Positions 1-38,651 of a DNA stretch of 38,651 nucleotides are shown one piece after another; position 1 is the stretch's first letter; the number at the start of each line of letters is the position of its first letter. Position numbers and translations under genes: made by a program. Source of the DNA: Planctomycetota bacterium (lineage in GTDB: Bacteria > Planctomycetota > Phycisphaerae > Sedimentisphaerales > Anaerohalosphaeraceae); NCBI GenBank assembly GCA_022705405.1, contig JAKJEN010000010.1:1-38651 (forward strand), read 5' to 3'. Below the pieces are notes generated by a model. That model saw only the letters and a program-made list of their open reading frames with translations. It ran no database searches and was not told where the DNA came from.

Positions 1-482
1 GCCTCATCCGGCTGGGCCAGCACGCCGATGCCGACAAAACCGCCGATTTCTCCTGTGTGATTTGGATCAAAGACAGGAGCAGCCTGGCCTTTTTGAACAA
101 TCAAAGAGTTTTGCAGAGGGGTGACCGCACATCGCCGAGGCAGTTCAATGCCCCAGATGCGCACCGGCCGCACCTTTCCGGGGCCGATCAAAAGCAGGCC
201 CTGATTTTTCAAAACGGCAGTGGCCGACTGCACGGCCCCCGTCTGCTCGAGAGCATCCAACAGAACGGGAAAGTCAGAAATCAGCAGATTGTTCGGCGTT
301 TCGAGTACGATATCGCCCAAGTGCCGCGTTGCGCTGGTTTCAAGAGCTGAAATAAAGCCGGTAAACAAACTGGCTGTAACCAACAGCAGCGCACAACTGA
401 GGGCCACGGCGGCGACGCTCAGCAGCATCATTTTACGCCGACGAAGATAACGGCCGCATAAAAAAAGAGATATGTGCTTCAC
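1..482 (-). CDS. LolC/LolE-like ABC transporter permease, N-terminal part
   Basis: The 3' end of this gene lies outside the window; about 160 N-terminal residues are visible. The protein starts with a basic stretch (RYLRRRK), then a hydrophobic segment (about residues 18-40) ending in TGF. A soluble, MacB-like periplasmic region follows (HLGDIVLETPNN, then VRIWGIELP). This order is typical of FtsX/LolC/LolE-type permeases that work with an ATPase to extract lipoproteins from the inner membrane. I chose the GTG at 482 because GGGAG lies 8 nt upstream; an in-frame ATG at 431 would remove the basic N-terminus. It begins 32 nt after the lysS stop on the same strand, so it is probably the third gene of an S41 protease-lysS-permease unit. 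The family call rests only on the N-terminal region; another FtsX-family permease is possible. Confidence 0.75.
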   Translation of the reverse strand, partial: MKHISLFLCGRYLRRRKMMLLSVAAVALSCALLLVTASLFTGFISALETSATRHLGDIVLETPNNLLISDFPVLLDALEQTGAVQSATAVLKNQGLLLIGPGKVRPVRIWGIELPRRCAVTPLQNSLIVQKGQAAPVFDPNHTGEIGGFVGIGVLAQPDE

Positions 483-514
483 AGGATATGCTCCCGTCGC
501 ACGGCCGGGTTCCT

Positions 515-2014
515 TCAGGAATCCGACTGTGCCTGTTTCGATAAATCATCCGGCCCGGAGGTTGACGAAACGGGCTTGAGCAGCGGAAAGAGAATCACGT
601 CGCGGATGCTTGTCACGCCGGTCAGCAGCATAATCAGCCGATCGATTCCGATACCCAGTCCGCCGGCCGGAGGCATGCCGTATTTGAGGGCTGTAATGAA
701 ATCCTCATCCATTTTCGCCATGCTGTCTTCGGCTTTTTGACCGCGCAATTGACGGCGGAAATTGGCCTCCTGGATGTCCGGGTCATTCAATTCGGTATAA
801 GCATTGGCCAGTTCCATCGTGCCGACAAACAGTTCAAACCGTTCCGCATAGCGCGGATCGGCTGCGCTTTGGCGAGTCAGGGGGCACAGGGCGGCCGGAT
901 AATCCATTACAAAGGTTGGGTTAATCAGATTCATCTCTACCGTAGCTTCAAACACATCGTTTATTACGACCGCATCGTCTATATCCGCCTCGGGGATTGC
1001 CAACTGTCTTGCCTTGGCCCGCACTGCCGACAGGTCGTCTATATCACAACCGGCAAATTCCTTCAGCAGATCGGCGTATCTGACCCGTCGCCAGGGACGG
1101 CTGTAGTCAATCTGCATCGAACCAAACGGCAGAATGGTTCCCTGGCAGTGCGTCTGTATCAGATGGCAGACCAGCGACTCGGTCAGTTCCATCATATCGT
1201 GGTAATCGGCGTAGGCCTGGTAAAGCTCCATCATTGTAAATTCGGGATTGTGCCGAGTACTGAGCCCTTCGTTGCGAAAGTTGCGATTGATCTCAAAGAC
1301 CTTTTCCATGCCTCCGACCAGCAGCCGCTTTAAGAACAGTTCAGGGGCAATCCGCAAATATAGGTCCATATCAAGGGTGTTGTGATGCGTGATAAACGGC
1401 CGGGCAGCCGCGCCGCCGGCGATGGCCTGCATCATCGGGGTTTCCACCTCCACAAAATCGCGATTGCGGAGAAAAGAGCGAATCGAGCTGAGCATAGCGC
1501 TGCGAGCCAAAAATCGCTCCATCACCTCCGGATTGGCCCACAGATCCACATACCGCTGACGATATCGCATATCCACATCCGCCAGCCCGTGAAACTTTTC
1601 GGGCGGAGGCAGCAGGGCCTTGCTCAGCACCGTCAGTTTTTCCGTCCAGATCGTCAGTTCGCCGGTTTTTGTGCGGCCCATCTGACCTTCAGCCCCGATC
1701 AGATCGCCCAGTTCCAGCCGCTTGATCAGATCCCACTGTTTTTCAAGGAGTTTGACGCTCAGGCCCAGCTGGATTGTGCCGCTAAAATCCCGCAGTGTAA
1801 TAAAAATCAGTTTGCCGATATCCCGCAGCAGGACAATTCGACCGGCGCATCGGGCCTTCTGGCCTTCCTGATTTTCTATGTATCGCGCGCGAACTGAAGA
1901 GGCCGATTCAGTCTCTTCATAGCGGCCGCCGTACGGATCGACTCCCAGATCCTGCATTTGACGGCGCTTGTCCCGTCGCTGCTGCTCAAACTTGCTCATG
2001 CCCGATTCAGTCAA
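515..2014 (-). CDS. lysS: Lysyl-tRNA synthetase, class II
   Basis: This enzyme charges tRNA-Lys with lysine using ATP in the cytoplasm. The 499-residue length is normal for bacterial class II LysRS. An N-terminal OB-fold anticodon-binding domain covers about residues 55-160. The class II core follows, with motif 2 around FRNEGLSTRHNPEFT and motif 3 at about 452-466 (GLGIGIDRLIMLLTG). The reading frame opens with TTG at 2014, which has GGAGG 9 nt upstream. The next in-frame ATG at 1999 would be 24 nt from that site, so TTG is the likelier start. The gene follows the S41 protease by 17 nt and precedes the LolC/E-like permease by 32 nt, suggesting one transcript. The C-terminus has a short polar tail after motif 3. 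Confidence 0.97.
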   Translation of the reverse strand: MTESGMSKFEQQRRDKRRQMQDLGVDPYGGRYEETESASSVRARYIENQEGQKARCAGRIVLLRDIGKLIFITLRDFSGTIQLGLSVKLLEKQWDLIKRLELGDLIGAEGQMGRTKTGELTIWTEKLTVLSKALLPPPEKFHGLADVDMRYRQRYVDLWANPEVMERFLARSAMLSSIRSFLRNRDFVEVETPMMQAIAGGAAARPFITHHNTLDMDLYLRIAPELFLKRLLVGGMEKVFEINRNFRNEGLSTRHNPEFTMMELYQAYADYHDMMELTESLVCHLIQTHCQGTILPFGSMQIDYSRPWRRVRYADLLKEFAGCDIDDLSAVRAKARQLAIPEADIDDAVVINDVFEATVEMNLINPTFVMDYPAALCPLTRQSAADPRYAERFELFVGTMELANAYTELNDPDIQEANFRRQLRGQKAEDSMAKMDEDFITALKYGMPPAGGLGIGIDRLIMLLTGVTSIRDVILFPLLKPVSSTSGPDDLSKQAQSDS

Positions 2015-2031
2015 AGAAAAAGCCCTCCGGT

Positions 2032-4347
2032 TCAGTAGATTTCATTGGGGTCAATCGGTCTGTGCCAGGTCGCCGGATCCATCGGCTGAATCGCCATCCC
2101 TCGCTGAAGCATTTTGGCCTGAATTACGAAGATCGCCGCGCTGAGCTGAGGATCAGACAGCAGGGTATCCTGCAATTCATGCCTGCGTTCCGGATGCGAT
2201 CCGTTCTGCACCTGCACCAGCACATCGTTATCCCGCTGGATATCCAGCATTCGGCGGAGTTCATGGCTGACCATCTCCACCTCAACATCCGGCGCAATGC
2301 CCCAGTCCTTGCGTCCGAGTTTTTCCATCTGGTAACGATTTTTCACCTGCTGATCGCTGGGAAGATGGTAGTAGGCAATCGTATATTTAAGCTGAGAGCC
2401 GCCGCCGGTGTAAGGCGTGACCACCTGCACCGAGCCCTTTCCGTAACTGCGAGTGCCCACCAGCAAGGCCCGATTAAATCGCGGATCCTGCAGGGCTCCG
2501 GCGACAATTTCCGAGGCGCTGGCGCTGCCGGCGTTAATCAGAATCGCCATCGGATAGTCCGGGTGTGTGCCTTTTTCGTGGGCCATTTCATAGGTGGCAA
2601 AACCGTTGCGCGGATTGCTCTTGACGATCACGCCCCTGGAGACAAACAGATCCGCCACCTCCGAGGCGCTGTTGAGATAGCCGCCGCTGTTGTAGCGCAG
2701 ATCCAGGATCAGGGCCTTCATGCCTTTTTTTTCCAGAGCCGTCAGCACATTGTTCAGATCATTTTGCGACGTTTCCGAAAAGGAGATCAGCCGGACATAG
2801 CCGATCTGATTGGCAGGATCGATCCAGTGATCCCACTGGCCTTTGTCGGTCCTGCGCCAGCCGCGAATGGGCTGAACGACGATTCGATCGCGCACAATGG
2901 TATAATCCTTCACCTGGCCGGTGGAAGGCCGCCGCACCGTAAGATTTACTTTGGTTCCCTTTTTGCCGGTGATCTTGCTGACGGCGCAGAAAATCGTCAT
3001 TTTTTTCGTCGGCTCTCCGTTGACGGCTAAGATCTCATCATCGGCATCCAGTCCCGCCCGGTAAGCGGGCGTATCCGGCAGCAGACTGACAATCGTCAGG
3101 ACGCCTGAGGTATTGGAAATCTCCACCCCGATGCCGCTGAACTGCTGGGTCAGATTTTTCTCGAAATCGCGGACATACCAGGGCCAGACCAGATCTGTAA
3201 AAGGATCCAGCGATTGCAGGCAGGCGTCGGTAAACTGCGCGATCATGACTTCTCGAGGCAGTTGAAGGGTTGCCTCATTGAGGGTCAGCGTCTCATCAAA
3301 AACCTGAACCAGGTCGGTCACGTCCTTTTTTGCCCGGCGGTCTATTTCCGCTTCCAGTTGCGCTATGCCGTTCTGGAAATTTCCAATCGCTTCGGGCTTT
3401 ACTTTTACCGTCAGTCCTTCTGCTGAATTTTCCAGCACTCGGCCCAGCAGGCGGCACCGCACAAAGACCTTGGCGATCATCTCCGAATAGTCCGGCGGAC
3501 GCACGTAATTGCTGTCCAGCAGCTGCAAGGCTCGCAGAAACATCTCCGGCTTAATATCCTCGTAGCGCTGGGCCACGGTATCGTCGCAGGATCCGTCTTT
3601 GAGGGCCAGTTCAATGGTGACCATTTCGGTCAGTTGCTCGGCTTTTTCACGCCACTGGGCATTGTCTTCATCCAGATTTGTCAGCCAGTAATAAGCGCGT
3701 ACGTACGCATCAGTCCACTTGCCTTTTGCTTCGTAGGTCTCTGCGCGTTGAATCGCCGCTTCAATCGCCTGCCGAACAAAGGGATCCTGAAGGATTTTGC
3801 CTTTGTCCTCTTCAGGGGCCAAGTCCCGAAGCCGAATCGCCGTGGCCAGGGCCGTATCCAGTTGGTTGGGATCGGAAGGTTTAGCGCCTGCTTCGATCAG
3901 AACCTGAGCCGAATCTGATGCATCCAAAAATAAATCTGCCGTATCCCTTCCATCCGAAAGCGATAAATCAGACAGGCGGCTCTGGGCCTTTCTGAGTTTT
4001 TCCTCTTGCTTTTTCCGCACCTGAAGCCGAAGTTCCTGCCGACGCTGCTGCATGGCTTGCCATCCATCCAGAATGCCCCGCAGCGATGCTGTTGCTCCGT
4101 TTTCTTCCTCTGTCGAAAGAACTTCCTGGGCGGCCGCAAAATTACCTGTGCAGATAAAATCAATGGCCGACAAAATTTTCAGAGAAACCGCAGGCGTTTT
4201 GACCGGTTCGGCTTCTGTCTGAGCCGCCGTCGGCCGGCCGGCTGTTTTCGGGATGTCCTCCGGTTCACAACTGGCCGAAACGCACAACAGCAGGCCGCAC
4301 AGCCATATCGCTGCCCAATATCGGCCTGTCCACTTTTTACTGATCAT
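2032..4347 (-). CDS. S41-family carboxyl-terminal processing protease with PDZ domain
   Basis: This is a serine/lysine protease of the CtpA/Prc class, expected to cleave proteins near their C-termini in the periplasm. From the ATG at 4347 (AGGA 5 nt upstream) it has 771 residues. A signal peptide is visible (KKW, then a hydrophobic stretch ending near SASC; the cysteine context is not a good lipobox). A helical N-terminal region of nearly 400 residues contains a charged coiled-coil stretch (about 97-128). A PDZ domain lies at about 403-485. The protease core holds the catalytic serine in GSASASE (about 610) and the lysine in SYGKG (about 637). The frame is open to an ATG at 4392, but that codon lies in the loop of a strong hairpin following fba, so I prefer 4347. 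It is the first gene of the cluster with lysS. The N-terminal region is longer than in ordinary CtpA and I do not recognise it. Confidence 0.9.
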   Translation of the reverse strand: MISKKWTGRYWAAIWLCGLLLCVSASCEPEDIPKTAGRPTAAQTEAEPVKTPAVSLKILSAIDFICTGNFAAAQEVLSTEEENGATASLRGILDGWQAMQQRRQELRLQVRKKQEEKLRKAQSRLSDLSLSDGRDTADLFLDASDSAQVLIEAGAKPSDPNQLDTALATAIRLRDLAPEEDKGKILQDPFVRQAIEAAIQRAETYEAKGKWTDAYVRAYYWLTNLDEDNAQWREKAEQLTEMVTIELALKDGSCDDTVAQRYEDIKPEMFLRALQLLDSNYVRPPDYSEMIAKVFVRCRLLGRVLENSAEGLTVKVKPEAIGNFQNGIAQLEAEIDRRAKKDVTDLVQVFDETLTLNEATLQLPREVMIAQFTDACLQSLDPFTDLVWPWYVRDFEKNLTQQFSGIGVEISNTSGVLTIVSLLPDTPAYRAGLDADDEILAVNGEPTKKMTIFCAVSKITGKKGTKVNLTVRRPSTGQVKDYTIVRDRIVVQPIRGWRRTDKGQWDHWIDPANQIGYVRLISFSETSQNDLNNVLTALEKKGMKALILDLRYNSGGYLNSASEVADLFVSRGVIVKSNPRNGFATYEMAHEKGTHPDYPMAILINAGSASASEIVAGALQDPRFNRALLVGTRSYGKGSVQVVTPYTGGGSQLKYTIAYYHLPSDQQVKNRYQMEKLGRKDWGIAPDVEVEMVSHELRRMLDIQRDNDVLVQVQNGSHPERRHELQDTLLSDPQLSAAIFVIQAKMLQRGMAIQPMDPATWHRPIDPNEIY

Positions 4348-4377
4348 ATCCATCCTGATGATTTTAAGTAAGGAAAC

Positions 4378-4407
4378 CGGCAGGACGGTCATAGGGCCAT
4401 CCTGCCG
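4378..4407 (-). terminator. Strong hairpin after the aldolase gene
   Basis: Arms 4378-4388 and 4397-4407 pair over 11 bp with one G-U pair in the RNA and an 8-nt loop. The hairpin starts 32 nt downstream of the aldolase stop codon. No clean T-run follows, so it may be a weak intrinsic terminator or a 3'-end stabiliser. It overlaps the upstream ATG (4392) of the protease reading frame, which argues against that start. Confidence 0.55.
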
Positions 4408-4438
4408 ATTCCCTATATTTTTATTGGAAAACCCGCAA

Positions 4439-5383
4439 TTACAGACATTCGGCTGCTTTTCCGGCGCATCTGAGCACGGTTAATTTGTGTTTGACCATCG
4501 CCTTGATTGCGTCGCGGCCGGGGCCTAAATACTTGCGGGGGTCAAACTCGCCCGGCTTCTCGGCAAAGACCTGGCGGATCTTGGCGGTCAGCGCCATGCG
4601 CAGATCTGTATCAATGTTGACCTTGCAGATGGCCATCTTGGACGCTCGCGTGATCGCCTCTTCCGGCACCCCCATGGCGTCCGGCATCTTGCCGCCGTAT
4701 TTGTTGATCAGATCCTTGAACTCTTTGAGTACGCTGCTGGATCCGTGCATGACCAGCGGAAAGCCGGGCAGACGTTTTTGAATCCCTTCGATTACATCAA
4801 AGGCCAATTTGGGTTCGCTTTTGAACTTATAGGCCCCGTGACTTGTGCCGACGGCTACGGCCAGCGAATCGCAGCCGCTTTTTTCCACAAATTCCTCGGC
4901 CTGGGCGGGATCGGTCAAATGAGCGGACACATCATCAACGCCGACGACATCCTCTTCGATGCCGCCCAACTGTCCCAGTTCGGCCTCCACCACCACCCCG
5001 TGGGCATGGGCGTATTCGACCACGGCGCGAGTCATCTTTATATTTTCCTCAAATGGATGATGCGAGGCGTCGATCATCACAGAGGTAAACCCGTCGTCCA
5101 CGCACCGCTTGCAGATTTCCACCGTATCTCCGTGATCCAGATGCATACAGATCGGAATATCCGGATTCTCCTCCACGGCCACGTCGATAATCGCCTTCAG
5201 ATAGCTCATGCTGGCGTATTCCCGCGCGCCTCGGGAGATCTGAAGAATCAGCGGAGCTTTTTCTTCGGCGATGGCCTGGATAATGCCCTGGGTAATTTCC
5301 ATGTTGTTGACATTGAACGCCCCGATGGCATAGCCGTTTTTGTAAGCCATTTGAAACATCTTTTTTGTGGTCACTAAACCCAT
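4439..5383 (-). CDS. fba: Class II fructose-bisphosphate aldolase
   Basis: This zinc-dependent enzyme catalyses reversible cleavage of fructose 1,6-bisphosphate to glyceraldehyde 3-phosphate and dihydroxyacetone phosphate in glycolysis and gluconeogenesis. At 314 residues it has the usual size. Family motifs include GAFNVNNME near the N-terminus, the zinc-ligand region HLDHGD, EAELGQLGG in the middle, the GTSHGAYK histidine, the phosphate-binding region around LVMHGSSSV and the Schiff-base-independent KVNIDTDLR segment. The ATG at 5383 follows a GGAAAGGA ribosome site. It is flanked by a hairpin downstream and about 88 nt without a gene upstream, so it may be transcribed alone. Tagatose-bisphosphate aldolase belongs to the same family and cannot be fully excluded, but the housekeeping context favours fba. 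Confidence 0.95.
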   Translation of the reverse strand: MGLVTTKKMFQMAYKNGYAIGAFNVNNMEITQGIIQAIAEEKAPLILQISRGAREYASMSYLKAIIDVAVEENPDIPICMHLDHGDTVEICKRCVDDGFTSVMIDASHHPFEENIKMTRAVVEYAHAHGVVVEAELGQLGGIEEDVVGVDDVSAHLTDPAQAEEFVEKSGCDSLAVAVGTSHGAYKFKSEPKLAFDVIEGIQKRLPGFPLVMHGSSSVLKEFKDLINKYGGKMPDAMGVPEEAITRASKMAICKVNIDTDLRMALTAKIRQVFAEKPGEFDPRKYLGPGRDAIKAMVKHKLTVLRCAGKAAECL

Positions 5384-5471
5384 ACTATAATTCCTTTCCA
5401 GAGTTTTTTGATTTTCGGCTTTTTTCTATCTTTCGCAGAGTCTGCGGGTCGGCCGAAGGTTCCCTCTCCGC

Positions 5472-8400
5472 TTAGTATTCACGAATTGTCTCGGTCATGC
5501 CGATATAGCGACGGCCCACCGTCAGTTCCTGGACTCCCTGCGGCCAGACGCTCAGCGAAACGGTCTGGCGAGCCAGCGATTCATCCAGCGAAAAATTAAA
5601 CCCGTAGAATAATCGATGATAGCGGCGAATAATCGAAAGTTCGCTGCGCACCGCCTGACCGTAATCAAAATTATATTCCTGAGCAAACGTCGCTGTATAG
5701 CGAGGGCTCAAGGCGTACGTAATCGCCGCCACAAGGGAATGCGATCCTTCTTCATATACATCTTTCGCGGGGATTTCCACAATTACCGGGCGCAGGTATC
5801 GGCTGCCGATATAATAACTCAGATCCGGATAAACATAGCGGCTGATTCCCACATCCAGCTGCTGGAGATTTCCGCTGTGCAGATCATAATTCAGATCGCC
5901 CAGAACCGCCAGAGTGTCGCTGACCTTCCATTCAACATCCGAGTTGATGGAGTCGCGAACCAGACCCCAGAAAGAATTGCCTCGGCGGGCCCGCAGCGGA
6001 ATGGCCGAATCGTTGAACAAAAAAGACGCCGGGCCGTATCGGCCGGCCGAATCGATAGAAGCGTCCGCAGGATCCTTTATCCAGGTTGCGTCCAGATCCC
6101 AGCGAAGCCAATCCACCGAACGCTTGCGACCCTCGGGGCCTCGATGGGTCTGCCATCGCTGCGAAAGACCGATATTGTACATATCCCGCATCCCGACAGT
6201 CTGGCTGTTGTCTTCATAAAAAACCGCTTCAAAATGCGGAGTGATCAGGTGGCGGATGCCGTCCAAATCCCAAAGACGGCTGCTGAAGGAAGAATTCTGC
6301 TTCCAGAACATTGTGGATGTGCGCAGTCCGTATTCGCCGAGGTAAAGCTGATCTTCGGGCCTCACAGGCGTGCCGTTTAAGGCCGTGTTGAATTCATCGT
6401 GATCTTCAAACGCAAAAGTGGCCGCCGCAAAGGGAACCACTTTTAAGGACTTCCAGGGCAGCGGCAGATCCACCTCGTTTCGGGTAAAGGCCATCGTATA
6501 AAAATCTTCCGATGTGACAGGCGTCAGGTTGTCCTCGTCGAAACGATTGCGCAAGCGGCCTGCCTGCGTATCGCTGTAAAACGTAAAGCGGTTATCCCAA
6601 AACGAGGCCCCCTTCAGGTGAAACTCCGCCGTCGGCAATTCATTGATGCTGTCCTCAAAATCATTGATGCGCACCTTGCCGAGGATTGAAAAGGCCCAGT
6701 TATCCTTGACTCTCTTCAACTGCACCATTGTTTCTCTGGCTTTGTCGTTGTAGTACTCGTCGCGATACATCCATTCCTGAAAATATCGATCCGACAGATA
6801 CCCGATTTCAAAGATCATCTGCCAGTCGTCCGGCAGGAACATTCGATGCCGCCAGCTGAAGCGGCCGCGAATATCTTTTTCCGGATCCAGATTTCTGCGA
6901 TCCGTCCCTTTGCGTCCCAGATCATCGTTGCCTCTGTAGCTCATCACATAAGCCAGCAAAGAGCCGAAGGAATCCGGTCGGCCGTACTCGGCTTCAAGGC
7001 CCGCCCCGACTCCCCGATCGCTGTAATAGTCCATCAGCAGTTCGGCGTCCATTCCCTTCGGGTCGGCCAGGCCCATCAAGCGAGCCATGTTCCATCGGGT
7101 CTGCACCGTCGTGCCGAGTTCGTTGTCATGGCCGATCCGCAGCCGATTGAGCGGAAAATCCGGCCGGGTGAAATTGGTCTGCACCTTTGGCCAGCGCCAC
7201 AGCGTATGTTTGCCGTACTGGAAGGAAACATCTTCAAACGTGCCTGTTGTTTGTCCTTCCGCCGATGCGGGGCCTTGTCCTGCTATCTGCCGCTGGCGGT
7301 CTTCAATCTGCCGAGAAGTCAGCAGGACCATCCGAGCGGCCTGTACAGAAATCTGCGGCAGATAAAATTCGCTGTCCGTCAGCCGCACATTTTGTCCGTC
7401 AAACAGCGTGTCGCTGATCCGCCGCAGCGTCTCGGCCTGAATATAAACCGGCAGCGAACGGTCGGGGCTGTAGGTTCGCATCTGTGCGTTGACGATCAGC
7501 GCCTGATGGCGAAGAAAATCATAATAGATCTGGTCTGCGCGGATGGTAATCGGTCCTTCGGTCATTACGATATTGCCGGCCAGATAGACCGCCTCAATCT
7601 TACCGGAGGCAATTTCATTTCCGGCGGCATCCTGCGGGTTGTCTGTAAACTGCCGTCCGGAATAGTACACCACGGCGCTGTCGGCCAGAAACTCCAGCAG
7701 CGATTCTTCGGCTCGCTTCTGCCACAGATAAAAGCGTCCGGAGATGGTCGCCGCCTCGCGTCCGTCCGGAAGGGTTCGCTTCTCTACTTCCGGGGCCGGC
7801 TCCCAGATCGCGTTGATATGAATCGGATAATCATAGACCGGTTGGGAAGGAGTCGGCGCTTCGGCGGCGGCAGCCGGCGTTCCAGACAGCGTTTGCCCCG
7901 TTCCTTTTTCGGCGGCCAGCGCCCTGGGAGAAAGAAACCGTTTTTCCATCGCCGGCACATAAGAGGCCGGATCTATCGATGGGCCCAGGTGCATCTGGCC
8001 GAATGCCGCCAGGGCCTGGGGGTAGGGCGATTGATTGATAAAAGAATCCATCGGCACGCGCCGCTGGGTGTCGGCTGTTGCAAAGACCTGGCCGCTTACA
8101 AGAAACCGGACCGCCATAGAATCGGCGTTTTCCACCATGCCTTTATTAAAGACTGTTGTGCGGGATTTGGCTCCCTGGCTCAAAGAGACTTGACCCTCCA
8201 GATACAGCAGGGCCTCATAAAATCTTCCCTCCATCCCGATACTCTCCTGGCCGCGCGGAGACAGAAGGATTACCGCCCGATCAGAAGAAATCTGATGATC
8301 TCCGATAGATGCCGTTGCGCCCTGTTCGAGGATCATCCGAGTCTGGCCGTCAGCAGGCAGACTGTCGGGGATGATCATCACAGGGGCAGCCAGGTGCAGA

Positions 8401-8498
8401 TCCTGGCCGGCCGGGAACGGACCGCTGAACTCCGCCCCCTGTAGTACGCCCGCGACCGCCAGACACCCAATCGCCCACACGATCCGTCGATACTGCAT
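5472..8498 (-). CDS. lptD: LptD/OstA-like outer-membrane LPS-assembly protein
   Basis: The 1008-residue protein has a signal peptide (residues 1-21, ending LQGA). An N-terminal periplasmic region contains OstA-type beta-jellyroll sequence, for example the stretch with GNIVMTEGPITIRADQIYYD. A long C-terminal part is rich in alternating aromatic strands, as in a beta-barrel, and ends in a short tyrosine-containing tail. In known bacteria LptD forms the outer-membrane translocon that inserts lipopolysaccharide delivered by the periplasmic Lpt bridge. The start ATG follows GAGG by about 13 nt. No other lpt genes are visible. The sequence is divergent from proteobacterial LptD, and I do not see its conserved cysteine pattern. 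The family call is firm enough, but the actual substrate in this organism is an inference. Confidence 0.8.
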   Translation of the reverse strand: MQYRRIVWAIGCLAVAGVLQGAEFSGPFPAGQDLHLAAPVMIIPDSLPADGQTRMILEQGATASIGDHQISSDRAVILLSPRGQESIGMEGRFYEALLYLEGQVSLSQGAKSRTTVFNKGMVENADSMAVRFLVSGQVFATADTQRRVPMDSFINQSPYPQALAAFGQMHLGPSIDPASYVPAMEKRFLSPRALAAEKGTGQTLSGTPAAAAEAPTPSQPVYDYPIHINAIWEPAPEVEKRTLPDGREAATISGRFYLWQKRAEESLLEFLADSAVVYYSGRQFTDNPQDAAGNEIASGKIEAVYLAGNIVMTEGPITIRADQIYYDFLRHQALIVNAQMRTYSPDRSLPVYIQAETLRRISDTLFDGQNVRLTDSEFYLPQISVQAARMVLLTSRQIEDRQRQIAGQGPASAEGQTTGTFEDVSFQYGKHTLWRWPKVQTNFTRPDFPLNRLRIGHDNELGTTVQTRWNMARLMGLADPKGMDAELLMDYYSDRGVGAGLEAEYGRPDSFGSLLAYVMSYRGNDDLGRKGTDRRNLDPEKDIRGRFSWRHRMFLPDDWQMIFEIGYLSDRYFQEWMYRDEYYNDKARETMVQLKRVKDNWAFSILGKVRINDFEDSINELPTAEFHLKGASFWDNRFTFYSDTQAGRLRNRFDEDNLTPVTSEDFYTMAFTRNEVDLPLPWKSLKVVPFAAATFAFEDHDEFNTALNGTPVRPEDQLYLGEYGLRTSTMFWKQNSSFSSRLWDLDGIRHLITPHFEAVFYEDNSQTVGMRDMYNIGLSQRWQTHRGPEGRKRSVDWLRWDLDATWIKDPADASIDSAGRYGPASFLFNDSAIPLRARRGNSFWGLVRDSINSDVEWKVSDTLAVLGDLNYDLHSGNLQQLDVGISRYVYPDLSYYIGSRYLRPVIVEIPAKDVYEEGSHSLVAAITYALSPRYTATFAQEYNFDYGQAVRSELSIIRRYHRLFYGFNFSLDESLARQTVSLSVWPQGVQELTVGRRYIGMTETIREY

Positions 8499-8665
8499 CG
8501 TTTGAGTCCCTCAGGAATTAAACTGATTTTCAATACTTTTTCAGCGCAGAATTACGAATTACAAGATGTGGAGATTATATCGGCATTGCCGGCTGATTCC
8601 AGATAAAAAAGCGAATAATCATACTAATAATCACCTTGAAGGCTCTTTGGGAGGCCCAACTGGGG

Positions 8666-9445
8666 TCAAAGCTGCTGATGCTTGATGACGGCCCGATAGA
8701 TGCCGTTTAGCCGCTGGGGCTTTACAAAATGAGGGGGGTATTTTTCATTACGAGGCTGAAGGCGAATTCGGCCGTCTTCATCAAAAAAAACCCGTTTGAA
8801 GGTGGTTTCATGGGGGGATTCAAAGCGTACAAAACAGTCGTCTCCGCTTTGGACATCCACAGCCGGCGAGAAAACCACGATATTCCCTTCGCTGTATTCG
8901 GGCTCCATGGAGTCGCCTACCACCCGCACCGCAAAGGCGTTAGGATCGTGCAGATCAGGGGCCAAAAGGTAATCATCGGCAATGCCAACCGGATAACCGA
9001 GGTCGTCAAAGTCAGCCGGATAGCCGGCCGACACTTTGTTGATAATCGGTATCCAGTTTCCCGCCGGTTGTCGAATTCCACGGGGTTGTTCTGTGGGTAT
9101 TTCCTGTTCGCAAACGATCTTGCTGACTTGCGAAACGTCAATCCGATGCTCGATGATATTTCGAATCAAATCTCTATACTTTCGGTTTTCGGCGTCAATC
9201 GCCGCAATATCGCGTCGGATATCAGCTGGAATCCGTTCTTTGTGGGCGATGTACAGTAATTCGTCCTTCTCGAATTTGAGAATTCGCTCGAGTTTTTTGA
9301 GCAGTGTATCGGAAGGCGGATTGTTGACTTTGCCGGTCTCTATGGTTGACAAATAGGGCTTGGAAAAACCCGTCTTATTAGCCACCTGATCGAGTGTCAG
9401 ATTCAGCTTTTCGCGTCTTTCCCGTAAGATTTGACCCAAGGACAT
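8666..9445 (-). CDS. XRE-type HTH / S24 LexA-like autoproteolytic repressor
   Basis: This is a probable DNA-binding repressor. An XRE helix-turn-helix covers about residues 5-60 (LTLDQVANKTGFSKPYLSTIE). After a linker with charged helix comes an S24 peptidase domain with a candidate Ala140-Gly141 cleavage site (SAGYPAD), catalytic Ser179 (VVGDSMEPEYSEG) and Lys217 (TTFKRV). This is the arrangement of LexA, phage CI and ImmR-like regulators that are inactivated by self-cleavage. I start at ATG 9445, which places the HTH at the usual distance. The frame is open to a GTG at 9478, but that would add a lysine-rich leader encoded by an A10 tract. The gene is divergent from the hybrid kinases, and a perfect palindrome lies between them. 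No phage genes are adjacent, so its targets are unknown. Confidence 0.9.
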   Translation of the reverse strand: MSLGQILRERREKLNLTLDQVANKTGFSKPYLSTIETGKVNNPPSDTLLKKLERILKFEKDELLYIAHKERIPADIRRDIAAIDAENRKYRDLIRNIIEHRIDVSQVSKIVCEQEIPTEQPRGIRQPAGNWIPIINKVSAGYPADFDDLGYPVGIADDYLLAPDLHDPNAFAVRVVGDSMEPEYSEGNIVVFSPAVDVQSGDDCFVRFESPHETTFKRVFFDEDGRIRLQPRNEKYPPHFVKPQRLNGIYRAVIKHQQL

Positions 9446-9849
9446 AACCGACAGTTTATCTTTTTTTTTTACAAACACAACTGAATTTTTGATAAATAGT
9501 TAACAAATCAGAAAATTATAAAGATCGCTAAACGTAAAAAAACACCATTCTTTGATATTGGATAAAAAATCGCTTCTTTTGCATTATCGGACCTTTTATT
9601 AGAAAAAAATTATTCTATTTTTTGCCAATTTTTGGCAAATAAATGATGGGATGATTTTTGACTATTTTTCAGGGATCGACTTTGCATAAAACGAATCTTT
9701 ATCGGTCCTTCTCTTTTACGGCTTCTTTAAGGGAGTTTGTACCGATCTTTTTCTTTTCGTTGTAAATTCTTGCGCCAAAGACCCCGAAATAGAGACAGGT
9801 TGTAATGTCATGACTACCCATTTTAAGAAACAAGACAGGAAACTATAGT
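9446..9849. other. AT-rich divergent intergenic region
   Basis: This 404-bp stretch holds no convincing gene. It contains the A10/T10 tract (9461-9470), a TATAAT-like -10 on the minus strand (9515-9520) with a poor -35, a perfect 8-bp inverted repeat (9621-9639), and repeated TATCGGWCCTT words near 9585 and 9698. An 8-bp palindrome GTCATGAC lies at 9807-9814, just before the kinase gene. Confidence 0.7.
9621..9639. promoter_or_regulatory. Candidate operator: perfect inverted repeat
   Basis: TTTGCCAA, a 3-nt T spacer, then TTGGCAAA: a perfect 8-bp inverted repeat with the spacing of a dimeric HTH operator. It lies between the XRE/S24 repressor and the first hybrid kinase. That the repressor binds it is an inference. 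Confidence 0.5.
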
Positions 9850-12558
9850 ATGCGTTTTTTTAATATAAACCTGCTGCCGAGGCGAGTTTCTGCAAAAGTA
9901 CTGTCTATTATCTTTCTTGCGGTACTAACTGTCTGCTCCTTGATCATATACAAAACCCACAAATCCAATCTGGATTATTTAAACTATCTGACAGTTCGAC
10001 AAGCTCAATCTTCCTCAGGCGGAACCTCTTCTCTGCTGAAAGAATTTGATAAAGAAATCCACTCCAATCTACTTCTCCAGTCTTTTCTTTTTTTGCTGGT
10101 TTTGGTGGCCCTGATTATCTGTTTTCTATTTCTGGCCCTGTATCAGATCATTAATCGCCGTCTTTATTCCCTTTCTCAGCACTTTTGCAATGCGGCAAAG
10201 CCGGACGGGCAAATCGTTCTGGAACCAGTGTCCGCAGAAGGCAGCGATGAATTGGCATCGCTGGCAAAGAGCTTCAATCAACTGATCGATAAACTGCGGC
10301 CGACTTATAAAACTCTCAAAGAAGAAATTCAACAGCAAGCCCGATCTATAGAAGATCTGAAGGCGCAGCGTCTGCGGGAAATCAACCTGCGGCGCAAAGC
10401 GGAGCAGGATCTTCTGTTGCGGCAATTTATTATTGACCATGCCGGCGAGGCCTTTTTCCTGACAGGGCACAAAGGCAGAATTCTGGAAGTCAATGAACTG
10501 GCTTGTAAATCCCTTGGGTATTCACGCCAGGAACTGCTCACAATGTTCGTCAGCGATATCGATCCTCACATCACACCTGAGACCTGGTCCAAACACTGGA
10601 AAACTCTACAGCAAAAAAATCACGTGCTGATTGAGACCGAACATCGACGCAAAGACGGGACTGTGTTTCCGATAGAAGTTTCTCTGACCCATTTCGAATT
10701 CAATGGTCACGAATATCACTGTGCTTTTGTTCGCGATCTAACCAAACAAAAAAAACAGGAACAGGAAAATCTTCAAGAGACTCACATTATTCAGGTCCAG
10801 CAGCAGGCGCTGCTGCGGATATCCACCCTTCCGGCCCAGATCAACGGAGACCTGGAAACCGTTGCTTTGCATTTGACGGAAACAGCCGCCCGCCTGCTGC
10901 AGGTTCGCCGATGCAGCATCTGGCTGCTTCAGGACAACGACACTCAACTGCGTTGCGTGGATATCTATGATGCCCAGACGCGTCAGCATTCCAGCAACTT
11001 TCTCCTGAAAACAGAAAATTATCCGGACTACATAAAAGCCCTGCAGTCCGGCCGCGTCATTGACGCTTCGGATGCCTGGAGAGATCCGCGAGCCCGCGAA
11101 CTGCATGATTCCTATCTCCGGCCGCAGGGAATTCTCTCTATGCTGGATGCCACGATCCGCTTTTCAGGAAAAGTCATCGGGGTGTTAAGCTGTGAAACCG
11201 TAGAGACCAAGCGAATCTGGACCGATCTGGAGATCCGATTTGCCGGCGAACTGGCCGATCAGGTATCCCTGACCCTGCTGAATCGCTCTTATCGGCAGTC
11301 GGAACGGCAGGCCCGCCAGATTGCTCGCTCGGCAGTGAACGCCAACCAAGCCAAGAGCAATTTTCTGGCCAGTATGAGTCATGAAATCCGAACCCCGATG
11401 AACGCGATCCTTGGTTTTGTGGATATTCTGGCTCAGGAGCCGTTAACGGAAGAACAACACAGCTATCTGAAGGTCATTCAAAACAGCGCCACAAACCTGC
11501 TGACCCTGCTCAATGACATCCTGGACTTTTCTAAAATTGAAGCGGGCAAAATAAAGGTAGAATTCGCGGACTGCCATCTGCCCAGTCTGCTGGAAGATCT
11601 GGACTCTATGATGCGGCCAATGGCCTCCCGTAAAAACCTTGCGTTTGAGGTACTGCAGTGCCGCGAACTGCCCGAACATATCCTAACCGACTCGGTTCGC
11701 CTTCGCCAGTGCCTGACCAACTTGCTGAGCAACGCCATCAAGTTCACCGAAAAGGGGCATGTCTATTTGAATGTTTCCTGTCTGGAGAAAGACAAAACGC
11801 CCTGGATACAGTTTGCGATAGAAGATACAGGCATTGGAATCGCCTCCGATCAGCAATCGGCAATCTTTGAGTCGTACTGCCAGGCCGACAATCGCAGTAT
11901 TCAGGAGAGCAGAGGGGTTGGATTGGGGCTGGCTATCACAAAAAATCTGACTTCTCTGCTCGGCGGCCAACTGAGTTTGACCAGCATGCCCGGAAACGGG
12001 TCTGTCTTTACTCTGCTGCTGCCTATTCAACCCGCTTCAAGCGGTCAGCAGAAACTATGGAATAAATACGATGCGGCCTGTATGACTCAGCAGACCGAGA
12101 CGTCGGCTGAAACGCGTCTGTGCGGCCACGTTCTGGTGGTCGAAGACAATCCGTCCAACCAGATTCTGATTTCCATGCTGCTCAAAAAAATTGGGCTGGA
12201 GGTAACATTGGCCAATGACGGCGCAGAAGGCGTAGAAGAAGCCCATCGACAAAAATATGACCTCATTTTGATGGACATGCAGATGCCCCGAATGAACGGA
12301 TACCAGGCCGCTGAGAAACTTCGGGCGGAAGGATTTTCAACTCCGATTATCGCCGTCACCGCCAATGCCATGAAGGGCGACGAAGAAAAATGTCTTCAGG
12401 CCGGATGCGACGGATATCTATCCAAGCCGGTCGATCGAAAAAAGCTTTATAAGATCCTGCGCCGCTACCTGAGTGTTGTCGAGAAAGCAAAGACGCTGCC
12501 TTTGGCCAAGGCCGCTGCGGCCCAACCCACCGCAGACAGCATACAGACACAGGAATAA
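9850..12558 (+). CDS. Hybrid sensor histidine kinase (HAMP-PAS-GAF-HisKA-HATPase-REC)
   Basis: This 902-residue membrane kinase senses an unknown signal and phosphorylates its own receiver domain. Transmembrane segments lie at about 13-34 and 74-101, enclosing only a short periplasmic loop. A HAMP-like linker and coiled coil (about 100-190), a PAS domain (190-300) and a GAF domain (320-480) follow. The HisKA domain has phospho-acceptor His511 (SMSHEIRTP). The ATPase shows NAIKFTEKG, DTGIGI and GVGLGLAI boxes. The C-terminal receiver has the acidic pair in VVEDN and phospho-acceptor Asp809 (LMDMQMP). The ATG follows AGGA by 9 nt. The next kinase gene follows almost directly, and the two share closely similar kinase and receiver regions. 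No response regulator with an output domain or Hpt protein is nearby, so the downstream target is not visible. Confidence 0.93.
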   Translation: MRFFNINLLPRRVSAKVLSIIFLAVLTVCSLIIYKTHKSNLDYLNYLTVRQAQSSSGGTSSLLKEFDKEIHSNLLLQSFLFLLVLVALIICFLFLALYQIINRRLYSLSQHFCNAAKPDGQIVLEPVSAEGSDELASLAKSFNQLIDKLRPTYKTLKEEIQQQARSIEDLKAQRLREINLRRKAEQDLLLRQFIIDHAGEAFFLTGHKGRILEVNELACKSLGYSRQELLTMFVSDIDPHITPETWSKHWKTLQQKNHVLIETEHRRKDGTVFPIEVSLTHFEFNGHEYHCAFVRDLTKQKKQEQENLQETHIIQVQQQALLRISTLPAQINGDLETVALHLTETAARLLQVRRCSIWLLQDNDTQLRCVDIYDAQTRQHSSNFLLKTENYPDYIKALQSGRVIDASDAWRDPRARELHDSYLRPQGILSMLDATIRFSGKVIGVLSCETVETKRIWTDLEIRFAGELADQVSLTLLNRSYRQSERQARQIARSAVNANQAKSNFLASMSHEIRTPMNAILGFVDILAQEPLTEEQHSYLKVIQNSATNLLTLLNDILDFSKIEAGKIKVEFADCHLPSLLEDLDSMMRPMASRKNLAFEVLQCRELPEHILTDSVRLRQCLTNLLSNAIKFTEKGHVYLNVSCLEKDKTPWIQFAIEDTGIGIASDQQSAIFESYCQADNRSIQESRGVGLGLAITKNLTSLLGGQLSLTSMPGNGSVFTLLLPIQPASSGQQKLWNKYDAACMTQQTETSAETRLCGHVLVVEDNPSNQILISMLLKKIGLEVTLANDGAEGVEEAHRQKYDLILMDMQMPRMNGYQAAEKLRAEGFSTPIIAVTANAMKGDEEKCLQAGCDGYLSKPVDRKKLYKILRRYLSVVEKAKTLPLAKAAAAQPTADSIQTQE

Positions 12559-12579
12559 TTGAAAAAGAAAAGGCAGATG

Positions 12580-14919
12580 ATGACCGATAACCAATCGATA
12601 ATCAATTCGGACTCTCGATTTCGGCTTCTCTGGTCGCAGCCGGCTATTCTCCTGATCGGATTGAGCGGGCTGGTTCTGTCGATTCTGCTGTTTCATTATG
12701 TGATATCCGTCGTCGAACGTATTACCCTGCGCGAATTTATGCAAACCTCAACTGGCGAGGCGGCCAATCTTAAAGAACATCTGGACCTGACGATTCTGAA
12801 TCTCAATTCCGTCAGACGGTTTTTTGAATATTCAGAAGAAGTGACGCCGGAAGAGTTTCAGGGCTTTGTCCGCCCGATCCTGGATTATTCTCCTATTCTT
12901 GTTTCTCTTCGCTGGGCGTCTCGTGTCCCCGCCGGCCAGTGGGCGATGTGGCAGAAGGAAGGACGCATGCAGGCCGTTGCCGAGCATGGGAATACTCCGC
13001 TGCCGGAAGCGCTGTATCCTATTCAGTACCTGGAACCCCTGGTCGGCAACGGAGATCAAATCGGCCTGCCGCTGGGAGCTGAATCTCCTTATCGTCAGGC
13101 ATTTGAAAAAAGTTTCCAGACCAACCTTCCGGTCCTGCTTTATCCCCGCAAAGATCGGGAAAACTCGGCTCCCTTTACGATTGAAATCTGTCTGCCTGTT
13201 TATAAGAGCAATCCTCGCGCTGCTGTAAAGCCCCGATGTCCCGATTGCCTCAATGGCTTTCTGATTGGCGCGCTTCAACTGGATCCTTTTCTTCATTCAC
13301 TTCAAAGCAAATCAATTGACTCCTTTTTTTGCTCAATCGAGGACTGTCAATCCCCTGACCAGTCGTTCTGGATTTACAATCAAAAACGAATATCCCTGCC
13401 CGACCGCTGGACAAATCTGTTCCAGCCCAAACATCACAATATCTGCTACAGCGATACCGTTGCTTTCGCCGACCGGACCTGGCGCATCCATTATCAGCCG
13501 CGAGCTAATTATAATCCCGGCTATCCGGTTCAGATGCCCTGGATTATCCTGGCGATTGGTCTGCTGCTCAGTTCCTTCCTGATGCTTTATCTGTGGGATC
13601 TGCACAATCGCAATATCCGAACCGAACAACTGGTGCGTCGGCGAACCGAAGAACTTCGGGAACAAAAACAAAAAGCCGACAAAATGGCGGAAAAAGCGGA
13701 TCGTGCCAATCAGGCCAAGAGCATCTTTCTGGCGAATATGAGCCATGAGATCCGAACTCCTATGAACGCTATTCTCGGCTTCGCCGAACTGCTCTGCGAC
13801 AGCCCGGTCAATTCTTCCCAAAAGAATTTTCTCCATTTGATCCTGGACAGCGGAAAAACGCTGCTGACTCTTATCAATGACATTCTGGACTTTTCCAAGA
13901 TCGAGGCGGGCAAACTGACCGTAGAAAATATTTCCTGCTCGCTGCCGGATGTGCTGGCCAGCGTCAAATCTCTTTTACAGCCGGCGGCGGAAAAGAAAAA
14001 TCTCGACTTCAAAATCTGCACGAAGGGCCGTCTGCCTGTGGAAATCCTGTCCGATCCCGTTCGCCTGCGGCAGTGTTTGATCAATCTGATCGGCAATGCG
14101 ATAAAGTTCACCCATTCCGGCCATGTGCATCTGAATGTGTCGATGGATCCGGCCTGTTCTGAGCCCATGATCCAATTTGATGTAGAGGACACCGGCATCG
14201 GAATTTCCGCCGAGCGCCAGCAGGAAATATTTGAGCCCTTTACTCAATCCGACACCAGCACGACAAGACACTATGGGGGGACAGGTCTGGGGCTGACCAT
14301 TACACGGCGGCTGGCCGAACTGATGAGAGGCAGTTTGTCCGTACAAAGCCAAGTCGGCCGGGGATCGGTGTTTACTTTCCGGATTCCAGCCGGAGTGGAC
14401 CTAAACCACCTGACTGAAAAGCCGATGTTTACACACGCGCTGTTTTCCGAGAGTCGGAATCAGCTTCCTCCAACCGCGGAAGAATGCCGTTTCTGGGGTC
14501 GCTTATTAGTCGCAGAAGACGCTCTGGCCAGTCAGATTCTGATCCGCAAACTTCTTGAAAAATACGGCCTTGAAGTCACCGTGGTTTCCGATGGCAAACA
14601 GGCGGTTGAAGAGGCGATCTCCGGCGCCTATGACCTGATCTTTATGGATATGCACATGCCGGAACTCAATGGCTATGACGCCACTGGGCTTTTACGAGAT
14701 CAGGGCTGCATGACGCCGATTATCGCCCTGACCGCCAGCGCTATGAAAGGCGATGAGGACAAATGTGTAAAGGCCGGCTGTGACGGCTACATGTCCAAGC
14801 CCATTGACAGGCGGGAACTTTTCAATGTCCTTCAGCGCTATCTGCTGGCCGATCCGGGCTTCAAAAAACCCTACCAAAAAACCAGGGAATCTTCAGAGTC
14901 AAATTCAGAAAGCGATTAA
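12580..14919 (+). CDS. Hybrid sensor histidine kinase (CHASE-HisKA-HATPase-REC)
   Basis: From the ATG at 12580 the protein has 779 residues. Transmembrane segments at about 20-44 and 320-340 enclose a large periplasmic CHASE-type sensor region, recognised from the block around ILVSLRWASRVP. A coiled coil leads to HisKA with His389 (NMSHEIRTP), an ATPase domain (NAIKFTHSG, DTGIGIS, GGTGLGL) and a receiver with Asp690 (FMDMHMP). A ribosome site AAAAGG lies 6 nt before 12580. The frame is also open to a TTG at 12559, directly after the preceding stop, and to an ATG at 12577. It forms an operon with the upstream kinase and is clearly its paralogue from HisKA onward, while the sensor halves differ. 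CHASE domains in other proteins bind small extracellular molecules such as cytokinins; the ligand here is unknown. Confidence 0.92.
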   Translation: MTDNQSIINSDSRFRLLWSQPAILLIGLSGLVLSILLFHYVISVVERITLREFMQTSTGEAANLKEHLDLTILNLNSVRRFFEYSEEVTPEEFQGFVRPILDYSPILVSLRWASRVPAGQWAMWQKEGRMQAVAEHGNTPLPEALYPIQYLEPLVGNGDQIGLPLGAESPYRQAFEKSFQTNLPVLLYPRKDRENSAPFTIEICLPVYKSNPRAAVKPRCPDCLNGFLIGALQLDPFLHSLQSKSIDSFFCSIEDCQSPDQSFWIYNQKRISLPDRWTNLFQPKHHNICYSDTVAFADRTWRIHYQPRANYNPGYPVQMPWIILAIGLLLSSFLMLYLWDLHNRNIRTEQLVRRRTEELREQKQKADKMAEKADRANQAKSIFLANMSHEIRTPMNAILGFAELLCDSPVNSSQKNFLHLILDSGKTLLTLINDILDFSKIEAGKLTVENISCSLPDVLASVKSLLQPAAEKKNLDFKICTKGRLPVEILSDPVRLRQCLINLIGNAIKFTHSGHVHLNVSMDPACSEPMIQFDVEDTGIGISAERQQEIFEPFTQSDTSTTRHYGGTGLGLTITRRLAELMRGSLSVQSQVGRGSVFTFRIPAGVDLNHLTEKPMFTHALFSESRNQLPPTAEECRFWGRLLVAEDALASQILIRKLLEKYGLEVTVVSDGKQAVEEAISGAYDLIFMDMHMPELNGYDATGLLRDQGCMTPIIALTASAMKGDEDKCVKAGCDGYMSKPIDRRELFNVLQRYLLADPGFKKPYQKTRESSESNSESD

Positions 14920-14943
14920 AAAAATATGTTTTTTTCTTCCCTG

Positions 14944-14960
14944 TTGATACAATATATCAA
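14944..14960. repeat. Inverted repeat before the zinc-ribbon gene
   Basis: TTGATA and TATCAA with a 5-nt spacer lie 9 nt before the start codon of the zinc-ribbon gene. This could be an operator or a small RNA hairpin near the ribosome site; function is not shown. Confidence 0.35.
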
Positions 14961-14969
14961 GCGGAAAAA

Positions 14970-15338
14970 ATGATACAAATAACCGACAAACCCGCTTGTG
15001 AACCGGCTCCGACAAAGCCGCAGGCGACGAAAACCTGTCCGTTTTGCGCCGAAACCATTCTTTTTCAGGCCGTCAAATGCCGGTACTGCGGCGAATTTCT
15101 CGATCAGCCAAGGCGGACGCCGAAAAGCCGATGGATCTTTTCTACCTCTGCTGTGGTACTGGGTCTGCTGACGCTGGGCCCACTGGCGCTTCCCCTGGTT
15201 TGGTTTAACCCCCGCTGGTCTCTGATCGTCAAGGGAATCATCACAGTTGTTGTCGTCGTCGCCACAGTTCTGATGTGCTGGGCTACAACAGCCATGTATA
15301 ACAATCTCATCCGACAGATCAACAGTCTCGGACTGTAA
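14970..15338 (+). CDS. Zinc-ribbon membrane protein, hypothetical
   Basis: This 122-residue protein has an N-terminal zinc ribbon with Cys23, Cys26, Cys37 and Cys40 (CPFC...CRYC, with GEF following), a double zinc-ribbon style found in many small bacterial membrane proteins. Two hydrophobic helices follow at about 55-78 and 85-108, so the ribbon probably faces the cytoplasm next to the inner membrane. I do not recognise a specific function. The gene starts 50 nt after the second hybrid kinase on the same strand and could be co-transcribed with it. The ribosome site is weak (GCGGA before an A-run). A terminator for the convergent rpsA operon lies just beyond its stop. Confidence 0.7.
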   Translation: MIQITDKPACEPAPTKPQATKTCPFCAETILFQAVKCRYCGEFLDQPRRTPKSRWIFSTSAVVLGLLTLGPLALPLVWFNPRWSLIVKGIITVVVVVATVLMCWATTAMYNNLIRQINSLGL

Positions 15339-15356
15339 CCCTCTGCGGCTGCGGAC

Positions 15357-15400
15357 AAAAAAAAGGGAAATTGCAGGCGGTTTTATGCCCTCGATTTCCC
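15357..15400 (-). terminator. Rho-independent terminator of the rpsA cluster
   Basis: On the minus strand, a GGGAAAT/ATTTCCC stem (15394-15400 with 15365-15371) is followed by eight Ts (15364-15357), the classic intrinsic terminator form. It ends the cmk-plsC-ispH-rpsA unit, about 55 nt past the rpsA stop. Confidence 0.8.
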
Positions 15401-15411
15401 ATGGGATTCTG

Positions 15412-15440
15412 CGGCCGGTCTTTTTCAATGGAACCGGCCG
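15412..15440. repeat. GC-rich hairpin between convergent genes
   Basis: CGGCCGGT (15412-15419) and ACCGGCCG (15433-15440) form a perfect 8-bp stem with a 13-nt loop. No T-run follows in either direction. It may act together with the adjacent terminator. Confidence 0.5.
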
Positions 15441-15455
15441 GTTTCTATCGTCCGC

Positions 15456-17255
15456 TTAGTCCTTATTGTCCTGTGTAAACTTGATGTCTCCAGGCATCAG
15501 GGCGCCGTCCAAGCCGCCGCGGCGCTGCGGGGGTTCGGACTTGGATTCTTCCTCTGTCGGAACGCTTGGGTCCATAATCTCTTCCTCGCCTGCCAATGCC
15601 GCCTGATCTTCGGCAGCCCAGCGGACCCGACGAAGTGAAAGCCCGATCTTTCGCGCATCGGTATCCACCCGGAGAATCTTTACTTCCAGCGTGTCGCCGA
15701 TTTTGACAATCTCCTGCGGCGAATCAATCTTTTTATCCGACAACTCAGAGATATGCAGCAGACCCTCCAGATCCGGCTCCAGTTCCACAAACACGCCGAA
15801 ATTGGTCAGCTTGGTCACTACGCCGCGGACAATCTGGCCTGGAATATACTTTTCCGGAATCGCACGTGCCCACGGATCTTCCGTCATCTGCTTGAGGCCC
15901 AGAGAAATACGATGCTTTTCTTCATCCACTTCCAGCACGACACACTTGACCTCATGGCCTTTCTGAATGCACTCGCCGGGGTGGTTGAACTTTTTGGTCC
16001 AGCTCAGATCTGAAATGTGAATCAGTCCATCGATGCCCGGTTCGATCTCCACAAAAGCCCCGTAGTTTGTTAAGCTGGTGATCCGAGCTGTGACAATCGT
16101 TCCCGCCGGGTACTTCTGGCCTGCTACAGACCAGGGGTTGGTTTCCAATTGCTTCAGACCCAGAGAAATTTCCTGTTTTTCTTTGTTGACATCCAAAACC
16201 GCCACTTCCACTTCCTGCCCGATCTGCAAGACATCGGCCGGATGGGCGATCCGCTTGATCCAGCTCATCTCGCTGATGTGGATCAGCCCTTCGACGCCTT
16301 CTTCCAGCCGCACAAATGCGCCGTAGTTCATAATGTTGACCACGGATCCCTTCACGCGGCTGCCGACCGGATAACGCTGGATGACGGTTTCCCACGGGCT
16401 GGCTGTTTTCTGCTTGAGGCCCAGTGAGATCTTTTCCGTTTCCTTGTCTACGCCGATGACCATGCACTCGATTTCCTGATCCATCTGGACCATCTCGGAC
16501 GGGTGTGAAATCCGGCCCCAGTTCATGTCGGAAATGTGCAGCAGGCCGTCCAGACCGCCCAGATCGATAAATACGCCGAAATCGGCAATATTCTTGACCA
16601 CGCCCTTGCGGAGTTGGCCTTCCTTGATTTCCGCCAGCAGCCGCTCTTTGTTGGCCTGTCGATTTTCTTCGATGATCTTGCGGCGAGAGACCACGATGTT
16701 GTGGTTGTCCGTATCAATCTTGAGAATTTTGCATTCAATTTCTTCTCCGATAAACCGGCTGATATCTCCCGGTTTGCGGATGTCCACCTGCGAGGCCGGC
16801 AGGAACACCGGCACCCCGATATCCACCAACAGACCGCCTTTGATTCGGCGGCTGACAATTCCCTTAACCACATCGCCTTCGGCATGATGGGTAATGACGT
16901 GTTCCCAGCCGCGGATCCGATCGGCCTTGCGTTTGGACAGCAGGATTGAACCTTCTGCGTCCACCTCCTCCAGCAGCACCTCCAGTTCCTTGCCCGGCTG
17001 GATTTCCTCGGGTTGATCAAATTCCGAGGCGTCTACAATGCCCTCGCTCTTTAGGCCCAGTTCCACGATCACATCGTTGCCCAACTGGGTCACAATACGG
17101 CCCTTGACAATTGTGCCGGGGACCAGGGCCTCGATATTCTTCTCCAGCACTTCGCTGAGCATCTTATCATGCTCGTTGGTAAAAAGTTCGCTGACTTGTT
17201 TGTCTACTTCCTCGGCCGTCAGACCGAGCTTGCTGATAATGTTTCTGTCTACCAT
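15456..17255 (-). CDS. rpsA: 30S ribosomal protein S1, six S1 domains
   Basis: S1 binds single-stranded mRNA leaders and helps the 30S subunit start translation. The 599-residue protein contains six S1 RNA-binding repeats. Repeats 3 to 6 are the most regular (each with an xFGVFI/xYGAFV strand and a GLxHIS segment), while repeats 1 and 2 are more divergent, as in other six-domain S1 proteins. I start at ATG 17255, which follows AGGAGA at about 10 nt. The frame is open upstream to 17306, but those 17 residues (arginine-rich) do not look like S1 and precede the ribosome site. The gene is last in the cmk-plsC-ispH-rpsA cluster. It is separated from ispH by 164 nt with small GC-rich hairpins, so it may also have its own promoter. 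A T8 terminator follows. Confidence 0.96.
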   Translation of the reverse strand: MVDRNIISKLGLTAEEVDKQVSELFTNEHDKMLSEVLEKNIEALVPGTIVKGRIVTQLGNDVIVELGLKSEGIVDASEFDQPEEIQPGKELEVLLEEVDAEGSILLSKRKADRIRGWEHVITHHAEGDVVKGIVSRRIKGGLLVDIGVPVFLPASQVDIRKPGDISRFIGEEIECKILKIDTDNHNIVVSRRKIIEENRQANKERLLAEIKEGQLRKGVVKNIADFGVFIDLGGLDGLLHISDMNWGRISHPSEMVQMDQEIECMVIGVDKETEKISLGLKQKTASPWETVIQRYPVGSRVKGSVVNIMNYGAFVRLEEGVEGLIHISEMSWIKRIAHPADVLQIGQEVEVAVLDVNKEKQEISLGLKQLETNPWSVAGQKYPAGTIVTARITSLTNYGAFVEIEPGIDGLIHISDLSWTKKFNHPGECIQKGHEVKCVVLEVDEEKHRISLGLKQMTEDPWARAIPEKYIPGQIVRGVVTKLTNFGVFVELEPDLEGLLHISELSDKKIDSPQEIVKIGDTLEVKILRVDTDARKIGLSLRRVRWAAEDQAALAGEEEIMDPSVPTEEESKSEPPQRRGGLDGALMPGDIKFTQDNKD

Positions 17256-17419
17256 AATAAACGCATCTCCTGTGGAGTCTGTTAGTCGGCTCCGACGGCG
17301 CCCCACATATACGCCGACGCGCCCTGCTGGTTAAAAACACAAATATCCACCCCTCGGCCTACGCAGCCGACGGTTTTTCGCTCACGTATCGAAATCGGAC
17401 ATCCTTGCTGAAAGCCCGC

Positions 17420-18262
17420 TCAGGGCTGCGGGGTATAATTCTGCAGATGCCTGACAAAGTCCTCTATAACCCAGTCCGGCGTGGACGCCCCGGCCGTCAC
17501 GCCGGCGGTCGTTTTGCCGGAAAGTACCCTTTTATCAAGTTCTTCCCAGTTTTGCAAATGAAACGTTTGAGGATTATGTTTTTTGCACAATTCTTCCAGT
17601 TTTTTTGTATTGGCGCTGTGAAGACCGCCCAGCACAAACATCACATCCACCTGACGGCATAACTTGACGGCCGCCTCCTGGCGGGCCATTGTTTCTCGAC
17701 ACAAAGTATTTATAATTCGTACTTCAGAAAACCCCTTTTTTAAGATCGCAGAGACCGTTTCCGCAAAATAATCCGGGCTTTGAGTCGTCTGGCAAATAAT
17801 CCCTAACTTCTCATTAGATCGAAGGTTATCTAAATCTTCCGGGCCTGCAACAACGCGCACATCCGGGGCTGAACCAACAACAGCCATTACTTCAGGATGA
17901 TTTTTATCTCCTACTATAATTGCCCTGTATCCTTCTTCGTTGAGTTTGCGGGCAATCTGCTGGACCCGCTTAACCAGCACGCAGGTGGCGTCTACAATTT
18001 TTAGACTTTTTCGTCTTATTTCATCCAGTTCTTTTGAAGTTGCTCCATGAGAGCGGATCAAAACAGTCCCGGAATGGATCTGTTCAATCGATTTGATTGT
18101 CTTCAAACCGGATTCAGACAGTCGACAAACAACATCTTCGTTATGAATAATCGGCCCAAGGCAATATACCTCCTTTTCCTGAGCCAATGTTTTTTCGGCC
18201 AACTTGATGGCGTTTCGAACGCCGGGACAAAAACCGCATTTCTCCGCAACCAAAACCTTCAT
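17420..18262 (-). CDS. ispH: 4-hydroxy-3-methylbut-2-enyl diphosphate reductase
   Basis: IspH carries out the last step of the MEP isoprenoid pathway: it reduces HMBPP to isopentenyl and dimethylallyl diphosphate using a [4Fe-4S] cluster. The 280-residue protein keeps all three cluster cysteines, Cys12 (GFCPGV), Cys94 (DATC) and Cys188 (NTLC). It also keeps the substrate-binding histidines His40, His72 (SHG) and His122, and the catalytic glutamate in NHPEV (Glu124). The ATG follows an AAGGGA ribosome site and lies 11 nt after the plsC stop, so it is translated from the same message. The order cmk-plsC-ispH-rpsA is a known conserved arrangement in several bacterial groups. Confidence 0.97.
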   Translation of the reverse strand: MKVLVAEKCGFCPGVRNAIKLAEKTLAQEKEVYCLGPIIHNEDVVCRLSESGLKTIKSIEQIHSGTVLIRSHGATSKELDEIRRKSLKIVDATCVLVKRVQQIARKLNEEGYRAIIVGDKNHPEVMAVVGSAPDVRVVAGPEDLDNLRSNEKLGIICQTTQSPDYFAETVSAILKKGFSEVRIINTLCRETMARQEAAVKLCRQVDVMFVLGGLHSANTKKLEELCKKHNPQTFHLQNWEELDKRVLSGKTTAGVTAGASTPDWVIEDFVRHLQNYTPQP

Positions 18263-18273
18263 TATTGTTTCCC

Positions 18274-18966
18274 TTACCCGTCTGTCGGAACAGGCGTAGA
18301 ATAATCCATCGGTTTTTTACCGATTTTTTGTCTTAGTTCCCCCTGCATTTGCCGCAAGATTTTTGTCAATTCTGCGGCGAATGCCTCGTCGCCAACCTGC
18401 CTGACATGCTCGGCGGCGATGGGCTTGCCATACATTACAGTGACCTTGCCCAGAGGTTTGGGCAGTTTTTTGGTCCGCGGCCAGCATTCAAAGGCCCCAT
18501 CGATTACCGCCGGCACAATCGGCACATCGGCCCGCCGGCTGATCAGTCCAAATCCCGGTTTGATCTCCGCGATCCGTCCGTCAAAGGTGCGGCTGCCCTC
18601 CGGATACAGACACACCGCCCGACCCTGTTTGAGTACCCCGATGACCGTTTTGATCGCTCCGATATCCGCCTGGCCCTGGCGAATCGGTATCGCATACAGC
18701 GACCGGATCAGCCAGCCGAAAAAGCCGCGATATAAACTGTCTCTGGCCACAAAAGAAAACGGCCGCGAAACCCAGGACTGGCTGAACATCGGATCCAGGA
18801 AACTCTGATGATTGCACAGGATCAGTACAGGTCCGTCCTTAGGGACGTTTTCTTTGCCGTATGTGCGAAGCCGATATAAAATCGTCACCAGCCCGACCAT
18901 AATAAATTCCGCAAACCTTCGCCACAGGCGGCGGAGCCGGCTGTCTTTCAGATCAATTTCCGCCAT
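18274..18966 (-). CDS. plsC: 1-acyl-sn-glycerol-3-phosphate acyltransferase (PlsC family)
   Basis: This is a membrane-associated acyltransferase that makes phosphatidic acid from lysophosphatidic acid in phospholipid synthesis. From ATG 18966 it has 230 residues. A hydrophobic segment covers about 20-32, the HX4D catalytic motif is His53-Asp58 (NHQSFLD), and the substrate-binding block YPEGSRTFDG and the VPIVPAVI strand follow. The start overlaps the end of cmk by 14 nt and has GGAG 6 nt upstream. The frame is open to 19047 inside cmk, but that extension is not like the family. Tight coupling with cmk and ispH suggests a single transcript. Confidence 0.92.
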   Translation of the reverse strand: MAEIDLKDSRLRRLWRRFAEFIMVGLVTILYRLRTYGKENVPKDGPVLILCNHQSFLDPMFSQSWVSRPFSFVARDSLYRGFFGWLIRSLYAIPIRQGQADIGAIKTVIGVLKQGRAVCLYPEGSRTFDGRIAEIKPGFGLISRRADVPIVPAVIDGAFECWPRTKKLPKPLGKVTVMYGKPIAAEHVRQVGDEAFAAELTKILRQMQGELRQKIGKKPMDYSTPVPTDG

Positions 18967-19639
18967 GCTTTTCTCCATGGATGATTTGCAGCATCTTTTC
19001 CACAACCTGCTGTGCTGAAATTGAGGTTGAGTCAATATGAATCGCATCAGCGGCGGCGGCCAGCGGCCCTACCTGCCGATGTCTATCCGAATTGTCCCGG
19101 CTGAGGATCTGCGATTCAAGCTCCTTTTGCGTTATCTGGCGGCCGGCAGCGGCCAGATCCTTCTGTCGGCGCCGGGCACGTTCGGCAACATCGGCCTCCA
19201 GAAAAAATTTCCACTGCGCCTGCGGAAATACCACTGTGCCCTGATCGCGTCCTTCGGCGACGACTTTGGGAAATCTTGCTGCAAAATCCCGCTGCATCTG
19301 CACCAGACGCTCCCGAAGCAGCGGCTGACCGGCTACATGCCGTACTTTCTCGGTCACTTCCGGATCCCGAATCCGATCGGTAAAATCCCTTCCATCCACC
19401 AGCGCCCTCAGAAGCGGGCCTTTATGTTCAAAATGAAACTCGGTTGTCTCCATCACCTCCTGCAGAGATTGGGCATCGTCCAGGTCAGCCCCTCGCTCCA
19501 TGGCCGCGGCCGTGACTGCGCGGTACATCGCTCCGGTATCCAAAAATACAGCGCCCAACCGGGCCGCAAGCATCTGCGCGACGGTGCTTTTGCCCGATCC
19601 TGCCGGTCCGTCGATGGTAATGACCCATGATTTCTGCAT
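18953..19639 (-). CDS. cmk: Cytidylate kinase
   Basis: Cmk phosphorylates CMP and dCMP with ATP, feeding CTP and dCTP pools. The 228-residue protein has a P-loop at residues 11-18 (GPAGSGKS), the GAVFLDTGAMYRA segment, the CMP-binding region with TDRIRDPEV, and the VVAEGRDQGTVVFP block; normally this last motif reads GRDIGT. A lid-like arginine-rich stretch (VAERARRRQKDL) and RDNSDRHRQVGPL follow. The ATG is preceded by a weak AGAG site. It is the first gene of the cmk-plsC-ispH-rpsA cluster and overlaps plsC by 14 nt. Confidence 0.95.
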   Translation of the reverse strand: MQKSWVITIDGPAGSGKSTVAQMLAARLGAVFLDTGAMYRAVTAAAMERGADLDDAQSLQEVMETTEFHFEHKGPLLRALVDGRDFTDRIRDPEVTEKVRHVAGQPLLRERLVQMQRDFAARFPKVVAEGRDQGTVVFPQAQWKFFLEADVAERARRRQKDLAAAGRQITQKELESQILSRDNSDRHRQVGPLAAAADAIHIDSTSISAQQVVEKMLQIIHGEKHGGN

Positions 19640-19775
19640 AGAATCTCTGTATTTAAAAACAGGAACTTTTACAGTGGGAAATATACCAACCAGAAGAACC
19701 GGGGTAAAGAAGGTTCTTGACAGGCGAAAAGACGGCGGACCCGTTTTGCGGATCCCCTTCCGGGCAGATTTTAAC

Positions 19776-20639
19776 TTACCGCAGTTTGGGCTGCTGCTTC
19801 ATCGGACGAGTAAATTTATAGGTGTCTTTATAACTGGTAAAATCCACGTGCCCGTCCAGAAAAATCGTGTTGGCCAGCCCACTATTTCGTTTTTCCAATG
19901 TAGTCCTGTGAAAGCTGGCAAAGCAATCCAGAAATCGGAGCACATCCGGATCCGGAATAATCGTATAAGTCCAGGCGTTGGCGCTGTTCGGGTGCACCGG
20001 CGCTCCGCACAGGGCATTGTCATTAAATACCGCGTCATACCGGACTTTTTGGTTATGTTCAAACACATACCAGCAGTTCTCTTCCGAAAAGAAAAAGACG
20101 GTTGTGGGAGAGCGTACATCGGAGACTTTGACCACCAGCCGGTGGTTGTCGGATGATTGACTCGGCTCAAAACCGCCAAGAAAGGCATTCATGCTGTAGC
20201 CGAACTGCGGTTCCATCGGAATCGTTGCGCAGACGCTGGGTTGACTGGAATGTTCTGTGCCATAACTTTTTGCAAACCGTTCAAAGGTTGGGCAGACATG
20301 AATCCTGCTCCAGGTTCCAAAATAGGGATAGATCTTACCCGCCAGATCCGCACGTCGATCGGGATTGCGCAAGGCATCGTGCCACTGGCAGGCGCGGGGA
20401 TGGCCCGATTCCTCCACCGACTTATAAATCGAACCCCAGGCATTGGGAAAGGTATCGTTGTTTTCGCTTAAGTACATCCGGCCGACGACTCCGTACTGCT
20501 TGAGATTATTTTTGCAGAAAACCTCCCATACCAGCGACTTGGCCTTACTGAGAGCGGGGATGAGGATCGCCAGCAGCAGACCGATAATGGCAATCACTAC
20601 GAGTAATTCGATCAGCGTGAAACCATGTTTTCGTTTCAT
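19776..20639 (-). CDS. Type II pseudopilin-like protein with prepilin N-terminal motif
   Basis: This 287-residue protein begins with a short basic leader and a type III prepilin peptidase site (KRKHG, then FTLIE, with Glu at +5 of the mature chain), followed by a hydrophobic helix (about 7-30). The rest is a globular domain with scattered cysteines. Near the C-terminus is a FLDGHVDF block (about 260-267), like the DG-containing tail of the large pseudopilin-like families found in Planctomycetota and Lentisphaerota. Such proteins are thought to be envelope or secretion-related pseudopilins, but their roles are mostly unknown. The start ATG follows AGGGG by 9 nt. A consensus sigma70-like promoter lies upstream with a leader of about 165 nt. 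It stands alone, with no pilus assembly genes nearby. Confidence 0.85.
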   Translation of the reverse strand: MKRKHGFTLIELLVVIAIIGLLLAILIPALSKAKSLVWEVFCKNNLKQYGVVGRMYLSENNDTFPNAWGSIYKSVEESGHPRACQWHDALRNPDRRADLAGKIYPYFGTWSRIHVCPTFERFAKSYGTEHSSQPSVCATIPMEPQFGYSMNAFLGGFEPSQSSDNHRLVVKVSDVRSPTTVFFFSEENCWYVFEHNQKVRYDAVFNDNALCGAPVHPNSANAWTYTIIPDPDVLRFLDCFASFHRTTLEKRNSGLANTIFLDGHVDFTSYKDTYKFTRPMKQQPKLR

Positions 20640-20811
20640 TTTAAATGCCCCTTATTTGGGTCCGCCTTTGTCTGTTTGCAGATCTTCTTTTTTGTTAAGA
20701 TTGCACTATCCTTCAGCAATAGCCGATCTTTGATGGGATTGGCGTTTTTTTTAAAAATGCTGAATTTTCAAATATAATTCACAAGAAATCGGTTTCTAAC
20801 TCAATATTCAG

Positions 20812-20840
20812 ATTTTATCCAAATCGTATTTTTCTGTCAA
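20812..20840 (-). promoter_or_regulatory. Sigma70-like promoter of the pseudopilin gene
   Basis: On the minus strand, TTGACA (20840-20835), a 17-nt spacer and TAAAAT (20817-20812) match the consensus almost fully. It implies an untranslated leader of about 165 nt before the ATG at 20639. Confidence 0.7.
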
Positions 20841-21213
20841 GTCCATTTCTTTATAAACAAAAAATTTAAGAAAAAGATAGAATCTGAAAATATGTTAAGC
20901 ATTATTAACAATAAGTTCATATTTGTTTAATATATTGTCTTGATTGAATCTTTTCGTCAGATTAATCCGGCATAAATCCGCGAATCATCCTGACCAGATT
21001 TGATAAGAAAGTGGCTCTTGGTCCAGCAAACTATTTGGTTTTTCTGAACAGACAGTACTATGAAATATACGATTAGAATCCCAGCAACTGCAGTTGTCTG
21101 AACAAAACGTGGAACAGTTTTGAAACTCTTGCATTAGGATTTGCGATCCGTCAAAAAATATCCCAAAATGGCTTTGATCCGCCGCGGCTTCCTTAGAAAA
21201 TCTTGCCAAATTC

Positions 21214-21242
21214 TTGACCAAAGAATTCTGCGACGGTACACT
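21214..21242 (+). promoter_or_regulatory. Sigma70-like promoter of the SGNH hydrolase gene
   Basis: TTGACC (21214-21219), a 17-nt spacer and TACACT (21237-21242) lie about 43 nt before the start codon. Confidence 0.6.
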
Positions 21243-21284
21243 GACTTTCTGAAAATACAATGATACAGCAGAAAGGATGATTGT

Positions 21285-22055
21285 ATGAAAAAGATGCTAT
21301 GGGTACTATGGATCGGGGCAGCATGCAGTATTTTCGGCGGATGCCGATCTCCACAAAAGGCCCTCTGCGGCAAGGTTGTGCTGGGCTCTCACGCGGCGGT
21401 CACTCCGGTCTCTCGCGACGCCGATTGGTGGATGCCGAGGCACCTGAGCGTGCTCGATCAAGTCAAACAGGAAAACCCCGAAGTGATCTTCATCGGCGAT
21501 TCCATTACTCACGGCTGGGAAAACAAAGGAAAAGAAATCTGGCAGCAATTTTATGCGAAGTACAACGCCATCAATATGGGTTTTAGCGGAGACCGGACGG
21601 AACATGTCCTTTGGCGATTGGAAAACGGCCAAGTCGACGGCATCTCTCCTAAAGCGGCCGTGCTGATGATCGGCACCAACAACACTGCCCGATACACCCC
21701 TGAGCAGATTGCAGACGGAATTCGCGCCATTGTCTGCACCCTTCGATCCAAATTGCCGCAGACCAAAGTGTTAATTCTGGCGATCTTCCCGCGCGGCTCC
21801 AATGACCAGCGAAAAGACAAGACACAGGATGCAGCGTATAATCCCTTGTGGGCGAAAAATGACACAGTTAATCGTATGATCTCGAAGTTTGCCGATGGCA
21901 AAACAATCTTCTATCTGGATATCAACAAGGCCTTCCTGAACGATCAGGGTGTGCTGACCCGGGAGGTAATGCCGGATCTGCTCCACCCGGAGAAAAAAGG
22001 ATATGCCCTTTGGGCACAGGCCATGGAGCCGACCCTTGTCAAACTGCTCAAGTAA
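21285..22055 (+). CDS. SGNH/GDSL-type hydrolase lipoprotein
   Basis: This is a 256-residue exported esterase or lipase-like hydrolase. A lipoprotein signal peptide ends at Cys20 (IFGGC). The SGNH blocks are all present: block I with nucleophile Ser73 (IGDSITHG), block II glycine in NMGFSGD, block III Asn132 (IGTNN), and block V with Asp231 and His234 (DLLHPEKKGY). The pattern resembles the platelet-activating-factor acetylhydrolase beta/gamma-like subgroup found in many Bacteroidota and Planctomycetota, which often act on acetylated carbohydrates. The substrate cannot be read from the sequence. The ATG follows AAAGGA, and a promoter lies just upstream. The gene is alone on the plus strand and convergent with nth. 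Confidence 0.9.
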   Translation: MKKMLWVLWIGAACSIFGGCRSPQKALCGKVVLGSHAAVTPVSRDADWWMPRHLSVLDQVKQENPEVIFIGDSITHGWENKGKEIWQQFYAKYNAINMGFSGDRTEHVLWRLENGQVDGISPKAAVLMIGTNNTARYTPEQIADGIRAIVCTLRSKLPQTKVLILAIFPRGSNDQRKDKTQDAAYNPLWAKNDTVNRMISKFADGKTIFYLDINKAFLNDQGVLTREVMPDLLHPEKKGYALWAQAMEPTLVKLLK

Positions 22056-22100
22056 GTCGGCAGCGACAAAAGAGATCAGATTTTCTCGCTGGATCCCTGG

Positions 22101-22787
22101 CTACCACAGATCAGGACGATTGGCCGATGGACAATACGCGGCGATTGGGCACCGCGGACAGTCTGGCTTTCGGGCCTTGCAGATGTTTCGGCCATGCCAG
22201 ATGAGATAGTGTGAAAACATCGTCCATCCGCCGTATTTTTCTTTTGGGACAATATCCATCAGATCAAATTCAAGCTTGACCGGATCGCTGTTGGCCGACA
22301 GGCCCAGCCGGCGGGACAGCCGGATCACATGCGTATCGCAGGTGATGCCGGGGATGCCGTAGGCGTTGCCGAGCACACAGTTGGCGGTTTTACGACCGGC
22401 TCCGGGCAGGGTCAGCAGCTCGTCCATGGTTGCCGGAACTCGTCCGCCAAAATCTTCGATGATTTTCCTGGCGGCCCCGCGGATATTCTTGGCTTTGTTT
22501 CGATAAAAACCTGTAGATCGGATGTCCTGCTCAAGTTCCTCCTGTTTTACAGCCAGATAATCCGCAGGCGTCTTGTATTTTTTGAACAGATCTTTTGTGA
22601 CCAGGTTGACCCGAACGTCGGTGCACTGGGCAGACAGAATCACCGCCACCAGCAGATTCCACGGATCGTCCCAATTCAGCGCAATCTTCGCGGTTGGATA
22701 AGTTTTCTTCAGAATCGGAAGAATCTTTAATACCCGCAGACGGGCCTGCTCAGGGTCAATCGGAACAGCTCTTTTTGTTTTTGCCAT
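22101..22787 (-). CDS. nth: Endonuclease III (DNA glycosylase/AP lyase)
   Basis: Nth removes oxidised pyrimidines and nicks the abasic site in base-excision repair. The 228-residue protein has the helix-hairpin-helix (LPGAGRKTA) with catalytic Lys133, the catalytic Asp151 (ITCDTHVIRLSRRLG), and a C-terminal [4Fe-4S] cluster with Cys203, Cys210, Cys213 and Cys219 in the exact CX6CX2CX5C spacing. Length and order are normal. The ATG has a weak AGAAAG site. It follows dsbD on the same strand with a 264-nt gap that contains a coding-like but start-less frame (22817-22987). Confidence 0.97.
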   Translation of the reverse strand: MAKTKRAVPIDPEQARLRVLKILPILKKTYPTAKIALNWDDPWNLLVAVILSAQCTDVRVNLVTKDLFKKYKTPADYLAVKQEELEQDIRSTGFYRNKAKNIRGAARKIIEDFGGRVPATMDELLTLPGAGRKTANCVLGNAYGIPGITCDTHVIRLSRRLGLSANSDPVKLEFDLMDIVPKEKYGGWTMFSHYLIWHGRNICKARKPDCPRCPIAAYCPSANRPDLW

Positions 22788-22816
22788 AGTTGTGTTTCTT
22801 TCTGATCTGGGCGGAT

Positions 22817-22987
22817 CTATCCGCCGATATTTTTAAACCAGTAAAACAGCGAGGCCAGAGAGCCGAACAGTTCATCATCAATCGGCAGGCAGTTAAATGC
22901 GCTTCGGCCCGCCCGATAGTCGGCCAGAAACTTCAGACAGCCCTCCGGCGCCAGTATTTCCCCCCCAAAGCGGAGGAATATTTCGGC
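22817..22987 (-). pseudogene. Short coding-like frame between dsbD and nth, no start codon
   Basis: This frame runs 56 codons from an upstream TGA (22990-22988) to a TAG at 22819-22817. Its codon choice matches the surrounding genes (CTG, GCC, GGC, CGG) and it reads like protein, including GCLKFLADYRAGRSAFNC and DDELFGSLASLFYWF. There is no ATG, GTG or TTG in the frame. Just upstream the next frame (HRRIFEPKYSSALGG) also reads like protein and meets this one at a run of seven Gs (seen as Cs on the plus strand). One explanation is a small gene broken by a homopolymer indel, either real or a sequencing error. I do not recognise the product. Confidence 0.35.
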
Positions 22988-23051
22988 TCAAAGATCCTGC
23001 GATGATTGTAACCGTATGGGGAAAAATTTCAAGGCGATGCACACCGGGGAT

Positions 23052-24929
23052 TCAGCGCTGTTCTAAAACCGCCCGGCGGAGCTGCTCGGGTTCAAAAAGC
23101 CCCCGAATTTTAGTCAAAGTCTTCGTATGCGGACTCAGCAGGATCGTCACCGGCACATTGCCCGCCTCGCCGAAGACGGCCTTCAAATCAACCGATGCCG
23201 GATATCGGGCCTGCGTAGTATCGGCCTGAATCGGCAGGATATTATTATCGGCAAGCAGTTTGGCGATTTGCGGCTGCTGATAGACTCTTCGCTCAAGCAG
23301 CTTGCAATTGGTACACCAGTCGGCGGTGAACTTGACGATTACCGGCCGGCCCTGGCGCAGGGCGTTTTCGATCAGAGCCGCGTCATAGTCCTGCCAGGCG
23401 ATGATCGGGCTTTGGGCCGCAGGCAGCAGCCACAGACCGCCCAGAACTGCAATCGCCAGCGCCGCCGTACGAACGATTCGCCTGCGGCCGACGGGCGTAC
23501 TGAAACTGACCCACTGGCCCCACATCCATACACAAAAGGCAAAAATCACACCGTATATCAGCACGTTGATCAGCCGATCCTTGCTCAACGCCGTCAGGGT
23601 GAATTTGAAGGCGATTACCAGCAGCAGAAATCCGCAGGCCTTTTTGAAAATCTCCATCCACGTTCCGGGCTTTGGGACAAAATCCAGCAGTTTTGGCGAC
23701 CCGACCAGCAGGGCATACGGCAGAGCCATCCCCGCCCCCATCAGGATAATCGCGGTACTGCTTACAGATAGCGGCTGGGACTGCGCCCATACCAGCACCG
23801 CCCCCAGCAAAGCCCCGCTGCAGGGGGTACTCAGCAGGCCGGCGAAAAATCCCATTCCGACCGATCCGGCAAAACCGGCCTCTTTGCTTTGCTGTCTGCC
23901 CGCTACCGACGACGGCAGCGCAATTGTCAAAACATCCAGGAACACAAGGGCAAAGAACACGATCAGAAGAAACAGCGCAATCACGGCTGTCGGCTGGCGG
24001 TAAAGCGAATTCAAGTCAATTACGGCTCCCGTGCTCAGCGAAACAACGGCCGAGAGGAGCGCAAAAGCCGCAAAAAAAAGCACAATCCCTCCGCAAAAAG
24101 ACAACCCCAGGGCTACCCGTAGCGGACCGGATTCCCTGGCCTGTGAGACCAGCCGCATGATAATCAGCGGCAGAATCGGCAGAACGCACGGCATTATATT
24201 GATCGAAAGTCCGGCCAGAACCGCCAGCACAAAATAAAAAACCGCTCCGCCTGCCGGCGCTGTTTGACCGGCCGCCGTTTCCTTCCAGCCCGACAAGTTC
24301 TCGGCCAGCGAATGCATCGAGTCGGCTGCTGTGGTTTTAGCCGGCTCCGGCTGATGCTGAGGCGTATCTACTGGCCGGCTTTCGGATACTTCGACCACTT
24401 TTGGCAAGCCCAGATCGCTTGTCGGATTTACTGCCAGCTGCACGATCAGAGTTTTTCCAAAGGGTATCAGACACAGCTGGCTTGTACAGGCGATTCCGCT
24501 AAGGTGAACGGCGATCTGCCCTACGGCGCTTTGATTCATCCCCGACAAGGCCGGCAAAAACACCTTAAAATTCCCCGCATATACCCGGATGTCTTTCTCC
24601 AGGGCGGGATCGCGAATGGTTTTCTGGTCTGGAAAAATTGTCGGCCCAAATGAAATGCCCTCCGCCTCGGCCGAGATCTTCAGGTTCAGTCCCGGCGCCG
24701 GAGATGTGTCTTCTGAGGCATAATAGTGCAGATCTTCAGTACCCACAAACTCAACGGTCAGCCCTTTGTGTCCGAGTCGATGATCTGTGTAAACCCGCAC
24801 CCCGGAATGCTCGGCCTCATATTCATAAATAGGAATAAGATCGCCGCCCGGAGCGCTTCTTGCCGGCGCACAGGCAAGAAACAACAGCCCGCACGTCCAA
24901 TATCGCAATTGTCCCGCTGTGATTTGCAT
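23052..24929 (-). CDS. dsbD: Thiol:disulfide interchange protein DsbD
   Basis: DsbD moves electrons from cytoplasmic thioredoxin across the inner membrane to reduce periplasmic disulfides, for example in disulfide isomerisation or cytochrome c maturation. The 625-residue protein has a signal peptide (ending near ARSA) and an N-terminal periplasmic domain with the cysteine pair Cys148 and Cys153 (CTSQLC). A membrane domain of about eight helices holds the transfer cysteines Cys248 (MPCVLP) and Cys370 (STPCSG). A C-terminal thioredoxin-like domain has Cys539 and Cys542 (WCTNC). All redox cysteines are intact. The ATG at 24929 lacks a clear ribosome site, so the start is uncertain by a few codons. 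It lies 59 nt after the small membrane protein gene and probably shares its transcript. Confidence 0.94.
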   Translation of the reverse strand: MQITAGQLRYWTCGLLFLACAPARSAPGGDLIPIYEYEAEHSGVRVYTDHRLGHKGLTVEFVGTEDLHYYASEDTSPAPGLNLKISAEAEGISFGPTIFPDQKTIRDPALEKDIRVYAGNFKVFLPALSGMNQSAVGQIAVHLSGIACTSQLCLIPFGKTLIVQLAVNPTSDLGLPKVVEVSESRPVDTPQHQPEPAKTTAADSMHSLAENLSGWKETAAGQTAPAGGAVFYFVLAVLAGLSINIMPCVLPILPLIIMRLVSQARESGPLRVALGLSFCGGIVLFFAAFALLSAVVSLSTGAVIDLNSLYRQPTAVIALFLLIVFFALVFLDVLTIALPSSVAGRQQSKEAGFAGSVGMGFFAGLLSTPCSGALLGAVLVWAQSQPLSVSSTAIILMGAGMALPYALLVGSPKLLDFVPKPGTWMEIFKKACGFLLLVIAFKFTLTALSKDRLINVLIYGVIFAFCVWMWGQWVSFSTPVGRRRIVRTAALAIAVLGGLWLLPAAQSPIIAWQDYDAALIENALRQGRPVIVKFTADWCTNCKLLERRVYQQPQIAKLLADNNILPIQADTTQARYPASVDLKAVFGEAGNVPVTILLSPHTKTLTKIRGLFEPEQLRRAVLEQR

Positions 24930-24988
24930 CCTGATATTTTTTCAAAAAAAGATAAAAATACTACGTTTTAAGGTCTTTTCTGTTCGCT

Positions 24989-25348
24989 TCATGGTTTGTC
25001 TTCAGCGCCCCCGCCTGCCGCCTGCGGCTGGAATTTTTTAGATAATAGGTCCAGTTTTTTCTCGATCGATTCGAGTTTGGCCAGGATCCTTCCCTGATCG
25101 GCATCCATTCTCTGCAACTGGTTTTGAACCAGTGTCAGATACTGATCGCTGAGTCGTTCATACGCCTCTATCATTCGTTCCATATCGCTCTTAAAAGGAG
25201 GCACAACGACCTCATACTCCCGCCGCGAACGCTCTGCGTCCCGGCCGACACGCTCCTGTGCCCCATGGCTGTAGGCCCAAAAGTACGATCCAACGGCCGC
25301 CAACAGGACCAGAACCATTATCTTTGTCGTAGTCTGACTCGGCTTCAT
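24989..25348 (-). CDS. Small membrane-anchored coiled-coil protein, hypothetical
   Basis: This 119-residue protein has one hydrophobic segment (about 9-26) after a short basic N-terminus, then a charged alpha-helical region with heptad-like spacing (about 50-105), and a glycine-rich tail. It is probably anchored in the inner membrane with the coiled coil in the periplasm. I do not recognise a family. The ATG at 25348 has GGAGG 10 nt upstream, a strong site, which supports it as a real gene. It lies just before dsbD on the same strand, so it may belong to that unit, though no functional link is visible. Confidence 0.7.
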   Translation of the reverse strand: MKPSQTTTKIMVLVLLAAVGSYFWAYSHGAQERVGRDAERSRREYEVVVPPFKSDMERMIEAYERLSDQYLTLVQNQLQRMDADQGRILAKLESIEKKLDLLSKKFQPQAAGGGAEDKP

Positions 25349-25739
25349 TCTATTTAAACCTCCGTATTTATATTGTTATTGACGCATTCCGTCTGTTTTT
25401 ATCGGCTAACCGTTGGCCCAAACCTTAAAAGCGGTCTTGCTGAATGCATCAGTTTTCTTTGAAAAAAAGAAATTTCTGACATTTTGGAGCTGTTCGTGCT
25501 GTTTTGGGAAAATTTTGCGGGTAGAAATACAGGAAGAAGTTAACAAAATTTCCAAAAAATCTGATCCGAATCGATGGGATTTACATAAGAGAACCGAAAA
25601 CCAAAAGATCTTTCCTCTATTGGAGACTGTTTGCTGTTGAGAAAGTGGAGAAGAACTTGTATAGTCCAGACGAAGAAAAGCACGAGTTTATGCAGGAAAT
25701 GATCGCATAGCGCCTTATGGCATCGCAGATCAGAAGATC
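25349..25739. other. Intergenic region, 391 bp
   Basis: No gene is supported here. A 75-codon plus-strand frame (25413-25640) has an unlikely composition. A second frame ending at the TAG near 25708 reads like protein only over its last 25 codons. No clear promoter was found for either flanking gene. Confidence 0.5.
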
Positions 25740-26297
25740 ATGAAAAGCGAAAAAAGCAAAATGCTGTCCGGACAGTTATATAACGCCTCCGACGCGGAAC
25801 TGGTTAAAGAAAGGAACTATGTTCGAACGCTGCTTTTTGAATTTAACCATACCAGCCCGGATGAAGCAGAAAAAAGAAAGGAACTTATTCAACGCCTGAT
25901 CTGTGCCAAAGGATCGTTCGCGATCGAACCGCCGTTTTATTGCGATTATGGATATAATATTGAGGTCGGAGATAATTTTTACGCCAATTTCGGCTGTGTG
26001 ATCCTTGATGTCAACACGGTCCAAATCGGCCGAAATGCGTTATTGGCCCCCTATGTTCAGATTTATACCGCAACCCATCCGACCGACCCTGCTCAGCGTC
26101 TGACCGGTCGGGAATTTGCCAAACCCATCGTGATTGGCGATAATGTCTGGATCGGCGGCGGGGCCATTATCTGCCCGGGTGTGACAGTCGGCAGCGACGT
26201 TACTATCGGCGCCGGAAGCGTAGTCACCAAAGATCTGCCCGACGGCGTAATTGCCGCAGGAAATCCCTGCAAAGTTATTCGATCCGCCCGGCAGTGA
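25740..26297 (+). CDS. Maltose/galactoside O-acetyltransferase-like protein (LbetaH fold)
   Basis: This 185-residue protein belongs to the Maa/LacA/NodL branch of the left-handed beta-helix acetyltransferases, which move acetyl groups from acetyl-CoA to sugar hydroxyls. The N-terminal helical region (about 1-60, with LYNASDAELVKER) is typical of this branch. Hexapeptide repeats start at about 75 and hold the catalytic His113 (YTATHP). The CoA-binding coils VWIGGGAIICPGVTVG and IGAGSVVTKDLP and the AAGNPCKVIR ending follow. The sugar acceptor cannot be told from the sequence. The ATG at 25740 has only a weak GA-rich site; an ATG at codon 8 is possible. The gene stands alone on the plus strand, convergent with the enolase-family gene. 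Confidence 0.92.
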   Translation: MKSEKSKMLSGQLYNASDAELVKERNYVRTLLFEFNHTSPDEAEKRKELIQRLICAKGSFAIEPPFYCDYGYNIEVGDNFYANFGCVILDVNTVQIGRNALLAPYVQIYTATHPTDPAQRLTGREFAKPIVIGDNVWIGGGAIICPGVTVGSDVTIGAGSVVTKDLPDGVIAAGNPCKVIRSARQ

Positions 26298-26344
26298 TGT
26301 AATTCAGCGACCCAATCAAGGGCCGTATTTTCCGCGGCCTCGAT

Positions 26345-27553
26345 TTAAACATCCAGCAAGGTCATGCCGAAACCCGGAGCCGGCGGAGGTACCAGTTTTC
26401 CTTCCCGCAGTATGTACCGGCTCATATCCACTTGTTCGCATGTGCAGGTGACGCCTTCGATAGTCACGATATTCCCAAGTCCAGCAGCCAGGTGGGCGAT
26501 GTAATTGGTTTTTAAGGCCGTTCCCCACGCATGGGGCGAAGCGGTTACTCCCATTTTTTTCAATTCCCCCATCAGCGCCCGCCATTGGGTAAATCCATAC
26601 CAGCTGACATCGTACAGATTTACATCCAGCAGGCCGTCCTTGAGCAATTCCGTAATAAATGCCTGATCCGGATTGCTCTCCCCATCTGCCAGCAGCGTTT
26701 TGTTCTTTTTGTTTTTCTTCAGCCAGGCCCTTAGTTTTTCATAATCCTCCCGGGTTTCCTGAAACGGCTCTTCGATCCAGAACAAATCTACATCCCCAAT
26801 CCCCTCCAGATATCGAATAAACTCTTCGCAGGTAAAGCCGTCGTTTCCATCGACCAGGATATCGATATCCGGAAAGGCGGCCGCGATGACTCGCGTCACT
26901 TCGATATCCCGGCGGAGACCGGCCTCTTTTTCCATCCATCGGTTCCCCCGGCCGATCTTCAGTTTGAGCTGCCGATAGCCATAGTCAATATCCTGGCGGC
27001 AATTTTTCAGCGTTTGTTCGATGCCGGCGGGATTTTCCTGCGGTTCCAGATCGTCAAAATAAATCATTCCGCTGTAACAGAGCGTCGCATCCGGCCCCTG
27101 GCTGCCGAGCATTTCATAGACTGGGATATTCAGGATAACTCCGGCCAAATCATGAAGAGCCAAATCCAGCGGACGCGCATCGGCCCTGAGGATTCCAATC
27201 GCCGGATCGAAAATCTCCGAAATCGGCGCCCCTTTGAAACGCGCAAGTATCTCTTCTGCTTTCCGGGGATCTGCAAGCAATTGTCCCCAGCCGCTGGCGC
27301 CTTGGTCAGTCCTGATGCGGCAGACCGTCTCCCGCGGCCCCCACCCATGGACGCCCGTACGAGAGTTTTTGCCGACATGACGGGGCCATTTCAACTGCAC
27401 GGTTTTAACGTCCAGAGAAGACAATCGGTGCCGGGCCAGTTCCTTTTTCCATGGCTCGGATTTATCTGTGACGCCCGCAAAAAGGCAGGGATTCAAGCCG
27501 ACCGCAGAGATTGCCGCTGTGTGCCCTAAAAATTGACGCCGATTCATCTTCAT
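26345..27553 (-). CDS. Mandelate racemase/muconate lactonizing-like enolase-superfamily protein, Tat-exported
   Basis: This is a 402-residue enolase-superfamily enzyme, expected to abstract a proton alpha to a carboxylate using a divalent metal. A Tat signal lies at residues 4-27 (NRRQFLG with a hydrophobic stretch), so it is probably exported folded. The barrel carries Lys197/Lys199 (KLKIG), metal ligands Asp235 (LVDGND), Glu261 (IEEPF) and Glu292 (ADGES), and His341 (SPHAWG), which resembles mandelate-racemase-type active sites. Acid-sugar dehydratase, epimerase and racemase activities all occur in this family; I cannot choose. The ATG follows AAAGGA at 7 nt. A possible promoter lies about 105 nt upstream. 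The MATE gene upstream is on the same strand but separated by 242 nt. Confidence 0.9.
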   Translation of the reverse strand: MKMNRRQFLGHTAAISAVGLNPCLFAGVTDKSEPWKKELARHRLSSLDVKTVQLKWPRHVGKNSRTGVHGWGPRETVCRIRTDQGASGWGQLLADPRKAEEILARFKGAPISEIFDPAIGILRADARPLDLALHDLAGVILNIPVYEMLGSQGPDATLCYSGMIYFDDLEPQENPAGIEQTLKNCRQDIDYGYRQLKLKIGRGNRWMEKEAGLRRDIEVTRVIAAAFPDIDILVDGNDGFTCEEFIRYLEGIGDVDLFWIEEPFQETREDYEKLRAWLKKNKKNKTLLADGESNPDQAFITELLKDGLLDVNLYDVSWYGFTQWRALMGELKKMGVTASPHAWGTALKTNYIAHLAAGLGNIVTIEGVTCTCEQVDMSRYILREGKLVPPPAPGFGMTLLDV

Positions 27554-27658
27554 AGATCTATCCTTTCAATTATCCGTTTAGAATAGAACCTCAACACGCC
27601 TGTACCTGGACAAATACGTTTCCAACTGTTGAAGGTCCAAGACGGTTCCGTTTTATTC

Positions 27659-27687
27659 AGTTTATTCGATCTTACGTTTTTCTTCAA
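27659..27687 (-). promoter_or_regulatory. Possible promoter of the enolase-superfamily gene
   Basis: On the minus strand, TTGAAG, a 17-nt spacer and TAAACT: 4 of 6 matches in each box. The implied start is about 100 nt before the gene. Confidence 0.3.
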
Positions 27688-27707
27688 GAGTTCATTCATT
27701 CCCCAAT

Positions 27708-27803
27708 TTACCCAACCCTTAGAGCAAATGCAATACCATCCCTTTTATCAAAGCCGTATTCGACCTTATCTCTGATGTATCCTGTCAGGTTTTGGTTAAA
27801 CAT
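27708..27803 (-). CDS. Possible 31-residue small ORF overlapping the MATE stop
   Basis: The frame begins with an ATG at 27803, overlapping the end of the MATE gene by 8 nt, and ends at TAA 27710-27708. AAGG lies 9 nt before the ATG. The peptide has a charged middle (IRDKVEYGFDKRDG) and a hydrophobic end (IAFALRVG). The layout, a start codon overlapping a stop with a ribosome site in reach, is what translational coupling looks like. I do not recognise it, and at this length chance is a real alternative. Confidence 0.3.
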   Translation of the reverse strand: MFNQNLTGYIRDKVEYGFDKRDGIAFALRVG

Positions 27804-29196
27804 ACTGAGAAACCTTAACCGGTTTTTTGGGAAAAATATCAGTTTGATCCGCGGTATCCCTTTTTGAGGATTGGACCAAATGAAGGATCCTCCATACCCA
27901 GATCAAGCCGATTGTCCCCGCCAGCAAGTCGGTAATCAGCCGTCCCCAAAAGACGCCGGCAATCCCCATCCATCGAGCCCCTATAAAGGACAGCGGAATC
28001 AGCAGAACCAGCACACGTACAGCATGGAGAATGGTAGTAAAGGCGGGTCTGTGCAGGCCGGTCAGGAAAAACCCGCAATATCGGGTCACCTCCATCATCC
28101 CATACCCGAATGAGATAATGCGAATGTAGGAAATTAACACCGCATCCACCTTGGGATCGCGAGTAAAGGCCATCGCCATCCAGGGCGCACAAAGAAAGAA
28201 AACAATCGCCGTCAGCCCGCCATAGCCCAGGGCAAATTGTGTCGTCGCCTTATGGGCCTGAATGACGCGATCTATGCGGCCGGCTCCGAAATTCTGGCTG
28301 ACAAAGGGCGTCAGCGACATCCCCAGCGCCATCGGCACCATAAAAGCGAACATCTCAATACGTCCGGCGGCTCCGGCGGCGGCAACTGCCTGGTAGCCGA
28401 ATTGACTGATAATCCGGGTGATCACTGTCGCCGAAATCGGAATCAGAATCAGCGTCAAAACGCCCGGAACGGCAAAGCCGGCAATCCGCTTCAGCGAAGC
28501 CGTATAATGGCTCAGGTTCATCGAGCCAAAAGTCAGCAGGCGGTGTTTGGCAGACAACAGATACAGCAGCCAGAGCGTCGAGATGGACTGGGCCAGCACC
28601 GTCGCCAGCGCCGCCCCGCGAATGCCCATCGCCGGACATCCCAGATAGCCGAAGATCATAATCGGATCAAGAATTACATTCAGCCCGGTCCCTAAGATCA
28701 TAAATCGGGCGGCTGATTTGGAATCGCCGCAGGAAATCAAAATCCCGTTGCCGGTCATCGGCAAAGCCATCGACACGGCCCCGATATACCAGGTTCGCAT
28801 ATACTGGCCGATCAGCGGCAGCGTCCGATCGTCGGCGCCCAGACGCTGAAAAGTCGGCGTAATAAGAAAATAACCTGCCACGGACATCGCCGCCGCCACT
28901 GAGATCGTCAGCAGCAGGCCGTGGCAGACGATCCGGGAGGCGTCAGGATGGTCATGGCGACCGATGGCATGGGAGGTCAGCGTGGTCACGCCCGACCCGA
29001 TGCCGCCCGCCACACAGGTCAGCAAAGCCACAACCGGAAAGGTAAACCCCATCGCTGCCAGCGGAAGCGTGCCCAGACGAGAGACAAACCAGGTGTCCGT
29101 CAAATTGTAGGCATTCATCGCAAACGTGCCGGCCAGCATCGGAAACGCCATCGAAAACAAAGTTCGCCGAACGCTTTTGTCGACAAGTACAGCCAT
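27796..29196 (-). CDS. MATE-family multidrug/sodium efflux transporter
   Basis: This is a 466-residue inner-membrane protein with about twelve hydrophobic helices in two similar halves, as in the MATE/DinF/NorM superfamily. Family signatures include FPMLAGTFAMNAYNLTDTWFVSRLG at the N-terminus (helix 1-2), GNGILISCGDSKSA in the first half, and the second-half block around MALGMSLTPFVSQNFGAG. Such proteins export cationic drugs or metabolites in exchange for Na+ or H+; the substrate is not evident. The C-terminus is a hydrophilic tail of about 30 residues. The ATG has a weak ribosome site. It is divergent from addB, with candidate promoters for both in the 209-bp gap. Confidence 0.93.
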   Translation of the reverse strand: MAVLVDKSVRRTLFSMAFPMLAGTFAMNAYNLTDTWFVSRLGTLPLAAMGFTFPVVALLTCVAGGIGSGVTTLTSHAIGRHDHPDASRIVCHGLLLTISVAAAMSVAGYFLITPTFQRLGADDRTLPLIGQYMRTWYIGAVSMALPMTGNGILISCGDSKSAARFMILGTGLNVILDPIMIFGYLGCPAMGIRGAALATVLAQSISTLWLLYLLSAKHRLLTFGSMNLSHYTASLKRIAGFAVPGVLTLILIPISATVITRIISQFGYQAVAAAGAAGRIEMFAFMVPMALGMSLTPFVSQNFGAGRIDRVIQAHKATTQFALGYGGLTAIVFFLCAPWMAMAFTRDPKVDAVLISYIRIISFGYGMMEVTRYCGFFLTGLHRPAFTTILHAVRVLVLLIPLSFIGARWMGIAGVFWGRLITDLLAGTIGLIWVWRILHLVQSSKRDTADQTDIFPKKPVKVSQYV

Positions 29197-29259
29197 TATT
29201 CTATCTGGCTTTCAAGTTTGGTGATCATCCATCCATTTCCCCGCAAAGGTAAACGGGAT

Positions 29260-29287
29260 AGTATATCTTTTCTGAGCAAGTCCACAA
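29260..29287 (-). promoter_or_regulatory. Possible promoter of the MATE gene
   Basis: On the minus strand, TTGTGG (29287-29282), a 16-nt spacer and TATACT (29265-29260), about 65 nt before the ATG. The -10 is good and the -35 weak. Confidence 0.4.
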
Positions 29288-29318
29288 GGTCAATTTGCCG
29301 GCTGTATTTAATTTACCG

Positions 29319-29346
29319 TTGAGCAAGCACAGGCATACCTTATAAT
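29319..29346 (+). promoter_or_regulatory. Promoter of the addBA operon
   Basis: TTGAGC (29319-29324), a 16-nt spacer and a perfect TATAAT (29341-29346), about 60 nt before the addB start codon. Confidence 0.6.
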
Positions 29347-29405
29347 AACACAGAGGAAACAGCAGGGCTGCCCCAAAGAAGGACAAATGAAAAAAGAGGC
29401 AGACG

Positions 29406-32400
29406 ATGTCGGTACGATTCATTTTAGGCCGGGCGGGAACGGGTAAAACGCGGATGTGTCTGGATGCCGCGGCGGCGGCTCTGCAAACGCAGGAGGATAC
29501 CCCGCTGGTACTCCTTGTGCCCGAACAAGCCACTTATCAGGCCGAGCAGGCCATCCTCTCCTCGCCTGCCGTCCAGGGCTACAGTCGGCTGCGGATTGTT
29601 TCCTTTGAGCGATTGCGTTTCTGGCTGATGCCCCCCGCGGCCGGAAGGGCTGAACTGAGCCGCCTCGGCCGCCAGATGATCGCCGGCCGCATTTTGATGG
29701 ATTGCAGGGATCGGCTCCAGCTCCTTGTTCCCAACTCCCGGTCGCCAGGGCTTGCAGAAAAAACCGCCGACCTGATCGCCCAGCTGTTTTGCGCCGAAGC
29801 TGACCCCGACCAACTTCGCCAAACCGCCCGGATCCTTGAAGAACGCGACCCCGGCTCCAGAACCGCACTCAAATTGACGGATCTGGCGGCGATCTTTGAG
29901 GCCTATCAGGAATATCTGGATCGCAGCGGCCGTTTCAGCGATCCGGACCGGGATTTCGGACGCTCGCGCTGCCGAATCGAACAGGCAGCTTTTTTGCGAA
30001 AAGCCCGCCTCTGGGTCGATGGTTTTTCGGGCTTTACGGCACAAGAGGAAACCCTCCTGCTGGAACTGCTCAAAACAGCCGATCAGTCGTATATTGCCCT
30101 GTGTCTGGATCCCTCTGTTGGTGAGGCCCAAACATTAGATCCGTTCAGCGCGTTTGCCCCGACCGAGCAAACCTATTTTCGCCTGCAAAGACGGATTGCC
30201 GAGGCCAATCTGGAAATTGAAAAGCCCATCCTCCTGCAAGACAGCCGGCGATACCGCAAAGCCCCGGCCCTGCGGTATCTGGAAGAAAATTTCTTTAACG
30301 ATTTTCCCGGTCAACCGGCCCCCTGCAATGGTGCGGTTGTGTGCGCAGCCCTGCCGGATGTACGCGGCGAGTGCCTTTGGACAGCCCGACAGATCCTGCG
30401 TCTGGTCCGGGAAGAAAATCTCCGCTATCGAGATATCGCCGTAGTGGCGCCCGATATGGCCGTCTATCAGCATCCGCTGGTCTGGGCCATGGAACAGATA
30501 GGGCTGCCGTTTTTTCTGGATCAGCCCCGACCGCTGCGCACCCATCCGGCCATTGAACTGCTGAACAGCGCCTTGCGAGCGGTCTGTTTCGGCTTTCGCC
30601 TGCCGGATATGATGGCCTATCTAAAAACCGGTCTCAGCGGTCTGGAGGATGTCCAGACGGATCTGCTGGATAATTACTGCCGACTGGCCGGCATTGAGGG
30701 GCAGGACTGGTTCCAGGAGGAGCCCTGGGAGTTTGTGGAAAAATCTGAGGGGGTGAACGAGGCGCAGATCGATGGGCTTCGAAGAAAGATTGCAGCTCCG
30801 CTGAAAGTCCTCAGAGACAACCTGCAAATCGGCGCCAATCAGGCGATCTATCCCGAGGAGTTTGTCCGTGCGATCTGGGATTTTCTCACGGCGCTTCAGA
30901 TAGGCCGGACTCTGTCGGATTTGGCGCAGAACGATCCGTCCGATCAACGCTTCGGCCACCGCCAGTTATGGGATAAACTCATACAGATTCTCGATGAACT
31001 CTGCGCCGTCTATGAAAATGCCCAACGTCCTGCCGCGGAATTTATACGCCTGCTCGAAACCGCCTTTGCCGCGATGACAGTCAAGCTGATCCCGCCGGCC
31101 CTCGATCAGACGCTGATCGGCCAGATCGAACGCAGCCGACACCCCGATATTCAGGTATTATTTCTATTGGGAGTAACGCAAAAGCAGTTCCCCGTTCCGC
31201 TTGGCGGCGAAGGCCTTCTGGGTCGAGACGACCGCGCTGCGATTAGTCCGCATTTGCCGGACCTTGCAGAGACCCTTCAGGAACAACTGGTCCGCCGACG
31301 CTACCTCAGTTATATCGCCCTGACACGCGCTGCCAGACGCGTTTTTTTAACTCGACCGATCGCCGATGAGAAAGGCAGTCCTATCCAGCCCTGGGCAGGA
31401 CTGGAAACACTCTGCGCCCTGTTTTCAGACTTACAGACAATCAGTCCCTCCCCATCGCCGCAGGGCCTGCAAGATCTTCAGACCTCCTCTGAATGGCTCG
31501 GCTGGTTCACTGACACACTCGGTCGAGACAGCCAGGCCCCGGAATCGATCCGACAAACCGCCGCGGCCCTGCTGGAACTGGCCGATTCGCAGATCGCCCT
31601 GCCTGTTCGGGCGGCGCTGGAATATAATAACAAAGCCCAATTGGAGCCGGATCTTCTGCGGCGGATCTTTTCCGTGCCGCTGGCTACCTCCATCAGTCGG
31701 CTGGAGACCTTTGCTTCCTGTCCCTATCAGCATTTTGCCTCCTATATCCTGCGTCTCAAAAAGCGGCGGCTGGTGCGGCTGGAGCCAATGGATTTCGGCT
31801 CGTTTTATCACACTGTCCTTGACGGTCTGTTTAAGACCATCCGCAACGAAGGCATGGACTGGCAAACTGTATCAGTAGAACAGCTGGACAGGATCGTTTG
31901 CCGGGTTATTGAGCAGGTCGTTCAGGACAGCCGGCCCCTGCAGGGCTATCAGCGCCACTCGGCGCATCAGGCATTTATTCTTTCAGCCGCCTCCGATCAG
32001 ATTCGTCGCCTGATCGCCCCCTTGCAGGAAATGATCCGTGCCGGGAACTTTACCCCCGCCCAGACGGAGATCCATTTCGGCAAAGACGGCGGTCTGCCAG
32101 CCCTCGAACTGGCCCTGCCGGACGGCAGAAAAATCCGACTTCGCGGCGTCATCGACCGGATCGACTGGGCCGATATCAACGGCTGCAGGGCGGCCCTGGT
32201 TTTCGATTACAAGACCAACCCCCGCTCGTTTAGCTGGGTCCGGTGGCACAACGGGTTGTCTCTCCAGATGCCTTCTTATCTGCTGGTCCTGCGGGGGCGT
32301 TCCATAGAACAGAAGAATCTGGACGCGGTTGTCGGGGCATTTTATATCCCCATCCAGAATTATCCGAAATCTTCGACCCTTTCAGAATTCAACAAGGAAG

Positions 32401-32789
32401 GAAAATTTGCTTATAAAGCCAAGGGATTCCTCGATGGTGAATATGCTTTGGAACTTGATAGGGCGCCGAACCTGCGGAGCCGATACTATAACTTTGCCGT
32501 GAACAGAGAAGGCAGCCCGTATGGTTATTTCAACACAAGCGGATCCCTGCATCCTGAACAATTCAACCAATTGCTCGCCCACACACAAAAGATCTTGTGT
32601 TCTTTGGCTGCCCGGATTCTGTCGGGCGAGATTGAGATTACCCCTTATCGCCTCAACCGTATCAGCCCTTGCTCTTACTGCGATTATCGGGCTGTATGCA
32701 AGTTTGACTGGCAGATCAACAACTATCGTCTGATCCAATCGCTCGATAAGCAAGCGGTTTTTAATCTTCTGGAGGAGGATCCGCTATGA
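29406..32789 (+). CDS. addB: AddB-like subunit of helicase-nuclease (RecBCD-type repair)
   Basis: AddB works with AddA to process double-strand DNA ends for recombination. The 1127-residue protein has an N-terminal helicase-like region with a P-loop at residues 8-15 (GRAGTGKT). A C-terminal PD-(D/E)XK nuclease domain has Asp917 (GVIDRID), Asp934 and Lys936 (DYKT). The four cysteines that hold the nuclease [4Fe-4S] cluster in AddB are present: Cys772 (SCPYQHF) and Cys1089, Cys1092, Cys1098 in CX2CX5C spacing. The start ATG has GAGG 6 nt upstream. Its TGA overlaps the addA ATG (ATGA), so the two are translationally coupled. The sequence is divergent from Bacillus AddB, but the combination of features is specific for the AddB/RexB group. 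Confidence 0.9.
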   Translation: MSVRFILGRAGTGKTRMCLDAAAAALQTQEDTPLVLLVPEQATYQAEQAILSSPAVQGYSRLRIVSFERLRFWLMPPAAGRAELSRLGRQMIAGRILMDCRDRLQLLVPNSRSPGLAEKTADLIAQLFCAEADPDQLRQTARILEERDPGSRTALKLTDLAAIFEAYQEYLDRSGRFSDPDRDFGRSRCRIEQAAFLRKARLWVDGFSGFTAQEETLLLELLKTADQSYIALCLDPSVGEAQTLDPFSAFAPTEQTYFRLQRRIAEANLEIEKPILLQDSRRYRKAPALRYLEENFFNDFPGQPAPCNGAVVCAALPDVRGECLWTARQILRLVREENLRYRDIAVVAPDMAVYQHPLVWAMEQIGLPFFLDQPRPLRTHPAIELLNSALRAVCFGFRLPDMMAYLKTGLSGLEDVQTDLLDNYCRLAGIEGQDWFQEEPWEFVEKSEGVNEAQIDGLRRKIAAPLKVLRDNLQIGANQAIYPEEFVRAIWDFLTALQIGRTLSDLAQNDPSDQRFGHRQLWDKLIQILDELCAVYENAQRPAAEFIRLLETAFAAMTVKLIPPALDQTLIGQIERSRHPDIQVLFLLGVTQKQFPVPLGGEGLLGRDDRAAISPHLPDLAETLQEQLVRRRYLSYIALTRAARRVFLTRPIADEKGSPIQPWAGLETLCALFSDLQTISPSPSPQGLQDLQTSSEWLGWFTDTLGRDSQAPESIRQTAAALLELADSQIALPVRAALEYNNKAQLEPDLLRRIFSVPLATSISRLETFASCPYQHFASYILRLKKRRLVRLEPMDFGSFYHTVLDGLFKTIRNEGMDWQTVSVEQLDRIVCRVIEQVVQDSRPLQGYQRHSAHQAFILSAASDQIRRLIAPLQEMIRAGNFTPAQTEIHFGKDGGLPALELALPDGRKIRLRGVIDRIDWADINGCRAALVFDYKTNPRSFSWVRWHNGLSLQMPSYLLVLRGRSIEQKNLDAVVGAFYIPIQNYPKSSTLSEFNKEGKFAYKAKGFLDGEYALELDRAPNLRSRYYNFAVNREGSPYGYFNTSGSLHPEQFNQLLAHTQKILCSLAARILSGEIEITPYRLNRISPCSYCDYRAVCKFDWQINNYRLIQSLDKQAVFNLLEEDPL

Positions 32790-35700
32790 CCTCAGCGATC
32801 CGGTGGACACAAAGCCAGCAAGAAGCGATTACGGCAGTCGGCCGTCCGCTGCTGGTCAGCGCATCGGCGGGCGCCGGCAAGACAGCTGTGCTGGCTCAGC
32901 GCTGCCTCCAGCGGATTAACGATCCGGAACATCTCGTCGATGTCGATCGGATTTTGGTGCTGACCTATACCGATGCGGCCGCCGAAGAAATGCACGACCG
33001 AATCGCCCGAACCCTTCGCAGCGCCTATCAGAGAACACGGTCCGAACATCTGCGCCGACAGGCCCTGTTTCTTGACGCCGCCTGGATCAGCACCTTCCAT
33101 GCCTTCTGCAAACGAATCCTGACCGAGCATTTTTACCTGCTGGATCTGGATCCGGCCTTCGGCATTGTCGATCCCGATCAGCAGCGGCTTCTGCAGTCTG
33201 AAGCCCTGCTCGGCTCTCTTCAGCAGGCCTGGACCGATCCGCAGATGATGGAAAAAATGCGGACCCTGTTTTATCGCCGCCATGTCCAGCCGTCTGTCTC
33301 TGCAAGCTTTATCAGCCGCATCCTCGACATACGGAGCTTCCTCGAAAGTATCCCCGACTCGGCTGTTTTTTTTACCCGCATCGAAAGACAAATCGCCGAT
33401 CCAGTCGCCCTGTCGCAGGAATTGCTGGATCAGCAGCATAATACGATCCTGTCCATCCTTCAAACCTGCCGCGAAAAAATCGCCTTCACCCGACTGCTCG
33501 ATCAGCATTTTACCGGCGGCCGCTGGCTCACAGCAGAAAAACTAAGTCCCTACTACGAAAAGATTGACGCCCTTGAGCAATCTGCAAACAAGGCAGACTG
33601 GCCTGGCCTGGCCAATCAGGTCAATACCCTTAACTTCCAGTCGCTGCGTCGCCCCAATAATCTGGATGAGACCGCCGCCAAACAAATCAAAGAACCGCTT
33701 GCGGATGCGGTAAAACAATTGAAAGAGCTGGCTGATCTGGCATTGGTCAGCCCCCATTATGCGCAATTTCAAACCGCCGCTGCCGCCGACCAGATCCGCA
33801 CCCTGCTCGAACTGGTCCGCCGTTTCGGCTGTTCCTACGACCAAGCCAAGCGGCAGATTAACTCGCTGGATTTTTCCGATCTGGAGCAGAAAATGCTGAT
33901 CCTGCTGCGGGAACATCCCTCTACGGTCGAAAAACTCCGTCGTCGATTTGAGTATATCTTCGTCGATGAGTTTCAGGACATCAACGCCGTCCAAAAGAAG
34001 ATCCTCGATGCAATCGCCCGTCCGGACAATCTTTTTGCCGTCGGCGATGTCAAACAGAGCATCTATGCCTTTCGCCGCAGCCGCCCCGAACTTTTCCTGG
34101 CCGCCCTGAATGCGGCCAACGAAGAACCGGACAATCCCAATCAGCCCCAGCGGATTGACCTGGGCGAAAACTTCCGCTCTCGCCGTCAGATCCTTGAGTT
34201 TGCCAACGCCATCTTCAGACGAATCATGACCGAGCAGACCGCCTCGATGAATTATGATGACCGTGCCGCCCTCCGATGTGCCCGTCCCGACCTCAAGGAT
34301 TCTGACCGTCCTATGCCTGTGGAACTGATCCTCCTTGACGACGACCCGGACGATCCGCCGGAAGAAGAATCCGCCCGACAAGATGAGGATAACGGCGAAA
34401 CCGGTTCTCCCTCCGAATTGGTCTCGTCTCTTCAGCGACAGGCCGCCTTCATCGCTCGCCGCATCCGGCAAATGGTCGGCGCCGATAACGGCCAAGCCGA
34501 GTTCCAGATCTTCGATAAGCACGCCGGCATAGCCCGCGATGTTCAGTACCGCGACATCGTGATCCTTATGCGCTCTGTTGCCCATCGCGCTAATGAATAC
34601 ACCGAAATCCTCCGGCAGGCGGGAATCCCTGTCAGTTCCCAGACCGGCTCGGGCTACTTTGCCGCAACGGAAATTGCCGATCTGCTGGCCCTGCTCAAGG
34701 TCCTTGATAACCCCATCCGCGATATTGAACTGGCCGCCGTCCTCCGCAGCAGGATGTTCGGCTTTACCGATTCAGAACTGGCCGACATCCGCCTTGGCGC
34801 TCAGGAAAGCGGCGACAAGAACTGTACATTTTACGACGCCCTTCGCCGCTGCAGCCAATCCGGCCCTGCCTTCCTGCAACAAAAAACAGAGCGAGCCCTC
34901 GCTCAATTGCAGGCCTGGCGAGAGGACATCCGCATCGGCTCACTGGCCGACACACTGGGCAAAATCCTCGAGCAAACGGGCTTTTTGGCCTTTGTTTCCG
35001 CCCTGCCCAACGGCCGACAGCGCCGCGCCAACCTCCTCAAACTCCATGATCGCGCCATCCAGTTCGAACACTTTTCTTCCGGCCCGCAAAGTACCTCGCT
35101 GGCCCGTTTTGTTGAGTTTCTCGAAGATCTGGCCGACCAGCAGCAGGACTGGGCGCCCGCCCAGCCCGACAGCGCCGCTGAAAATGCCGTCCGCCTGCTC
35201 AGTGTCCACCGAAGCAAAGGGCTGGAGTTTCCCGTTGTGATTCTGACCGAACTGAACACCCGCTTTAACATTCGCGACCTGAGCGACCCCTGCCTGATTG
35301 ATGAAGACGCCCTCGGCCTTAAGATCATCGATCCCCAAAAGGATGTCGCCATTCCCACACTGGCCCACCAGGTCCTGGCCGAACGCAAACGCAAAACCCT
35401 CCTTGAAGAAGAGATGCGAATCCTCTATGTGGCCCTCACCCGCGCCCGTGAAAAACTGATCGTTTCAGCTGCACGAAAGGAGTCTCCCTGCCGCCGCATC
35501 CTTTTGGATTGTGCCGTTCTGGCCGACCGCCCCGTGCCCGCCTGGCAGCTGCTCCAGGTGCAATGCCCTATCGACTGGGTTCTCTGGGGTCTTGGCGACC
35601 AGCCCGCCCTGCAAGCCCAGTATCTGGGTTTTGTTTTCGCTGGCCCCTGTCCCGATTTCTTCACCGTTCGCCGAGTTGGCGGCGAGGAATTAAATAAGTG

Positions 35701-36493
35701 CACACGATTCATCGAGGACGCCCGCCAAAAACTGCTCCAGACGACGCTTCCTGAGATACCTCCCGACGTAGAAAAACAGGCCGACGTCCTGCACATAGAG
35801 GCCGCCGAACGTCTTCGATGGTCCTATCCCTTTGCCGAAGCGGTTGCCCTGCCGGCCAAACTGTCTGTCAGCCAGTTGACCCATCGTACGGACGAATTTT
35901 CACCGGCCATCGACGAAGGCCCATGGCGGCGCCTGCCCGAATGCCTTCTAAAGCCGGCCCAGCGAATCGATCATGTTCCCGCCGCCCAAATCGGCACAGC
36001 TGTCCACCTTGTTCTGGCCCGTCTGGATCTGTCCGCCAGGCCCGACCGCCGCACCGTAGAAAGGACGATCCAGACCCTCTGCCATGAAGAAGTTCTCTCG
36101 CCTGACCTGGCCGACCGGATCGATATCCCTGCAATCCTCGGTTTTTTTGACACCCCCCTGGGCGCCCTGGCCCTCCGCCACGGCACGGCCGCGCTTCGCG
36201 AGTGGCCCTTTACGCTGGCCCTGTCCGCTAAAGAGGCCGCGATAGGGCAATCCGATGAAAAAATCATCCTTCAGGGCATCGTGGATTTGATCGTCCCTGC
36301 CCCCGAAGGGCTTGTCATCATCGACTTCAAGACCGACCGCATCCAACCCGAACAGTTGGACGAGCGGCTTGCCCGCTACAGCCCCCAGATCCGCTATTAC
36401 GCCGCGGCCGCCCAAAAGATCCTCGCCCGACCCGTGGTCGCCGCCTATTTTTATTTTCTGTCCCTGTCAAAATCTGTTCAGGCCAACCTTTAA
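32786..36493 (+). CDS. addA: AddA helicase-nuclease subunit (UvrD-type helicase plus nuclease)
   Basis: AddA is the motor of the AddAB complex that unwinds and resects broken DNA. The 1235-residue protein has superfamily 1A helicase motifs in order: Walker A with Lys32 (ASAGAGKT), motif Ia region LVLTYTDAAAEEM, Walker B Asp394-Glu395 (VDEFQD), motif III GDVKQSIYAFR, motif V VHRSKGLEFPVV and motif VI YVALTRAREKL. The C-terminal nuclease domain has Asp1167 (GIVD), Asp1180 and Lys1182 (DFKT), so both subunits carry an intact nuclease centre. A very strong GGAGGAGG site precedes the ATG, which overlaps the addB stop. A promoter for efp begins right after its stop codon. Confidence 0.96.
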   Translation: MTSAIRWTQSQQEAITAVGRPLLVSASAGAGKTAVLAQRCLQRINDPEHLVDVDRILVLTYTDAAAEEMHDRIARTLRSAYQRTRSEHLRRQALFLDAAWISTFHAFCKRILTEHFYLLDLDPAFGIVDPDQQRLLQSEALLGSLQQAWTDPQMMEKMRTLFYRRHVQPSVSASFISRILDIRSFLESIPDSAVFFTRIERQIADPVALSQELLDQQHNTILSILQTCREKIAFTRLLDQHFTGGRWLTAEKLSPYYEKIDALEQSANKADWPGLANQVNTLNFQSLRRPNNLDETAAKQIKEPLADAVKQLKELADLALVSPHYAQFQTAAAADQIRTLLELVRRFGCSYDQAKRQINSLDFSDLEQKMLILLREHPSTVEKLRRRFEYIFVDEFQDINAVQKKILDAIARPDNLFAVGDVKQSIYAFRRSRPELFLAALNAANEEPDNPNQPQRIDLGENFRSRRQILEFANAIFRRIMTEQTASMNYDDRAALRCARPDLKDSDRPMPVELILLDDDPDDPPEEESARQDEDNGETGSPSELVSSLQRQAAFIARRIRQMVGADNGQAEFQIFDKHAGIARDVQYRDIVILMRSVAHRANEYTEILRQAGIPVSSQTGSGYFAATEIADLLALLKVLDNPIRDIELAAVLRSRMFGFTDSELADIRLGAQESGDKNCTFYDALRRCSQSGPAFLQQKTERALAQLQAWREDIRIGSLADTLGKILEQTGFLAFVSALPNGRQRRANLLKLHDRAIQFEHFSSGPQSTSLARFVEFLEDLADQQQDWAPAQPDSAAENAVRLLSVHRSKGLEFPVVILTELNTRFNIRDLSDPCLIDEDALGLKIIDPQKDVAIPTLAHQVLAERKRKTLLEEEMRILYVALTRAREKLIVSAARKESPCRRILLDCAVLADRPVPAWQLLQVQCPIDWVLWGLGDQPALQAQYLGFVFAGPCPDFFTVRRVGGEELNKCTRFIEDARQKLLQTTLPEIPPDVEKQADVLHIEAAERLRWSYPFAEAVALPAKLSVSQLTHRTDEFSPAIDEGPWRRLPECLLKPAQRIDHVPAAQIGTAVHLVLARLDLSARPDRRTVERTIQTLCHEEVLSPDLADRIDIPAILGFFDTPLGALALRHGTAALREWPFTLALSAKEAAIGQSDEKIILQGIVDLIVPAPEGLVIIDFKTDRIQPEQLDERLARYSPQIRYYAAAAQKILARPVVAAYFYFLSLSKSVQANL

Positions 36494-36496
36494 ATC

Positions 36497-36525
36497 TTGA
36501 CTTTTCAGCGGGCCTTTGGCATAGT
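36497..36525 (+). promoter_or_regulatory. Promoter of efp
   Basis: TTGACT (36497-36502), a 17-nt spacer and CATAGT (36520-36525), starting 3 nt after the addA stop. It implies a leader of about 130 nt for efp. Confidence 0.5.
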
Positions 36526-36565
36526 ATTTTCTTTCCGCTGTTAAAGTATAAAATAAGATGTCGTC

Positions 36566-36580
36566 ATTCCCGCCGGGAAT
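36566..36580. repeat. REP-like palindrome in the efp leader
   Basis: A perfect 7-bp inverted repeat with a single central base (ATTCCCG C CGGGAAT), preceded by TCGTC. The GTCATTCCCGC word is like the start of many dispersed repeat elements in other bacterial genomes. It lies inside the efp leader. Confidence 0.4.
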
Positions 36581-36662
36581 GGCTGCCCGGATGCCGATAC
36601 GGGACCGGAATTCGGAGTAAGGAAACAAATATTCAAAGAAGCAATAAGTTGCGGAGGTTCGT

Positions 36663-37223
36663 ATGAAGGCCTCGGAAATGAAAAAAGGCCAAACCATTAA
36701 AATCGACAGCGTTCTGTACGTCATCGTGGATTTTCAGCATGTCAAACTCAGCAAAGGCGGAGCGGTCTATCAGACCAAACTGAGAAACCTGGCTGCCGGC
36801 GGCATCCGCGACATCCGCATCCGCGCTGAAGAAGTCCTCGAAGACGCCTTCCTCGAAAAGCGCAATTTTGAATACCTTTATTCGGCCGGCCCCGAACATA
36901 TCTTTATGGATCTGGAATCGTATGACCAGATCACGCTCGATGACGACGCCTTTGGCGAAGGCGCCAAATACTGCAAGCCCAACACCCAGATTCTGATAAG
37001 CATGTATGACGGCCGTCCCGTTCTTGTTCAGCTGCCCACCACCGTGGATCTGGAGGTCACCGACACCGTCCCCGAAATCAAAGGCGCAACCGCCACCAAC
37101 CAGTACAAGCCCGCTACGCTCGAAACCGGCCTGGTCATCCAGGTGCCGCCGTTTGTCAAGGTCGGAGAACTGATCCGTGTCGATACACGAACAGGCCAGT
37201 ACGTCACCCGTGTAAAGGAATAG
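36663..37223 (+). CDS. efp: Elongation factor P, unusual tip loop
   Basis: EF-P binds the ribosome between the P and E sites and relieves stalling at proline runs. The 186-residue protein has the three expected domains: the KOW-like N-terminal domain, the first OB domain with FEYLYSAGPEHIFMD, and the C-terminal OB domain with the family signature around VPEIKGATATNQYKPATLETG. The loop that carries the modified residue reads KLSKGG here, with candidate Lys31, whereas most EF-Ps have PGKG or PGRG at this place. The ATG follows GGAGG at 5 nt. No epmA, epmB, earP or ymfI-like modifying gene is in the window. The family call is firm; how the loop works is open. Confidence 0.95.
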   Translation: MKASEMKKGQTIKIDSVLYVIVDFQHVKLSKGGAVYQTKLRNLAAGGIRDIRIRAEEVLEDAFLEKRNFEYLYSAGPEHIFMDLESYDQITLDDDAFGEGAKYCKPNTQILISMYDGRPVLVQLPTTVDLEVTDTVPEIKGATATNQYKPATLETGLVIQVPPFVKVGELIRVDTRTGQYVTRVKE

Positions 37224-37334
37224 GGATTCCCCTGCCAATCCGTTTTAGTCTGAATACAAGGGCGGCTATCGCATGTAAAAGAGTTGTTTGTATAGTGAAT
37301 CTTTCCTGCAAATAATTTTAATGAGTTTCTTCGT

Positions 37335-37514
37335 TCAGCCGGCAAATAACTGCTGTAAAGTATATGTATTGGCAATGCCGCCGAAAGAAGCAATCAGATT
37401 ACCGAAGGTATTATTGATAATGTCGCCTGCAATCGTCCTTATGGCATCTGTTATTTGCCGCGCTGATCTTCTGTTAGAACTAATTTTATCGCATGATTCA
37501 CGGTTGGAGTAACC
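37335..37514 (-). pseudogene. Start-less open frame, possible gene remnant
   Basis: A frame of 59 codons runs from a TAG (37517-37515) to a TGA (37337-37335) with no ATG, GTG or TTG suited as a start. It reads moderately like protein (ITDAIRTIAGDIINN, LIASFGGIANTYTL), and its AT-rich codon use is unlike the neighbouring housekeeping genes but like the truncated frame just upstream. It may be the end of a decayed or frameshifted gene. I do not recognise it. Confidence 0.25.
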
Positions 37515-37977
37515 CTAATTTTCTCTTCACTGGGTCCAAATTATTCAGATACCGAGTAAAATTTCTACGACCAATAGCTCCATTATTAGCATTATTAGCA
37601 CCTAAATTCCCTATGGCGTTATTTCGCAAACCCCTTGTCTCCCAGCACGTTATTTGAGTTTTAACTTTTTTAACACTCAGGTACATATCATATCGGTTTT
37701 GTTGTCCATGTATACCTTCCAATTTGCTCAATAGTTTTTGAGGCCCGATAATAACATATTTTATCAATCTTGGATCAAAATTATATAACACAAACACCCA
37801 AAAATCCGCTTTCGAACTCTTGATCTTGTTTCGATTCAGAGTCCACCATCCTCGAGATATAACCAGATTATTAGGTCCGAATTCTATAGGGGCAACATTG
37901 TAATTTTTTGAATATTTAACCTGCAAGGAAACTGTTTTTTTGCTCTCTATTTTAGTTACTAACTCAAACTGACCGAT
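37498..37977 (-). pseudogene. Truncated nuclease-like ORF (possible PD-(D/E)XK remnant)
   Basis: The frame is open for 159 codons from a TAA at 37980-37978 to a TGA at 37500-37498. No ATG or GTG stands near its 5' end; the first plausible start, a TTG at 37926, would cut off sequence that still reads as protein (GQFELVTKIES). The N-terminal part looks like the core strand pair of a PD-(D/E)XK-type nuclease, with QVKYS supplying the (Q/E)xK motif. It continues with a strand-rich segment (ADFWVFVLYNF, KYVIIGP), as in some restriction endonucleases. The open frame ends where the transposase-associated sequence begins, so the gene has probably lost its 5' part to the insertion. The nuclease call is an inference from pattern, not certain. 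The segment is more AT-rich than the rest of the window. Confidence 0.45.
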
Positions 37978-38071
37978 TTACGTTTTTATGCCGATGAAAA
38001 TCATTAAACAAAAACAGCCTCACATGCCGATAAGTGTTTTGACAAAAAATACTTATATGCACGGAAGCTGT

Positions 38072-38651
38072 ATGATTACTATCGGCAGAATTCCCAAAAA
38101 ACTGCAAGGTTTTTTTCGGCCTGTCAAAAAACAGGTATCCGGCCATGTTTACGATTATTTCTGGTCGTTCGTTCTGGCCATGTGCATCGGCCACGGCAGC
38201 GCCATTGACAAGCTCGTCAAGCTGTTGCGAAACAGCGCCCATCGCACCAATCACGGCGAATTCCTGTGGCGCAGCAACTGGGGCGAGTCGGCGGTCATGC
38301 AGCACATTGCCCTGGACCTTCTGTGCAGCTTGTTCCACAAGAAAGACCGTAATCTGTTCTTTATCATCGATGACACCCAAATCCTCAAACGGGCCAAAAA
38401 GATGGATGCCGTTGGAAAATTGTTCCACCATGCCACCGGCAAATACGGCCACGGCCACACCCTTGTCAAGGTCTGCCTGTATTATCGCGGCGTCACCATC
38501 CCATGGGCATCGCTGCTGTATGTGAAGAAGGAACACGCCGTGGGCCTGGGGATCGAGTTTTTCAAGCTCACCCAACTGGCCGGACAGGCCATCCGTCAGG
38601 CGACTTTGCCGGACCACTTCCAGGTCACGGTCCTGTTCGATGCGTTCTATC
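38072..38651 (+). mobile_element. DDE transposase of an IS4/IS701-like insertion sequence, 5' part
   Basis: An open plus-strand frame starts at ATG 38072 (GGA-containing site upstream; another in-frame ATG at 38057) and runs off the end of the window, giving 193 residues. It contains the first catalytic aspartate in a FFIIDDTQIL block, a KYGHGHTLV segment and what looks like the second aspartate region (VLFDAF), in the manner of IS4-superfamily/IS701-type DDE transposases. The minus-strand frame over the same DNA (37964-38617) is its shadow. The left end of the element probably lies between 37975 and 38060; the terminal repeat cannot be defined because the right end is not in view. Whether the copy is complete is unknown. 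Confidence 0.8.

Follow-up and report, generated by a model that had tools for sequence, protein, structure and literature searches.

Elongation Factor P with a Clade-Specific, Proline-Free Lysine Loop in the Planctomycete Order Sedimentisphaerales, and One Recent Further Substitution in a Single Genome

The efp Gene and Its Product

The window, by which is meant the whole 38,651-nucleotide stretch of planctomycete DNA analyzed here, contains on its forward strand a complete open reading frame for elongation factor P (efp; 36663–37223), which starts with ATG and comprises 186 codons of protein. A GGAGG sequence five bases 5′ of the ATG (36653–36657, forward strand) is the likely ribosome binding site. 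The 186-residue product is made up of a KOW-like N-terminal domain, an OB domain, and a C-terminal OB domain. It contains all three Pfam EF-P domains (PF08207, PF01132, and PF09285) and passes the NCBIfam efp equivalog TIGR00038 with 219.5 bits (cut-off 185.8), and these matches uphold the original prediction in its claim that the protein outside the tip loop is an ordinary EF-P. Scores against the curated EfpL/YeiP model (149.9 vs. a cut-off of 216 bits) and the IF5A family model NF003076 (17.1 vs. 138 bits) were below threshold. An AlphaFold2 model computed from a 28-row alignment (A1) has a mean pLDDT of 87.3 and a pTM of 0.66; its top structural match is the C. glutamicum EF-P 6s8z (VIA Z 21.6, with 185 residues superposed at an rmsd of 2.2), and solved EF-Ps match the modeled protein along its full length.

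Only one EFP_N domain match was found in the window's genome, a draft of 323 contigs that is 89.4% complete, which makes this protein the sole EF-P found there; a search for a second efp had been recommended and returned none. Together with the purifying selection described below, the single copy speaks against the suggestion that the protein is a paralogue with another role, and the best reading is that of a normal EF-P retained under selection.

The third domain carries the motif Gly141-Ala142-Thr143 (37083–37091), where E. coli has GDT, a sequence described in the portion of the source consulted as the EF-P contact with the E-site codon (PMC11611912). Each of the 28 planctomycete sequences in alignment A1 reads GAT, and the alanine is present in 81 of 83 clade sequences, the other two being unread at this position. 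Upstream of efp lies a gene for an AddA-like helicase, which is also present in the set's three loci of the same genus (L102, L103, and L148) and partly in L107. A PADLOC scan of the two neighbors of efp matched the AddA-like protein as a generic UvrD helicase, and this was not taken as a sign of a defense system. A DDE_5 transposase fragment (37988–38650, forward strand) also adjoins efp and runs off the end of the contig.

The Tip Loop and the Published Rule

The β3–β4 tip loop reads K28-L29-S30-K31-G32-G33-A34 (36744–36764, forward strand), corresponding to K31-P32-G33-K34-G35-Q36-A37 of E. coli; with the preceding V27, it is encoded at 36741–36764. In the AlphaFold2 model the loop is flanked by strands predicted at residues 17–29 and 33–42. 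It aligns with PGKG-type EF-Ps of known structure without a single insertion or deletion, as a loop of seven residues with Lys31 at the tip, so that the report of KLSKGG in place of the usual PGKG or PGRG, which drew attention to this gene, is real.

The proline and glycine that precede the tip lysine in E. coli have been examined by Volkwein et al. (2019; PMC6544042). In the sections examined, Pro32 is reported for 98.73% of lysine-tip EF-Ps and termed invariant among those that rely on a modified lysine; each of the substitutions P32S, P32G, G33A, and G33S abolishes the activity of E. coli EF-P (PMC6544042). The figure implies that 1.27% of lysine-type EF-Ps lack Pro32, and these sections contain no discussion of them (PMC6544042). 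In the window protein, the position of Pro32 is occupied by Leu29 (codon 36747–36749, forward strand) and that of Gly33 by Ser30 (AGC, 36750–36752, forward strand), while the tip residue Lys31 (36753–36755, forward strand; E. coli Lys34) is retained, as it is in all 83 distinct clade sequences. The altered loop combines two changes of different age and depth, Leu29 being order-wide and Ser30 confined to this genome.

Leu29 Is Characteristic of the Order

Among the 83 distinct clade sequences, that of the window included, position 29 is Leu in 78, Cys in three, and Ile in two; proline two residues before the tip lysine is thus absent from every one of them, and Lys31, Gly32, and Gly33 are invariant. 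The loop LGKGG, IGKGG, or CGKGG was found in all 66 other order genomes for which a lysine-tip EF-P loop was read, namely in four of four sister genomes of the genus, in 26 of 26 genomes of the family, and in a further 36 from the rest of the order. This census dropped alignments beginning after residue 20 and left out partial matches in G007 and G026. Six order genomes encode an EF-P with the asparagine-tip loop TPGNLRA, as an extra copy or alone. A sequencing or assembly error at Leu29 was rejected, the residue being order-wide and LGKGG being present also in the single-contig genomes G010, G037, G042, and G046.

The clade-wide trait is therefore L-G-K-G without Pro32, and not LSKG, as had been raised in the original prediction. 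That prediction had also held that a PGKG loop in close relatives would point to a recent mutation or sequence error. This applies to the serine, which the genus sisters lack and which is thus a recent change or an error, but not to the loop as a whole, as the sisters do not carry PGKG either. The further proviso that such a loop might already be characterized in this clade found no backing: searches of the literature yielded no published description of an EF-P with an LGKG loop, although subscription papers may hold one, no paper on Sedimentisphaerales together with elongation factor P, and no experiment on an EF-P with an L-G/S-K-G-G loop.

Two EF-Ps were counted, from the table of matches, in 22 of the 147 order genomes that have an EFP_N match. 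In all five two-copy genomes with both loops read (G035, G036, G045, G053, and G056), one EF-P has the L/C-GKGG loop and the other TPGNLRA. The TPGNLRA copies cluster in the tree with the rest of the class (support 100), a grouping by which the LGKGG type would be a second EF-P that replaced the class's own type; the sequences suggest such a displacement in most of the order. A combination of unlike loop types, one with a lysine tip and no proline and the other the asparagine-tip TPGNLRA, was also observed at loci L213 and L214 of genome G108. In G002, a member of the same genus that is 98% complete, no EF-P was found by protein or Pfam search, which reflects either an assembly gap or a loss.

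Ser30: Recent Substitution or Error

Position 30 is Gly in 82 of the 83 clade sequences and Ser only in that of the window, and when 161 order genomes were scanned with a DNA pattern for HVK-x-Ser-KGG, the genome of the window alone matched (14 of the 161 have no EFP_N match at all). The glycine expected immediately before the tip lysine is therefore missing here and, within the order, here only. The codon AGC differs from the GGC of the genus sisters by one transition. Conservation across the clade reaches at least 98% at 44 alignment columns; the window protein deviates from these at Ser30 alone, and 68 of the 83 sequences deviate at none.

Ser30 could instead be a base-calling or assembly error, in which case the real loop would be LGKGG as in the rest of the genus: the change amounts to a single transition (GGC to AGC), 82 of 83 clade sequences have Gly at this column, and the sequence comes from one strain and from a 323-contig draft. 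This explanation is considered unlikely, given that Leu-Ser occurs at the same positions in 12 genomes of an independent clade (see below), which indicates that the change is biologically allowed, and that the window protein differs from those of its genus sisters by ordinary substitution (86–87% identity) with no frameshift. The best reading of Ser30 is that of a recent, lineage-specific substitution that is tolerated.

The Same Loop in a Distant Planctomycete Clade

A KLSKGGG loop was found in two families elsewhere in Planctomycetota, in 10 of the 11 genomes read from one (f25) and in both genomes read from the other (f35); the eleventh f25 genome has a PGKGQ loop. For the tree, 199 rows were reduced to 116 and the loop columns masked; in it the LSKGGG rows form one clade (SH-aLRT 100) that stands apart from the Sedimentisphaerales clade (SH-aLRT 99). 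Forcing all Leu-Ser-Lys rows together gave an AU p of 0.034, so that a single origin of all Leu-Ser-Lys loops is weakly rejected. When all rows with a lysine tip and no proline were forced together, the arrangement was not rejected (AU p 0.235), although the best tree separates them. It follows from these results that the lineage of the window acquired its Ser30 independently and that Pro32 was lost once or twice. Leu-Ser-Lys is in any case a workable loop, given its presence in 12 of the 13 genomes read from the two families of the distant clade.

A phylum-wide scan with a DNA pattern matched 29 of 392 genomes at 30 places, of which 11, all in the order, lie inside an EF-P, while none of the remaining 19 could be aligned to one; the pattern demands Val27 and AGN or GGN at position 30, is too narrow for the f25 and f35 loops, and is thus not a census. 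The EF-Ps read outside the class mostly have an asparagine tip (43 phylum genomes, vs. 19 with PGK and 12 with LSKGGG). The EF-P loop of L249 (G079), KMQNRRP, is unlike every other loop read. Two records titled Candidatus Kuenenia stuttgartiensis (L126 and L166) have an EF-P of Sedimentisphaerales or Isosphaeraceae type and are likely mislabeled bins. The anammox marker HZS_alpha, used to probe whether family f25 is anammox, matched none of 16 genomes, and no control genome matched it either.

Modification Enzymes

Homologs of the known modification enzymes, for which the original prediction had recommended a search, were sought with curated models. EpmA (TIGR00462) was above cut-off in none of 59 genomes of relatives (controls, two of 14), its best match in the window's own genome being the lysyl-tRNA synthetase encoded at 515–2014 of the window. 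For EpmB (TIGR03821; cut-off 369.3), the two KamA proteins of this genome, which is 89% complete, scored 245.6 and 178.5; the former fits lysine 2,3-aminomutase better (416.5 bits) and is cut by a contig end. KamA-family proteins were above cut-off in 42 of the 59 genomes, the two of the window's genome being those that were classified. YmfI (NF047420) likewise gave no match above cut-off in the 59 genomes, the best score being 227.4 against a cut-off of 238 (G038), and one of 14 controls exceeded it. EarP, the known substrate of which has an arginine and not a lysine tip, matched none of 59 and none of 149 genomes, and no control genome either. EpmA, EpmB, and YmfI are thus without a match above the curated cut-offs, and the suggestion of an unmodified working mode or an unrecognised modification is left standing. 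EpmA and EpmB occur in scattered Planctomycetes, according to the part of the source consulted (PMC2821294), so that membership of the phylum does not by itself account for their absence here.

The neighborhood of efp offers no candidate in their place. In 28 of the 44 order loci that extend 500 bases or more beyond efp, the gene that follows is secA, and no modification gene stood out as a conserved neighbor. In eIF5A, a non-proline residue stands two before the modified lysine (K-T-G-K). On that analogy, L-G-K-G could conceivably be the substrate of an enzyme resembling deoxyhypusine synthase, and modification of the tip lysine through an unrecognised enzyme or a hypusine-like pathway is possible, if rather doubtful. 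The strict conservation of Lys31 in all 83 clade sequences is as expected of a modification site, and aIF5A structures are among the matches of the structural model (1bkb, for example, at Z 12.1 and an rmsd of 2.2 across 125 residues). In addition, as far as the consulted portion of the source reports, the majority of the bacterial EF-Ps known so far need to be modified, and in most model bacteria the unmodified protein has little or no activity (PMC11381351). The sub-threshold EpmA, EpmB, and YmfI scores and the want of a modification enzyme beside efp, where secA is the usual neighbor, count against such a modification. Unmodified function is the best guess on activation.

Selection and Function

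Comparison of the window efp with its genus sisters gives a dN of 0.07 and a dS above 1, that is, purifying selection. The loss of the glycine could mark relaxed constraint on an EF-P that is losing its function or entering a new role, and in keeping with this the branch of the window protein in the tree exceeds that of its genus sister in length (0.096 vs. 0.052), pN between the window and the sisters is 0.069 as opposed to 0.020 between two sisters, and G33S is inactive in E. coli, according to the sections examined (PMC6544042). That reading is nonetheless very improbable: dS is large and dN low, the protein departs at one of the 44 highly conserved columns, no second EF-P was found in the genome, and a PPP motif is retained in lysyl-tRNA synthetase. 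This motif is kept in seven of eight LysRS loci read, and the retention of so strong a stalling motif in an essential enzyme speaks for a functional EF-P. In the 21 window proteins (open reading frames taken as genes), Pro-Pro pairs number 18, fewer than the 26.8 (s.d. 4.9) expected from shuffled sequences, and PPP motifs two, compared with 1.26 in shuffles; the mild Pro-Pro depletion would also fit a weaker EF-P.

Comparison with Known EF-P Systems

The EF-P of E. coli, modified by EpmA/EpmB, shares with the window protein the fold, the three domains, the seven-residue loop, and a lysine tip followed by glycine, but the latter has Leu for Pro32 and Ser for Gly33, and EpmA and EpmB were not found above cut-off. 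With the B. subtilis EF-P, which bears 5-aminopentanol through the YmfI pathway, it has the lysine tip in common. In the closest solved relatives by sequence, S. aureus 6rji and 6rk3, the lysine is preceded by Pro-Gly, unlike that of the window protein, the relatives of which have no YmfI above cut-off in 59 genomes. The loop of the actinobacterial PGKGP subfamily keeps Pro32 and Gly33 and adds a proline after the tip. These actinobacterial EF-Ps work unmodified, as other papers relate and as is proposed here, although the window loop differs from theirs in having no proline at all. Like the window protein, the arginine-type EF-P of P. putida, the partner of EarP, has no proline two residues before its tip; its tip is however arginine, and R32K in that loop is inactive, according to the sections examined (PMC6544042). 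The paralogue EfpL/YeiP works unmodified, as stated in the consulted part of the source (PMC11611912) and as likewise proposed here, but has an arginine tip on a longer loop, whereas the window protein has a lysine tip on a seven-residue loop. The asparagine-tip EF-Ps of planctomycetes (TPGNWRG, TPGNLRA, and similar) belong to the same phylum and protein family and form the second EF-P of some order genomes; they mostly keep Pro-Gly and replace the tip lysine by asparagine, whereas the window protein has the lysine and lacks Pro-Gly.

A Proposed Third Lysine-Loop Design

The protein is a known one, with a clade-specific proline-free lysine loop and one recent additional substitution. Its family and fold, its single copy, the order-wide absence of Pro32 with the tip lysine kept, the purifying selection on the gene, and the lack of EpmA, EpmB, and YmfI matches above the curated cut-offs are matters of observation. 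The explanation favored here, with a probability of roughly 0.55, is that it is a working EF-P with a third lysine-loop design, (K)LGKGGA in place of (K)PGKGxA, which is unmodified or carries an unrecognised modification. Such a factor would enter the ribosomal E site as other EF-Ps do, and by analogy with them would bring Lys31 up to the CCA end of peptidyl-tRNA and thereby relieve proline stalling. The shape of the loop would come from L-G/S-K-G-G rather than from Pro32, and Lys31 would act bare or bear a modification due to none of EpmA, EpmB, and YmfI. Ser30 may have been tolerated because the loop was already without Pro32, the same L-S-K-G-G being fixed in the distant planctomycete clade. 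With an entire order lacking Pro32, two lineages lacking Gly33, and the gene conserved, neither the Pro32 rule nor the E. coli G33S result is transferable to these proteins.

More tentatively, planctomycetes may possess, in L-(G/S)-K-G-G, a third functional design of lysine-tip EF-P, one that needs neither a loop proline nor a tip modification to relieve proline stalling. It would have arisen once or twice, in one case amid asparagine-tip EF-Ps, would largely have displaced the class's EF-P type within Sedimentisphaerales, and may there read the E-site codon differently, with GAT for GDT.

The rule in the field is that a lysine-tip EF-P needs proline two residues before the lysine, glycine immediately before it, and usually a modification, and a whole order breaks the proline part of this rule. 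The two lineages that also drop the glycine provide natural test molecules for the task of the loop at the peptidyl-transferase center, and Sedimentisphaerales constitute a clade in which the need for EF-P modification can be tested directly.
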